DNA from: Branchiostoma floridae
Lineage: Eukaryota > Chordata > Leptocardii > Amphioxiformes > Branchiostomatidae
Assembly: GCF_000003815.2 (NCBI RefSeq)
Contig: NC_049981.1
Span: 9,119,779-9,183,778 of the forward strand
DNA length: 64,000 nt
Reading direction: 5' to 3'
Shown: one piece after another, positions 1 through 64,000 of the stretch
How positions within the stretch are numbered: the first letter of the stretch is position 1
Layout: each line of letters opens with the position of its first letter
Program-made: the position numbers and the translations under genes
Notes under the pieces: model-generated
What the model saw: the letters and a program-made list of their open reading frames with translations, nothing else
Told to the model about the DNA's origin: nothing
The model's database searches: none

Positions 1-12
1 GCTACTTTCTAG

Positions 13-213
13 AAGTGGAAATTTGTCCACAGTTTCTGCAAGACCATCAATGGGACATATCACAACAGGGTCTTTACAGTCTATGATCTGGACCAGACGC
101 TGTCTGGTGTTGTGTCGGCCACATGGATAGGCAGTCAGCAACACAACTTGTCCTTGTCAGTTGGTGGGTGTATAGAAACCAAGAAAGTTCACACTTTTGA
201 GGCAATACATATG
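13..213 (+). CDS. 3'-terminal exon of an unrecognised gene
   Basis: A splice acceptor (ttctag, positions 7-12) is followed by an open frame of 66 codons ending in TGA at 211-213. The peptide begins KWKFVHSFCK, contains FTVYDLDQTLSGVV and SLSVGGCIE, and ends FEAIHM. The rest of the gene would lie left of the window. The alternation of hydrophobic and polar residues looks like real protein, and the other frames are broken. I do not recognise the family. It could instead be a chance frame, because only one splice site can be seen. Confidence 0.4.
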
Positions 214-470
214 TGACGCTTTTGTATACCATTATGTCAATACGTCATTCACATCCATATACTCGTATTCCCATTGTCGCTGTGAGCACAGCTTGTTTGC
301 TAAACACGCAGCCCCTTCTCTGTGTTCTGTACACTGTAAGCCAACGTTACAGGTAGATTCCATCACGCACTGATCATGTGTACATCATTAGCACTGCACG
401 TGAACCTTGCTTAGAGGAATAGAAGTACAGACGACGCGGTTTCAAGTTTTCTGAAAAGCGTGGTCTGAGA

Positions 471-640
471 GCCAATCACCATTGAATAGCATCGGCTGAC
501 TCAGCTATTTAAAGCGCCCATTTCTTCTGCTCCGCCCAATTCCCACCTTACTCCTCGAGGCGCTTCCAGCCACGAAGCACTTCCAGCTACAGGTTGCTTG
601 ACGCACCATCTTCAACACCACGCCTAGGCACTACAGCGGT
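471..640 (+). promoter_or_regulatory. Promoter-like block with first-exon splice donor
   Basis: A CCAAT box (472-476), a TATA-like tatttaaa (506-513) about 30 bases further on, and a consensus donor GTGAGT starting at 639 are spaced like a core promoter plus a short non-coding first exon (about 540-638). The next recognisable + strand gene is WRAP53, whose visible exons start at 4726, so this could be its promoter. No exon links the two, so that assignment is inference. Confidence 0.4.
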
Positions 641-805
641 GAGTTAAAGCCTTTATTTTATTGTAATTTTTTTCTGCCATCGTTGCTGTACTTGCTGCAC
701 TCTATTAACTTCTAAAAAATATTTTACAATAGGCCTTTTGTGGTACTTTTTAGAAGGAAAAAGTTCAAACGGCATGGAGCATGTACATGTGACTGTGCGG
801 TCTAA

Positions 806-1136
806 TACCCCTGTCACATTATCCACGATCTTCGCGCGTATCGATAGAAGATCGGCCATATTTAAGATCGACAGAGGGTTGTGCGTATTTTTCACCTGAA
901 AATCGTCCCTGTCACATATAAGCTATACTTTGTACCTTGTACAATTGTTGTGCAATTAAGTTATTATAGAGGAGGCGCCTCGACCACGTTAATCAGCCTC
1001 ATTACTCAACACATTGGGTACCTGCCTATGGCACTGGCTGCAAATACACCAGATATTACATTATATTATATTATATTATCATAAGCGAAGCTCGGGCGAT
1101 CACCGCAGAATCGTCGTCCAAATGTGACAGGGATAT
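806..1136. mobile_element. MITE with 16-bp terminal inverted repeats
   Basis: ATACCCCTGTCACATT at 806-821 is matched by its reverse complement at 1121-1136 with one mismatch, bounding a 331-bp non-coding element. Another partial copy of the inner motif (ccctgtcacat) lies near 907-917. Positions about 968-1080 inside it match the 3' body of the 5S-derived SINE at 7021-7285 and end in a (TTATA)n tail. The SINE fragment is therefore nested in the MITE, or the MITE captured it. Confidence 0.7.
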
Positions 1137-1343
1137 AACTTTATAACGACAGTGTATCATAGATCCTTGCGAAACGGTTGGCTCAGTTTTATTTACGCTC
1201 TTTCTGTCTGTAACATTGGTGGAATGTCATTGGAAATTATTCAAGACTTACAACACAATAAATTGATGGCTACATACGCCACATTTATTCTAAACTTAAA
1301 AGAATTTTGTTTTTAACAGCAAAAGTTGCCTGTCTGTGAAAGA

Positions 1344-1505
1344 CTGTGGCGTCGTGTGTGGCGTTCGGCTCGGAATCTAGAGGTCCCAAGTTCGATACCC
1401 ACCGTACGTGCTCCAGACGTTGTGCCCTTGGAAAATACACCTTACACGATTTTCCTCACTTCACCCATGGTCATGTGTAAATATGGGTCGATCTGACTGA
1501 GTAAA
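1344..1505 (+). mobile_element. tRNA-derived SINE fragment
   Basis: The stretch carries a pol III B-box-like sequence (aagttcgataccc, about 1389-1401), followed by a conserved SINE body (gttgtgcccttgg, then ttttcctcacttcaccc). A related body occurs in reverse orientation near 55919-56020, which supports a dispersed family. No clear target-site duplication was found. Confidence 0.55.
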
Positions 1506-1698
1506 GACTACAGTACGCTGTGCAAAGAAACATGCTCAAAACTTTTGGTTGGGTGTCGTTTACTTTGCTGAATGATCGCACGTCACACAAAACAACCCTA
1601 CCGCTCGGGCGTGTAGCGTAGTGTATGCCTGGTGAGGTGATTTGTGGCATGGCACCATTTGAAACGCCAAGTGGCGCAAGTATACCGAAGTCACGGGT

Positions 1699-2130
1699 TC
1701 CGCACTGGGCGCCCAGTGCGGAATTCGTGGAGAAAATGGCGTCGGCACTCGGGGCCCAGTGCGGAAGAAACTTCCGCACAGGAATTCCAGTGCGGAACGG
1801 CTTTATGCGAGTGCTGAAGACCCGTCAGCACTGGAATTCCAGTGCCGAACTCCGCCCAGCACTCGGTTTCTAGTGCCGAACTCCGCCCAGCACTCGGTTT
1901 CTAGTGCGGAAGGGTGGTTCAAAGGTCGTTCAGCACTGGTTACCCAGTGCGGAGGTCATTGAGCACTGGATAACCGAGTGCCGATCTACCTAAGTCACGG
2001 GTTCCGCACTGGGATTTCTAGTGCTCGGTGACTTTTCGGCACAAGAGGCCGAGTGCTAAGATCACTTCGGCACTAGAAGCCGAGTGCTACTATCATTTTA
2101 AGACCGTCAGCACTGGGTTTCCAGTGCTCG
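1699..2130. repeat. Array of short palindromes (GCACT...AGTGC), cluster 1
   Basis: About eleven units spaced roughly 35-45 bases apart each contain GCACT, a variable 6-10 base centre, and AGTGC. Several are perfect dyads, for example GCACTGGGCGCCCAGTGC near 1707 and GCACTGGAATTCCAGTGC near 1827. Flanking bases are often cgg or cag on the left and cgga on the right. The open frames crossing this region are by-products of the repeat. Confidence 0.75.
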
Positions 2131-2396
2131 TGTCCTCCCATACGCAGCTTTCTCAGGCTCAAGGTGAACGTTTTGTTACACTTCTTTTATGTATCATGGC
2201 ATTTGTGTACCACCTTTAATACGTGATGTGATCTGCAAACGTTATTTCTTCACGATTTGTGATAGATATAGCCCTTTTTGGAGTAGTTTTGTACCACCTT
2301 TAATACGTAATGTTATCTGCAAACTATCGTCCGCGAGAATAAGAACCTGCCGTTGCGAATCATTCGTTGTTACAGAAATACTTCCAGCTTTCAAAT

Positions 2397-3264
2397 CAGA
2401 CGTTGATCGAGATTGAAAATACGATTGGTTTAGCGACTGTATTTTTGTTTTGAAATACTTTTCTTTATTGTATGATTTTGATAGCATGTGCGTTCTGAGT
2501 TTGCTTTTTACAGTTGCGCCATTGTTATCGTAATAAATGTTGATCAGTAGAAAGCTCTGAAAATGAATGTCCTTCAGACGTTGATTGAGATTGAAAATAC
2601 GATTGGTTTAGCGACTGTATTTCTGTTTTGAAATACTTTTCTTTGTATGATTTTAATAGCATGTGCGTTCTGAGTTTGCTTTTTACAGTTGCGCCATTGT
2701 TATCGTAATAAATGTTGATTAGAAAGCTCTGAAAATGAATGTCCTTCAGACGTTGATCGAGATTGAAAATACGATTGGTTTAGCGACTGTATTTTTGTTT
2801 TGAAATACTTTTCTTTGTATGATTTTAATAGCATGTGCGTTCTGAGTTTGCTTTTTACAGTTGCGCCATTGTTATCGTAATAAATGTTGATTAGAAAGCT
2901 CTGAAAATGAATGTCCTTCAGACGTTGATCGAGATTGAAAATACGATTGGTTTAGCGACTGTATTTTTTGTTTTGAAATACTTTTCTTTGTATGATTTTA
3001 ATAGCATGTGCGTTCTGAGTTTGCTTTTTACAGTTGCGCCATTGTTATCGTAATAAATGTTGATTAGAAAGCTCTGAAAATGAATGTCCTTCAGACGTTG
3101 ATCGAGATTGAAAATACGATTGGTTTAGCGACTGTATTTTTTGTTTTGAAATACTTTTCTTTGTATGATTTTAATAGCATGTGCGTTCTGAGTTTGCTTT
3201 TGACAGTTGCGCCATTTTTATCGTTATAAGTGTTGGTTAGAAAGCTCTGGAAATGAATGTCCTT
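2397..3264. repeat. Five-copy tandem satellite, 172-178 bp unit
   Basis: Units start with cagacgttgat at 2397, 2575, 2747, 2919 and 3092, giving periods of 178, 172, 172 and 173. Copies 2 to 4 are almost identical and the last is more diverged. A smaller direct repeat (gtaccacctttaatacgt) sits just upstream near 2207 and 2291. The unit has no coding potential. Confidence 0.9.
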
Positions 3265-3745
3265 TACACGCTTGTAGATTAAATGTTGTTGGGTTGGTTG
3301 CAATAGTAAGACAACTTGTGCAACAATGGTTTCATTTAAGGCACTTACGTTCTACAGTAATACTTTAATAAAGAATGTTTCAAGAAATTACAAATATCGT
3401 CGACTTCAATATTGTTGTATCTGACCAAGGACGTTATATACTGACATACGAAGATAAGGCATGTCCCCTTCTTTCGACGGCGATCGTATCATGGCAACCA
3501 CTGATGTGTACCTTTGACCCGGAACTGTAACGTTACCTCTCATTGACAAGGCGATGAACATAGTTCTACAGAAATACATATAGAATACATTACTAGGAAT
3601 TACAACACATCGTCATCTTCATTACGTTGTATGAAGATAAAATGTATAAGGTACCCCTTCTTTCGACCACAATGGTATCGACCAATGCCATATTCAATTT
3701 TATCCTTTGGCCCGGAACTGTAAATAACGTAACGGAGGAGTAGCT
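3265..3745. other. Non-coding spacer
   Basis: I see no gene here. Two loosely similar blocks (near 3440-3540 and 3610-3735) share motifs such as ccccttctttcgac and gacccggaactgtaa / ggcccggaactgtaa, so this is probably an old duplication. Confidence 0.5.
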
Positions 3746-4018
3746 GTCAGCACTCGGTTTCCTGTGCGGAGTATTTGTCGTCACTGGTTTTCCTGTGCAG
3801 AATGTTTGTCGTCACTCGTTTTCTAGTGCGGAACGTTTGTCGTCACTCGTTTTCTAGTGCGGAACGTTTGTCGTCACTCGTTTTCTAGTGCGGAAGTAGT
3901 CTCAGCACTCGGTTTCTAGTGGTGATTCGGGGTTTTCGAGTGCTGAAGTCGTCTCACCACTGGGCACCTAGTGCGGACGTATCTTCGGCACTAGACGTCT
4001 AGTGCGGAAGGCCCCTCC
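3746..4018. repeat. Array of short palindromes, cluster 2
   Basis: About nine more units of the same kind as cluster 1 run into the sequencing gap at 4019. Three adjacent units are near-identical (gtcactcgttttctagtgcgga). One is the perfect dyad GCACTAGACGTCTAGTGC near 3988. The array may continue inside the gap. Confidence 0.7.
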
Positions 4019-4706
4019 NNNNNNNNNNNNNNNNNNNNNNNNNNNNNNNNNNNNNNNNNNNNNNNNNNNNNNNNNNNNNNNNNNNNNNNNNNNNNNNNNN
4101 NNNNNNNNNNNNNNNNNNNNNNNNNNNNNNNNNNNNNNNNNNNNNNNNNNNNNNNNNNNNNNNNNNNNNNNNNNNNNNNNNNNNNNNNNNNNNNNNNNNN
4201 NNNNNNNNNNNNNNNNNNNNNNNNNNNNNNNNNNNNNNNNNNNNNNNNNNNNNNNNNNNNNNNNNNNNNNNNNNNNNNNNNNNNNNNNNNNNNNNNNNNN
4301 NNNNNNNNNNNNNNNNNNNNNNNNNNNNNNNNNNNNNNNNNNNNNNNNNNNNNNNNNNNNNNNNNNNNNNNNNNNNNNNNNNNNNNNNNNNNNNNNNNNN
4401 NNNNNNNNNNNNNNNNNNNNNNNNNNNNNNNNNNNNNNNNNNNNNNNNNNNNNNNNNNNNNNNNNNNNNNNNNNNNNNNNNNNNNNNNNNNNNNNNNNNN
4501 NNNNNNNNNNNNNNNNNNNNNNNNNNNNNNNNNNNNNNNNNNNNNNNNNNNNNNNNNNNNNNNNNNNNNNNNNNNNNNNNNNNNNNNNNNNNNNNNNNNN
4601 NNNNNNNNNNNNNNNNNNNNNNNNNNNNNNNNNNNNNNNNNNNNNNNNNNNNNNNNNNNNNNNNNNNNNNNNNNNNNNNNNNNNNNNNNNNNNNNNNNNN
4701 NNNNNN
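4019..4706. other. Assembly gap (688 N)
   Basis: Unknown sequence with a non-round size, so probably an estimated gap. It may hold part of the missing 5' half of WRAP53. Confidence 0.95.
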
Positions 4707-4725
4707 TGTAATTTGACTTATTCAG

Positions 4726-7700
4726 CCTGGTCAGTACATGTAAAGACAACCCTATCCACATGTGGGATGCCTTCACTGGGCAGCTCAGGTGTACATACAA
4801 GGCCTATGACCATATGGTAGGTTTATTTTAGTCTCCACTTTTTCACATAACTGCTGTTCTCATTAACATATTCATGACTGAATTTCCATATTCGTGTCAA
4901 CTTGAATCACCAGATACTGTACGTTTATAGATGCATTTGCTGTAACTGATAATATTTTAAAACAAAAATGCATTTACTGTAGCCAAGGACATTATGTGAG
5001 AAAGTCCTTCTGATATAACGTCCTTGCTGTAGCTGATGGTGTTCTAAAACATAGGGACTTTGTGGTTTGAGTAACAGCGCCATACAGCAATCAGCACTGG
5101 TACTGCAGAAGTTCTAACCTTCCATGCTGTAATGATTCTGTGAAAACTGATGGATTCCAAAAGTTTATTTCCTTTCCTACCATAATCGCATCAGATTCTA
5201 TGTTGTGTAGTCCTAATATCATGTTTATAAAGAGTCATACAGCATTTGATTCTATTTCATGTAGTAACTTGGTATTGTGTTGTCGAATATAAAGTCTTAC
5301 TCAAGTACATTCCAGAAATCTTACCTTAAGATTAGAGATTTGTACATCACAAAGAAGTTATCATCTTAGTTTTCACTGATTTTGGATCTGGAATTCCGGG
5401 TCACTTGATACAGTGGCCTTACGACCCAAAGTAGCTTACAACCGGCACAAGCAATTTTCTCTGTATAATGGCATTCTGGACTTGTAGGTAGTCTTATTTC
5501 CTGCTCCAATGACTCTTTTCAACCAGACAGAAACATCCTATATGCATGTTGTCCGTGAGGAAGGCTTGTTTTGTGGTACTTTGTGTAAGACGATTGTATA
5601 GTCTCAGACTGTTTTTGTCTACATTCTTTAGAATAGCCACCTTATCTCAAATCTTCAATTCATCCTGTACTAAACGTATTGACTTTTCTAACCTTGTTTT
5701 TTACGAAGAGTAGTCTGAGCATGGGTGCTGTCAGATATATTGGGAAACCTAACTTGTGTGTAAATTTTCATCCTTGATAAACAACCAATGAATCAATCAA
5801 GCAGTCAGTCAATCAATCAATCAGTCATCTGTCAAAGTTAAGTACAAAATTTAATGCATAGCTGCTGTAATTGTTATTGAGAACATTCTTGAGGAAGACA
5901 AAGTCAAAACCGGTCGAATACCGTCGTCTCTGAGCTGTCATTTTCCCAAGCTACGAATGATGTTATAGCAGGTTAGGTGATGTTATAAAAAAAACATTTG
6001 CCTTTTCAAAGATGGACGAAAATTCTACTACATGTATAACTGAAATTTCAACACCTGATTGGTATGAGAGGTGTGAAACCATTGGCTTATTTTTGCTGCA
6101 CCATGATCTGATTGGCTAACTTTGTGATGAGTGTTATAGTTATACCATTGGCTCATCCTTTTTGTACTATAAAAACCTGATTGGCAAGATTTATGAGACA
6201 TATGATACCATTGGCTAATCCTTGTTGTACCATCACCTGATTTGGCTAGCCTTGTGAGAAGAGTGATACGATTGGTTAAAATTTTTGTTGTACAATCACC
6301 TGATTTGACTAGCCTTATGAGAAGTGTGACACCATTTGCTAATCCTTGTTGTACCACCACCTGATTGGCTAGCTTTGTGAGAAGTGTCACACCATTGGCT
6401 AATCCTTGTTGTACCACCACCTGATTGGCTAGCTTTGTGAGAAGTGTCACACCATTGGCTAATCCTTGTTGTACCATCACCTGATTGGCTAGCCTTGTGA
6501 GAAGTGTCACACCATTGGCTAATCCTTGTTGTACCACCACCTGATTGGCTAGCCTTGTGAGAAGTGTCACACCATTGGCTAATCCTCTAATCCTTGTTGT
6601 ACCACCACCTGATTGGCTAGCCTTGTGAGAAGTGTCACACCATTGACAAGTCCTTGTTGTGCAATCACCTGATTGGCTAGCCTTGTGAGAAGTGTCACAC
6701 CATTGGATAATCCTTGTTGTGCCATCACCTAATTGGCTAGCCTTGTGAGAAGTGTCACACCATTGGCTAATCCTTGTTGTACCATCACCCGATTGGCTAG
6801 CCTTTTGAGAAGTGTCACACCATTGGCTAATCCTGTTCTACAGGATGAGGTTGTTGCAGCCCATAGCCTGACCTTTAACCCCGAGGGAAACAAGTTGTAC
6901 TGTGGGTTCAACAAAACAGTCCGGATCTTTGAGACCAACAGACCTGGCAGAGAGTGTGAGACAAGGCCAACTTATGGTACAGCATTTTGATCATTCTTAA
7001 GCATTAAGTCAACTTTATATAATAATAATCACCAGGTGTTTTTTGCCAGCCAGTAGGTACCCATTATGAGTAATGAGGCTGATTAACGTGGTCGAGGCAC
7101 CTCCTCGAGCACGGGACCCCCGTTTTACGTCCCTCCCGGAAGACGATTTCGTGGAAAGCTTCGTGAGGCTACAGCAATCCGGACGTCCTTGGTTGGTCTC
7201 CCATCCAAGCACTGTCCGGACCGCGCGTTGCTTAACTTCCGAGATCGAGGGATCGGGTGTACCAACGCGCCACGCGGCCGTAGCTATAAACTTTCAGAGC
7301 TTTTGTCCCAAACTTTTAAGTGGAGAATATATCCTGTTTTATGAATTTTGAGCCTTGAAAAATTACAAAAAGGCTTCTAAGGATTTGTTTCATTTCTTTG
7401 TAGCAAACAAAGCTGGCCAGGGTGGAATCATCTCCTGTATTGAATCAATAACCATGCCCAGACATCTATGCTTGTGGATCATACTCAAAGTCAGGTCAGT
7501 TTGTAACTGGATAAATGCGCTTATCATGTCTCTGCTTTCAGTTCAAGCCTCAAGTTTAGATTTGCATGTTCCTTACTGTGCTGTACATAAATGTACTCTG
7601 TAGTTTGTTCTCACTTTTCTGGACTAAAGCTATGTTACCATGAATAAGCATCTGGTTGAATATCATTCTGTATTGCCAAACTCTGACAATCGTCATGTAC

Positions 7701-9749
7701 TAATCATTCTTGTGGATTGAAAGTTTTCCTCCTGTTCTTTGATTGGCAGTTGGGGTGTACACAGAGCCCAAAGGGAAGCTGTTGTTTCTGCTGCAGGGTC
7801 AGCAGGGTGGGGTGACCCAGGTCATGTTCTCTCCTGATGGTAACAGGCTGTACAGTGGAGGCAGGAAGGTAGGTCAGGGGTCATGAGTTATGGGTCATGG
7901 GTTACAGGCCAAGGTGAACATTTTGGAATGTCACAGGTAGGGGTGGGTACGATGTACCGGTACAAACCTGTATTTTCTTGTCTGTACGAGAGAAGCCGGA
8001 CCAGAAAAAAAATCAGTGGACCAAATTTTGTTATTTTTATGTTGTTGCCTGATATGACAATTTTAGAAAAATTGTCCAACCCTGTATGGCACCATTTACT
8101 GTTTGCTAACCTGTTAACCCGTTGTCAGGACCCAGAGATCCTGTGCTGGGACATGAGGAACCCAGGAACAGTTCTGTTCAGTCTGAAGAGAGAGGTGGTC
8201 ACCAACCAGAGGATGTACTTCCACATCAGCAGGTAACCATGTTGGAACCTTCCCTTTACCAAAGCAGTTTCAGATTGATCAAATCAGAAATACACAGTTG
8301 ATCACTATTAGTCTATGTTAATTCAAAATGCAGAATTATGTATTGAAGTATCTGAAGATTAGAAGAATGAAAATTAAGAGCACCACTTCTCAAAGGAAAC
8401 GAGGTCAATGGGACAAGCAGAAAAACATATTTCTACAATCAGCTCCCATTCAGTCTTCCCAAAACCACACAAATTTTAAATATGATAACTAGTGTTATGC
8501 ACTGAAAGGTGTATATAGCAATTAATAGTAGTGTACACTGATCCCATATTCCCTTAAGAGATGTAAGATAAAACCATTGCCTGTTATGTTCCAGTACCAG
8601 ACAGTACCTAGTGATTGGTGGCCAGAGTGGAGTGATGTCAGTGTGGCACATTAATGTCACAACTGTACCTGTACTGTACATGTACTATAGAACATATTCT
8701 GTAATGTTACAGTACTGGAGAGCACCTGTAGTGAGTGGAGGCCATGGGTGGTGTGATTTCAATGTAGGACATTATTGTCACACCTGTACCTGTACTATAT
8801 AACATATTTTGTTATGTTCCAGTACCGGACAGTACCTCGTGAGTGGAGGCCAGAGTGGAGTGATATCAGTGTGGAACACCACCCTCACACCAGACCCTGG
8901 GAACAGCACTGATGCTGAACCTGTCCTACAGCCTGTGCTGACATGGAGGGGGCACAATGATGCTGTCAATGGAGTCAGGTTAGCACAAAATTCATGAATT
9001 TTTCATTGGAATTGTTTTTGCAGAAACTAGGTTAATTTCATGCTTACTAAACTCCTGACAAAAACTGTATAGTGAATAGTTCATCAGGTAGGTAAGTTAT
9101 TGTATAACTAGGATCTTTGTACACAATCATGTCAACATCTTGGTGACCATATGTCACCTTCCTCAGGGCAATACTGACTGGTACTCTTTTGCAATGCAGC
9201 TGCTAACAGGTATGATCCCAACTAGGGGTTGGTACAGATACAGCATTTAGCAGGACAGAAAATTCAGGTATAGGTACGGTACAGGTCCAGATCAGATTGT
9301 CTGCAAAACTTGTGATGGGCGTTCCTTAAAACAATAGTCCATTTTCTTGTTACGTTACCTGCAATCCCCAAAACACGTGGACGCCTGCCGGTATAATTTG
9401 TTCATTTTCTAATCAGTCCAAAATCTACTGATTTTTTCAGATCCATTTTTTTTGGACTGGTCCAACAAGAAAAAACGGTTTCATAACAGTACCCACCCCT
9501 AGTCCCAACTGTTACGTTAAAATTGCATAAAGAAATGATATCTAGCCTCTATCTGAAGTAACCTTTTCCCCTTACCTCTGTAGCCTCCATCCTTTTGCAA
9601 CCCTGTTGGCCACAGCATCAGGACAGCGTAAGTTCCACGTTCCCATGGACAGTAGCGACAGCGACACGGATGAGAGTGACGAGGATCTTATGAGTGACAG
9701 ACACATAACCAGGGACAACAGTCTCCGGGTGTGGTCTCTGTCAGCGTAG
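4726..9749 (+). CDS. WRAP53: WRAP53 (TCAB1) telomerase Cajal body protein, 3' seven exons
   Basis: WRAP53 is a WD40-repeat protein that binds the CAB box of scaRNAs and telomerase RNA and takes them to Cajal bodies. Visible exons: 4726-4816, 6844-6976, 7404-7494, 7750-7868, 8129-8232, 8823-8978 and 9584-9749 (stop TAG). Family landmarks in order are [102 protein letters not shown] and [16 protein letters not shown]. Phases join correctly except exon 7404-7494, which is one base too long (frameshift). The last exon has an acidic Ser/Asp stretch ([13 protein letters not shown]) and ends in SLRVWSLSA. About 286 codons are seen, against roughly 548 in human. The N-terminal half, with the first WD repeats, is not visible and may lie in or left of the gap. 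Confidence 0.93.
5787..5826. repeat. (AATC)n microsatellite in WRAP53 intron
   Basis: Imperfect aatc/agtc tetranucleotide run inside the first visible WRAP53 intron. The rest of that intron from 4817 to about 6040 shows nothing else I can name. Confidence 0.7.
6040..6840. repeat. 60-bp minisatellite in WRAP53 intron
   Basis: About thirteen head-to-tail units of ctgattggctagccttgtga plus forty further bases. The period is exactly 60 through the central copies at 6361, 6421, 6481 and 6541; the left copies are diverged. Each unit contains attgg (inverted CCAAT) sequences. The array ends immediately before exon 6844-6976. The open frame it makes on the minus strand (repeats of [13 protein letters not shown]) follows from the period being a multiple of 3 and is unlikely to be a gene. 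Confidence 0.9.
7021..7285 (-). mobile_element. 5S rRNA-derived SINE, antisense in WRAP53 intron
   Basis: Read on the minus strand, 7285-7162 resembles 5S rRNA: it opens agctacggcc and contains gatctcggaagttaagca and tgcttggatgggagacca, including the internal promoter region. It continues into a non-5S body (cctcgaccacgttaatcagc) and ends in an ATT-rich tail near 7021. The same body occurs without the 5S head at about 968-1080. A shared body and simple tail behind a 5S head are the hallmarks of a 5S-type (SINE3-like) retroposon, not of a functional 5S gene. The 5S part has many substitutions. Confidence 0.75.
8580..8822 (+). pseudogene. Two decayed tandem copies of the WRAP53 exon-6 start
   Basis: The true exon begins ttccag|taccggacagtacctcgtgag at 8823. 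Near-copies of the acceptor plus about 60 exon bases occur at about 8592 (taccagacagtacctagtga) and 8710 (tactggagagcacctgtagt), each followed by the same cacctgtacctgtact tract. The middle copy has an in-frame TAG. The first stays open through [11 protein letters not shown] but has no obvious donor. They look like a local 115-bp tandem duplication of exon edge plus intron. Confidence 0.75.
9222..9502. mobile_element. hAT-like MITE (TIR CTAGGGGTTGGTAC)
   Basis: ctaggggttggtac at 9222-9235 is matched by gtacccacccctag at 9489-9502 (one mismatch). The flanking direct repeat tcccaa is present at 9216-9221 and 9503-9508. The ~280-bp interior is non-coding. A related single end (taggggtgggtac) sits near 7938 in another WRAP53 intron. 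The TIR resembles hAT-superfamily ends; assignment by motif only. Confidence 0.7.
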
Positions 9750-10436
9750 CAACAGGAGATGTTGACTTTTCTATGTTAATTTTTGTATTCTTAGGTTTTC
9801 TACAGTAATAGTGTCCCTCATTCTATAACCTGAGAGATGACTCCATTCAGTCATATTGACTAAAAAACAGTTATGTGTTATAGTAATAGAAGTAGAAGTC
9901 CTATATGGCCTCCTTCAGTAGTCTGGTAGTAGTAGAAGAAGAAGTAGTAGTAGAAATAGTGTCGTAGAAATAGTGTCGTAGAAATAAAAGATCAGATCAG
10001 CCTATAGCTATAGGGCATTTACAAAATATAACCTCCCAGAAAAACTCTCCCAGAAAAGATTGACAATTTTATGCAATTTCTTTTTTTTTTAGACAGAATG
10101 GACATAGGTCAACCTTTTTCCTTTAAAATTTGTAAAAAGACATTTTGTCTTAATATTTTCTCCACTTCTTCTTTACATCTTGTGCAGATGATGTGTTCTT
10201 GTAAACATTTTAGACATGGAGAGGTGTCAATATGAATGTTTTGTTATCAGTAGATATCTATGATACATGTAGCTTGGAAGAGCTTATGACACAAATTTGT
10301 AACATGTACAGTTTTAAAGAGTAAGAAACATTCCCAAAATACACAACAATGTCTTCGTGTACTTGACTCAATAGCACAAGGGTTATGTCTAATATATACA
10401 GAATGCATGTTACATTGCATACTACATGTATTGTTG
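9750..10436. other. WRAP53 3' UTR and non-coding flank
   Basis: It holds an AGT/AGA-rich microsatellite (about 9925-9985) and an AATAAA signal near 9984 that could serve WRAP53. No gene is visible. Confidence 0.5.
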
Positions 10437-10485
10437 TATATGACCAAGGAGCTTTTATTAGTAATCGAAAGCTCCATGATATGAC
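10437..10485. mobile_element. Ultrashort TIR-only insertion 1
   Basis: caaggagcttttat at 10445-10458 and the inverted cgaaagctccat near 10466-10477 form a short foldback. Near-identical 8-bp direct repeats flank it: TATATGAC (10437-10444) and GATATGAC (10478-10485). This matches the cleaner copies at 42063-42108 and 43291-43318. Confidence 0.5.
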
Positions 10486-11957
10486 GGCCCGCAGTGATTA
10501 TGGTCAAATTTTGCAGACCCAGCATCATCTAAATGAAAGAACCCACAAGTGGCGAGTCGCATTGCACCATCACAGAAAACCATTGTGCTTATACACAATA
10601 GCTTCAATAGTAGGCAATCGTTTGATAACGAAAACCTTTGACAACAAATGATACTCGTATCAGTTGTGCATGCACATAAAAGATTTATGTATTTCAATGA
10701 AATTTCAATGAAATACAGAAATAGAAACCTGTTCAGATATATATTCAACACAGTATCAGCATACACAATGAGAAATCATGCACACTTCGTGAATTGTACA
10801 CTATGTTGTATTCATATTTGACCATGTGTTATAAACCGATGGCTGTTGAGTTTAGTGGGCAGTTAGGGTACACACACATGATTTTATGAGCAACACGTTT
10901 TGGAGGCTGCATTTCTTATGCAGTAGAGTCATAGGCTTGAACCAACATATCAAAAAGAGAGATGAAAATCATGCTCTACTGAGGATCGCTGCAAGTGAGA
11001 AATTATATCTGTGGTTGACAGTGTTAATATCTCGATGATTACTGTCATGACGCCAGCAAAGTGTAAACCATTGAAAGTAAAAAATCATTTGACTGTAAGC
11101 CAGCGTCATATATAAATGGAAATTTGCCAAGGCAATCTCTTTGGAAATGGACTAGAAATTTCTGAAAGGTGGGAGTGTTTTGATGTTATTGGCAAGGAGG
11201 ATAGTTGTGACATCGTTTGAACCCATTCCCTTGTGGTTACGTAACATGTGGGTACCATTGTTATGTAACTGCTCCATTTGAAAAATAGTATGTTTAGCTG
11301 TGACAGGGCACTCTCGTAGTGTATTTCGAAAGCGTGTATGATCTGAAAGCCTTTAAAAAGTCATTCCATTCCATTTCATATTAAAACGTCATTCAGGAAG
11401 CTACTACAGATTTACAATACATTGAGAACATGCGACAAAAACTAACCATTACCGGATATGTAGTAGCCGCTTAAGCTTCTTGAAATGATTGTATCGACCA
11501 TCTCCTGAAATAGAAGTCCAACAATTTATCATTTTGAAGGAAATCATGCTCACGCATAAAAATGGATTTGCACGTGTCAAGAGGTGCTCGAATATGATAG
11601 ATTAATCCATTTGTTCACGGTTGAAATGTCGCGAAGGCTTTTGATCTATTTCACGCAAAGATAGGTTGCGATGAGAATGAACCAACCATTGCTAAAAATT
11701 ACGTACATGGCGTCATAGGAGCTGAGGACTGATTCCCTCCTCGATAAAATATTCGTTCCGCAGTGTTCAAAATTGCGTGAGTCCAACTGCGAAATGGCAG
11801 TTGAAATCCACAGAAACCTTTATAGTAGTAGTAGTAGTCCACTGTGTCCTGCTGCTGCAGTGGTCTGGACACCCTGCAGCTGCATTCAGTCTTTATGTTG
11901 CAATGGATTTCGCCCGTGAAACGCAATAAAGGGATAAGATGCTATCTCACTGCACAT
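10486..11957. other. Non-coding interval
   Basis: No supported gene. Contains a short (TAG)n run near 11824 and a ctgctgcag/ctgcagctgcag patch near 11850-11885. Confidence 0.5.
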
Positions 11958-12472
11958 TGGGGCACCGTTGCGGCACTGCGGGGTTCGAAAGGTTACTGAA
12001 CGAATTTCAGATTGAGACAACGAATTTTCTCACGTTTTGTGTATTTTGTTGTCTTCTAAGTCATACTTCGATGTATTACGCAAGATCGGAATTATAAATG
12101 AAGAAGAAAAACATACCAAAAATCATGACGCTCCGTCAACACGTTCTCGAGTTATTCTCGTCCAAAGTTTGAAAGGAAGCCGGCGCCTGCAGTTCAAAAA
12201 AAGGCCCAAACTCGCAGCAATCACTTTCTGCCCCGAGGGCTCTCTGCCGCTCAAAAATCACGACCACAGCATGTCCAGAACGCGAGATATCAAACACGGA
12301 GGTTCCGCTGCAGTACCTTAGCAAGCCGCTGGGGGGGGGGGGGCATCATCGATTCCCCCCTTCGTTTTCCCGACCACTACCCAAAACATAACCTTGGTCA
12401 TTCTGGCAAAGGTAATAACACCCCAGTCACAGCTGCAGCGAACGAACTCCGCAGTGCCGCACCGGTGCCCCA
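11958..12472. mobile_element. Non-autonomous DNA transposon with 30-bp TIRs
   Basis: tggggcaccgttgcggcact... at 11958-11987 pairs with 12443-12472 at 28 of 30 positions, bounding a 515-bp element. The interior has a 13-base G run (12331-12343) and no coding frame I trust. Clear target duplications were not found. Confidence 0.75.
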
Positions 12473-13949
12473 TTTGCAAGTGCAGGACGAGAGAGATAAT
12501 GGTGTTAGCTTCGTTTCTATTTCTACATATCTACTCGTCATATGCCTTCTAGGCTTCGCAAAACAAGTATAAGGTCAATATCCTGGACCAAACTGTTGTG
12601 ACCATGGTTACTGGTAAAGCGGTAGACACCCTTTGGTGTTCAATTAGGCCACAGCAAGTATATTATAGGATGACATCCTTAGCAGACTGCAAAAATAGTG
12701 AGATAAGGTGAAAAAAACAAGATGGTACAAGAAACAAGATGGTCAAATTTTCAAAATAGACACTATAAATGTTGTAACAACAAGGCACTCATTTCTGTAT
12801 TCGAGATGTGCACTGATTTGGTAAGAGTGATACTGGTGTGGTAGATTGGCATCAATTACAAAGTTGGCAACTACACCCATGGCTTCCATATTGGTGCCAC
12901 ACGATTCTACAACTACGGTCATGGCCACCACGGTAGTTTCACTTCTACAAGTACAACATATTTGGTCATTTTGATAATTTGTCGTCATATTAACCATCTC
13001 CAAAGAAGAAGAAAAAAATCTTTTTCTCTGAAATCATACGAGACCGCGCGGATGTCATCCATAAAATGTACTTATTGTGGCCTTGTATCATGTAGTAAGT
13101 GGATAGAGTTCATTCTAATCACCCAAAAATACCCTATAGACCCGTTAGCTAATCATACCATATAACAACTTTAATCTTTATTGCCGGTACATTCAAACTA
13201 TCAAGTGAAAAATTCAAACTATCAATCCAGAAAGAGCTATGCACAAAACCTTTGTGATTATTGTACCAAATGTATTCCTCGTGTTGGCATTGACACCATA
13301 ACTGGCCATTAAACATCAACAGAGCTTTAGACATAAGATAATCTATGGTTTTTCTGTCTGCAACCCTTCTTATTCTATACAAATTCCTTGAAGCCTTTAA
13401 AACGTTTCTATCAACAGAAGCGCGAGGTCTGTGCACTCGATGTCATGTTAACGGGCTAGGCTAATGCGCCTTAGCCACTGTGTCCAAATTGTTAAACCAA
13501 TTTCTGTGTAGGCGTGTGATCAAGAAAAGGGCTAAGTAGTTAATGGTGGGGCTAAGCTTGAAAGTACTAAGTATAGATCCTTGGCATCAATTAGAATTAC
13601 ATGAAGGTATAGGCTAGAAGGCAATGTGGACTCCTAGCAAGAACGCCATGGAAGACCTGACATTTTCAAGAACGGACCACTTGGATGTGAAGGTTGAAAT
13701 CAAACTTGAATTGACGTTAAGTGTGAATGTAAAAATGGAACCCGTGAGATTTTCACGAGCAAACGAGCGAACGGATAAATGTGAAGGTGATACATATAGA
13801 ATACGTACTAAATATAGAACATGGGGCGAGAAAAACAAAATACTTAACTGTTATATTTATATTTATTGAAATCGCATTATGGCATGGAAGCGGGGAGGCC
13901 TGGAGATAGGATAATCCATTTGATAATATTCTATTTTCTGCTATCATTT
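12473..13949. other. Non-coding interval
   Basis: No gene, RNA or clear repeat that I can support. Short open frames here lack splice sites or family resemblance. Confidence 0.5.
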
Positions 13950-14395
13950 CTTACCTTGGGTCTAGACTAACTGGATGTAAGTCAATGTTTTCCTTGTTTG
14001 TGGTGATGTCCTTTAGCACAGCAAACAACTGATACCCATATTTTTTTGCTGAGCGTGAGTACCGGTACTTTGTTCCAGGTTTTTATTATCTATTTGCTCT
14101 CTCGTTACCCCAGATTTCCTGATTTCCATACTTCTTGCATATCGTACCTTGACATGCCTTCGAGCCAGACTAAATGTGGTACAAGTAATTTTCGCATTTC
14201 TATATGGTGATTTTTGCGTATTTAGAGGCCAAATACCCCCTCAAATTGTGAGCCGTATGGTTACAGGTAGCATCAACATGCATTCCTATACGCCACTGAT
14301 ATCGATGTTTCCTGATCTGTCCCTTCTTGAATGAAAAGTGGCCTGCAGGCCGATTTTAGCTTGTTATGAATAAATAAAGGTTCAAACAAACAAAG

Positions 14396-14577
14396 TCCAA
14401 TTCAAGAGGATGTCCCGAATCGCCGCTAGATACTTATTTCCCCTGACTTGAGTAAGGAATTACAAACATACAGGGCAAAGTGCATTTCCCAGAGGCACAC
14501 CATTGGTGCCTGCTACGGATTCTAACCCATAACCTTTAGATTCTGAATCAGCAACCCTGACCACAAGACCACCTTAC
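14396..14577 (-). mobile_element. tRNA-derived SINE
   Basis: On the minus strand the element starts with a tRNA-like head (aaggtggtcttgtggtcagg) and a B-box-like gggttagaatcc (complement of 14516-14527), followed by gtgcctctgggaaatgcact and a body running to about 14396. It is inserted in the ~180-bp satellite. A LINE-like 3' tail (gaataaataaaggttcaaac) lies directly beside it at about 14368. Confidence 0.65.
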
Positions 14578-14847
14578 CTATTCTTGGACATGTCTCTCCT
14601 TGGTGCTGAATGCTATGCTGCACAATGATAATTACTATCAATTGTATTGTAAAAGAAAACCCCACTGTATTAATGAGAAATCCTCAACAAAACGCTTGCT
14701 GTTATTTACAGTATTGTTATGCGCCATGATGCCACCATTGCTGATATTTTCTGATCGGTCCATTCTTGTAAGTAAGTCTTAACTTGCCCCAGACTAGATG
14801 TTGAGCAACTCAATCTTTTCCCTTGTTTGTGGTACCCGGCGTACGCT

Positions 14848-14985
14848 AGCCTGGGTACCATTCGAGCACTACCGGGGTTTCTTAGAATTGCTTACAGGCC
14901 TTAGACCGTCTCAAGGCGATTTTTCAGGACAGTGAGTGCACTAGCAGCCCCGGTAGGGTCGTAATAATAGGATTGTACCCAGGCT
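14848..14985. mobile_element. 138-bp MITE (TIR AGCCTGGGTAC)
   Basis: agcctgggtac at 14848-14858 is inverted exactly at 14975-14985. A second inner pair (ctaccgggg and ccccggtag) strengthens the foldback. It interrupts one satellite unit between ttgtttgtggtacccgg and cagtggccattaaaac, so it inserted after the array formed. Confidence 0.75.
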
Positions 14986-16003
14986 TGTGCTCTGAGCGCC
15001 CAGTGGCCATTAAAACATCAGCTATATTGATGTAGATACGCTATGTAGGACTGTAGATACGCTATGACACCCCATTCGGGGATATTTCCTGATCGGTCCC
15101 TTATGACGTCTTGTACCTTCACCCCAGAATAGATGTCATACAATTACAAGTCAATTTTTGCATTGATCCTTTTGTACCCGGTGCATGACCAAATCCCCAT
15201 TAAAACGTGCAGATGCAATGCTACAGCACTTAGTGTGCTATGATGCCCCCGTCGTTGATATTTCCTGATCGGCCCCTTATTACGTTTTGTACCTTCACCC
15301 CAGACTACTAGATGTCATACAAGTCAATGTCTTCCTTGTTTGCAGCGATCCTTTTGTGCCCATGGCCAGTGACCAAATCCCCATTAAAATGCGTACGTCA
15401 GCTGTATCATTACATGATTGTAGAACCTATATACATGTACGCAATTATGCCCCGGTGATATTTCCTGATCGACCCCTTCTTGCGTCTTAGATCTTTGCCC
15501 CAAACTACAAAATGTTGCTGTCATACAAGTCGATTCTTTTCCTTACTTTTAGTGTCCACGTGTTACACAGTGATGAAAATCCCTATTAAAACGATAGCTG
15601 CATTGTTACAGGACTGTGGTGTGTTATAATAATTCCTCCGTAGGTAATATTTGAATCTGATCGGTCCCTTATTACGTCTTGTACCTTTACCCCAGAGTAG
15701 ATGTCATACAGGTCGATTTCGTCCTTCTTCGCAGTGATACTTTTGTACCCGGTGACCAATCCCCATTAAAACGCGTACGTGAGCCGTGTTATTACTGACA
15801 GGATTGTAGAACCTATATGCGCTGCTATGCCCAGATGATATTTCCTGATCGGTTTCTTCTTGCGTGTTGAATCTTTGTCCCAAACTACAAGATGTTCGAT
15901 TCTTTTCCTTACTTGTGCATGGTAACCACCTGTTGCACAGTGACAAAATTCCCATTAATTCACGACAGCTTTGTTGTTACAGGATCGTAGTGTGCTACAC
16001 AGG

Positions 16004-17084
16004 CAGTTTAAGGCCTGTGACACCTGTAGATTCTCAGTCGAGCAGTTATATGGCCATAACTTTTAATGTAACCATCTGTTTTCAACAATTTTTGGCCAGT
16101 TAACGTAATTCACCCATATTTAAAATATGATGACAAGAAAATTGTGGATCCTCACTGTTTTGGGTTTAAAAACACATCTTTTGGTAAAAAATAGGGATGC
16201 TATTAAAATGGGTCTGTGCCCACTATGAAATGATTGTCTAACTGAGTCATATTTTCTGGAGTAATAGATTATATCTCTGTGATATCTAATATGCCTGGGG
16301 ATCTTGCCGCTATACCTAGGTAAGGCTTCATTTTGGGGCAAAAACATAATTTTTTGACAATTTTTGGTATTTTTCGTACAAATACCAATACAGCCACGGA
16401 AATAAAAGATATTGCAAGAAGACCCGCTTGATTTCCGAAGGTCTGAGGCTTAATGAACCAAAATCTGCACAAAACTCGTAATAAAACTGGTGCCCTGATG
16501 TGGGCAGGGGCCGACGAAACACTACTTACCCTACAAGAACTGCGTCCAAAGACATGTTTGACTGTACGTAACATAAACCGATGGTAAAATATGAATGTTT
16601 TATGTCTGTATCTGTTAAATCGCTGTTGTATCAATGCGAAATTTCGCAAGCAGTTAGCCTTATAAGGCATCAGTCAACTGTCATACTATCATTTTGGGCT
16701 AGAAATATCGATTTATAGCATTATTTTGCTGTTTCCTTGAAGTATGAGCGCCTCGCTGTTTTCCTGCCACTCCACACCCCGGGAGGTTGGAACACATGTT
16801 CGGACTGTACCACTTGCAGCTCTCGCGGGGGTGCCCTTTTGTTAACCGCTTCTAGTTATGTGGATATTTGATAAATACTAGATCAATATCTTTAACACTC
16901 AACATTAATAAGTCTTAAAAAGTAGTTAGTGTAACCCATACATCGTAAGTTCCTGTTTTCGCAATGTAACATTAGATACTGACATTGGACCGTTCTAAAA
17001 ACACTCCGGCCCGGCGGGGTTACCTAAGGTCACGCAGTGGTTCGAATTTCATGTTCGACCAAAATTGTCACAGGCCTTAAAGTG
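16004..17084. mobile_element. 1.08-kb non-autonomous DNA element in the satellite
   Basis: cagtttaaggcctgtgaca at 16004-16022 is mirrored at 17066-17084 with one mismatch. The element splits a satellite unit (tagtgtgctac on the left, tgtatgatgccccc on the right). The interior shows no transposase frame, so it would need a transposase in trans. Confidence 0.75.
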
Positions 17085-17689
17085 CCCGTGTATGATGCCC
17101 CCGTCGTTGATATTTCCTGATCGGCCCCTTATTACGTTTTGTACCTTCACCCCAGACTACGAGATGTCATACAAGTCAATTTCTTCCTTGTTTGCAGTGA
17201 TCCTTTTGTGCCCATGGCCAGTGACCAAATCCCATCAAAACGCGTGTACACGTGAACAGCTGTATCATTACATGATTGTAGAACCTATATATGCAATTAT
17301 GTACCGGTGATATTTCCTGATCGACCCCTTCTTGCGTCTTGGATATTTGTCCCAAACTACAAAATGTTGCTGTCATACAGTTTGATTCTTTTCCTTGCTT
17401 GTGGCGACCACCTGTTACACAGTGATAAAATTATAACGACAGCTTTGTTGTTACCGGATCGTAGTGTGCTATGATACCCCATGGTTGATATTTCCTGATC
17501 GGTCCCTTATTACGCCTTGTTCCTTCACCCCAGACGAGATGTCGTACAAGTCAATTTCTTCCTTGTTTGCTGTGATCCCTTTGTACCCAATGACCAACCT
17601 CCATTTTTATCAGTCACTGCCCCCAAAGAAAAAGTCAAACCTCCCAGTAAAGTATGTAGAATCATAAGATAGCTGTATAGAATAGACAC

Positions 17690-17765
17690 CTGTTACTTTG
17701 TTTACTGTCTGTACCCTTGCAATTAGCCTACGGGCATGAATTTGCAAATAAACAAATATTGAAAC
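17690..17765 (+). mobile_element. LINE-like 3' tail fragment
   Basis: The stretch cttgcaattagcctacgggc followed by atgaatttgcaaataaacaa resembles the 3' end of a retroposon with an A-rich tail. Only the tail is present, so this is a low-confidence call made by pattern. Confidence 0.35.
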
Positions 17766-18800
17766 GTGAGATGTAATGCTACAGGTATTGCAGTGTACTA
17801 TGACGCCACCATTATTAATATTTCCTAGATCCTGATCAGTCCCTTATTACTTATCGTACATTCACCCCAGACTAGAGGGCGTACAAGTCAATTTCTTCCT
17901 TGTTTGCAGTGATCCTTTGTACCCAATGACAAACCCCAGTTAAAACGTTAGATGTAACGCTACAGGTATTGTAGTGTGCTTTGACGCCACCATCATTGAT
18001 ATTTTCTGACAGGTCTCTTATTACGTATCGTACCTTCACCCTAAGCTAGAAGGCGTACAAGTCAATATCTTCCTTGTTTGCAGTGATCCTTTTGTACCCA
18101 GTGACGAAATACCCATTTTCAGCGATCCCTCATTAAAACGTGAGAGGTAATGCTACAGGATTGTAGTGTGCTATGATACTCCCGCCTTTGATATTTCCTG
18201 ACCGGTCCCTTATTACGTCTTGTACCTTCACGCGAGCCTCGTACAAGTCAATTTCTTCCTTGTTTGCAGTGATCCTTTGTACCCAATGACCAACCCCCAA
18301 TTAAAACGTGAGATGTAATTGTGTTATGATACTCCCGTCGCTGATATTCCATGATCGGTTCCTTATCACGCATTGTACCTTAGATGTCGTGCAAGTCAAT
18401 TTTTTCCTTGTTTGCAGTGAGCCTTTTGTACCCAGTGACCAAATCCCCATTAAAACAACAGCTTTGCCGTTATAGGATTGTAGTGTGTTGTGATACTCCC
18501 GTCGCTGATATTCCCTGAACGGTCCCTTATCACGTCTAGTGCCTTAGATGCCAAACAAGTCAATTCCTTCCTTATTTGCAGTGAGCCTTTTGTACCCAGT
18601 GACCAAATCCCCATTAAAACAACAGCTTTGCCGTTATAGGATTGTAGTGTGTTGTGATACTCCCGTCGCTGATACTTCCTGATCGTTCCCTTATCACGTC
18701 TGGTGCCTTAGATGTCATACAAGTCAATTTCTTCCTTGTTTGCAGTGAGCCTTTTGTACCCAGTGACTAAATCCCCACTAAGACGTGAGCTGGATTGGGA

Positions 18801-19447
18801 TGTTACAGGGTGGCCCGGCAACAGAAGCCAGACAAATGCGTCCTGGGATAATCACTGTCAGCTGCTTTCATCCCCGCTTCCCTAAGTGACATCAAGGTGA
18901 TCACCCTGACACTAAGACTTTCTGAGCATATAAAGACTTAGGGCTATTTCATTTCACTATCTCTAAAGGGGTGTCAGGGACTCTAACTGTGATATAGTGT
19001 TAGTGAAGCACAGCTGAGAAAGTTTAATTATATAAATAAACGTAACGTTTTATATTGTAAGGTTATCATTCATGTCCTTTGTTCGTTTACATTGTTTGTT
19101 TATTGTCAGGAGAACGACAAATGTTTAAGTCATACATTTGCCGAGCCAGGCAAAAAAAATAAGAAATTTATCCAACTTATCGCCCATTTTGCACAATCAA
19201 TTGGAAGATGCTGTAATTCCTACATGTACATACGAGGGCTGTTCTGTTTATATTTCGTATGATTAAAAATTAGCTATAATCGAAGGTGTTTGAACCTGCT
19301 CATGTTAATATTTCTACTCTTTTTCATAGATTCTTAAGTGGAGCTTGGTGTGTTCTAAGATCTCAGAGCACCCCTCAGGGCTCTGAATATGCACTGAGTT
19401 ACCAAATATTTAGATATATCTACCTTTGATACGAAATAAGGTAATCA
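18801..19447. other. Non-coding interval
   Basis: I see no gene in this stretch between the satellite and a duplicated block. Confidence 0.5.
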
Positions 19448-19831
19448 AAATAAAAGTTGTTTGAGGTCAGTGCCTTTGTCTTCAAACGAATCAGCATAGC
19501 CTCCAGTTAAATACATGACGCGTACTGCGGATTAGTATAGTGTCTGTAGCCATGCCAACCTAAATTGTTCGAACGCTATAATACGCAAGAGGACAACATG
19601 TGGGAAGAGGTTTTCGTTTATTCTCATCTTGCTTACCTCCCTGACGCCGTAAAACGTCTGTTACAAAGAAATCTTGACGTTAAGGGAAAACCACTTTGAA
19701 AAACGGTCATCAAAACGAAAGTTGTTTGAGGTCAGTGCCTTTGTCTTCAAACGAATTAGCATAGCCTCCAGTTAAATACATGACGCGTACTGTGGATTAG
19801 TATAGTGTCTGTAGCCATGCCAACCTAAATG
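19448..19831. repeat. ~264-bp tandem duplication ending at a gap
   Basis: The block ttgtttgaggtcagtgcctt through gccatgccaacctaaat at about 19458-19568 recurs almost unchanged at about 19720-19830 and is cut off by the 100-N gap. The array probably collapsed or broke the assembly here. Confidence 0.8.
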
Positions 19832-19931
19832 NNNNNNNNNNNNNNNNNNNNNNNNNNNNNNNNNNNNNNNNNNNNNNNNNNNNNNNNNNNNNNNNNNNNN
19901 NNNNNNNNNNNNNNNNNNNNNNNNNNNNNNN
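19832..19931. other. Assembly gap (100 N placeholder)
   Basis: Exactly 100 N, a conventional size for a join of unknown length. It lies only 400 bases upstream of the first visible DNAH6 exon. Confidence 0.95.
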
Positions 19932-20331
19932 GTGTATGTATGACTTCAGATACGGCAAGGGCGTAGTTTGCTATGATGATTCGTAGTATTTCCTGTAATA
20001 TAGGCCTCCTCTTATTTGTTGAGTTTAAAGAATTTGATTTTCAAATTTGCCTACGATTACTTGATTTGTTTAGTTTTAACTTAAAGTTTGCAGTCTTTGA
20101 CTGCAAGTTTTCTGTTAGTGTATCTATGTACCTATCTGTCAATAAACCAACATCAATTGAATGAAAATGGCATTCCCAATTGAGATGTCCAAATTCAATT
20201 GTAACAAAAATTCCTGATTAGCACATTTATATGAAAATATCTTTTACATTTTTACAAGGTCATTTGCTGTTGTGTGCATTACTTGTTTATTATGGACCGT
20301 ATTCCTAACATCCTGTATTGATCAATTGCAG

Positions 20332-23300
20332 GTTTCCCGCTTCATGTTTGAGGGGCGTGAGATCAAGCTGGACCCGACCTGCGCCGCCTTCATCACCATG
20401 AACCCCGGCTACGCAGGCCGTACCGAGCTGCCCGACAACCTGAAGGCTCTCTTCAGGCCCTTTGCCATGATGGTGCCGGACTATGGTTAGAGTTGACTCT
20501 TTCTTGTCAACTTTCAGCGTTTGACTTGCAATTGGCATTTGCATCATATGAGAAACTTAGACATCATTCCACTGATGACACATCATTTATCATTTTATAT
20601 TCATTTGTGTATTGTATTTTCTCTGAGATAATTTCAATCATAGATCCATGCATTCATCCATGCATCAATGTATCCATCCATCCACCTATCCATCCATCCA
20701 TCCATCCATCCATCCATCAGTCCATCCATCCATCCATCCATCCATTCCTTCCTTCATCTCCTCATTCCTGATGTGTTTCCCATCTGTGTCCTGTAGGTCT
20801 GATTGCAGAGGTGATCCTGTACTCTGAAGGGTTTGAGTCGTCCCGCCCCCTTGCTAAGAAGATGGTACAGATGTACAAGCTGTGCTCCGAGCAGCTGTCC
20901 CAGCAGGACCATTATGACTTCGGAATGAGAGCTGTCAAGTCTGTCCTGGTCATGGCAGGGTCCCTAAAGAGAGAAAACCCTGACAAACCCGAGGACGTTG
21001 TACTGATTCGAGCCTTGCGCGACTCAAATTTGCCAAAATTCCTGAAAAACGACGCCCAGCTTTTCCAGGTTTGTTCAAGATGGGATACAAGTTGCCATTC
21101 TTAGTTTCTTTTTAAGTATTATGTATCGTATATATACTTATGTAGCCATAATGCAGCTAGTTATCAGATTGACAGTGTAGGGTTGGGAGTTGCATGCATA
21201 TATCATGAAATATATCAACTTTGAGTGCACTTTAATTTGCAGTTATTTTTTTCCCACTAGGAGAAGAAAGGTATTACTTTCAGTGTTTTTCTTAATTTGC
21301 TAAAACGGTTGAAACAATATGCATACAGTAATCATACATTAGAATAATTTCAAAGCTAGTATGATGATCCAATAGAAAGAAAGGTAATATGTTTTCTACC
21401 AACAGAAAGAAAACTATGTTTTCCACTAAAAGTAACACTTGAGCTTACAATCTTACATTATTTTTTGTTGTTATAGGCCATTCTGCAAGACTTGTTCCCT
21501 GGTGTAGAAATCCCTGAGCACGACTACGGCCAACTGCAAGCATCAATTCAAGAGAGCATTGAAGCTAGGAACTGCCAGCCTCTGCCGCCTTTTGTGAAGA
21601 AAGTCATCCAGCTGTTCGAGACGATGCTTGTGCGTCACGGCGTGATGTTGGTGGGACCGACTGGTGGAGGAAAGACGACTGTTTTACACTCCCTGGCAGA
21701 CACGCTGGGGAAACTGAAAGAACTCGGTCAGTCCTGATTGTAATTTTCTTGGTAGAATTTGGGGTAATGCCTGGGAGTAGGTATAAACTAACCAGGCTAG
21801 TGAAAGTATTGCCTGGTCTCAACCTTCGGTCGTTGATGTATGTATGAAAGTATTGTGTTTTTTTAGTCTCATATAAAAGAATCAATCATTAACAAATGAT
21901 TTTCTGCAATTCTCTAGAACAACACTCAATTCATAATTGTTATCAATAGTATTTTGTATTTCTAAATGTAGGGTAGATTAGCCTTGCAATATTCTTATAT
22001 CTAGCAAATAAGTTCATTCGTTCATAGGAGAGTTTTAATCCCCAAGAATTGTAAACATCACACCTGTAATAGTTTTGTTTGATGTTGGTTGCAGATCTGG
22101 GTAACCCTCAGTACCAGCCTGTCAGGTTGTACACGCTGAACCCCAAGTCCATCACCATGGGTGAGCTGTACGGAGAGGTGGACCCACTTACACTGGAGTG
22201 GAAGGATGGACTCATGGGCATCTGTGTAAGTGTTATCAATGTAGAAAATGGGAAAAAAGTATTTTCATTCCTAACTATGAAGGTTGGCTGACAACATATG
22301 CAATCCAATTGTAAGCTGTTACCATAACTTTAATTGATTCTTTACGCCTATATCTTGTAAGAAAGTTATATCACTTCAGTTGGCACAACCAAAGAAAACA
22401 GTTAAGTTTGCTTGCTTGTTTTTCTCAACCTAAGTAGGGGAAGTGCCAAAATTGTTAGACTACTAGGCATAAACAGAGAAGACGTGTTGCATTTACTTGC
22501 AAGTATGTCATGTATTTGGTATATTCATCAGTACTATGTTTCCCCTCATCTAGGTAAGGGAAGCATCAAGTGACACCACTGATGACCACAAGTGGGTGAT
22601 CTGTGACGGCCCTGTTGACGCTCTGTGGATTGAGAACATGAACACCGTGCTGGACGACAACAAGATGCTGTGTCTGGCCAACAGCGAGCGCATCAAGCTT
22701 TCCCCCTGGATCCACATGGTGTTTGAAGTGCAGGACTTGGCTGTGGCCTCGCCTGCCACTGTCAGCAGGTAAGCACTGATGCTGCTATTTGATTGGCAAG
22801 TGACTATCTACATGGCTTTCCCAAGTTATCCCAAGTATGCAAATAATTTTATATCAATTTGCATACTTGTGACAATTTAATTGATCCTTGATGCTATTTT
22901 TAAAAACAAACTGAACAAACACTCAGGACTAGAACAACATCTCTTCTATCTGTGTCAGAAACATCAAGATTGAGACAAGCTGAAGGACTTAAACAGACGA
23001 AGTGGCAGAAACAGGCTGCTTGGGAAATACCCCATTTGATTTGTATTATTATAACAACAGCAATGTAATGACAATGATATCACCTTGTAACACTCAGATG
23101 TGGCATGGTGTATGTGGACCCTGATGAGCTGAGATGGAGGCCCTACGTACAGAAATGGATGGCAGAACGAGGGGCCAAGTTCAAGGAGGAGACCCAGGCG
23201 TACATCATGGATCTGTTTGACCAGTATGTGGAGAAGGGTCTGCAGTTTGTCAACAAGAAGTGTGTGCAGGCCATTAATCAGGTAAACATTGATTAAGTCT

Positions 23301-26300
23301 TTCTTAAAAAGGATCATAGTAAAGCCTATTTCATTCTCAGCCACACCAAAAAGATGTGAATTTTGTGAAACATTTAAACAATTTAGGAATAGAGGACAGT
23401 TCTGACACTTCAACTGATTACAATAAACATCTTACTGTTGAAATTGGCTTAATGTCCCATTTGTTAACGATTGTAGTAATGTGCTGTTAGGTATAGTACT
23501 TGTAGACTAAGTTAATATTCTTGTTTCCGTATTGTCTTGGTTGTGATCATACTGTGTTTTTTTCCAGGTTGACATCAGTAAGGTGAATACCCTATGCTGC
23601 CTGTTAGAGTCCCTCCTATTGGTTGGGAAGGAGGTAGACCTGAAGCAGGACCCTACCAAGCTCCACCCCCTCATCTGTACTGTGTTTGTGTTCTGCTACC
23701 TGTGGTCGGTGGGAGGGAATCTGCTGGAGCAGTATTTTGATGCATTTGAGACCTTTGTGCGACAACAGATGGAGGACAACCCTGATGCCAAGGTAGCATT
23801 GATTCATTTATTTTATAGCATCCTAATTTTGTGGCACTGTGTGTGTAAAATCAATACATTGATAATGTTTTTGAGTTTGTTTTTAAAACAATGATTTTTT
23901 AGTTTGTGAGTGAAAATGTAATCTTCCATCAAAGGAAACTTGTAACCCCAGGTTTTAAATATATTCCTAGACTATTATATCAAGCGGAACTGTCAGTGTA
24001 TTTGTTTCTCGGAAAATGATTTTGATTTTTGTCTGTGTTGTTTCTTGTCTGTCTAAGTGTCAGTAAGTTCTGCTGGTAAGCAAGAGTTTACCAAAATTCT
24101 TATGTATTTTATAACAGTTGGAAGGAATTGTGTTGATTCCCTCAATTGGTAAAAGTATGACGAAAATTCAAAAACAGCAAGCACATACACAATGTACATG
24201 TAATCACCATAAATACATGTATGTACAGTTACTGTAAGAATACCAAACCTTTAGTTCATTTCATATTTAGATAGTGAAAACAATGTATTGATTTCCCATC
24301 CACAACAGCTGTATGCCGGAGGTGACTTGTGGAGTTGCTTCATTGATTTTGACTCCAAACGGATGGACATCTGGGAGAAGAGAGTCCCAGTCTTCAACTA
24401 CTCCGCCGAGGTTCCGTTTTTTGATATCCTGGTTCCCACCATCGATACAGTACGCTTTGGTTACCTGCTGGAGAAACTGCTGGATGTGGGAAGATCAGTG
24501 CTGTACACCGGAACCACTGGTGTTGGCAAGGTATGGATTTAAGTGAATCAACTGTGTTTATTTTGTCTCCCTTACCTCTCCTTAGTCCTTGCTTCTGCGT
24601 CAACCTTCCTAACTATAATTATAGCGTTGTAACAAAGTATCTTGTTCAAAATATTGAAAATTATGTTTAGAAATATAGGTTGAGTCATATAATACTGAAA
24701 GCAATTGCCTCTAAAACCCACTTGAACATAAAGAATACAAAGCTATGAACAGATATTGAACCCCAGATACATATGCCAAGTATGTAACACATATAATGTT
24801 CACTAATTTTCACATTGTACAATGTACTTATGATTTCCCTGCATACATGTACTTATGATTTCCCTGCCCCCCTCCCCAGTCTGTGATTGCCCGAGCCATT
24901 CTGAATGACCTGGCTGAGCCTAAAAGCTACGTGCCCGTCACCATCAACTTCTCAGCACAGACCAGCAGTAAACGCACACAGGAGATTGTGGAGGGAAAAC
25001 TGGAGAAGAAGAGGAAGAACATTCTTGGTATGCTATTGTCTTCATGTCTGTCTTCCCTTTAGCAATGTTTTGAGGGATGGTGTCTTGAAATTATCATTCT
25101 TTTTCTGGCACATGTCATCACATGACTGCTAGATTATTGAAGCAATAGTCTTGCTTAACAACTTCAAATTCTCCTTAGAAAAATGATTTTTTTTATTCCG
25201 CAATCGGACATGCTTTAGATAGATGGGTTCTGTCTGTTTTTTATCCAAGTTTCTGTATGTTCTGACTGAGGTTGTTTACCATCTAACTGAAGTCTTCTAT
25301 TTCTGACTGCCCTGTCAGGGCTTTGATCATGGCAAATTTTTACAGGACTGTTACTCAATGGACTGTCCCAGTCAGACTACCCTCCATAGCTGCAAAGATA
25401 CTTTTTTTTTTCATACCATGGTCCATTTTCCTCACAGGTGCACCAATCAACAAGAAGGTTGTCATCTTCATTGATGACCTGAACATGCCCAAGTTGGACA
25501 CCTATGGCTCACAGCCACCCATTGAACTCCTGAGACAGTACCAGGACTTTGGGGGCTTCTATGATAGGGAGAAACTCTTCTGGAAAGAAATCAAGGTAAT
25601 GGCGTGTTTTTTTATCACGAATTATCAACAGTGTCTACGTATTCTTTCAAAATTTGTTTTCTGCACTTGTGACGTTGTTGTATCACCTAAATCGTGTGTT
25701 GATTCCAGGACGTGACGTTGTGTGCGGCTTGTGCCCCTCCTGGCGGAGGTCGTAACCCTGTGACCCCTCGCCTGATTCGCCACTTTAGCATGCTGTGTCT
25801 GCCGTCACCTTCAGAGCACAGCCTCAAGCACATCTTCAAGGTAACAAGAACAGCTGGAGGCTTCATTTTTGGCAACACCCCAGGGGTGAAAGCTTCCAAA
25901 ACCTTAGTCAGTAAAACAAGAGCTTAGTAATACCTAAATTCAGGCAGAGGTGATATCGTAGCAATATGTGTACAATGTACAAGCTACCTGTCACCAAAAA
26001 ATTATCATCACAGCATATCCAGAACATGATGTTAGTATCAAAACCATCAGTTCTATTGCAGTACCACTGAAAGCCACTATGATAAAAGATTTCCTACATT
26101 TTTTTGACACCTACCCACATAGTTACCAACTATTATACAGGTCAATCCCCAACTTCTCGTTATTTTTCCCCAAAAGAAATGCACCTACCTGGTAGCCACA
26201 AATGGCTCCAGAAACATAATGAAGGTAATGAGATCATGTTTTTCTTGTTTCCAGGCCATCCTGTCTGGCTTCTTGAAGGACTTCCCAGCTCCGGTCAAAC

Positions 26301-27619
26301 AGAGTGTTGAGTCTGTTGTCTCTGCTGCTGTGGAGATCTACGAACGGCTCAGCACAGATCTGCTCCCAACCCCGGCCAAATCCCACTACGTCTTCAACCT
26401 CAGGGATCTGTCCAAGTGTATCCAAGGTAAGAATGAGAAATTTGCTTCTTGGACCTGTAAGAAGATATAACTGTCACATCCTAGATATGAGAAACAGACT
26501 GGTGAAACATCTTGATGTCTACAATTCTGAACTAAGGTTTTTTGTAAATGGAAATGTGCCTTGTTTAGGCCTGTTAAAGTTGTGACCTTTATAACAAGAC
26601 AAATATTGAATTAGATTCATTATCTTTCCTTAAGGCATCCTGCAGAGTGATGCCAGTACCATCCGTGAACAGCTTCACATCTTCCGACTCTTCTGCCACG
26701 AGTGTCAGCGAGTCTTCCACGATCGACTCATCAATGAAGAGGACAAACTGTTCTTCAACACTATCCTGTCAGAAATGTCATCCAAGCATTTTGGACAGGT
26801 CTGTAGACTGTGCTATTCAAATTGAAGCAATGAAATTCATTAACTCAACAGAGCCAATTTGATGTTAGTAGCAGCAGTTTCAATACATCCAAAAGTGCTC
26901 ATCACTAAATTTTCCCTTTGTTCATTTATTCAATTGCTCATTCATCCATCCCCATCCATCTGTTCATTCTTTCATCGACTTTCTTGACACTCATTCATTC
27001 ACTTACATGTTGTATTTAGCAGTGGCTGTAAAAGTTACAACATAAGCATTGCATGCAAAGCAATTGTATATTGTGTTTACTATTAACTTAAGTTTGATTT
27101 CTTCATATGTTTTCTACACAGAATGTTGAACCAGAGACATTTGTTAACAACCCAATCATCTTTGGAGACTTCATCAAGATGGGCGCACCGAAGAACGACC
27201 GTCAGTATGAGGAGTTGAGTGACATGAAGAAGCTGAAGAACGTCTTGAGCGACTACTTAGACGACTACAACATGTCCTCCTCCAAGGAGATGAAGCTGGT
27301 GTTCTTCGTGGACGCCATCCAGCACGTGTCCCGTATCGTCCGCATGATCCGCCAGGAGCGCGGGAACGCCCTTCTGGTGGGGGTGGGGGGCACGGGGAAG
27401 CAGTCGCTGACTCGCCTCGCCTGCCACATCTGCGGCTACAACTGCTTCCAGATCGAGCTCAGCAGGGGGTACAACTACGACGCCTTCCACGAGGATCTGA
27501 AGAAGTTGTACGACATGGCTGGTCTGAAGGGGGAGAACACAGTCTTCCTCTTCACTGACACACAGATCGTTGTAGAAGAGTTCCTCGAGGACATCAACAA
27601 CATCTTGAACTCAGGAGAG
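20332..27619 (+). CDS. DNAH6: DNAH6-like axonemal dynein heavy chain, central motor fragment
   Basis: Axonemal inner-arm dynein heavy chains are AAA+ motors of cilia. Fourteen exons join in frame with no stop, about 975 of the ~4,100 residues expected: 20332-20485, 20797-21068, 21477-21726, 22095-22225, 22554-22768, 23098-23281, 23568-23792, 24309-24530, 24880-25027, 25438-25595, 25709-25840, 26255-26426, 26635-26798 and 27122-27619. Landmarks: late AAA1 ([17 protein letters not shown]), AAA2 P-loop GPTGGGKTT and [16 protein letters not shown]3 P-loop GTTGVGKS split by an intron, Walker [19 protein letters not shown], and AAA4 P-loop GVGGTGKQS with [27 protein letters not shown] and [11 protein letters not shown] point to DNAH6 rather than DNAH3 or DNAH7. 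The tail, AAA1 P-loop, stalk, AAA5-6 and C-terminus are absent from the window. The last donor (gag|gtttgt) is weak. Confidence 0.9.
20641..20765. repeat. (ATCC)n microsatellite in DNAH6 intron
   Basis: Long catccatc run with few interruptions, between the first two visible DNAH6 exons. Confidence 0.95.
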
Positions 27620-27839
27620 GTTTGTAGCACCAACAACAAGTTTTAAACTTGGTTGCAATGACATTGTGATTGTTGCATGGCTATTTATGTTTTGTAAACA
27701 GTTTGATGAGGTTAATATATACTCAATATATAGTATATATCAATATATACTGGGTTCTTAGACTGCTCTATCATGGCCCGTTGTGTCGAAAAGAACTGGT
27801 ATACATTTGCTATAATTCTCTATCAATAGCACTGCCTCT

Positions 27840-29808
27840 GTGAAAATTCAAGCGTCCGAAACTGCCCGGACGTCGTCTACAAGCGTCCAATGGCGTCCGA
27901 GCGCGTTTCAGACGTTCTGGACGCGTTCATTGCCGTCCAAAACGGCCGCGGACACATCGTGAGCGTCCGTGCCGTTCTGTCAGTTTTTATGGTGAACGCC
28001 CGAACGGCTGAAAGACCTTCCATTGCCGTCGGAGACGGCCACTGATGGGGCTATAAAATACTTAGTCACCCGACGCCAGCAGACGGCTGCGTCTTTTCTT
28101 ATGATCCCCACGGGAAACATGACGTTTTAACTTCTGCACATGCGCCAATTTCAGCGGGTGAATTCGAATTTCAGACCGTTGAACACTCCGGCGGTTGCAG
28201 GACTTATGTTCAGAAGGTGACTATTTCTGTGGATTTCATGTCCGTTTGTTAAATTTTGCGCACTTTTGGACCAAGGACTTCACGTCTAGACGTAGCAGCT
28301 GATGTTTGTACGACATTGTGCTGAGGTTGGGTTTACGGCGATGACTGTATCCGTTATTTATACTAAAAAGAATGTACAAAAATTATTTGTCGTGCGCCGA
28401 CAAGGGGGAAAAATTATACTACTTACTCGAAGCAGCAAACCTTGGACAGCAGAAATCACAGATGTGACAGACGTCAAAAGAAGCAGCGGTTCTTCCGTTA
28501 GCTGATTGTCGATACTTTGCAGGCGCCGGTAAGTGAATTCTTCGCATTTTATTCTAACTTTTTGTACATTCATCTGTTGCAAAGTTTACCGACGACTTGT
28601 TGTTACGGGTGCCCTCCCCACATACGCGAAGAAATGATAAAATTTAGGATCTTGTTTTGATGCCACAAAATAAAAAGAATTATGAACACGTTGTAGAATA
28701 CTTGTAAAAAATATCTGTTGTTTCTATTAAGAATGATAATGCTGTTAAAATGTAGATTTAGACAACAGATAATGAGATAGCACCTACCGATTTTGCCGAT
28801 GCCAATCAAAATCTTAGTCGGCTCTTCCAACTACTTGGGGTTAGGAACTTATGAAACGGAAGACTTTATTTCGCTACCTCGAAATAAAAAAATGACTTAT
28901 GATCTTTGTAGAAAATTTAACGTTATTCCACATTTATATATTCAGTCTTTAGCAAATACTGGTGCAATTAAAATTTACGATAGAAAATTTCAAACGTCCT
29001 GTATTTACCCTTGATGTTATGTGGGCTCGTCCATTCTGATGCAACGTGTCGGCACGGCGGCACAAAAAGCCGCGGACACGATTGAAGGCCGGATTGAATT
29101 TCGTACATGTAGCAAAGTTGATTAGACGCCGCGGAGTACGTGTAAATAATTTACGAAGAAATTTGTTCAAGTTGTGTTTGATTTTAGCTAAACCTGACGG
29201 CCCGGTGGTGGGTGGTCTTCTACAATTCACTGCTTGGCTGAATATTTGTTTGCATGTTTGGTATGTGGGAACGCTTATCCCTAGAGGCCATAGAATCATA
29301 GCCGTGACCGGACGCCGTCAGAAACGGCGTCCGGACAGCCGTCTGCACACGTTCCAAATTAAATGCACCGGCCCGTTATGAGTTTCTACTGTACTGCCTG
29401 ACTAACTAAAACTGTGTCTTGAAGAAAAAATATTTTGCTAGGAGTTTGGCCCAGATATTAACCTTTAATAAGATAGCGATGACTGCCTCTTGGCCTTTCA
29501 TTCCATTTTCTGTCGAATTTTACGATCTGTACCCCCCCGTGGGAAGGCGTGGTGGAGGCTACCGCCCGTACCAGCGGCCTGGATTACGCCGTTTATGCCC
29601 GTCGCAATCGGCGTCCGATCCGTCCCAGCAGCCTGGATTACGTCATTTACGTCCGTCGCAATCGGCGTCTGGTCCGTCCGCAGAGACGTCTGTTCCCAGC
29701 GGGGGGCCCGCCCGACGGAGCGCGGGAGCGTCCGGCTGCCCGCTTTCAGACGCCGTCTCGGAATTCCCGAACGTCCGACCGGACGCGTCTAAAGTGCCAA
29801 TCTAGACG
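27840..29808. repeat. CGTCCG-rich, probably transposon-derived region
   Basis: Clusters of cgtccg/cggacg and foldbacks such as ggacgccg-tcagaaa-cggcgtcc occur at 27850-28030 and 29300-29808, on either side of a less GC-rich centre. Near 29565-29680 a ~63-bp unit containing cctggattacg is repeated twice. A TATA-like ctataaaata (28051-28060) and a perfect donor (gtaagt at 28529) lie inside. I see no long conserved protein. Probably a large element with repetitive ends, cut by the gap at 29809. Confidence 0.45.
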
Positions 29809-29908
29809 NNNNNNNNNNNNNNNNNNNNNNNNNNNNNNNNNNNNNNNNNNNNNNNNNNNNNNNNNNNNNNNNNNNNNNNNNNNNNNNNNNNNNNNNNNNN
29901 NNNNNNNN
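29809..29908. other. Assembly gap (100 N placeholder)
   Basis: Exactly 100 N inside the CGTCCG-rich repeat, probably a join of unknown size. Confidence 0.95.
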
Positions 29909-30574
29909 CGCTGAGCTTCCGCAGCAAGGCGCACAGCTGATACGTTGTTATGTACGACCGGTTGCTAGGATGGGCCTACGTGGCAACCGCAAAACATAAG
30001 CCGACTGCTCAAATTACCAGGAAAAGAGGCGATTGCAAAATCTGACGCTCGGTGAGACAACCGTCGCTGGACGTCAGTGCGCCGGCCCAGTTCACCCAGT
30101 TTCGCGCCATTGACGTCACGTATACTCTTGTAATTTCCTGGCCGCTGGCTCTAATGAGCTACCTGCGTCAGCGCCTGCCAGCCGCGCCGGTCATTGACGC
30201 TGCTGCATTCCTGCCGGAGTCGCTGCGGAGAAGCTTGCCGCGAACACTCAGCAAAATGGAACGAAAACCTGACGCAAAAAGGGAGATCCAAAGATTATCG
30301 GACTGACTTCATGGTACGAACACATCCAGGTTCTACGTCATATAATATCAGTCTACAACAGTATGGTAGACAACCTGTTAATCATATATTAGCGGTTGCC
30401 TGGGAACCAAACACGCCAAAATATTATGAATCAATCAAGGTGCATCTGTGTCTCAGTGCAGAATGCAATTTTGTAGCGGCGAGACGTGAAATGAAATAAC
30501 GTGAACCAGAATTTAAAGGCAACATTAACGTGAAAATGCAGAATGTTTTCCTCGTAGCCAAGCTACTCGCTTGA

Positions 30575-30721
30575 TCGCACACAATAGTATACCATTAGGC
30601 TCGCCCTATAGTAATAATGTGTAAAACAAAACAAAAGCATCTGCATGGATTTGGCTAGGTGATTAACATAATTATACCATAGTATAAAGCTCACCTGGTC
30701 ACCCTATAGTATTGTGTGCGA
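30575..30721. mobile_element. 147-bp MITE (TIR TCGCACACAAT)
   Basis: tcgcacacaat at 30575-30585 is inverted exactly at 30711-30721. The inner bases (atagtatacc / tatagtat) extend the foldback, and the interior has two related caccctatagtat-like segments. Confidence 0.7.
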
Positions 30722-31106
30722 GAAAAAAATTGTTTGCAACAACACGTAACATCTAACCCAAGCTCTGATTGGCTACTGATTGCTCTTACAGTTTTTGTAA
30801 GGTAATATCTAATCTAAGCTATGATTCGCTACAGACAGATCTAAGAAAGAAAACTAGAACATAATAGCAAAAGCAAGATGCATTCCCCTTTAGTGTACCA
30901 GGGAAAACATGCTTATCCATAAGCACGTGTAAAACGTGCCTTATGCACGAGTGACCAACGGAGATAAATCGGTGATACGTATACAGTTTCACGAAACGTG
31001 TTGTGAACATATGATCTCAAAGCCAGAGGTCACATCTTTATATGAAATAAAACGATGACACATCAGCGGATACGTGCGTGAATAGATATGAACATTTATT
31101 GCGATC

Positions 31107-31400
31107 ATGATGACGTTCATTTTCCAAGTAGTGTCTGTATTTGCATTTTATGTAGCCAGTAAAACCACCCTTCGACATCACCCACCTTCGCTAGCACTTG
31201 GTGCGGCAGCAGCCGGCCATAGTGCACTGAACAACGTGTCATCTCTAACATTTGCAGATCTAGCCGCAAGTGTTTTGATAGCTATCAAATGTCTAATGGA
31301 GATACTCCTACAGTGCTTGGTGACAACGAGTTCCATTCTACGATCATGGTTCTATCGAAAACACATCTTTGAACTAATCCATCCTGGATGGAGAATGTAG
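31107..31400 (+). CDS. Hypothetical small ORF, 97 codons
   Basis: Starts MMTFIFQVVSVFAFYVAS, a stretch that could be a signal peptide or membrane segment. A second hydrophobic segment (ADLAASVLIAIKCLMEILL) sits near residue 50, and it ends HPGWRM. No family is recognised, no splice sites are needed, and nothing nearby supports expression. It could easily be chance. Confidence 0.18.
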   Translation: MMTFIFQVVSVFAFYVASKTTLRHHPPSLALGAAAAGHSALNNVSSLTFADLAASVLIAIKCLMEILLQCLVTTSSILRSWFYRKHIFELIHPGWRM

Positions 31401-31907
31401 GGATCGGCTCATTATTTTACTTGTTTTTTTTTTAGCATTTTACGTCAGTACGTTTTCCTTCTCGTCTACGCCAAAAAAAAAAAGAAGATGTGAACGTGCC
31501 TCAACAACAGGTATAAACACACGCAGAGCGCCCAAGCCCTTTCTGTTTTGTAATTAGATAGTGTGTATCATTATAACGTAGGGAGCTACGGTCTTCTCCT
31601 AAACATTAATAGATATACGCCAGGAATGTTGGATGTAATTATTCCGTACGTCATCGCTCACAAACGTAACGGCTTCCAAGAACACAACAAACGAAAAGAT
31701 TCGGTGATCCTGTTGTAACCTGGGCGACGCTTACATGTATAGTTCATTCACAAAAAAAGGGAGAGCGGGCATTCGGTTTTGAATATAGATATTCTTTTTT
31801 ATAACACTATCAAAGGCACTTTTAAAAGGATATTCATATCAAAGCAACATTGCACCAGAAGTCATTTCCACAGTCCTTTGGTGCAGCAAAATATTAGAAA
31901 TCGGACA

Positions 31908-33125
31908 AATGGACTCAGCTCCAAAGACAGGCACCGTGCATGTTACTGATTCAGAACCAAGAACAGGAACAGTGCATGGTGCTGATACTAAAGACAGACA
32001 TGGTGTGTAGTATGGATACATGGTTCAGTACCAATGACAGGCACAGCGTTTGCTACTGATACGTGATTCAGTACCAAGGACAGGCACAGCGTGTGGTACT
32101 GATACATGAATCAGTACCAAGGACAAGCACAGCGTGTGGTACTGACGCATAATTCAGTACCAATGATAGGCACAGTGTGTGGTACTGATACATGAAGCAG
32201 TACCAATGACAGGCACAGCGTTTGCTACTGATACATGATTCAGTACCAATGACAGGCACAGCGTGTGGTACTGATACATGAATCAGTACCAATGACAGGC
32301 ACAGCGTTTGCTACTGATACATGAATCAGTACCAAGGACAGGCACAGCGTGTGGTACTGATACATGAATTAGTACCAATGACAGGCACAGCGTGTGGTAC
32401 TGATACATGAAGCAGTACCAATGACAGGCACAGCGTGTGGTACTGATACATGAAGCAGTACCAATGACAGGCACAGCGTGTGGTACTGATACGTGAATCA
32501 GTACCAATGACAGGCACAGCATGTGGTACTGATACATGAAGCAGTACCAATGACAGGCACAGCGTGTGGTACTGATACATGAATCAATACCAAGGACAGG
32601 CACAGCGTGTGGTACTGATACATGAAGCAGTACCAATGACAGGCACAGCGTGTGGTACTGATACGTGAATCAGTACCAATGACAGGCACAGCATGTGGTA
32701 CTGATACATGAAGCAGTACCAATGACAGGCACAGCGTGTGGTACTGATACATGAATCAATACCAAGGACAGGCACAGCGTGTGGTACTGATACGTGAATC
32801 AGTACCAATGACAGGCACAGCATGTGGTACTGATACATGAATCAGTACCAAGGACAGGCACAGCGTGTGGTACTGATACATGAAGCAGTACCAATGACAG
32901 GCACAGCGTGTGGTACTGATACGTGAATCAGTACCAAGGACAGGCACAGCGTGTGGTACTGATACATGAATCAGTACCAAGGACAGGCACAGCGTGTGGT
33001 ACTGATACATGAATCAGTACCAAGGACAGGCACAGCGTGTGGTACTGATACGTGAATCAGTGCTAAGAACAGGCACAGTGTGTGGTACTCCTACATGTAC
33101 GTGAATCAGTACCAAGGACAGGCTC
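31908..33125. repeat. 43-bp minisatellite
   Basis: About 28 tandem copies of gtactgatacatgaatcagt followed by accaatgacaggcacagcgtgtg. Each unit contains the dyad gtactgatacatgaatcagtac. Pairs of alternating variants (gaagcagtaccaatg and gaatcagtaccaagg) give a higher-order period of 86. Because 43 is not a multiple of 3, the long minus-strand frames repeat every 129 bases; they are artefacts. Confidence 0.95.
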
Positions 33126-33310
33126 ATGTACAAAATAATCACGTTGTTTTCTTCGGCAGAAACATGCGGATTATAGACCAAATAATCTATTCAGTCTGGA
33201 TTAAGTCCGTAAAAAGATCCCAAAGGCTTTTCACAAGAGCTAATTACTAGCTGACGACGTCACCCATGATGTTCCATATTTTTCCCAAAGCACACTGCAC
33301 TAGACAGAAG

Positions 33311-33577
33311 TCAGTTTACGACAGGACTTTTTACTCGGTTTAGGTATTGTATAACAAAATCTTCATAAGCCGGCGAGGGAGATGGGTATAGTAGCATCCT
33401 GTTTATGACATTCCATCCATATTTCTGCTCTATGCATGTGTGAGCCGGGTACGAATATTGCCCTGGGGCTCCATAGCAACGGCCATAGCAACGGGCTTGG
33501 GTGATTAGGTACTGTTTTCGCTTGGCTTGAGAACCTTCCGCCGGGACAGCTGCACATCGATGTGAAACGCCAGCCAT
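33311..33577 (-). CDS. Hypothetical small ORF, 88 codons
   Basis: Begins MAGVSHRCAAVPAEGSQAKR in a good start context (accATGG) and ends YLNRVKSPVVN. Part of it (CYGRCYG) is encoded by a short repeat (ccatagcaacgg). An inverted CCAAT lies near 33756. Unrecognised. It may be a first coding exon or chance. Confidence 0.18.
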   Translation of the reverse strand: MAGVSHRCAAVPAEGSQAKRKQYLITQARCYGRCYGAPGQYSYPAHTCIEQKYGWNVINRMLLYPSPSPAYEDFVIQYLNRVKSPVVN

Positions 33578-34018
33578 GGTGTAAAAAGGCCCGTAGTTTT
33601 GATATTGTGTTAATAAACGGTGATCTTTTTACCACGACATATCCCTTGCTGAGTACATTTTCCAATTGTGTTAACGTTGTGCTTAGCTCTACAATTTCAA
33701 TCACAAGTTCAACGTGCCAACTAAACCAAAGAAAATAATGTTGTAAAACAGACACCGGCAACCAATCAGAACAAGGTAGCTATCAGAAAGTTGTAAGAAC
33801 ACTGCTAGCTCCGATTGGCATATGCAATAGAGCAATTCTTATATTTACGTATTTTAGAACATTGCCTAATTTCAGGGTTTGGATAAATTTTCCTGTACAA
33901 GGCCTTAAAAACCGATATGAAATGCATTCCAATAGCGAAACGCATGGGATGAGTGAATCTTACTGCTTGTTTTTCTGTCTCTACCATACGAGGATAATTC
34001 GATCATTCAGACGAATAG

Positions 34019-34118
34019 NNNNNNNNNNNNNNNNNNNNNNNNNNNNNNNNNNNNNNNNNNNNNNNNNNNNNNNNNNNNNNNNNNNNNNNNNNNNNNNNNN
34101 NNNNNNNNNNNNNNNNNN
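34019..34118. other. Assembly gap (100 N placeholder)
   Basis: Exactly 100 N, directly at the left edge of a minisatellite. Confidence 0.95.
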
Positions 34119-35480
34119 ACTCGTCCGACCAACTGTATTCTAATATGTACGGTGTAATCATGATGTCAAACTGTATCTATATGTACGGTGTGATCATGAT
34201 ATCAAACTGCATTCTATATGTACGGTATAATCATGATGTCAAACTGTATTCTATATGTACGGTATAATCATGATGTCAAACTGTATTCTATACGTACGAT
34301 GTGATCATAATGTCAAACTGTATTCTATATGTACGGTGTGATCATGATATCAAACTGCATTCTATATGTACGGTGTAATCATGATGTCAAACTGTATTCT
34401 ATATGTACGGTGTAATCATGATGTCAAACTGTATTCTATATGTACGGTGTAATCATGATGTCAAACTGTATTCTATATGTACTGTGTAATCATGAAGTCA
34501 AACTGTATTCTATATGTACGGTGTAATCATGATGTCAAACTGTATTCTATATATACGGTGTAATCATGATGTCAAACTGTATTCTATACGTACGGTGTAA
34601 TCATGATGTCAAACTGTATTCTATATGCACGGTGTAATCATGATGTCAAACTGTATTCTATATGTACGGTGTAATCATGATGTCAAACTGTATTCTATAT
34701 GTACGGTGTAATCATGATGTCAAACTGTATTCTATACGTACGATGTGATCATAATGTCAAACTGTATTCTATATGTACAGTGTAATCATGATGTCAAACT
34801 GTATTCTATATGTACGGTGTGATCATAATGTCAAACTGTATTCTATATGTACGGTGTGATCATGATATCAAACTGTATTCTATATGTACGGTGTAATCAT
34901 GATGTCAAACTGTATTCTATATGTACGGTGTGATCATGATGTCAAACTGCATTCTATATGTACTGTGTAATCATGATGTCAAACTGTATTCTATATGTAC
35001 TGTGTAATCATGAAGTCAAACTGTATTCTATATGTACGGTGTGATCATAATGTCAAACTGTATTCTATATGTACGGTGTAATCATGATGTCAAACTGTAT
35101 TCTATATGTACGGTGTGATCATAACGTCAAACTGTATTCTATATGTACGGTGTAATCATGATGTCAAACTGTATTCTATATGTACGGTGTGATCATAATG
35201 TCAAACTGTATTCTATATGTACGGTGTAATCATGATGTCAAACTGTATTCTATATGTACGGTGTAATCATGATGTAGAACTGTATTCCATATCACTGTGT
35301 GATCATGATATAGAACTGTATTATATGCTTACGGTGTAATCATGATGTCAAACTGTATTCTATATGTACGGTGTGATCATGATGTCAAACTATATTCTAT
35401 ACGTAAGGTGTAATCGTGAGGTTGAACTGTATCCTAGACGTATACGTACCATGTGACGATGATATTAAACTATATTCTAT
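34119..35480. repeat. 37-bp minisatellite
   Basis: About 36 copies of tgtattctatatgtacggtg followed by taatcatgatgtcaaac. Unit variants (tgatcataatg, tactgtg, tacgtacgatgtg) recur at intervals, which suggests multi-unit amplification. The right edge decays gradually from about 35270 and the left edge is lost in the gap. Confidence 0.95.
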
Positions 35481-36938
35481 ATGTCAGTGAAAACTAAGTC
35501 GACATGATTGTCTAGTAGAGGAAATGTTTACGCTGCGAGTAACACAAGCTTCTTGTGTCAGTTGATGTCTTCTCGATATAACGTTAATGTTTAGGGAAGT
35601 TTGTTATTTGAAATATGTGATGACGAGAAATACAAGGTGCATATAACTTTTTTTATATATATGCTTTGCTTTAATGTTACTGTTTATACCTGTATTTGTT
35701 TCAATGTTTTATTGGTCTATCGCCTTGTTCTGATGACGATACGAAAATAATCGTGTTGAGCTTGAGTGTACCTCATGTACCTAACGTTATATGTTGCAAT
35801 AAATACGCTTAACGTAGTAACCGTTTTTGATGGTATTGTTCTTTCATTCTATTGTTTGCGACCTTATAGTCAATATCTTTTGTTCTTTGTGTCCTATCAG
35901 GTATATAGGGGGACCATGATATGAGGAATAGCACGACGTGTGGTTCCTCAATACACGTTTGAGAAATCGCACGTTTCATTTCGAATGATGTGTTTTGAGG
36001 AACTTCACGTCGTGGTAATCCTCGTTTCGGGAACCCCAAACATAGCTCATACAAAATAACAAAAGAACATGTAACCGAAAATATGTTGTTCCCCTTGTTC
36101 ACTGAAAGTATTTCCGGAGACCAGATGTATCCAGTGCACTCAAAGTATTCCCAGCGAATTGTACCCGGTGTACCGGGATTTACATTGTTGAGGACCTAGA
36201 ACTTATAAGTCGAGAAATTGTGAACGGATCTTTTTGACTTTTGGTAGGTGTGTAGCGGTTGTGGAAACGATTGCCTAGTTCGAAAACGGTTTACCTGGCG
36301 TTTTCATCGGTACAGCAGCGAGCTTGGTATTTTCTTGCGGTTTGTTTGGGGCAGCATAAGTCAAAATGCAGCTGCGGGACTTGGTATTTAGTAGGTGTGT
36401 AGCGGTTTTGGAGAGGATTGTCAAGTGTGAGAATGGTTTAGCTAGCTTTTACCTATGGTGCTGTAGCTGGCTTTGTACGTAAGTGCGTTTGTCTGTATAC
36501 AGGATAACTCGAGATGTTCTTGATGGATGTCAATGATATTTGGTGGATAGGTAGGTGTCACAAAAAGGGAGGTCAAGTTTTATAATGGGCCACTTGGCGA
36601 CTGGTTTTGGTACTGCAAGTGTGCATAAAAGTTTTCACTGAAATTTTCTTGAAGTGCCAAGTTTATCATTTTAAGTGGTGGATAGCTGTTGGGACAAGGA
36701 GTAAATGGTGTAAGTTTGGGCCCCCTAGCAGCTGGTTTGGAACTGCAGTGGGTCTTATAGTTTGTAACTTTTGAGAAGGATAACTTCAGAGGGCATTGAT
36801 GGATATTCTTTGTTTTTGGTAGGTAGGTACCTTGGGTGATAATGAACATAATGAGATGCAAATTATGAAAATCAATATCTATTTTGAATAAACACTTAGG
36901 AAAAGTTCTGTGACCGCTGTATCATACTGCATTCAGTG
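35481..36938. other. Non-coding interval with faint ~145-bp repeats
   Basis: Around 36240-36480 the phrase ggtaggtgtgtagcggtt recurs with decaying context (aggtgtgtagcggttttgga). No gene seen. Confidence 0.45.
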
Positions 36939-37833
36939 TTAACCCTATCCAGGCCGGGCTTTTTGGGCCTTCCGGGGACCGGGGGGGCTCTTTTGACCCA
37001 CCCTTCGTAATTTCAAAACGGCTTGGGTTACGATCACCAAATTTAGAGGGAATGATGTACTAGTAAAGCTTTATATTTTCTGTAAATCTGGTATCGTTAT
37101 GACGTAATATGACGTAATTATGACGTCATAATGTCATATTTTGGGCTAAATCGTCAAAATATAAAATTTCCGCTATACTTAAATGTATTGAAGAAAACGA
37201 TGACAATCAAGGTTATCTTATTGGTTTCTAAGTCTGCCAAGTGTTTTGTTGCCAATGACGATGACATTGACGTCTATATGACGTCAGAAAATGACGTAAT
37301 TTGTCCGCCATCGGATCGACAAGCTTGAATTTACTAAGATACGATTTTTTCCACATATAACCCCAATACCCAATAGAAATGGACTAAAAATGATAAAGTG
37401 ATTGTGTTTTGTAAGAAAATAAAAGATTTTGACGGTATTTGAGTAAAAATAACATGTATTTATCGTTGAAAATGACATTGTCCGCCATCTTAGATTTTGA
37501 CCCATGACGTCATCAAATTAGCATAAATTATGAATATTTAATTAGAAATGTAACTTAAAATTACACAGGATGTTAATTATATAAACAAGTTTGATTTAGC
37601 AATAAAACCATGAAATCCCATGATTCAAACTGAAATTAGTAAATTTGGGAAAATATGCCTGTCAGAAACCCGTTGCCATGGCAACACGAAAAATCACAAA
37701 CTAAATTTTTTGACAACAATATTTTAGGAAAAGTCATCAAGTTTCGTAGTCCTAGCACACGTCGTTTGCCAGTTATACGACGTCAAAGTTGGCGCATGCA
37801 CTTTTAGCCCCTCCCCGGTCTGGATAGGGTTAA
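36939..37833. mobile_element. piggyBac-like MITE with TTAA target duplication
   Basis: TTAA (36939-36942) is followed by CCCTATCCAGGCCGGG. The right end reads CCCGGTCTGGATAGGG followed by TTAA (37830-37833). TTAA flanks with ends beginning CCC are typical of the piggyBac superfamily. The 887-bp interior is AT-rich, has several tgacgtca/tgacgtaat motifs, and encodes no transposase. Confidence 0.8.
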
Positions 37834-38444
37834 CGTCGGTAGATGTAATTTACAGCTGGTGTCTTTAGATCTTGGTTAATAGGTCAACATGATACAGCTG
37901 GCATTATAGTTGGGCTATTGGAAAACAAGACTGGTTTCATGATGATAGCTTAAGTTAATCTGATGATAGACCTAGGGAGATTCTATAAAAAAAGAGCTAA
38001 TTTGCATAATTGATGAAATCCGATGCATTCCATGATAGTAAAGGTTGTACTATTTGTCATCTGTCACTGAGAAAGAAAGGAATATCGATGAATATCAATT
38101 ATGCAAATAAGGACCTCATTTGAATGATTAATGAGAACAAACTTTAATACTATGTTGGTAAATGATTGGAATTTTTACCAAAGCCAAAAACAGGTTATGG
38201 TACGTTTTTGGTTGTGCCATGGTGGAGTGGCTGCAGTGTGGTTGTGTATGTATGTCATCAGCATAACTCAAAAAGCTGAGTGAGACCTTATACTTAATCC
38301 CTAATAAAGACACTAACCATAACAAGCCTTGATTATTTGGCGACGGCATGTGTTTAGTGAAACACTAGTTGATTTGATTTATTCTGCTGTATAGAAGAAC
38401 AGTTCAATCTTTGTAACTTGTGTGTAGGATGGGCCGGCTAGTTC
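37834..38444. other. Non-coding interval
   Basis: No gene seen; AT-rich sequence up to the next placeholder gap. Confidence 0.5.
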
Positions 38445-38544
38445 NNNNNNNNNNNNNNNNNNNNNNNNNNNNNNNNNNNNNNNNNNNNNNNNNNNNNNNN
38501 NNNNNNNNNNNNNNNNNNNNNNNNNNNNNNNNNNNNNNNNNNNN
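38445..38544. other. Assembly gap (100 N placeholder)
   Basis: Exactly 100 N. Confidence 0.95.
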
Positions 38545-38653
38545 TAGTAAAATTCACTGCAAAATCCATCAAGTATTGTCTTATGAATAACATATGACTC
38601 AATTAAGACTATTTCATTTCATTTATTTGCACGTGATAAGAAAATACAGAAAG

Positions 38654-38765
38654 TTAACCCTATTCAGACCGGTGTGACAGCGATCTCGCCCCCCCGGCGA
38701 TCTCGCCCCCCCGGGGGGCGAGATCACTAGCGTTTTCGCCCCCCTTTAGCGTTTTCGCCCCCCCA
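38654..38765. mobile_element. Second piggyBac-like MITE left end plus C-rich patch
   Basis: TTAACCCTATTCAGACCGG at 38654 matches the TIR of the element at 36939. It is followed by repeats of gcgatctcgcccccccgg and gcgttttcgccccc. No matching right end is seen before the gap at 39482. From 38766 to 39481 nothing else is recognisable. Confidence 0.55.
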
Positions 38766-39481
38766 CCCCAAGAGCAGCTGGTTACTACATATTACAGGTG
38801 CGCTACCTGGTACTATACTGCACCTGGGGAGTAACGTATATGGTGTGTTACCTGGTACCTATATGGCACCTTATTACCGTACCGTAAGATGTCATACCTC
38901 GAAAGTCGATACTATATTGTTCGGTGCAAACATGACATTGAAATGAAAAAGACAATTTTTGCAGCTGAGGTGGCAAAAAACAGCGCTACTGCGAGCGTAT
39001 AAATCAACACCGTCTATGGTACGGAATACGTCAGCTATATGTTTTCAATCTGTCACAGTGTTTTCTTTCTTGTGCTGGAAACATTTCCATAGCATTAACA
39101 AAAACACACGTGAATAATAGTTTCTCATTATAAACACTATCTACGCGCAAGTTGATATAGCTGTTGCTAAATGCTACACAAACACTGGTAAAGTACCAAT
39201 CTTAAGAAACACGGGTAAATGCATCAGTTCCTAGATACTAGAAAAAACAGTCATGTTGGAGGTGAAGGTGCAAATACCAAAATGTGCGTTATTCTAATTA
39301 ATACCTAATATTTGCATAATTAATAAAGACATTACATAGTTCTTTTGTGGTCACTTCATGGTAGAGACTTCAAATTGGAGATATATAGGTTGCTTGAGGA
39401 CAGGTGAATACAATGAAATACATCTTATGTCAAGACTCAGGTAAATGCAATAATGGGAATACAAGGGACCCAACCCTCCTG

Positions 39482-39581
39482 NNNNNNNNNNNNNNNNNNN
39501 NNNNNNNNNNNNNNNNNNNNNNNNNNNNNNNNNNNNNNNNNNNNNNNNNNNNNNNNNNNNNNNNNNNNNNNNNNNNNNNNN
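39482..39581. other. Assembly gap (100 N placeholder)
   Basis: Exactly 100 N, beside a Helitron-like 3' end. Confidence 0.95.
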
Positions 39582-39597
39582 TAGATACAGAATATAA

Positions 39598-39640
39598 CTA
39601 GAAAGGCCGACATTTGCTTAGGAGCAAATACAGCATATTT
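39598..39640 (-). mobile_element. Helitron-like 3' end, copy A
   Basis: On the minus strand: hairpin ATTTGCTCCTAAGCAAAT, ten bases, CTAG, then T. This is the canonical 3' architecture of Helitrons. Same sequence as the three copies at 44880, 45922 and 46961, but here next to different internal sequence. Confidence 0.6.
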
Positions 39641-40596
39641 CAGCCATAGCTTTTCCCATACAACATTTAACTGTCTCAAATAACCTCTGCTCGAAAATGG
39701 AACATTTAGGGGCACACCCCAGTTTCTCGCCCCCATTGAAACGTATAGTTAAGAGACTATTTTCAACGACGCCGTATTTCCAAACAAAATTTTCCCCGGG
39801 AACTACACCTATACAGTATACAGGAAGTAAAAATGTACCATCTGGTCTAACATATCTGATTTGCAAGAAAATTATAGGACCTAAAATCTCACAATATCCT
39901 GATGAATTTCGAAAGCCCGTAGCGATGACATTATCGGTCAAGCTGCCCGGGGCGCTTCACTGTTTGCGTCCTCGGAGCGATACCCGGAAGCCAAGATGTG
40001 TCGACAAAAACTTACCAAAAACAACATATAGGGGTCGAAGTTTATACTAGCAGCGGATCCGCTACGCTAATTTTACACTGAGTAACTGGGCACTAAGGGA
40101 CTGGTCGATATTTAGCGGGGGGGGGCGGTCGTCGGGGGGGGGGATGGGCCTAGGAAAAAAAATTGAGCCAGGGGGAGGGCCTAGGAAAAATTTTTTGCTC
40201 GGACTATCAGTGAAATTTGTTCGTCAAAATGCCAGAAATGCCGTTTCGGAGGTTCAAGATTTCAAAATTTCCCGGGCCTCAACAAGCTTGAGACGACTCT
40301 CGCCCGAGTTCGGCGCCCGGCAAGGCAAAAAAAAGTTGGAGGCTTCGGCGCTCCACATGCTGAAAATTCGCTCAGTATTCACTCAGTAATATTTTCCTGC
40401 CGCGCCTTTGACTCTATCTCTGTTAAACACCGCTACAACGTTGTAAAACTATTGATGTTACAATAGTATTTACCGTTTTAACGCTGGTATAAAGGTGGAC
40501 GGAGAAAATATCAGTCAAATTTGTTTACCTTTCTTTTGAAGCTGGCGCGGCAAAGACATGAAGCCGAAGTTCATACCGGACGTGGTAGACTATTTT
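39641..40596. other. Non-coding interval
   Basis: No gene seen. Contains G runs near 40117-40145 and a GC-rich patch near 40270-40330. Confidence 0.45.
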
Positions 40597-41277
40597 CAGA
40601 GTTCTACTGTATGGTATAATAAGTTCTCGATAAAGTTACCAAAATGCGACGTAAAAAGTGTACTTCCGGTTTGCAATGCCACCATTCAGTCACGCTGACC
40701 AAATTCAGCGCCTTAGAAAAACTTGCATATCTTGCTACAGGCTCGATTTTGTATAACCACTATACACCACATGATTGCCACAATTGTCATGGAATAATTA
40801 AGATATATGTAGATGGTTACAAAAACAACAAGTTATTTTTTTATATATGTTATTTTTTTTACATTCAGGACTTTTTCTTTTATAACANNNNNNNNNNNNN
40901 NNNNNNNNNNNNNNNNNNNNNNNNNNNNNNNNNNNNNNNNNNNNNNNNNNNNNNNNNNNNNNNNNNNNNNNNNNNNNNNNNNNNNNNNNNNNNNNNNNNN
41001 NNNNNNNNNNNNNNNNNNNNNNNNNNNNNNNNNNNNNNNNNNNNNNNNNNNNNNNNNNNNNNNNNNNNNNNNNNNNNNNNNNNNNNNNNNNNNNNNNNNN
41101 NNNNNNNNNNNNNNNNNNNNNNNNNNNNNNNNNNNNNNNNNNNNTACTTTATGGTATAATAATTTCTCGATAAAGTACCAAAATGCGACGTAAAAAGTGT
41201 ACTTCCGGTTTGCAATGCCACCATTCAGTCACGCTGACAAAATTCAGCGCCTTAGAAAAACTTGCATATCTTGCTAA
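40597..41277. repeat. Duplicated flanks around a 257-N gap
   Basis: The sequence atggtataat through cttgcatatcttgcta at about 40611-40736 recurs nearly unchanged at about 41151-41275, on the far side of the gap at 40888-41144. Either a true duplication or the two haplotypes placed in series. Confidence 0.8.
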
Positions 41278-42062
41278 CATCTGTGCACCAACACATGTCG
41301 GTATTTTCCTAAGATTTTACCGAAAAAATGACAGGAAAAAGCCTCTTTTCTTTCATAATTTTGAACGCTCTGGAAGACGACTGGTGAGAAAGTAAGTGCA
41401 CGTGCTGTTTGTAAAACCGACGGTGAGACTTGTAAATTCAGCGACTTGAGCTCAAATCAAACACACGCAGTACAAGACGTGCCCAACCCGATTCGCATGT
41501 GGGAAATGTTGTTATACGTGTCGTTACCATGACAACAGCCTTGGCTGCAGTCTTTAGATATACCGATTAGACAGGGCGTGCCACTTTATGCGAAAAATCG
41601 AATTAACTTGCGACCAATCACAGCCAGCAGCGGCTCCAACAAAGGCGGTAACATAACGTCAATCAAGAAGAGGCACGAAAATAAACCGAGAAACTGCGAT
41701 GTTTGGGACTGGATAACATACACAAGTATCTCGCTAAGGCGTCGACCTGTCAAGAAGTGGACGACGCGGAAACTATTGCTTCTACTACAACTAAGTTGAG
41801 GGACAAGGACAAGGGGCAGCGGTGCAGTCAGGGCTGACACCGATCGCGAGGAAACGATGCCAAGGCCGCGGTGGACGGCTCGACTGTCGAGTCCGTCTAA
41901 AATCCAATAAAAATGGCGCGAATGGCTTCGTCACATCGGAGACGAGTGGTGGGTGACGTGTGTTTACAGTTTGCACCAGAAGAAAAACATTCTTTAACGC
42001 TTCCTTTGTCGATAGTTTTTAAACTATGAAAATAGGAAGCGTGACTACTGAGAAAAGAATCT
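41278..42062. other. Non-coding interval
   Basis: No supported gene; open frames here are short and unrecognised. Confidence 0.45.
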
Positions 42063-42108
42063 GAACTAACCAAGGAGCTTTTATCTGATAAAAGCTCCTT
42101 GAACTAAC
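42063..42108. mobile_element. Ultrashort TIR-only insertion 2
   Basis: CAAGGAGCTTTTATC (42071-42085), one base, then its exact reverse complement. The 30-bp insert 42071-42100 is flanked by perfect 8-bp direct repeats GAACTAAC (42063-42070 and 42101-42108). Ends starting CA and an 8-bp duplication fit hAT transposons, but no interior remains. Confidence 0.75.
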
Positions 42109-42801
42109 GTGTCGGATTCGTCATAAATTCCAATTTCACGTTAAATGCATTTTAAATCGTACAAGGTCCGGGTGATTCCGATCGGAGTTTGCAGGCATTG
42201 CAAATTAGAATCGTGAATAAAAGTGAATGTTACCGAATAAATAGTATCATAATATTTCTTTTGTCATGCTTGTTCATTTGCTTACGCGCCTTCAACAATA
42301 AAAGTGGCATAATACAGACATAAAGTTATCATGTTGCTCCAACATCGTGCTGGCAAAATGTATGTTTATTCATATAAACATTGCACAGGTAACACAATTG
42401 TTTAGATTTACAGTTCAAAACATTCTAACGATAAATATTGATGAGGAAATAATCATTCTCGCCATTGTTAAACTTACTTATCAAATCTAAACTGGCCAAT
42501 TTTCCCGCGATTTCCGCCAAGTAACATTTCCTCGATTGCCTCAACTTACCCTGCCAAAGTCAAATCTGCCGAAAATGATTGATATTGCTACGCGGAATGT
42601 TGGCAAATTCATCGACAAAGACATGTACTCTGACGTTCAAGGAACGCGTACCTTCTGCTACCGTCCAAATGACCTTGTCGTTAACTCCAAATCCTCGCAA
42701 AAAAACTATTTTATATATACATGTATATAAAACCGGGAGTAAGGTGACATTCGTCCGCTGTGTTGTCAAGATATGCACGTGTTTCTATATAAACGGGGTT
42801 G

Positions 42802-43470
42802 GAAGGCCCCGCTATTGAATATTAATTAGACTTCGTCTTCCTTTTCGCTGATTGGCTGGCTCGTTAAATTCATTTAACTTGCACGTGCGGGGCTCTGCGG
42901 GGTGACGTCACGGCAAAAGGCAGAAAGAAACCAATTTTCCCTCAGAAAAGTGCTGAAATTTACTGTATATAGTAAAGCGCTGGTTGCAAGTTAGCAATTT
43001 ACGTGTTTGTAAGCATAAGTCCGTGAGATTTCTGAAACAATAGCAGTTCTGTGATAAACGGAACCTTCTAAAAACGTACGGAGCTAACAGCGCAGGGAAA
43101 ATATACCATCGCATCACAGAAATGCCCCTAAAAACTGATACAATAAGCCTTCTGAATAGCCCAAAGTGCAAGAGTTTCCCCCAACGGGGCTCTGCCCCTG
43201 GACCATGCCGGGCCGGGGCCTTCGGCGTTCTTCGGTGGACCGCGGGCCACGTGTGCCGACGCTGTAAAAAATTATGGCGGGAACACTGCAGTATATACAA
43301 AAGCTCCTTGGTATATACGGAATCGTGAGGCCCCGCTTATGAATATTAATTAGCCTTCGCCCTCTTCGCACACAGGTGTGGGCTCCGTGCGGGGTCACGG
43401 AAGGTCACGTCAGGAGGCCAAAACAAAACAAATTTCCCCTCAGAAAAGTGCCAAAATTAATCATTTTAAA
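42802..43470. repeat. Two diverged copies of a GC/AT-mosaic repeat
   Basis: Blocks starting ggccccgctattgaatatta (about 42804) and ggccccgcttatgaatatta (about 43329) share cttcg, gtgcggggt, gtcacg and tccctcagaaaagtgc in order. No gene is apparent. Confidence 0.6.
43291..43318. mobile_element. Ultrashort TIR-only insertion 3
   Basis: Perfect 8-bp direct repeats GTATATAC (43291-43298 and 43311-43318) enclose just aaaagctccttg, one inverted-repeat end of the same family as the insertion at 42071-42100. It could be an internally deleted copy or an imprecise excision product. Confidence 0.6.
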
Positions 43471-44855
43471 GTAGTTTATGTCAAAACTTTTACTTGGATC
43501 ATTTTACCAACTATCTAATGCCTATCTACACCAAATTTCAGGCCATTCCATTGTAAGACCAGGGTACAGGGGGCCAAAATATACCGTTTTGGTCTTAAGA
43601 TGACCCAAAAACCTTAATAAAATCATTTAAGAGACAGATATGGGAAAAATGAAAAAAAACGTCCGAGGGTATTGGCCCACTCTACCCTTGTGCCAAATTT
43701 CAAGTCATTCGGTTGAGGAACAACGGAGATACCGTGTTCTGAAGATTTGACAGGAGAAAGAAAGAAACATTACGAATACAATATATTTCACCATACCTAT
43801 GGTATGGCTGAAATATAATAACCCTACTGAAAGACTTTGACAAACTAGAAGTCACCAAAGTCCAAAATATGAATTTCAAAAAAATCCCCCTCCGTGTGAG
43901 AATAGACTCTTCCAGCACACTTTCAGTAAAATTGCGAAATAGACCTGTCCAATAATACACCCACTGAAAGACTTCACCAGTCCAATGATGAATTTTAAAA
44001 AAATGAACCCCTCCGTGTAAGAATGGACTCTTCCAGATGACACCTGGCTCGCTGATTGGCTGCCACCTCCCCCTTTTTAGGATATAGATTCAGGCTAAGT
44101 GATTGGTTACCTATCTAATTAGATTAAATAGACATAGATGCCAGTAGGTGCAATCTGCAGCTGGGGGTCAACGACCTTAAGGTCATTGACCCCTCTGGCT
44201 ATTGGAAAATGACCCAAAAAATCACCAAATATATCATTTTGAAGTAGTTTATGACAAAAATTGTACATGTGTCATTTGAATAAATATCTACTGCACCCTT
44301 TTACCAAAACTTAGGTCATTTGGTTTTAAAACCAGAGCACCAGAGCCAAAAGTGTACGTTTTTGGTCATAAAATGGCCAAATAATCGCAAAATTAAGCAT
44401 TTTGTTGTACAGTCTGCCTCAAGTGTTATTGAATCCATGTGCGCATATGTCTAGGGCACTCCTATACTAAATTTCAGGTCATCCGGTTCTAAAACCAAGG
44501 TACAGGAGCCAAAAGTGTCCTTTTTTGGTAAAAAAATGACCAAAAAATCGCAAAAATAAGCATTTCCTTATACTGTACACCAAAACTGATATTGAATCTA
44601 TATGGGGGACTTATCAAGGCACATCTGTGCCAAATTTCAGCTCATTCGGTTATAATACCAGGGTACAGGGGGCCCAAATATACAGTTTTGGTCTTAAGAT
44701 GACCAAAAAACCTTAATAAAATCATTTAAGAGACAGATATGGAAAAAATGAAAAATACGCCCGAGGGTATTGGCCCACACTACCCTTGTGCCAAATTTCA
44801 AGTCATTCGGTTGAGGAACAACGGAGATACCGTGTTCTGAAGATTTGACAGGAGA
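43470..44855 (-). mobile_element. Helitron-like repeat units, left part of cluster
   Basis: Two segments ending at 43757 and 44855 carry the shared terminal motif (minus strand TCTCCTGTCAAATCTTCAGA) followed by the same body, with internal ~155-bp subrepeats containing gaaatttggcac and gaccaaaac. A long dyad sits at 43783-43816. Related to the 1.03-kb units to the right; boundaries are approximate. Confidence 0.5.
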
Positions 44856-44879
44856 AAGAAAGAAGAAACATTACGAATA

Positions 44880-45905
44880 CTAGAAAGGCCGACATTTGCT
44901 TAGGAGCAAATACAGCATATTGCAATCCATCTTCATCCTGGAAAAAATCCCCAAATTCAACAATTTGAAGTCATGTTTGCTCAATGGGAAAATGAAGTAC
45001 AGTGGGCACTTGTCCTACACACCTTCATGCCGAATTCTAGGTCATTTGGTTTCAATATAAGGGCATAGGAGCCAAAAATATACATTTTTTTAGTTAAAAA
45101 TGGCAAAAAATCCCAAAATGACTCATTTTATAAGTGCTCTATGAAGAAAGTGTTGATGGGATCCTGTTGTCTTATGTCCAATTTACCTTTCTGCCAAATT
45201 TCAGGTGATTTGGTTTACATACAAGGGCAAAGAAGCCAAAAATATACATTTTTAGTCAAAAATGGCTGAAAACCCCAAAATAACTAATTTTTGAAGTCAT
45301 CTATGAAGAAAGTGTCAATGGGGTCCTGTGAGCATATGTTCAATGCACCTCTGTACCAAATTTCAGGTCATTAGGTTTTCATACAAGGGTATAGGAGCCA
45401 AAAATATACATTTTTTGTCAAAAATGGCCAAAAAGCCTAAAATAACTCATTTTTGGAGTAAACAATGAATAAAGCATTGATGGAGTTCTGTGGTCATATG
45501 TCAAACGCACCTATGTACCAAATTTCATGTCATTTGGTTTTAATACAAGGGCATAGGAGCCAAAAATATACATTTTTAGTCAAAAATGGCCAAAAACCCT
45601 AAAATAACTCATTTTTTAAGCGATCTATGAAGAAAGTGTTGATGGTTTTCTGTGCTCATATGTTTAATGCACCTCTGTACCAAATTTCAGGTCATTAGCT
45701 TGTAATACCAGGGCACAGGGGCCCAAAATATACATATTTTATCTAAAAATGACCAAAAACCCTAAATATCATAAATTCTAAGGCCTCTATCAAGAAAGTG
45801 AAAAAAACGCCTGGGGGTATTTGCTACTTCTACCACCCTGCCAAATTTCAGCTCATTTGGCCCAAAAATGAAAAAGTTGAATCCATTTGAAGATTTGACA
45901 GGAGG
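44880..45905 (-). mobile_element. Helitron-like non-autonomous element, 1,026 bp
   Basis: Read on minus it begins near TCTCCTGTCAAA (5' end near 45905) and ends with hairpin ATTTGCTCCTAAGCAAAT (44911-44894), ten bases, CTAG (44883-44880) and a following T. Internal ~155-bp subrepeats carry gagccaaaaatatacattt and ccaaatttcaggtcatttgg on +. No protein is encoded. It would depend on a Rep-helicase supplied elsewhere. Confidence 0.65.
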
Positions 45906-45921
45906 AGAACGAAAGGAAAAA

Positions 45922-46947
45922 CTAGAAAGGCCGACATTTGCTTAGGAGCAAATACAGCATATTGCAATCCATCTTCATCCTTGAAAAAATCCCAAAATTC
46001 AACAATTTGAAGTAATGTTTGCTCAAAGGGAAAATGAAGTACTGTGGGCACTTGTCCTACACACCTTCATGCCTAATTTTAGGTCATGTGGTTTCAATAT
46101 AAGGGCATAGGAGCCAAAAATATACATTTTTTAGTTAAAAATGGCTAAAAATCCCAAAATAACTCATTTTATAAGGGCTCTATGAAGAAAGTGTTGATGG
46201 GGTCCTGTTGTCATATGTCCAATTTACCTTTGTACCAAATTTCAGGTCATTTGGTTTACATACAAGGCCATAGAAGCCAAAAATATACATTTTTAGTCAA
46301 AAATGACTGAAAACCCCAAAATAACTAATTTTTGAAGTGATCTATGAAGAAAGTGTCAATGAGGTCCTGTGAGCATATGTTCAATGCACCAATGTACCAA
46401 ATTTCAGGTAATTTGGTTTCTATACAAGGGCATAGGAGCAAATAATATACATTTTTGGTCAAAAATGGCCAAAACCCCTAAAATAACTCATTTTTGGAGT
46501 AAACAATGAATAAAGCGTTGATGGGGTTCTGTGGTCATATGTCAAATGCACCTATGTACCAAATTTCAGGTCATTTGGTTTCAATACAAGGGCATAGGAG
46601 CCAAAAATATACATTTTCAGTCAAAAATGGCCAAAAACCCTAAAGTAACTAATTTTTGAAGGGATCTATGAAGAAGGTGTTGATGGTTTTCTGTGCTCAT
46701 ATGTCCAATGCACCTCTGTACCAAATTTCAGGTCATTAGCTTGTAATACCAGGGCACAGGGACCCAAAATATACATATTTTGTCTAAAAATGACCAAAAA
46801 CCCTAAATATCATAAATTCTAAGGCCTCTATCAAGAAAGTGAAAAAAACGTCTGGGGGTATTTGCTATTTCTACCACCCTGCCAAATTTCAGCTCATTTG
46901 GCGAAAAAATGAAAAAATTAATCCCATTTGAAAATTTTGACAGGAGA
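45922..46947 (-). mobile_element. Helitron-like non-autonomous element, 1,026 bp, adjacent copy
   Basis: Same structure, orientation and length as the neighbour, separated by a 16-base spacer. CTAG at 45922-45925 follows the hairpin on the minus strand, and the 5' motif is near 46947. Sequence identity with the neighbour is high along the whole length. Confidence 0.65.
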
Positions 46948-46960
46948 ATTTCAGAAAAAA

Positions 46961-47010
46961 CTAGAAAGGCCGACATTTGCTCGCGAGCAAATACAGCATA
47001 TTGCAATCCA
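46961..47010 (-). mobile_element. Helitron-like 3' end, copy D, with altered hairpin loop
   Basis: CTAG at 46961-46964 and hairpin ATTTGCTCGCGAGCAAAT, a perfect dyad whose loop differs from the other copies. Upstream on the minus strand the body differs from the 1.03-kb units. This is the nearest Helitron 3' end downstream of the long Rep-helicase gene at 49849-55550 on the same strand, so it may end that element (inference). Confidence 0.6.
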
Positions 47011-47338
47011 AGCAAAATGGAATGTGATTACTTGCATTCGACGATTCACAAGTTTGTAGAGACAATGCAGAGTCACATTGACTGAGTAGTTTAGATGTTC
47101 TTAGCCCTACAAGGATAAAGTTGAAAATGATTAACTCTACACACACTCTCACAATCTAAGTAACAAAAAAGAAAGATGGAAGCATAAGTCATGTACACTA
47201 TTGAATCTTCTTGACAGCTTTAATTAAACAATTTTTGAAACCTTGTACTTGTCTTGCAATTTTGTTACCTGTTATAAATACAAAAATGCAAATACAAAGA
47301 GAATCGAAAAAATGATGCAAGATGAAATAATATACACT

Positions 47339-47717
47339 TTAAATCTTTACTTGAAACTTAAACAACTTCTTCAAAACTTTGCAAAGCTGGCTGCTATCTG
47401 CCATGTCCTTCTGCAGCTGGCTGAGATCAGGTTTGACTGGTTCTTCCCTAGGCCCAGTGCGGCTTTTCTTTCTCTAGTTGGGTCCCATCTGGAGGACAGA
47501 AACAGGAGATTTGGTATTTAAGTCAAGCAAAAACATTCTGATTTTGACAAAGTTAGTCACTCTAAAGTGACAAAAACATACCACACGAGTACACTTTGGT
47601 GTTAACTAAAAACTATTTTACATTTGTAATCAAGTTTCAACGCAAAACAATTATTTTTCCATCTTGTCAAAAGCTTACCTGCTATGTGTTCCAGCATGAT
47701 CTTTTGACTGCTTGACG
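47339..47717 (-). pseudogene. Two-exon gene fragment, unrecognised, with apparent frameshift
   Basis: On minus, exon 47717-47679 (acceptor ttcaag, donor gtaagc) reads SSSQKIMLEHIA in phase 1. Exon 47488 onward (acceptor ctccag) continues DGTQLEKEKPHWA and hits TAG. In the next frame the sequence immediately reads PREEPVKPDLSQLQKDMADS and then SQLCKVLKKLFKF, with a stop at 47339. Both halves look like real charged, helical protein, so a one- or two-base indel near 47448 is likely. The family is unknown. It could be a host gene's end, or a fragment captured by the Helitron around it. Confidence 0.35.
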
Positions 47718-47799
47718 CTTGAAAAGGAAAGGAAAAAAAATTGATCACTGACAATAATACAGCTGTGCAATGAACTATATGCAAAGTGCTTTCAAGATA

Positions 47800-48320
47800 T
47801 AAAAAGTCCAAACCTATGGCTAGCAGGGCCTTGATAGGCTAGACTCGTGATCCTCCCTTTAGCGACTTCCAATTTCCAACCCCTCATTCGAGGTTACAGA
47901 GTAGGAGTGATGCACCTACCCCAGGAAATTGGTACATTCGGGCCCTCACACCACGACAAGGCGGAAGGATCGGGAGCCAATGTTTGGGCATCCCGGTGAG
48001 GGAAAAATAAAAGTTAAAAACAAAGGTAAACATAATATATGTTAATAGAATAGTAATTAAAATTTGACAAAACATCAATCAAACTTCAAAACTATACATC
48101 TAGAACCCATATCAAAACAATGTTTGTGATGGTGAACATAAGTCTTAAAAACGCTACATAGTTACTGATAATGTGCACACATACAACATTACAAAACAGA
48201 ACATATATAATATAATATTAGGAAAAATTATAATAAAATGACCACAGATAGAGATTAGATAATTGGCTTATTGCTACAATTGTGCATTCCATTTAACAGA
48301 TTTTTCTCTCATTATTTCTC
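47800..48320. other. Non-coding interval
   Basis: No gene or RNA recognised; AT-rich from 48000. Confidence 0.4.
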
Positions 48321-48324
48321 TTCC

Positions 48325-48905
48325 TCAGCCCCACTCACAGGGGAGAGCCCTTTCTCCTTCCTCAACCCCAATCACGGGGAGAGCTATTTTTCTTTCCTCT
48401 ACCCGAATCAAGGGTACCTCTTGTTCCTTTCTACCTCAATCAAGGGGAAGCTCTTTGCCTTTTCTCTAGGGAAAGACTTCTGTTTCAAATTCCTTCCCCT
48501 ACCCCAAGCACGGGGAGCAGTTTCCTTTTTCTACCCCAATCACGGGGTAGCTCATTGCCTTTTCTCTACCCTAATCACAGGGAAGAGTTCTGTTTCCTTC
48601 CTCTCCCCCAATCACGGGGGAGCTCACTGCCTTTTCTCTACCCTAATCACAGGGAAGAGTTCTGTTCCTTCCTCTTTTTCCAATGTCCAGAGGAATGGTC
48701 TCCTAAAGGAAAAGAAAAAAATAGATAAGCTTATTGTCAAATGTGCTTATAGAAATTGTTGTGCATTTGATTTACATTTTTTCCTCTTTTTCCTCATCTA
48801 ACCCAACAAAAAGGGAAAGTTTTCTTTCCTCAACCCCTATCACAGGGGGACATCTTTTTCCTTCTTCGAACCCAATCACAGGGGAGTTCTCTTTCCTTCC
48901 TTCGT
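48325..48905. repeat. Imperfect ~36-bp repeats (cccaatcacgggga)
   Basis: Units of ccccaatcacgggggagctc plus a ctttttct-rich tract recur through 48333-48680 and again at 48800-48905. The plus-strand open frame across them reflects the repeat. Confidence 0.75.
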
Positions 48906-48909
48906 TAGT

Positions 48910-49790
48910 CTGTAACACCAGGAACCCCCTTACCAACACCAAACCCCAATAGTTGGTAAAGGGGGTTCCTGTTTTAGCAGGAGCCCCCTTACCCATCAAT
49001 GAGGTAAGAGGTTGGCAAGGGCGGAGCGGGTAAGAGTCCACGACTTCAGTACCCCTCCCCCTCGCATACCCTGTTTGTTCAACAATGAGGTCGACCAATC
49101 AGAGTATGCAAGGCCAGAGCTGGCGATGATTTCTGATACCAGGAACCCCCTTACCAACACCAAACCCCAATAGTTGGTAAAGGGGGTTCCTGTTTTACCA
49201 GGAGCCCCCTTACCCACCAATGAGGTAAGAGGTTGGCAAGGGCGGAGCGGGTAAGAGTCCACGACTTCAGTACCCCTCCCCCTCGCATACCCTGTTTGTT
49301 CAACAATGAGGTCGACCAATCAGAGTATGCAAGGCCAGAGCTGGCGATGATTTCTGATACCAGGAACCCCCGTACCAATTCAAACCCCAATGGTTGGTAA
49401 AGGGGGTTCCTGTTTTACCAGGAGCCCCTTACCCACCAATGAGATGAGTCGTTGGCAAGGGCGGAGCGGGTAAGAGTCCACGACTTCAGTACCCCTCTCT
49501 CTCGCATCCCCTGTTTGTTCAGCTTTGATCAAACAGGGTTACCAAGACCAGAGCTGGTGATGATTACCAGGAACCCCCTTACCAACATCAAACCCCAATG
49601 ATTTGTAAGGGGGGGTCCTGTTTTACCAGGAGCCCCCTTACCCACCAATGAGGTAAGAGGTTGGCAAGGGCGGAGCGGGTAAGAGTCCACGACTTCATTA
49701 CCCCTCCCCCTCACATACCATGTTTGGTCAACAATGAGGTCGACCAATCAGACTATGCAAGGCCAGAGCTGGTGTATATAATGATACACA
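48910..49790. repeat. 221-bp tandem repeat with large hairpin and CCAAT box
   Basis: Four units (starts near 48919, 49140, 49361, 49568). Each contains a ~19-bp stem (caggaacccccttaccaac and gttggtaaagggggttcctg) around a ~15-base loop, then ggcaagggcggagcgggtaa, then gaccaatcagagtatgcaag. Only the last unit leads into a TATA-like tgtatataatgat (49772-49784). The array lies directly downstream of the Helitron gene's stop codon. Confidence 0.85.
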
Positions 49791-49848
49791 ACATCACAAA
49801 GGAAGGAATTTTTCTAATCCAATGCCTTTTTCATGGCTTATTGCAGCA

Positions 49849-52800
49849 TCACCGATACAGCGTACAATACACAGCATCATGGTAACTGTAAAATGTCTGT
49901 ATGACCCCACAGCTTACATTTGATGATGGTGGTGCAATGTAAACATGGTCAATAAGAGTTCCTTTCATGGTTGTAGGATCTTCCACCAACTGTTCGAAAT
50001 TGTTTGTCTCAAAGAACTTCTGTATCTTTTTGTTGTCTTCACCTGATAACAAATTCTCATTAAAGTCCCCAAGAAAGATTGTGGTTGTTCGCTTCACTGT
50101 GGCCAACAAGTACTGCATCAATTTCTCTACATTGACTATGAATGTGTCTTTTTTCACACTAGGTGGCCTGTAAACAGGTACAATGAGAATCTCTATGTCC
50201 TCCACAGACATTAGCATAACCACACATTCCAGGCTAATGTCATCTGGAATGGGTATTTCATAACAGCTGTATCCATTACGGACATAAACTGCCACTCCAC
50301 CATGTGGTGAACTTCTAGTCATAGACTCTTCCTCACAAACATGTGTTCTGTCTTTGCGAAACACATCAAAGTTTTCTAGCTGCACCTTAGAATCCTGCAC
50401 ATCTTCCGATAACCATGTCTCGGTCAAGCATATGATATCAGCTTTGAGCAGACAGGTAGACTTTAGACTTTCAAAGTTACTTACTAGATTTTGAGTATTG
50501 TGATGGACAATTTTCAAGACCGTATTGCTTTCAGACCTGTCATCGGCATTTTTGAACGGGTCAGATCTAAACTGCAAGTGCATCATCTCTTTGACTGCTT
50601 TCTCTACATGCTCATCACAGTAGATTGACTCCTGCTTATAGTCCGTGATGTGGAGACCACTTAAGGAACATACCCTGCTTAACGCCACATATGCCATACC
50701 TGATGCAAACACTTTTTTCATGGAGACAACCGCTTCGGGAACAGTCATGCCCTGTACTTTGTGTACCGTACAAGCCCAAGCTAGCTTGAGGGGAATCTGA
50801 TAACGTTTAACTTTACTTTTGTTACTCAAGTTGTCCTCGATCTGACGTATCGGCACTGAATTGCCAGGTAGACTGCTAGGAACCACACTTTTTTTCCTTT
50901 CAAGAGCACCTATCTTTGGGTTATCAAACTGCACAAAGACAGTTGAATCCTGACCACCTGTTACACCGGTCACTGTTCCAAATGCACCATTCACAAGACC
51001 GTCCTTAACATTGACATTTCTACAGAGCATGACACGAGCGCCTACCCCAACTTGGACCCTATCGGGCAGATCATCTTTTCCCCCTTTAGCGAGATCTCGT
51101 TTTTTCATCGAACCTGTGGTGGGATCTTTGACAAAATCAGAGGCTTCAAAACATCTAATATCTGAACACCTGAGATTCAACATCTTGTCATTATGGTCTC
51201 CCACAGCTTTCTTGGTGGAAAAGATGTGAAGTGCATCTTTAGGATAATCATCTGATTCAAAGTCAAGACACAGCACCCTTGACGACAGAGTTTTGTCATC
51301 TTCATCTGAAAGTTTCTCCTTTTTTTTCTTTACTCTCATTCTATTCAAAAGCTTTGCAAAAGCAGCATCATCCTTCTGCCTCATGATTTCCTCAAGTTCA
51401 ACAACCTCAAAGATTGGATTCCACAAGTCAATAATATCTGTTCCCTTGTAGAGACTCTGTCCCCTGACTGGAGGTATCTGATACATGTCGCCTACTGCCA
51501 AGATGCTGACATTTCCAAAGTTTGCACTTGACCTTGACTGTTTCAGTTGACTCAACCTACCATGAATATAAGACATGAGCATTTTGTCAATCATCGACAC
51601 TTCATCTACAATCACAATTTTGAGGCTTTCATATTGCGCACGCAATGTGTTAAGGGTACTTTCAGACAGCGGCTGATACGTCTTCGAGACACGCATCAGA
51701 TGGAACGCATGGTGCACCGTGCTCCCCCCAATGTTGAATGCAGCCGTTCCTGTGGGTGCAGTAAGAAGGACAGAGACATTATCAGGGTTTTCTTGTGTCT
51801 GTTGCAGTAACTTGGTAGCCTCATAGAATATGCATTTGATGAGATGGCTCTTTCCAGTCCCCGCACCACCCGTTACAAAAATATGAAAGGGATCTGGTCG
51901 TTTTCCCTGTGCAGTCTCCATACACCACTTCCGTACAAAATAGAAGACCCTCTGTTGCATTGGGTTGAGTGACTGCATCATGGGGATCGCAGCTTCTTCT
52001 GAGATCTGCTTCTGGCAGGCCTCTATGGCAAAGCTTTTCTCTTTTGATTTGTCAGTTGTTGCTAGGTCAGGAATGTCGTCCTCAGTGCCTTCATCATCAT
52101 CATTCCCCTCGTTTTCTCCCCTCTTATCTAGGCACTCGAGTCTTTCTTGCTCCACTTCGGGGAAGATCTGGGCCCAAGCGTCATCTAGATTACCGTCTTC
52201 CACGTCTTTACGAGCCTGCTCAATTTCCTCGACATTTTGCTCAAATTTACACCTGTTCCCATGCACAATGACATTAATTCTCTCCTCTGACAAAGGAGCA
52301 AACCCATCAGAGTAGTATTCTTCATACTTTGCATACTGTGGTGGTTTCAACTGTGTGTCAAGATAGTGTGGCAAGTACAACTTGAGCAATGTCAAGTAGA
52401 ATCGCTCTGGCTCTTTCATTTTGTTAAACTTAGCGTAACGGATGACTGCAGGCTGAGATCTTGTACGCTTTTGAACAACCCCCAAATTATCCCTCAAGTT
52501 ATGTTTTGCTGCTCCTCTGGACGACTGCTCGGCATCATCTTGCATGCCCGAACAAGAAACGACGCGATATTCCGAGACAAACTCTGCAGCACACATTGAT
52601 AGGAAGGGTTCTTCCAGTGGCCTTGCCTTGTATCGATCCATAATGCTTGGCATCCAGATGCTTGTTTCATCACAGTTTCCCTCACTTGCAAGCCTTTGAA
52701 TCTCTGCCAAAGGTTTCGACAAGCGATTGGCTTGCTCATCTGTCGGTATGAATGTGACTGCTCTTGAGCACTCCTTCAACTTCAGGCTACAGACCCGATA

Positions 52801-55550
52801 GACCGCCTCCTGAGCACTCACTTCCCTATGGTGAAGGTAGGCACTGCCAACTTTTCTCATTTCTGTAACCACATCTTCGTTACCTTCCCTTGCCTCTTTC
52901 TGAGCCTCTTTGAGCAGCTTTCCCATTTCTCTTTCTGCTTTGCTTATGTACGATACAATGTACTTGACACAACTGTATGCATCGAAGATATATTGGATGT
53001 CCATGTTACCATTCCACGCACGGAGCAGATGCGGATTGAAATTGTTCACCCACATGTCCTTTGGCTGACGTCTGAGGAATACTTGCTTCCTAGTTGCCAT
53101 CAAGTTCAAAGCGTCACACAACTGCGCAGTGGTGAGGTTTGCCTCCCTGAGAACGTCGTCAGTAGAGCACTTCTCTGGCTCTTTGTTCTTGTCCAAAACA
53201 TCCCAGAACTTCTTCAGGTTGGATTCGGCTTGCTTCTTCCTCTCAGCATTGGATGCCGATTCTTCATCGGTCAGGTCCTGCTGGGGCACAGGGCTGCACA
53301 GAAATGTCTGCTTCACTGGCGGTTTAGGGAATCCGAACCTACAGACCTTGCCACCTTTCTTGCAAGATGATGTATGACCCTTTCGGTGCATTTGAACTTG
53401 GCTAACTATGTCAAATAACTCCTTATCTGTTTCTGGGTTTGGCAGCTGACAGCACACATATTTGTCCACAAAAGAGCAGATCTCTTGTTCAGAATTTACA
53501 CCCAATTTTGGAGCATCTTTCACCCAAAACAAACAATGTATATGAGGTGAGCCCCTTTGCTGGAACTCAGTCCTCGTGAACGTGTCTACAACCTCACCGA
53601 TCGGTTGCGATGGAGATTTAATGAGATGTTTAAACAACAGCTTGACTCTGTGATCAAACATGCGAGCGGCAGTGACAGGGTTACTCTTCAAAATGTTGCA
53701 ACGCTCTTCCCACGACAACTCGCTTACTGGTACTGTGCCATGATCCTGGCGAATCGCCTCTAACACTTCTGGCCAGCGCAAATCTGCCGCAGAAAATGTA
53801 GCAAACCAGGTTGGAATTCCCAACTGTCTTATCATCGCGAACAATTCATTTAGCGTCTTGTCCCAGAACTGCGGAGTACCCCTGACTGGCTGAAGGAAGC
53901 GATAGCCCTGGTCTGACTTTAGAATGGACTGTAAGTCCTCTTTGTTTGACAACATACCAGCAGATATTTCGCGGCCATTGCTTGTTATTGGCGAGCCCTT
54001 GCGCATAGATATGGAAATATTCGACTGTATGAAGTGCAGCTCTGTTACATACTGTGCAAAGAATATGTAGCTAGTGTCGCTCGCGAACCGCGCATCTGCA
54101 CCCATGAGGCGCGCCTTGAAGTACTTGCTAGGCGTAATTCGTACATCACGATCGTCATTAAAAGAAAACTTGCCTGTAGGGAATTGAACGGGGAAGGACA
54201 TTGCCTCTCCTCCAACCTCCTGAAACACAGAAATAGGCTTCTTCCCCTCTCCTGGAGCCACGCACATGATGCGTTCATCGTGGTGGTCTAGGAAATCCTG
54301 ACCTATGTCTACTGGCTGGAGGCAAGTATCGTGTGGCAATCCCCGTAAGAGGCTGTCCAGTTCCTCTTCCTCAATCAGATTGGCTTCTTCGATCGCTTCT
54401 TCCACATTCACCTGTCCGGCTTCTTCGATCGTCTCTTCAACATTCACCTGTCCGGCTTCTTCGATCGTCTCTTCAACATTCATTTGTCCAGCTTCTTCGA
54501 TCACCTCTTCCACATTCACCTGTCCGGCTTCTTCAATCGTCTCTTCAACATTCACCTGTCTGGCTTCTTCGATCGCCTCTTCCAAATTCACCTGTCGAAG
54601 TCGACGAAGAACGTCATCCATTTCATCATCTTCCATTCCATCTCCAGTCGGTCCTACCACATCGTTGCCCTCCTCATTGACAAACTCGCTGTGCTCTGCG
54701 GTTGTACCAACTTCTAAGTTGTCATTCCCTCCATGTTCAGCATCAGATTGTTCAACAAGCCCTTCTCCATTGTTCCACGACAAAGTCCAGTCTGCATCAA
54801 TAGACGTACCGCTGTAATGTTCATTATTTTCTACAAGGTACTTCAGTGCAACATCCACCTTCAATGGACTGATTTGTCTATACATATGATACGCATTGTA
54901 CTGAAGCTTCCTCTTAAGTTTGACTTTGATTAACTGAGCTTCTGAAGGCATTCTGGGAAGGATTGCATGTGTTTCGCTCACATCTGCTGGAACGCACACA
55001 ACTGGGCCAAGAACTCCTTTCTGACCCCCTTTCGGGAGAGCTGCAACTTTCATGAATGGTATTCTCTTGGCAATGAGTTGCGACTCCAGAGTATTGAGAC
55101 TCTTTAGCTCAGGAGGTATTTCTGGGAGCTTCATCTTGTTACTCTGGGCCTCGTATGGAATTGTCTTTTTTTTTGACAAGTGTTCATGACAACAATGACA
55201 TATCCACTCTTGGCCCCTGGAAGAGTTTGCTGTGGGACACACATGTAGGGTGCATTCTATATTGCATTGATGTACATATGTACCTGTTAAACAGTGCTTA
55301 ACAGCCTCAACATACTTATCTTTGTCACAGATTACAACTTGATTGCAAAACAAAAGCCTATGACATACAGTGCAGACATATTCTGGCCCATTTTTGCATT
55401 CGATCTGGAACTTTTCGATGTCCCTCTCAACATCAGCTAAATTCTGGTGCTTTTCTCTGTTAATCTGCACGTTTCTTACTTTCAAATGTCTATGATTTGG
55501 ATCTGTGTGATATTTATCTCTTTCATTGATTAAGATGAAAGATGCCGGAT
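49849..55550 (-). CDS. Helitron/Helentron replicase: HUH Rep, PIF1 helicase, C-terminal endonuclease
   Basis: One uninterrupted frame of about 1,900 codons; TGA at 49849-49851. The frame stays open upstream past a TTG at 55485 (reading INERDKYHTDPNHRHLKVRN) into the gap at 55551, so the start is unseen. Numbered from 55485: zinc-ribbon-like cysteines (VCTVCHRLLFC, WICHCCHEHL) at 37-110; acidic 12-residue repeats at about 296-367; Helitron-like Rep with PTWFATFSAADLRWPE (~560), HUH motif RGSPHIHCLFW (~645) and tyrosine motif CVKYIVSYISK (~842); PIF1-type superfamily 1B helicase with Walker A GGAGTGKS (~1207), DEVSM (~1294), GDMYQIPPV and TVHKVQGMT; endonuclease/exonuclease/phosphatase domain from ~1657 (HNTQNL, CLTETWL, LGDFNEN, LIDHVYI, SYHDAV). 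The usual Asp before the final His is Tyr. It would drive rolling-circle transposition. Confidence 0.92.
54385..54602 (-). repeat. 36-bp in-frame minisatellite in the Helitron gene
   Basis: Six to seven units encode variants of GQVNVEETIEEA (12 residues) in a strongly acidic linker before the Rep domain. The period preserves the frame. Unit variants (QMNVEE, RQVNLEE) show the copies have begun to diverge. Confidence 0.9.
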
Positions 55551-55650
55551 NNNNNNNNNNNNNNNNNNNNNNNNNNNNNNNNNNNNNNNNNNNNNNNNNN
55601 NNNNNNNNNNNNNNNNNNNNNNNNNNNNNNNNNNNNNNNNNNNNNNNNNN
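55551..55650. other. Assembly gap (100 N placeholder)
   Basis: Exactly 100 N. Removes the start of the Helitron protein. Confidence 0.95.
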
Positions 55651-55659
55651 CTGAGGGAC

Positions 55660-56045
55660 CGTGGTGGTACATTTACTCCTCTATTTGTTCCATTTCTACG
55701 ACTTTTCCAGCGATTTTTCTAGCGATCCGGAGTCTTGTAGAGACTAGATGTGTCACTATTCTTCCTGGAGTCCGGGTGATTTGTAGAGAAGCACCAATTC
55801 TAAACCGAAGGATTTGCACCATCTCACACCGCACTATTGCACATGTGGGGGTTCTTTAACGTGCGTGGGGTGTGGCTCTTTCCAAACACGGGACCTCCAT
55901 TTACCGTCCTATCCGAGGGACGGCCCTAGCCGAAGCGAGGTACTCATTTTCATCTGAGTAAAGTGAGGAAAGCCGTGTAAAGTATCTTTCCCAAGGGAAC
56001 AAGATCGGTGTCACGGCAGCCAAACACGCTGCCGCTGCGTCAAAC
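55660..56045 (-). mobile_element. SINE-like element
   Basis: On minus it contains cttgggaaagatactttaca, cggctttcctcactttactc and gacggtaaatggaggtcccg, similar to the SINE body at 1420-1460. The tRNA-like head is not clear, so this may be a truncated or composite copy. Confidence 0.5.
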
Positions 56046-57892
56046 GATCTCAAGCTGTTGTTTTTCTCAAGAACTCCAAAGTTTCGCTTGAACAAGACGA
56101 AAAGTGTAGCTGACAGGCGGGTATATTGTGCTCATGAGGCATTGTCTCCAGTCTTTGTTCGGCTATCATGCCGCATTTCCGTACAAACCGCCACAGGATT
56201 ATTCAGTAGACTGTTCTGATGTCACTTAGCACAGAGTATAATGTTTCTGTCTTATGAACTTTCTTTTGTTACTATAAAAATTAGGTTTATTCTTGTGTTC
56301 AGTTTATTATGATAATCTTTAATTATAATGTATGATTATAACATTAATTGATATAATACTTTTCTAATGTAAAATGTATATTATTTCCCCATTTAATTCC
56401 CAAGTGTTCATCTAACGACAACGACGAAAGAACTGCATTGTTCAAAGAATAAGCATGGCATATCCCAACTTTTCCATATTTACGGACGAACAGAAAGCCA
56501 CTTTAAGTGAAAATCGCAAAACCCAAAAAAAGTTAAAAAGTAGTGCTTCATATGCTTCCAGAAGAGAAGTCAACCCCTACTTGTCTCGATACAGCCAACA
56601 CTAGTATTTGAGTAGTCTCTTTTTGCTATAATGTTTATCACTGTCCATTGTCACGTGTAAGTTTCCTATGCTACTCCCATGTACGCGCAACTAGGCTTAT
56701 GAAACGAACTTGCAAAATAAAATTTCTATTACAACGAAAAGACAATAAACTTTATTGCACGATATTTTTTACACAATACACTGTATTGTAGCAACTAGTA
56801 CACAAAGTACAAAATAAAAGTACACTATGTATACGGTAAAACATCCCAATTACAGTAAGGATAACATATTTAAGTATTATATAATGTTTCTAAGGTGGGA
56901 CTAATCATGACATATTCTCTATTATTTTCTATTACACATTCTCTATTACTTTCTTATACATATTCTCTCTCATTTCAGAACGGCATGCCAAACCAAAGTG
57001 ATACACAGCTGAATACATAACACTAAAAGCGTGCCGTAGAAGGTAACGGAGCACAGTTCGGGTCCCGTGCTCTCCCGTGCTAGCGGTGCGGTCTATTTAC
57101 GGAAATATCGTTTGAAAGCGGAAAATATCATGCTGTAATGCCAAGTCTGCACTGACCTACGGAGAACCCCCCTGAGATCGTATAGCGCAGTGCAATTTAA
57201 GTTGCTCTAAAATATTTGAATACATCTAATATAGTGTTCTCTTTGTGTGGAATATGTTTTACTATTATGTAATAACTTTATTGCAAATTCTCGCCCGTGG
57301 GCTAATTGTAGGTAACATGAGAGATTCAAACTGTGTAAAAAAACAATATCACAAATGTCATCTACTCTATTCTGAAAGCTAACTCTAGATCCTGGGTTAT
57401 GCTAACCAGAAAGCCTTGTCGTATTGGAATAGTTTGTTAACTCGTTTAAGTTTGATGTTATTGGAAGCAACCAATATTGGCGTACATTCAGAAATTCCGT
57501 GTCATTCGTTTTTGATGATGTGATGCTGTATTTGTTTGTTTGCTTGATAAATTGATTGATTTATTGACTGATAAATTGATTGCTTAATTCATCTGTTGTA
57601 CTTTATGTTGCTGTGTTCATATATTGGTTGAATTGTGTTTCTAGGTCCACATGGTAAAGCAGTGTTTATTCAATTAGAGAGAAATTGACTTCTCCTTGCT
57701 CGCTTCTCTGTGATTGTTAAAAGTTTAAGACCAAATGTGTTTTATAGAATGAAATGTTTGACTAATACCAGCTGAAATATTAATTTGTCTGTATGACTTA
57801 GGTGTATGAAGTTGGCTAGGTGTACATAAATTGTATATATTTAGCGGTAACTGCCTTTACATTTAACAACGAGTCAGTCTATACTACGATCA
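56046..57892. other. AT-rich non-coding interval
   Basis: I see no gene, RNA or ordered repeat. Ends at a 100-N gap (57893-57992). Confidence 0.5.
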
Positions 57893-57992
57893 NNNNNNNN
57901 NNNNNNNNNNNNNNNNNNNNNNNNNNNNNNNNNNNNNNNNNNNNNNNNNNNNNNNNNNNNNNNNNNNNNNNNNNNNNNNNNNNNNNNNNNNN
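57893..57992. other. Assembly gap (100 N placeholder)
   Basis: Exactly 100 N. Confidence 0.95.
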
Positions 57993-58014
57993 TAGTGTCA
58001 TAACAAGCTCAAAA

Positions 58015-58346
58015 AGACTCCAGGCAATATTTTTAACACAAAGAAGGCATTTGAAATTGCAACTAAAAGAGAGACATCACAGAGTTTCATGATCAGGTGC
58101 TGTAAAGTGATCAACTGCAAACAAGATTGATTACTAACAAATGAGGAATCAACTTTGATTCCAAATATAAAAAAACAACTCTTGGCGTCCAGGCAATAGC
58201 TTTAAACACAGAAAAAAGCATCGTCACAGTAACAATGAAATGACAAATAAAACAGAGACATTACTGAATTTCATAATCAGGTGTTGTAAAGTGATCAACT
58301 GCAAACAAGATTGATTACTAACAAATGAGGAATCAACTTTGATTCA
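58015..58346. repeat. ~180-bp tandem duplication
   Basis: Two copies from tccaggcaata to aggaatcaactttgattc, with a long identical core (gtaaagtgatcaactgcaaa followed by caagattgattactaacaaa). Non-coding. Confidence 0.85.
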
Positions 58347-59125
58347 CCGTCCTCGAGTAATAAAAAGAGACACAATAGGAAAATCAAATAATTACGAACG
58401 AAAACAATAAACACGGAGTGCGGGATTTAATTACTGAGCTTCCAGTCAACATATTCTCAATTAACGCAGGGATAAGTAATTAGGATGATCATTAATACGG
58501 GGGAAATAATGTAATACATCTTGATTAAAAGAATAAATGATTTGTGAATGAAACATGGCTGGGATACAGTGACAATGAGAGAGAATTATCGCCCAGCAGA
58601 TGGCGGGTAAAACAAAGTGGATCTTAGACACAGTTGAGATTATGTTGCTCATAATAACTATCTTAGCTATTTAAGATCCCATGTACAACGGTGGGGGGAT
58701 TCGGCTAGGCGAGGTGATATCTATTTCAAAATAAAGGTTAAATCGCAAACGTTTCGAAGAGACATATATTCAACGATGTTGCTCAGTGTAAAGCCAGTGT
58801 TAGTCATATCTATGCACTGAACTTAGTTCAAGAGGTAAGTAGATAGCGGTTCACAGATAAAGAAATGAGTTCTGTGAGGTTTTACTGGTTAGAACATTAT
58901 GATTCTATGACAGAAAATATCAAACTCATTTACAGTGTACAGACTACCAGAGTTATTTCATGGGAGCGTAAAAAACGATTGACCTAATAGTAAGAAACAC
59001 GTAGTTGACATAAACAGTAAAAAGTTTTTTTTTTTTTACTTTTGGTGTCTCATGCAAAGGACATATCTCAAATCAATGATGGTTTTAATGCCTATACAAT
59101 GTTTCTGTCATTTTACAGTGCTAAA

Positions 59126-59357
59126 TGTTCATCTTTGTGGTTTGAATTGTATGTTTTTCCTTGACAATCAAATGGTCATCTTTGTGGTACGAATTACACG
59201 TTTTTCATTGACAACCAAATGATCCTCTTTGTGGTATGAATTGTACGTTTTTCCTTGACAATCAAATAATCATCTTTGTAATATAAATTGTACGGTTTCC
59301 CTCGACAATCAAATGTTCATCTTTCTGGTAAAATTGTACGTTTTTCCTTGACACTCA
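59126..59357. repeat. 47-bp minisatellite, five copies
   Basis: catctttgtggtatgaattg followed by tacgtttttccttgacaatcaaat, at 59130, 59177, 59224, 59271 and 59318. Confidence 0.9.
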
Positions 59358-59539
59358 TGAGACAAAGCACGGTGTATAATTGGTGCGGGTACATCCGCTG
59401 ACAGCAGAGCGCATCTGCCTGCTCCTATCATAACACATGTCAGATCCGCTGTAACTATGATGCATCTACTACCTCCGCGAACCATTATCACTGCTGTGCG
59501 AGATATCGCGATGGTTTTCTTGTGATAGGTGTGCTCCTG

Positions 59540-61080
59540 TGGTATATTAGTGTTACATGGCTAGCTGCTACATGTATTTCTCTATCTTCTGTCATTTGTC
59601 AAAACATGCAAAGTAAAACAAAAAACGCAAAGCAAAACAAAACAAAACTCAAACTATACTTAGATGAAGGTTAAATGGTGCAGAATTAACGTTACTTCAT
59701 AGGAAACCCCTGATTTGGTAAATCGCACAAGGTCTTTAGCTATCTTTAGAAACACTTCTTCGGTATGACTAGTTGTTACATGTATTTCTCTACCTTCTGT
59801 CATTTGCAAAACTTGCAAAGCAGTACAAAACTCTATATAGATAACTGTGCAAGATTACTCAATAGGAAACCCACGATTTAATGTGATAGGCGTGCTCCTG
59901 TGGTATATTAGTGTTACATGGCTAGTTGATACATGTATTTCTCTATCTTTTGTCATTTGCAAAACATGCAAAGCAAAACAAAAAACGCAAAGCAAAACAA
60001 AACTCAAATGACATAGATGAAGGTTTAAATGGTGCAGAATCAACGTTACTTCATAGGAAACCCCGGATTTGGTAAATCGCACAATGTCTTTAGCTATCTT
60101 TAGGAACACTTCATCGGTATGGCTAGTTACTATTTCTCTACCTTCTGTCATTTGCAAAACATGCAAAGCAAAACCAAACCCAACGATGATGTAGATAAGG
60201 TGCAATATCACTTCATAGGTAACCCATGACTTGGTAAATCACACAAGGTCTTTAGCTATCTTTAGGCGGACTTCTTTGGTAAACCGTGCTTCATATTATA
60301 TGGGGAGTATAGCTCTACCTTCTGTCATTTACAACACATACAAAGTAAAACCAAACTCAAAGATGATAAAGGTTTAACTGTGCAAAATCATTTCATAGGA
60401 AACCCCTGATTTGGAAAATTGCACAAGGTCTTTAGCTATCTTTAGGAACAATTCTTCGGTATGGCTAGTTGCTATTTCTCTACCTTCTGTCATTGGCAAA
60501 ACATGCAAAGCAATACAAAACTTAAAGGTGAAATAGATAACTGCAAAATTAGTCAATAGGAAATCCATGATTTCATGTGATAGGCGTGCTCCTGTGGTTT
60601 ATCAGTGTTATATGGCTAGTTGACTGGGGGAATAGATCCCTTTACTGTTGTTTGTTTGCTAGTATTTTGTAATGCTGTTTGCTTGTTAGAATTTTCTTTA
60701 TGTACCATCCTGTTACCCACACCTCTCAGATCTCATTCTGTGAATCTTAATAAATAGATAGTTGCTACATGTCTTCCTCTACCTCCTGTCATTTGCAAAG
60801 CATGCAAAAGAAAACCAAACTCAACGAAGATATAGATGAGGGGTTAACTGTGCAAAAGTACTTCATAGGAAACCCATAATTTGGTAAATCACACAAGGTC
60901 TTTAGCTATCTTAAGGCATACTTCTTGGTAAACCGTGCTACAAGTTATATAGCTAGTTACTATCTCTCATCTTCTGTCATTTGCAAAACATCCACAAAAT
61001 CCAACAAAACTCAACGATGATATACATACCGGTTTCACTGTGCAAAAATCCTTTGTAGGAACCAATAATTAGGTACGCCA
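59540..61080. repeat. Degenerate ~180-bp tandem repeats, some frame-preserving on minus
   Basis: Units contain ctaccttctgtcatttgcaa, acatgcaaagcaaaac, ttcataggaaacccctgatt and ggtctttagctatctttagg. Two unit types are interspersed. Three copies (near 59690-59820, 60050-60160 and 60390-60500) keep an open minus frame MTEGREI...TSHTEEVFLKIAKD...SGVSYE; the others are broken. Confidence 0.75.
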
Positions 61081-61246
61081 CACAATGTATTCAATTAGTA
61101 TCATTTGCTTGATTGTTTGTTTGCTTAACTGAAATTTCCGTTCGTGAAATATAAACATTTACTCGCTGTTGGGGACTTTTTGCACTGACACAAAAGCGTT
61201 GTAACTTTTGTATACTTCGAATTGATACGCTTAGAAAATCAACAAC

Positions 61247-61928
61247 NNNNNNNNNNNNNNNNNNNNNNNNNNNNNNNNNNNNNNNNNNNNNNNNNNNNNN
61301 NNNNNNNNNNNNNNNNNNNNNNNNNNNNNNNNNNNNNNNNNNNNNNNNNNNNNNNNNNNNNNNNNNNNNNNNNNNNNNNNNNNNNNNNNNNNNNNNNNNN
61401 NNNNNNNNNNNNNNNNNNNNNNNNNNNNNNNNNNNNNNNNNNNNNNNNNNNNNNNNNNNNNNNNNNNNNNNNNNNNNNNNNNNNNNNNNNNNNNNNNNNN
61501 NNNNNNNNNNNNNNNNNNNNNNNNNNNNNNNNNNNNNNNNNNNNNNNNNNNNNNNNNNNNNNNNNNNNNNNNNNNNNNNNNNNNNNNNNNNNNNNNNNNN
61601 NNNNNNNNNNNNNNNNNNNNNNNNNNNNNNNNNNNNNNNNNNNNNNNNNNNNNNNNNNNNNNNNNNNNNNNNNNNNNNNNNNNNNNNNNNNNNNNNNNNN
61701 NNNNNNNNNNNNNNNNNNNNNNNNNNNNNNNNNNNNNNNNNNNNNNNNNNNNNNNNNNNNNNNNNNNNNNNNNNNNNNNNNNNNNNNNNNNNNNNNNNNN
61801 NNNNNNNNNNNNNNNNNNNNNNNNNNNNNNNNNNNNNNNNNNNNNNNNNNNNNNNNNNNNNNNNNNNNNNNNNNNNNNNNNNNNNNNNNNNNNNNNNNNN
61901 NNNNNNNNNNNNNNNNNNNNNNNNNNNN
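61247..61928. other. Assembly gap (682 N)
   Basis: Non-round gap size, so probably estimated from paired reads. Confidence 0.95.
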
Positions 61929-61932
61929 AAGA

Positions 61933-62370
61933 GATATATAGCTAGTTCGCCTTTATCTGTGGGGTAACCTATATCCGTTGTTTTTGAAAATAAGGTTATG
62001 AAGTCGATGAGTATTCGTCGCGTGTCGAAAACACTTCAGCGGTGTCCCATCTGAGGTGCATCTTTTAGCTATCACATGTCTAGGAAATCGTGGTAACGAT
62101 ATATAGCTGGTTCACCTTTATCTGTGGGGTAACTATATCCGTTGTTTAAAAAAATAGAGTATACAGGGATATCAAGTCGACGAGTATTTATCGCGTGTCG
62201 AAAACATTTCTTTCAGCGGTGTCCCACCTGAGGAGCATCTTTTAGCACATGCTTGTGAAAACGATCTATAGTAGGTGGTTCACCTTTATCTGTGGGGTAG
62301 CCTATATCCGTTGTTTTTGAGAATATGGTACATGTATATAGGGATATCAAGTCGATGGACCGAGGTTTCA
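61933..62370. repeat. ~165-bp tandem repeat, three copies
   Basis: Units start gatatatagctagttcgcct at 61933, 62099 and 62262, each with tttatctgtggggtaac and gtgtcccacctgagg. The array probably continues into the gap on its left. Nothing recognisable from 62371 to 63091. Confidence 0.85.
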
Positions 62371-63091
62371 AACTGCAATGATTCAAAATTATTCTTTCGT
62401 TTACAGACAAAATGAAAATTTCTCCTCTATTAACATCACATAACCAACACATTACAAAAAGAAAAGAAAAAGAAGTCGAACCCAATAAGTTAGACTAGAG
62501 TAGACACGCCTTACACTGTTTTACACTATTTGTCCCTTTAAAATTTGTGTTACCTGCAATTAAACCTGACGAAAAAAATTGCAAATTTTTATATATCTTT
62601 TTCTTTATCCTGTAAAATTACAATATTTTCAAAACATTGCAGTTTAAAGTCGTCGTCCGTAGACTTGATATGATACAACGGATATAGGTCTCTCTGTGAA
62701 TAATGGTGAACTAGCGTTATATAAATACAGTTAAAAGGTACTTCTCATACACAGAGGGGCTAAAGTGGCACAATAACAGACGTATGTGGAGGGGGGATGA
62801 CTGTGAACCCGGAAACCAGCTCACTGATCGCTCCAGTGATTCCTCCATCAACACGTCTGGACCGATTCCCATTGATTTGCCTCTATTATGTCGTGATACA
62901 GCAGCCTTGCAGCCGCATCCATCCGTTTGTGGCAACTCTAGCTATCCCGGCAAACGCGCTTGATGATGAATGCTCACCCGAAACGAGCATCTGTTGTCTG
63001 CAAGAATGATAGCTATCCCGCCATTATTGTGTTCACCCTGAAATCAATGCGTATAGAAAGTAGGATTCCGTTGCAAATCGGGTCCCACAGT

Positions 63092-63191
63092 NNNNNNNNN
63101 NNNNNNNNNNNNNNNNNNNNNNNNNNNNNNNNNNNNNNNNNNNNNNNNNNNNNNNNNNNNNNNNNNNNNNNNNNNNNNNNNNNNNNNNNNN
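63092..63191. other. Assembly gap (100 N placeholder)
   Basis: Exactly 100 N. It separates the ALDH5A1 exon from the repeats to its left. Confidence 0.95.
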
Positions 63192-63409
63192 GATGTTCAA
63201 TATCATCAGAATTGTGTGTACTCTGTATAAACGTTTATGTTCATGAAATGATACTAATTCTCGTTACACTTACAGTGTACGAAAATGAGAAAATATTGTA
63301 TTTCGGTGTTTATAAACACTTTAAATGTGTCTGAGTCTTGGGGTACCAGGCGGAATTAAGGTGCTAGAACACAGATTTCCTCATCTCATCATTTCGTCAT
63401 CTCGTCATT

Positions 63410-63674
63410 TTAAACACCACCAAAACAGATATACTTGACATTCAGGTACTCGTGGATACCATATTTGGATCCCTCCACACCTATCCCAGACTCCTTCACT
63501 CCTCCAAACGGCGCCTCCACCATGGACACGAGACCCTCGTTCACGCCCACCATCCCGACCTCCATACGCTCCGCTACGCGCCAGATCTGACCGATGTTGT
63601 TGGAGAAGAAGTAACCGGCCAATCCCACTCTAGCGGAGTTTGCGATGGTGACGGCCTCTTCTTCTGTCTTGAAC
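63410..63674 (-). CDS. ALDH5A1: ALDH5A1 succinate-semialdehyde dehydrogenase, last exon
   Basis: This mitochondrial enzyme oxidises succinic semialdehyde to succinate with NAD+ in GABA breakdown. The exon opens after the acceptor gcatag (63680-63675) in phase 2 and reads [20 protein letters not shown], then [42 protein letters not shown] and ends KYICFGGV with TAA at 63410-63412. It covers the C-terminal part of the aldehyde dehydrogenase fold, including the conserved PFGG(V/M)K(E/Q)SG motif; the catalytic Cys lies in earlier exons. YICFGGV at the end is close to vertebrate ALDH5A1 (YVCYGGL), which argues against other ALDH families. Earlier exons would lie right of the window. Confidence 0.92.
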
Positions 63675-63680
63675 CTATGC

Positions 63681-64000
63681 AATACACAAATCATTAGATA
63701 CATGAAACAAACAATATTATTGGACAAAATACACTCAGCACAAAAAGTTTTAAAACTCAGATTTGATCAATTATTTCTCTGTTGTTTGTTAATTGATGCT
63801 ACATATCAATGTCAAACAGAAGGGCTGAGTATGTGAATATAGTGTCTAACATTGAAAGGGACTCAACACATCATAAGAAAAAGAATACTATAGTAAGGGG
63901 CATTAAATGTGAATTCCAATGATATATCATGTCATTGAGGATGAAAAAAAACAAGCTATGTAAGATACTATTTTGAAAAATATTCCAGAGCTTTTGCAAG
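63681..64000. other. ALDH5A1 intron sequence
   Basis: No further exon is visible before the window ends. Confidence 0.6.

Follow-up and report, generated by a model that had tools for sequence, protein, structure and literature searches.

What leaves a pair of inverted ends in a genome with nothing between them? The question is raised by a near-perfect palindrome, closely flanked by direct repeats, in the 64-kb stretch of Branchiostoma floridae DNA analysed here in its entirety (the window; Table 1). The sequence-only reading had taken it for a 30-bp palindrome between perfect 8-bp duplications, and had suggested either that a hAT transposase moves end-only substrates or that abortive events leave only ends behind. 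The palindrome stood, at 31 bp, but the exact duplication is of 7 bp, the apparent 8-bp repeat GAACTAAC being produced by a G that closes the insert and another that stands before the left AACTAAC copy. The two relatives that it had pointed out, at 10437-10485 and 43291-43318, were likewise genuine sites whose measurements needed correction, the former having an insert of 34 bp rather than 33 and flanks that match at 7/7 rather than 7 of 8, and the latter an insert of 13 bp rather than 12 between perfect repeats. We argue below that such palindromes are, very probably, footprints left when a P-superfamily DNA transposon excised, and that they reflect neither a hAT element nor mobility of the ends themselves.

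Table 1. Coordinates of the probable footprints and of coding features (positions refer to the window unless locus L115, on contig C19, or L116, on contig C11, is given)
Feature	Position	Strand	Remark
Left target-site duplication AACTAAC	42064-42070		
Excision footprint, 31 bp	42071-42101		near-perfect palindrome CAAGGAGCTTTTATC T GATAAAAGCTCCTTG
Right target-site duplication AACTAAC	42102-42108		
Left target-site duplication ATATGAC	10438-10444		
Footprint, 34 bp	10445-10478		with substitutions (older or diverged)
Right target-site duplication ATATGAC	10479-10485		
Left target-site duplication GTATATA	43291-43297		
One-sided footprint, 13 bp	43298-43310		CAAAAGCTCCTTG
Right target-site duplication GTATATA	43311-43317		perfect copy of left
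Fourth, related footprint-like site	4977-5033		CTGTAGC, 43 bp, CTGTAGC; exact 7-bp duplication
767-aa open frame	L115:2892-5195	+	PF12560 and catalytic domain (residues 555-703)
PF12560 domain of second P-type copy	L116:6248-7009	-	
Second gene, convergent to transposase	L115:7874-8962	-	
Second gene, convergent to transposase	L116:543-1598	+	

With up to 3 mismatches allowed, the 14-mer CAAGGAGCTTTTAT was not enriched in the window (12 matches, 4 of them with 0-1 mismatch, against a shuffle mean of 7.5, with 9/100 shuffles reaching 12). A scan of the window that was independent of the palindrome sequence (inverted ends of 10 bases with at most 1 mismatch, an insert of 16-60 bp, a minimum under which the 13-bp site falls, and a position flush inside an exact direct repeat) found 3 places with a 7-bp repeat, at 10445, 42071 and, newly, 4984, compared to 0 in 10 first-order Markov shuffles. 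With an 8-bp repeat it found 4 places, all within a 43-bp tandem array near 32 kb (shuffles 0), while repeats of 5, 6 and 9 bp gave 2, 11 and 0 places as raw counts. The new insert (4984-5026) has ends CAAGGAC(A/G)TTAT, of the CAAGGACGTTATATCAG type, and an end of this type is present also at 3426. Other features of the window are two minisatellite arrays (32015-33097, 25 copies of a 43-bp unit with internal dyads; 34131-35436, 35 copies of a 37-bp unit), a dynein heavy chain gene of axonemal type, its exons recognised by Pfam motor domains (20772-27646, + strand), and a Helitron with a 1943-aa open frame carrying Helitron_like_N, PIF1 helicase and endonuclease domains (49849-55680, - strand).

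Copies in the genome assembly (431 contigs, 513.4 Mb in all) are not few: the exact 14-mer occurs 1895 times (964 + 931) and its reversed control 0 times, and the search for the end near its inverted copy, which the sequence-only reading had proposed, found CAAGGAGCT and its inverse copy at most 48 bp apart in 640 places, again with 0 for the reversed pattern. The first 50 of these, all on contigs 1 and 2 and hence a sample by position, were taken together with their flanks. An exact 7-bp duplication surrounds 36 of the 50, compared to 1 of 2450 pairs in which the left flank of one site was set against the right flank of another, so flanks are duplicated far beyond chance and the target-site duplications, as had been claimed, are real and belong to insertions at independent sites. 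Flanks matched at 6/7 in 8 more, an exact 8-bp duplication was seen in 1 (L052), and 5 (L033, L039, L057, L077 and L085) had no duplication. The 36 exact targets tend to begin with G (19) T (30) and to end with A (28) C (15), and three bases outside, T is found in 26 on one side and A in 28 on the other, a bias that makes the target preference roughly palindromic, TNNGTTWAACNNA.

Ends without a partner were sampled as 20 further 14-mers outside the palindrome list, taken in order along contig 1. An exact 7-bp repeat was present within 40 bp downstream in 10 (L110 among these is of low complexity; L111 is identical in sequence to the left end of L049) and a 6-of-7 repeat in 3, and we read these as scars from which one end has largely been lost; the remaining 7 had no repeat within that distance. 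A further 30 loci that overlapped the two samples were left out of the counts. The 14-mer does not always mark a scar, since at six loci (L001, L004, L007, L026, L099 and L106) the end sequence is part of a longer dispersed repeat whose flanks are conserved (AGCTTCCAC...). At L077 and L086 the palindromes resemble each other in a long hairpin interior (ATCATCA...TGATGAT), have flanks like AGTAAC/AGTTAC, and may be a separate kind of repeat.

The junctions within the 50 palindromes are varied in sequence but limited in extent. Of the 31 nt of the full terminal repeat, 9-17 are kept in 94 of the 100 ends, 9 being the minimum that the search required. A further 3 ends have 18 nt, through an additional G, perhaps inserted as a single base, and 3 have 19 nt, these being joins of 17 + 15 in which the match is prolonged by chance into the other arm. 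There are 37 distinct junctions; one of them, the interior of the footprint at 42071-42101, recurs identically in 5 of the 50, three recur in 3 each and three in 2 each. Taking a 17-nt end as the model, 12 of the 50 have overlaps of 1-2 nt, 14 are blunt and 24 carry insertions. Overlaps of 1-2 nt are not in excess of what all possible trims would give (12/26 vs 38/81), that is, their frequency is that of random trims, and a preference for microhomology is thus not demonstrated. Lengths in the sample are 20-40 bp, although the search pattern permitted 18-48, and each of the 7 palindromes above 34 bp contains an insertion; over all sites seen the scars are of 13-40 bp and mostly palindromic.

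A search for a full element with the same ends, also proposed at the outset, was successful, and what it found is of P rather than hAT type. An 8442-bp element on contig C19 (10308832-10317273, L115) has the same 31 nt, CAAGGAGCTTTTATCAGGAGGAGAGAGCAAG, at both ends, is flanked by a CTCTAAC duplication and matches the TNP-like RNase H N-terminal (PF21787, E 8.6e-22), RNase H C-terminal (PF21789, E 3e-8) and GTP-binding insertion (PF21788, E 1.9e-5; one frame above the cut-off, one below) families. These domains lie in separate frames which would be joined by splicing of introns, and the arrangement of a predicted RNase H core interrupted by a GTP-binding insertion assigns this parent-type element to the P superfamily. 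Its inverted ends, beginning with CA and about 31 nt long, are those expected of that superfamily, but the 8-bp duplication also expected is absent, as it is of 7 bp here (CTCTAAC), in a shorter element (ATAAAAC) and in 36 of the 50 scars. That shorter element (L047, C1:9181309-9182496) is of 1188 bp, has 31-nt inverted ends that are 90% alike, a 7-bp duplication and a subterminal inverted repeat, and belongs with two other copies to a 1.19-kb family whose members are 97-98% mutually identical, suggesting recent movement. Its first part is 82% identical to the C19 element (575-column alignment) and its last 115 bp are 83% identical, and as it aligns to both ends it looks like an internally deleted relative.

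Two other candidates were set aside: the facing ends 5.2 kb apart at C1:15283410-15288654 (L049), first taken as a full element, were dropped because each end reads as a separate footprint, and C1:13800331-13801574 (L048) is without a matching duplication. A genome search with PF21787 gave 3 matches, namely the C19 element, C11:17076605 (L116) and a partial one at C6:14994104 (L117); no pair of terminal inverted repeats with a 7- or 8-bp duplication was seen at the latter two in the stretches covered. Genome searches with PF12017 and PF21788 gave no match, and neither did their controls, and comparison of the C19 transposase frame with sequences of solved structures gave no meaningful match (best E 0.73). 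Scanning 8 frames of the C19 element gave no THAP match at E ≤1, though a short exon could escape such a scan.

Two target copies around terminal bases alone are what an excision footprint consists of, and this is what is found here. An element would insert and create a 7-bp target duplication; on its exit the transposase would cut one strand at the boundary of transposon and flank and the other about 17 nt inside the 31-nt repeat, so that each side of the empty site would carry a single-stranded tail with at most 17 nt from the end, and end joining would then trim, fill and join the tails, at times with a short insertion, giving a scar between two target copies. The sequence evidence behind this comprises the duplications and shared ends, the varied junctions, the limit near 17 nt and the same-ended element with P-type transposase domains, and the point near 17 nt at which retained ends stop would be the counterpart of a 17-nt staggered cut. 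In Drosophila the P transposase makes its cut 17 nt within the 31-bp repeat (PMC7776569), and Drosophila P excision junctions, as tabulated in PMC2895639 (Table 1), consist of a target copy, up to 17 nt, an overlap or insertion, up to 17 nt and a target copy. By analogy with these, the cut positions and the repair pathway would be the same in Branchiostoma, and we infer that a transposase of the C19 type made the scars. The sites described here share with those junctions the two target copies around no more than 17 nt per end, with overlaps, blunt joins or insertions, and the fit is close apart from the duplication of 7 rather than 8 bp; the Drosophila junctions came from experimental excision in repair mutants whereas these are natural sites. 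Against an origin by excision are the 5 of 50 without a duplication, the long interiors at L077 and L086, the six ends of 18 or 19 nt, the overlaps of 1-2 nt that do not exceed random expectation, the 7-bp duplication, the genome searches with PF12017 and PF21788 that gave no match, and the recurrence of some junctions.

It is this recurrence at unrelated sites, together with the individual duplication at each of the 36, that would speak for the palindromes being mobile themselves, as end-only substrates of a transposase or ultrashort MITEs. We consider this improbable, since 37 distinct junctions among 50, along with one-sided remnants, are unlike copies of one element, and the junctions that recur belong to the small set obtainable by simply trimming one end. 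Like MITEs the scars are short, with inverted ends and target duplications, but they are far shorter than MITEs usually are and have no common interior; many copies of one interior are the mark of the 1.19-kb family (3 copies) and not of the palindromes. Drosophila P transposase, moreover, requires internal binding sites, with binding adjacent to the repeats mentioned in PMC1562414. Variable junctions are expected from end joining of a cut donor site, and a mobile substrate made of ends alone is therefore not needed; this half of the original suggestion is disfavoured.

Its other half, that abortive events leave only ends behind, pointed the right way, though in the form of abortive gap repair, where templated synthesis after excision stops early and leaves stubs of both ends, it is very unlikely as the main route. 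When spacing of facing pairs was followed without a length limit for the first 100 of the 1895 14-mers, 14 pairs lay under 100 bp, 12 of them at 29-38 bp. Of the other two, the 86-bp pair is a 27-bp scar plus another end, and the 51-bp pair (L009) is an internal deletion retaining 31 nt on the left and 17 nt on the right, which, like the internally deleted 1.19-kb family, is what interrupted synthesis could give. Stubs of every length would however be predicted, and there was no facing pair between 87 and 1186 bp among these 100 14-mers, while the ends of the 50 sampled palindromes stop near 17 nt. Remnants of a hAT element, finally, were suggested by the earlier 8-bp reading of the flanks, and we give them almost no credence: the duplication is of 7 bp in 36 of 50 and of 8 bp in 1, and the sole coding element seen to share these ends carries P-type domains, so that a hAT origin is rejected. 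Excision of hAT elements alters flank bases and does not leave up to 17 bases of each end.

Excision by a P-type transposase thus being preferred, the parent-type element can be compared with its relatives. It resembles the P superfamily and THAP9-related transposons in its 31-nt inverted repeat (the length in D. melanogaster), in PF21787, PF21788 and PF21789 and in having internally deleted relatives. It differs from them in its 7-bp duplication (8 bp is given for Drosophila P, Anopheles P and zebrafish Pdre2 in PMC7776569, PMC1562414 and PMC10983969), in a second gene and in a RAG1-type N-terminal domain, with THAP not found in the scanned frames. The RAG1 N-terminal family PF12560 matches residues 29-115 of the 767-aa frame of the C19 element (E 7.1e-8, 32.8 bits, cut-off 23.3). 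The C11 copy also has it (E 7.2e-10; 57% identical to the C19 domain over 115 residues), there in a frame distinct from the catalytic one, the two overlapping in a repetitive stretch. The second-gene proteins of the two elements are 54% identical and have no Pfam match at E ≤1. A genome-wide search placed PF12560 at 7 or more sites including the C19 element, and as the C11 copy is absent from that list 7 is a lower bound. Long frames at two of the six other places (L119 and L121) had no P-type part recognisable by eye; that of L121 has a RING-like stretch at its end.

PF12560 at the N-terminus of a transposon protein recalls the Chapa domain and the Aplysia N-RAG-TP, which is made up of RAG1 N-terminal-like sequence (PMC8355894). 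According to Kapitonov and Koonin in 2015 (PMC4411706), the only transposable elements known at that time to carry the Chapa domain were those of the Transib superfamily, Chapaevs included; unlike in those elements, PF12560 here shares a reading frame with a P-superfamily catalytic domain. It seems to us an even chance that there is a chordate clade of the P superfamily in which a RAG1-type N-terminal zinc domain replaces THAP and a second gene is conserved, that the domain has crossed between two transposase superfamilies, and that this clade, with which N-RAG-TP may be compared, may represent the sort of element that supplied the N-terminus of RAG1. Excision scars are known as a class; within the limited literature covered, what appears new is how many occur naturally in one chordate genome, together with the 7-bp length of the duplication and the RAG1-like N-terminus. 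Neither P footprints surveyed across a natural genome nor a RAG1 N-terminal domain on a P transposase was reported there, which is weak evidence of absence from print; Repbase may list the parent-type element. The 14-mer was likewise not found in the literature searched.

What looked like an element without an interior becomes a readable record, in which each scar preserves one target site and one end-joining outcome, so that natural scars could show, without experiment, which targets a P-type transposase chooses and what spectrum of repair follows it. For annotators it is a warning that short palindromes with duplications may be the scars of larger elements. If the proposed clade is real, its hundreds to thousands of natural scars would record 17-nt cutting of the P type, and end joining, outside insects. 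The findings suggest that the unusual 17-nt stagger known from the P transposase of Drosophila is ancient within the superfamily whereas the length of the duplication is not, and a RAG1-like N-terminus on a P-type transposase, should it hold in other species, would alter the list of elements that might have given the V(D)J recombinase its N-terminal part.
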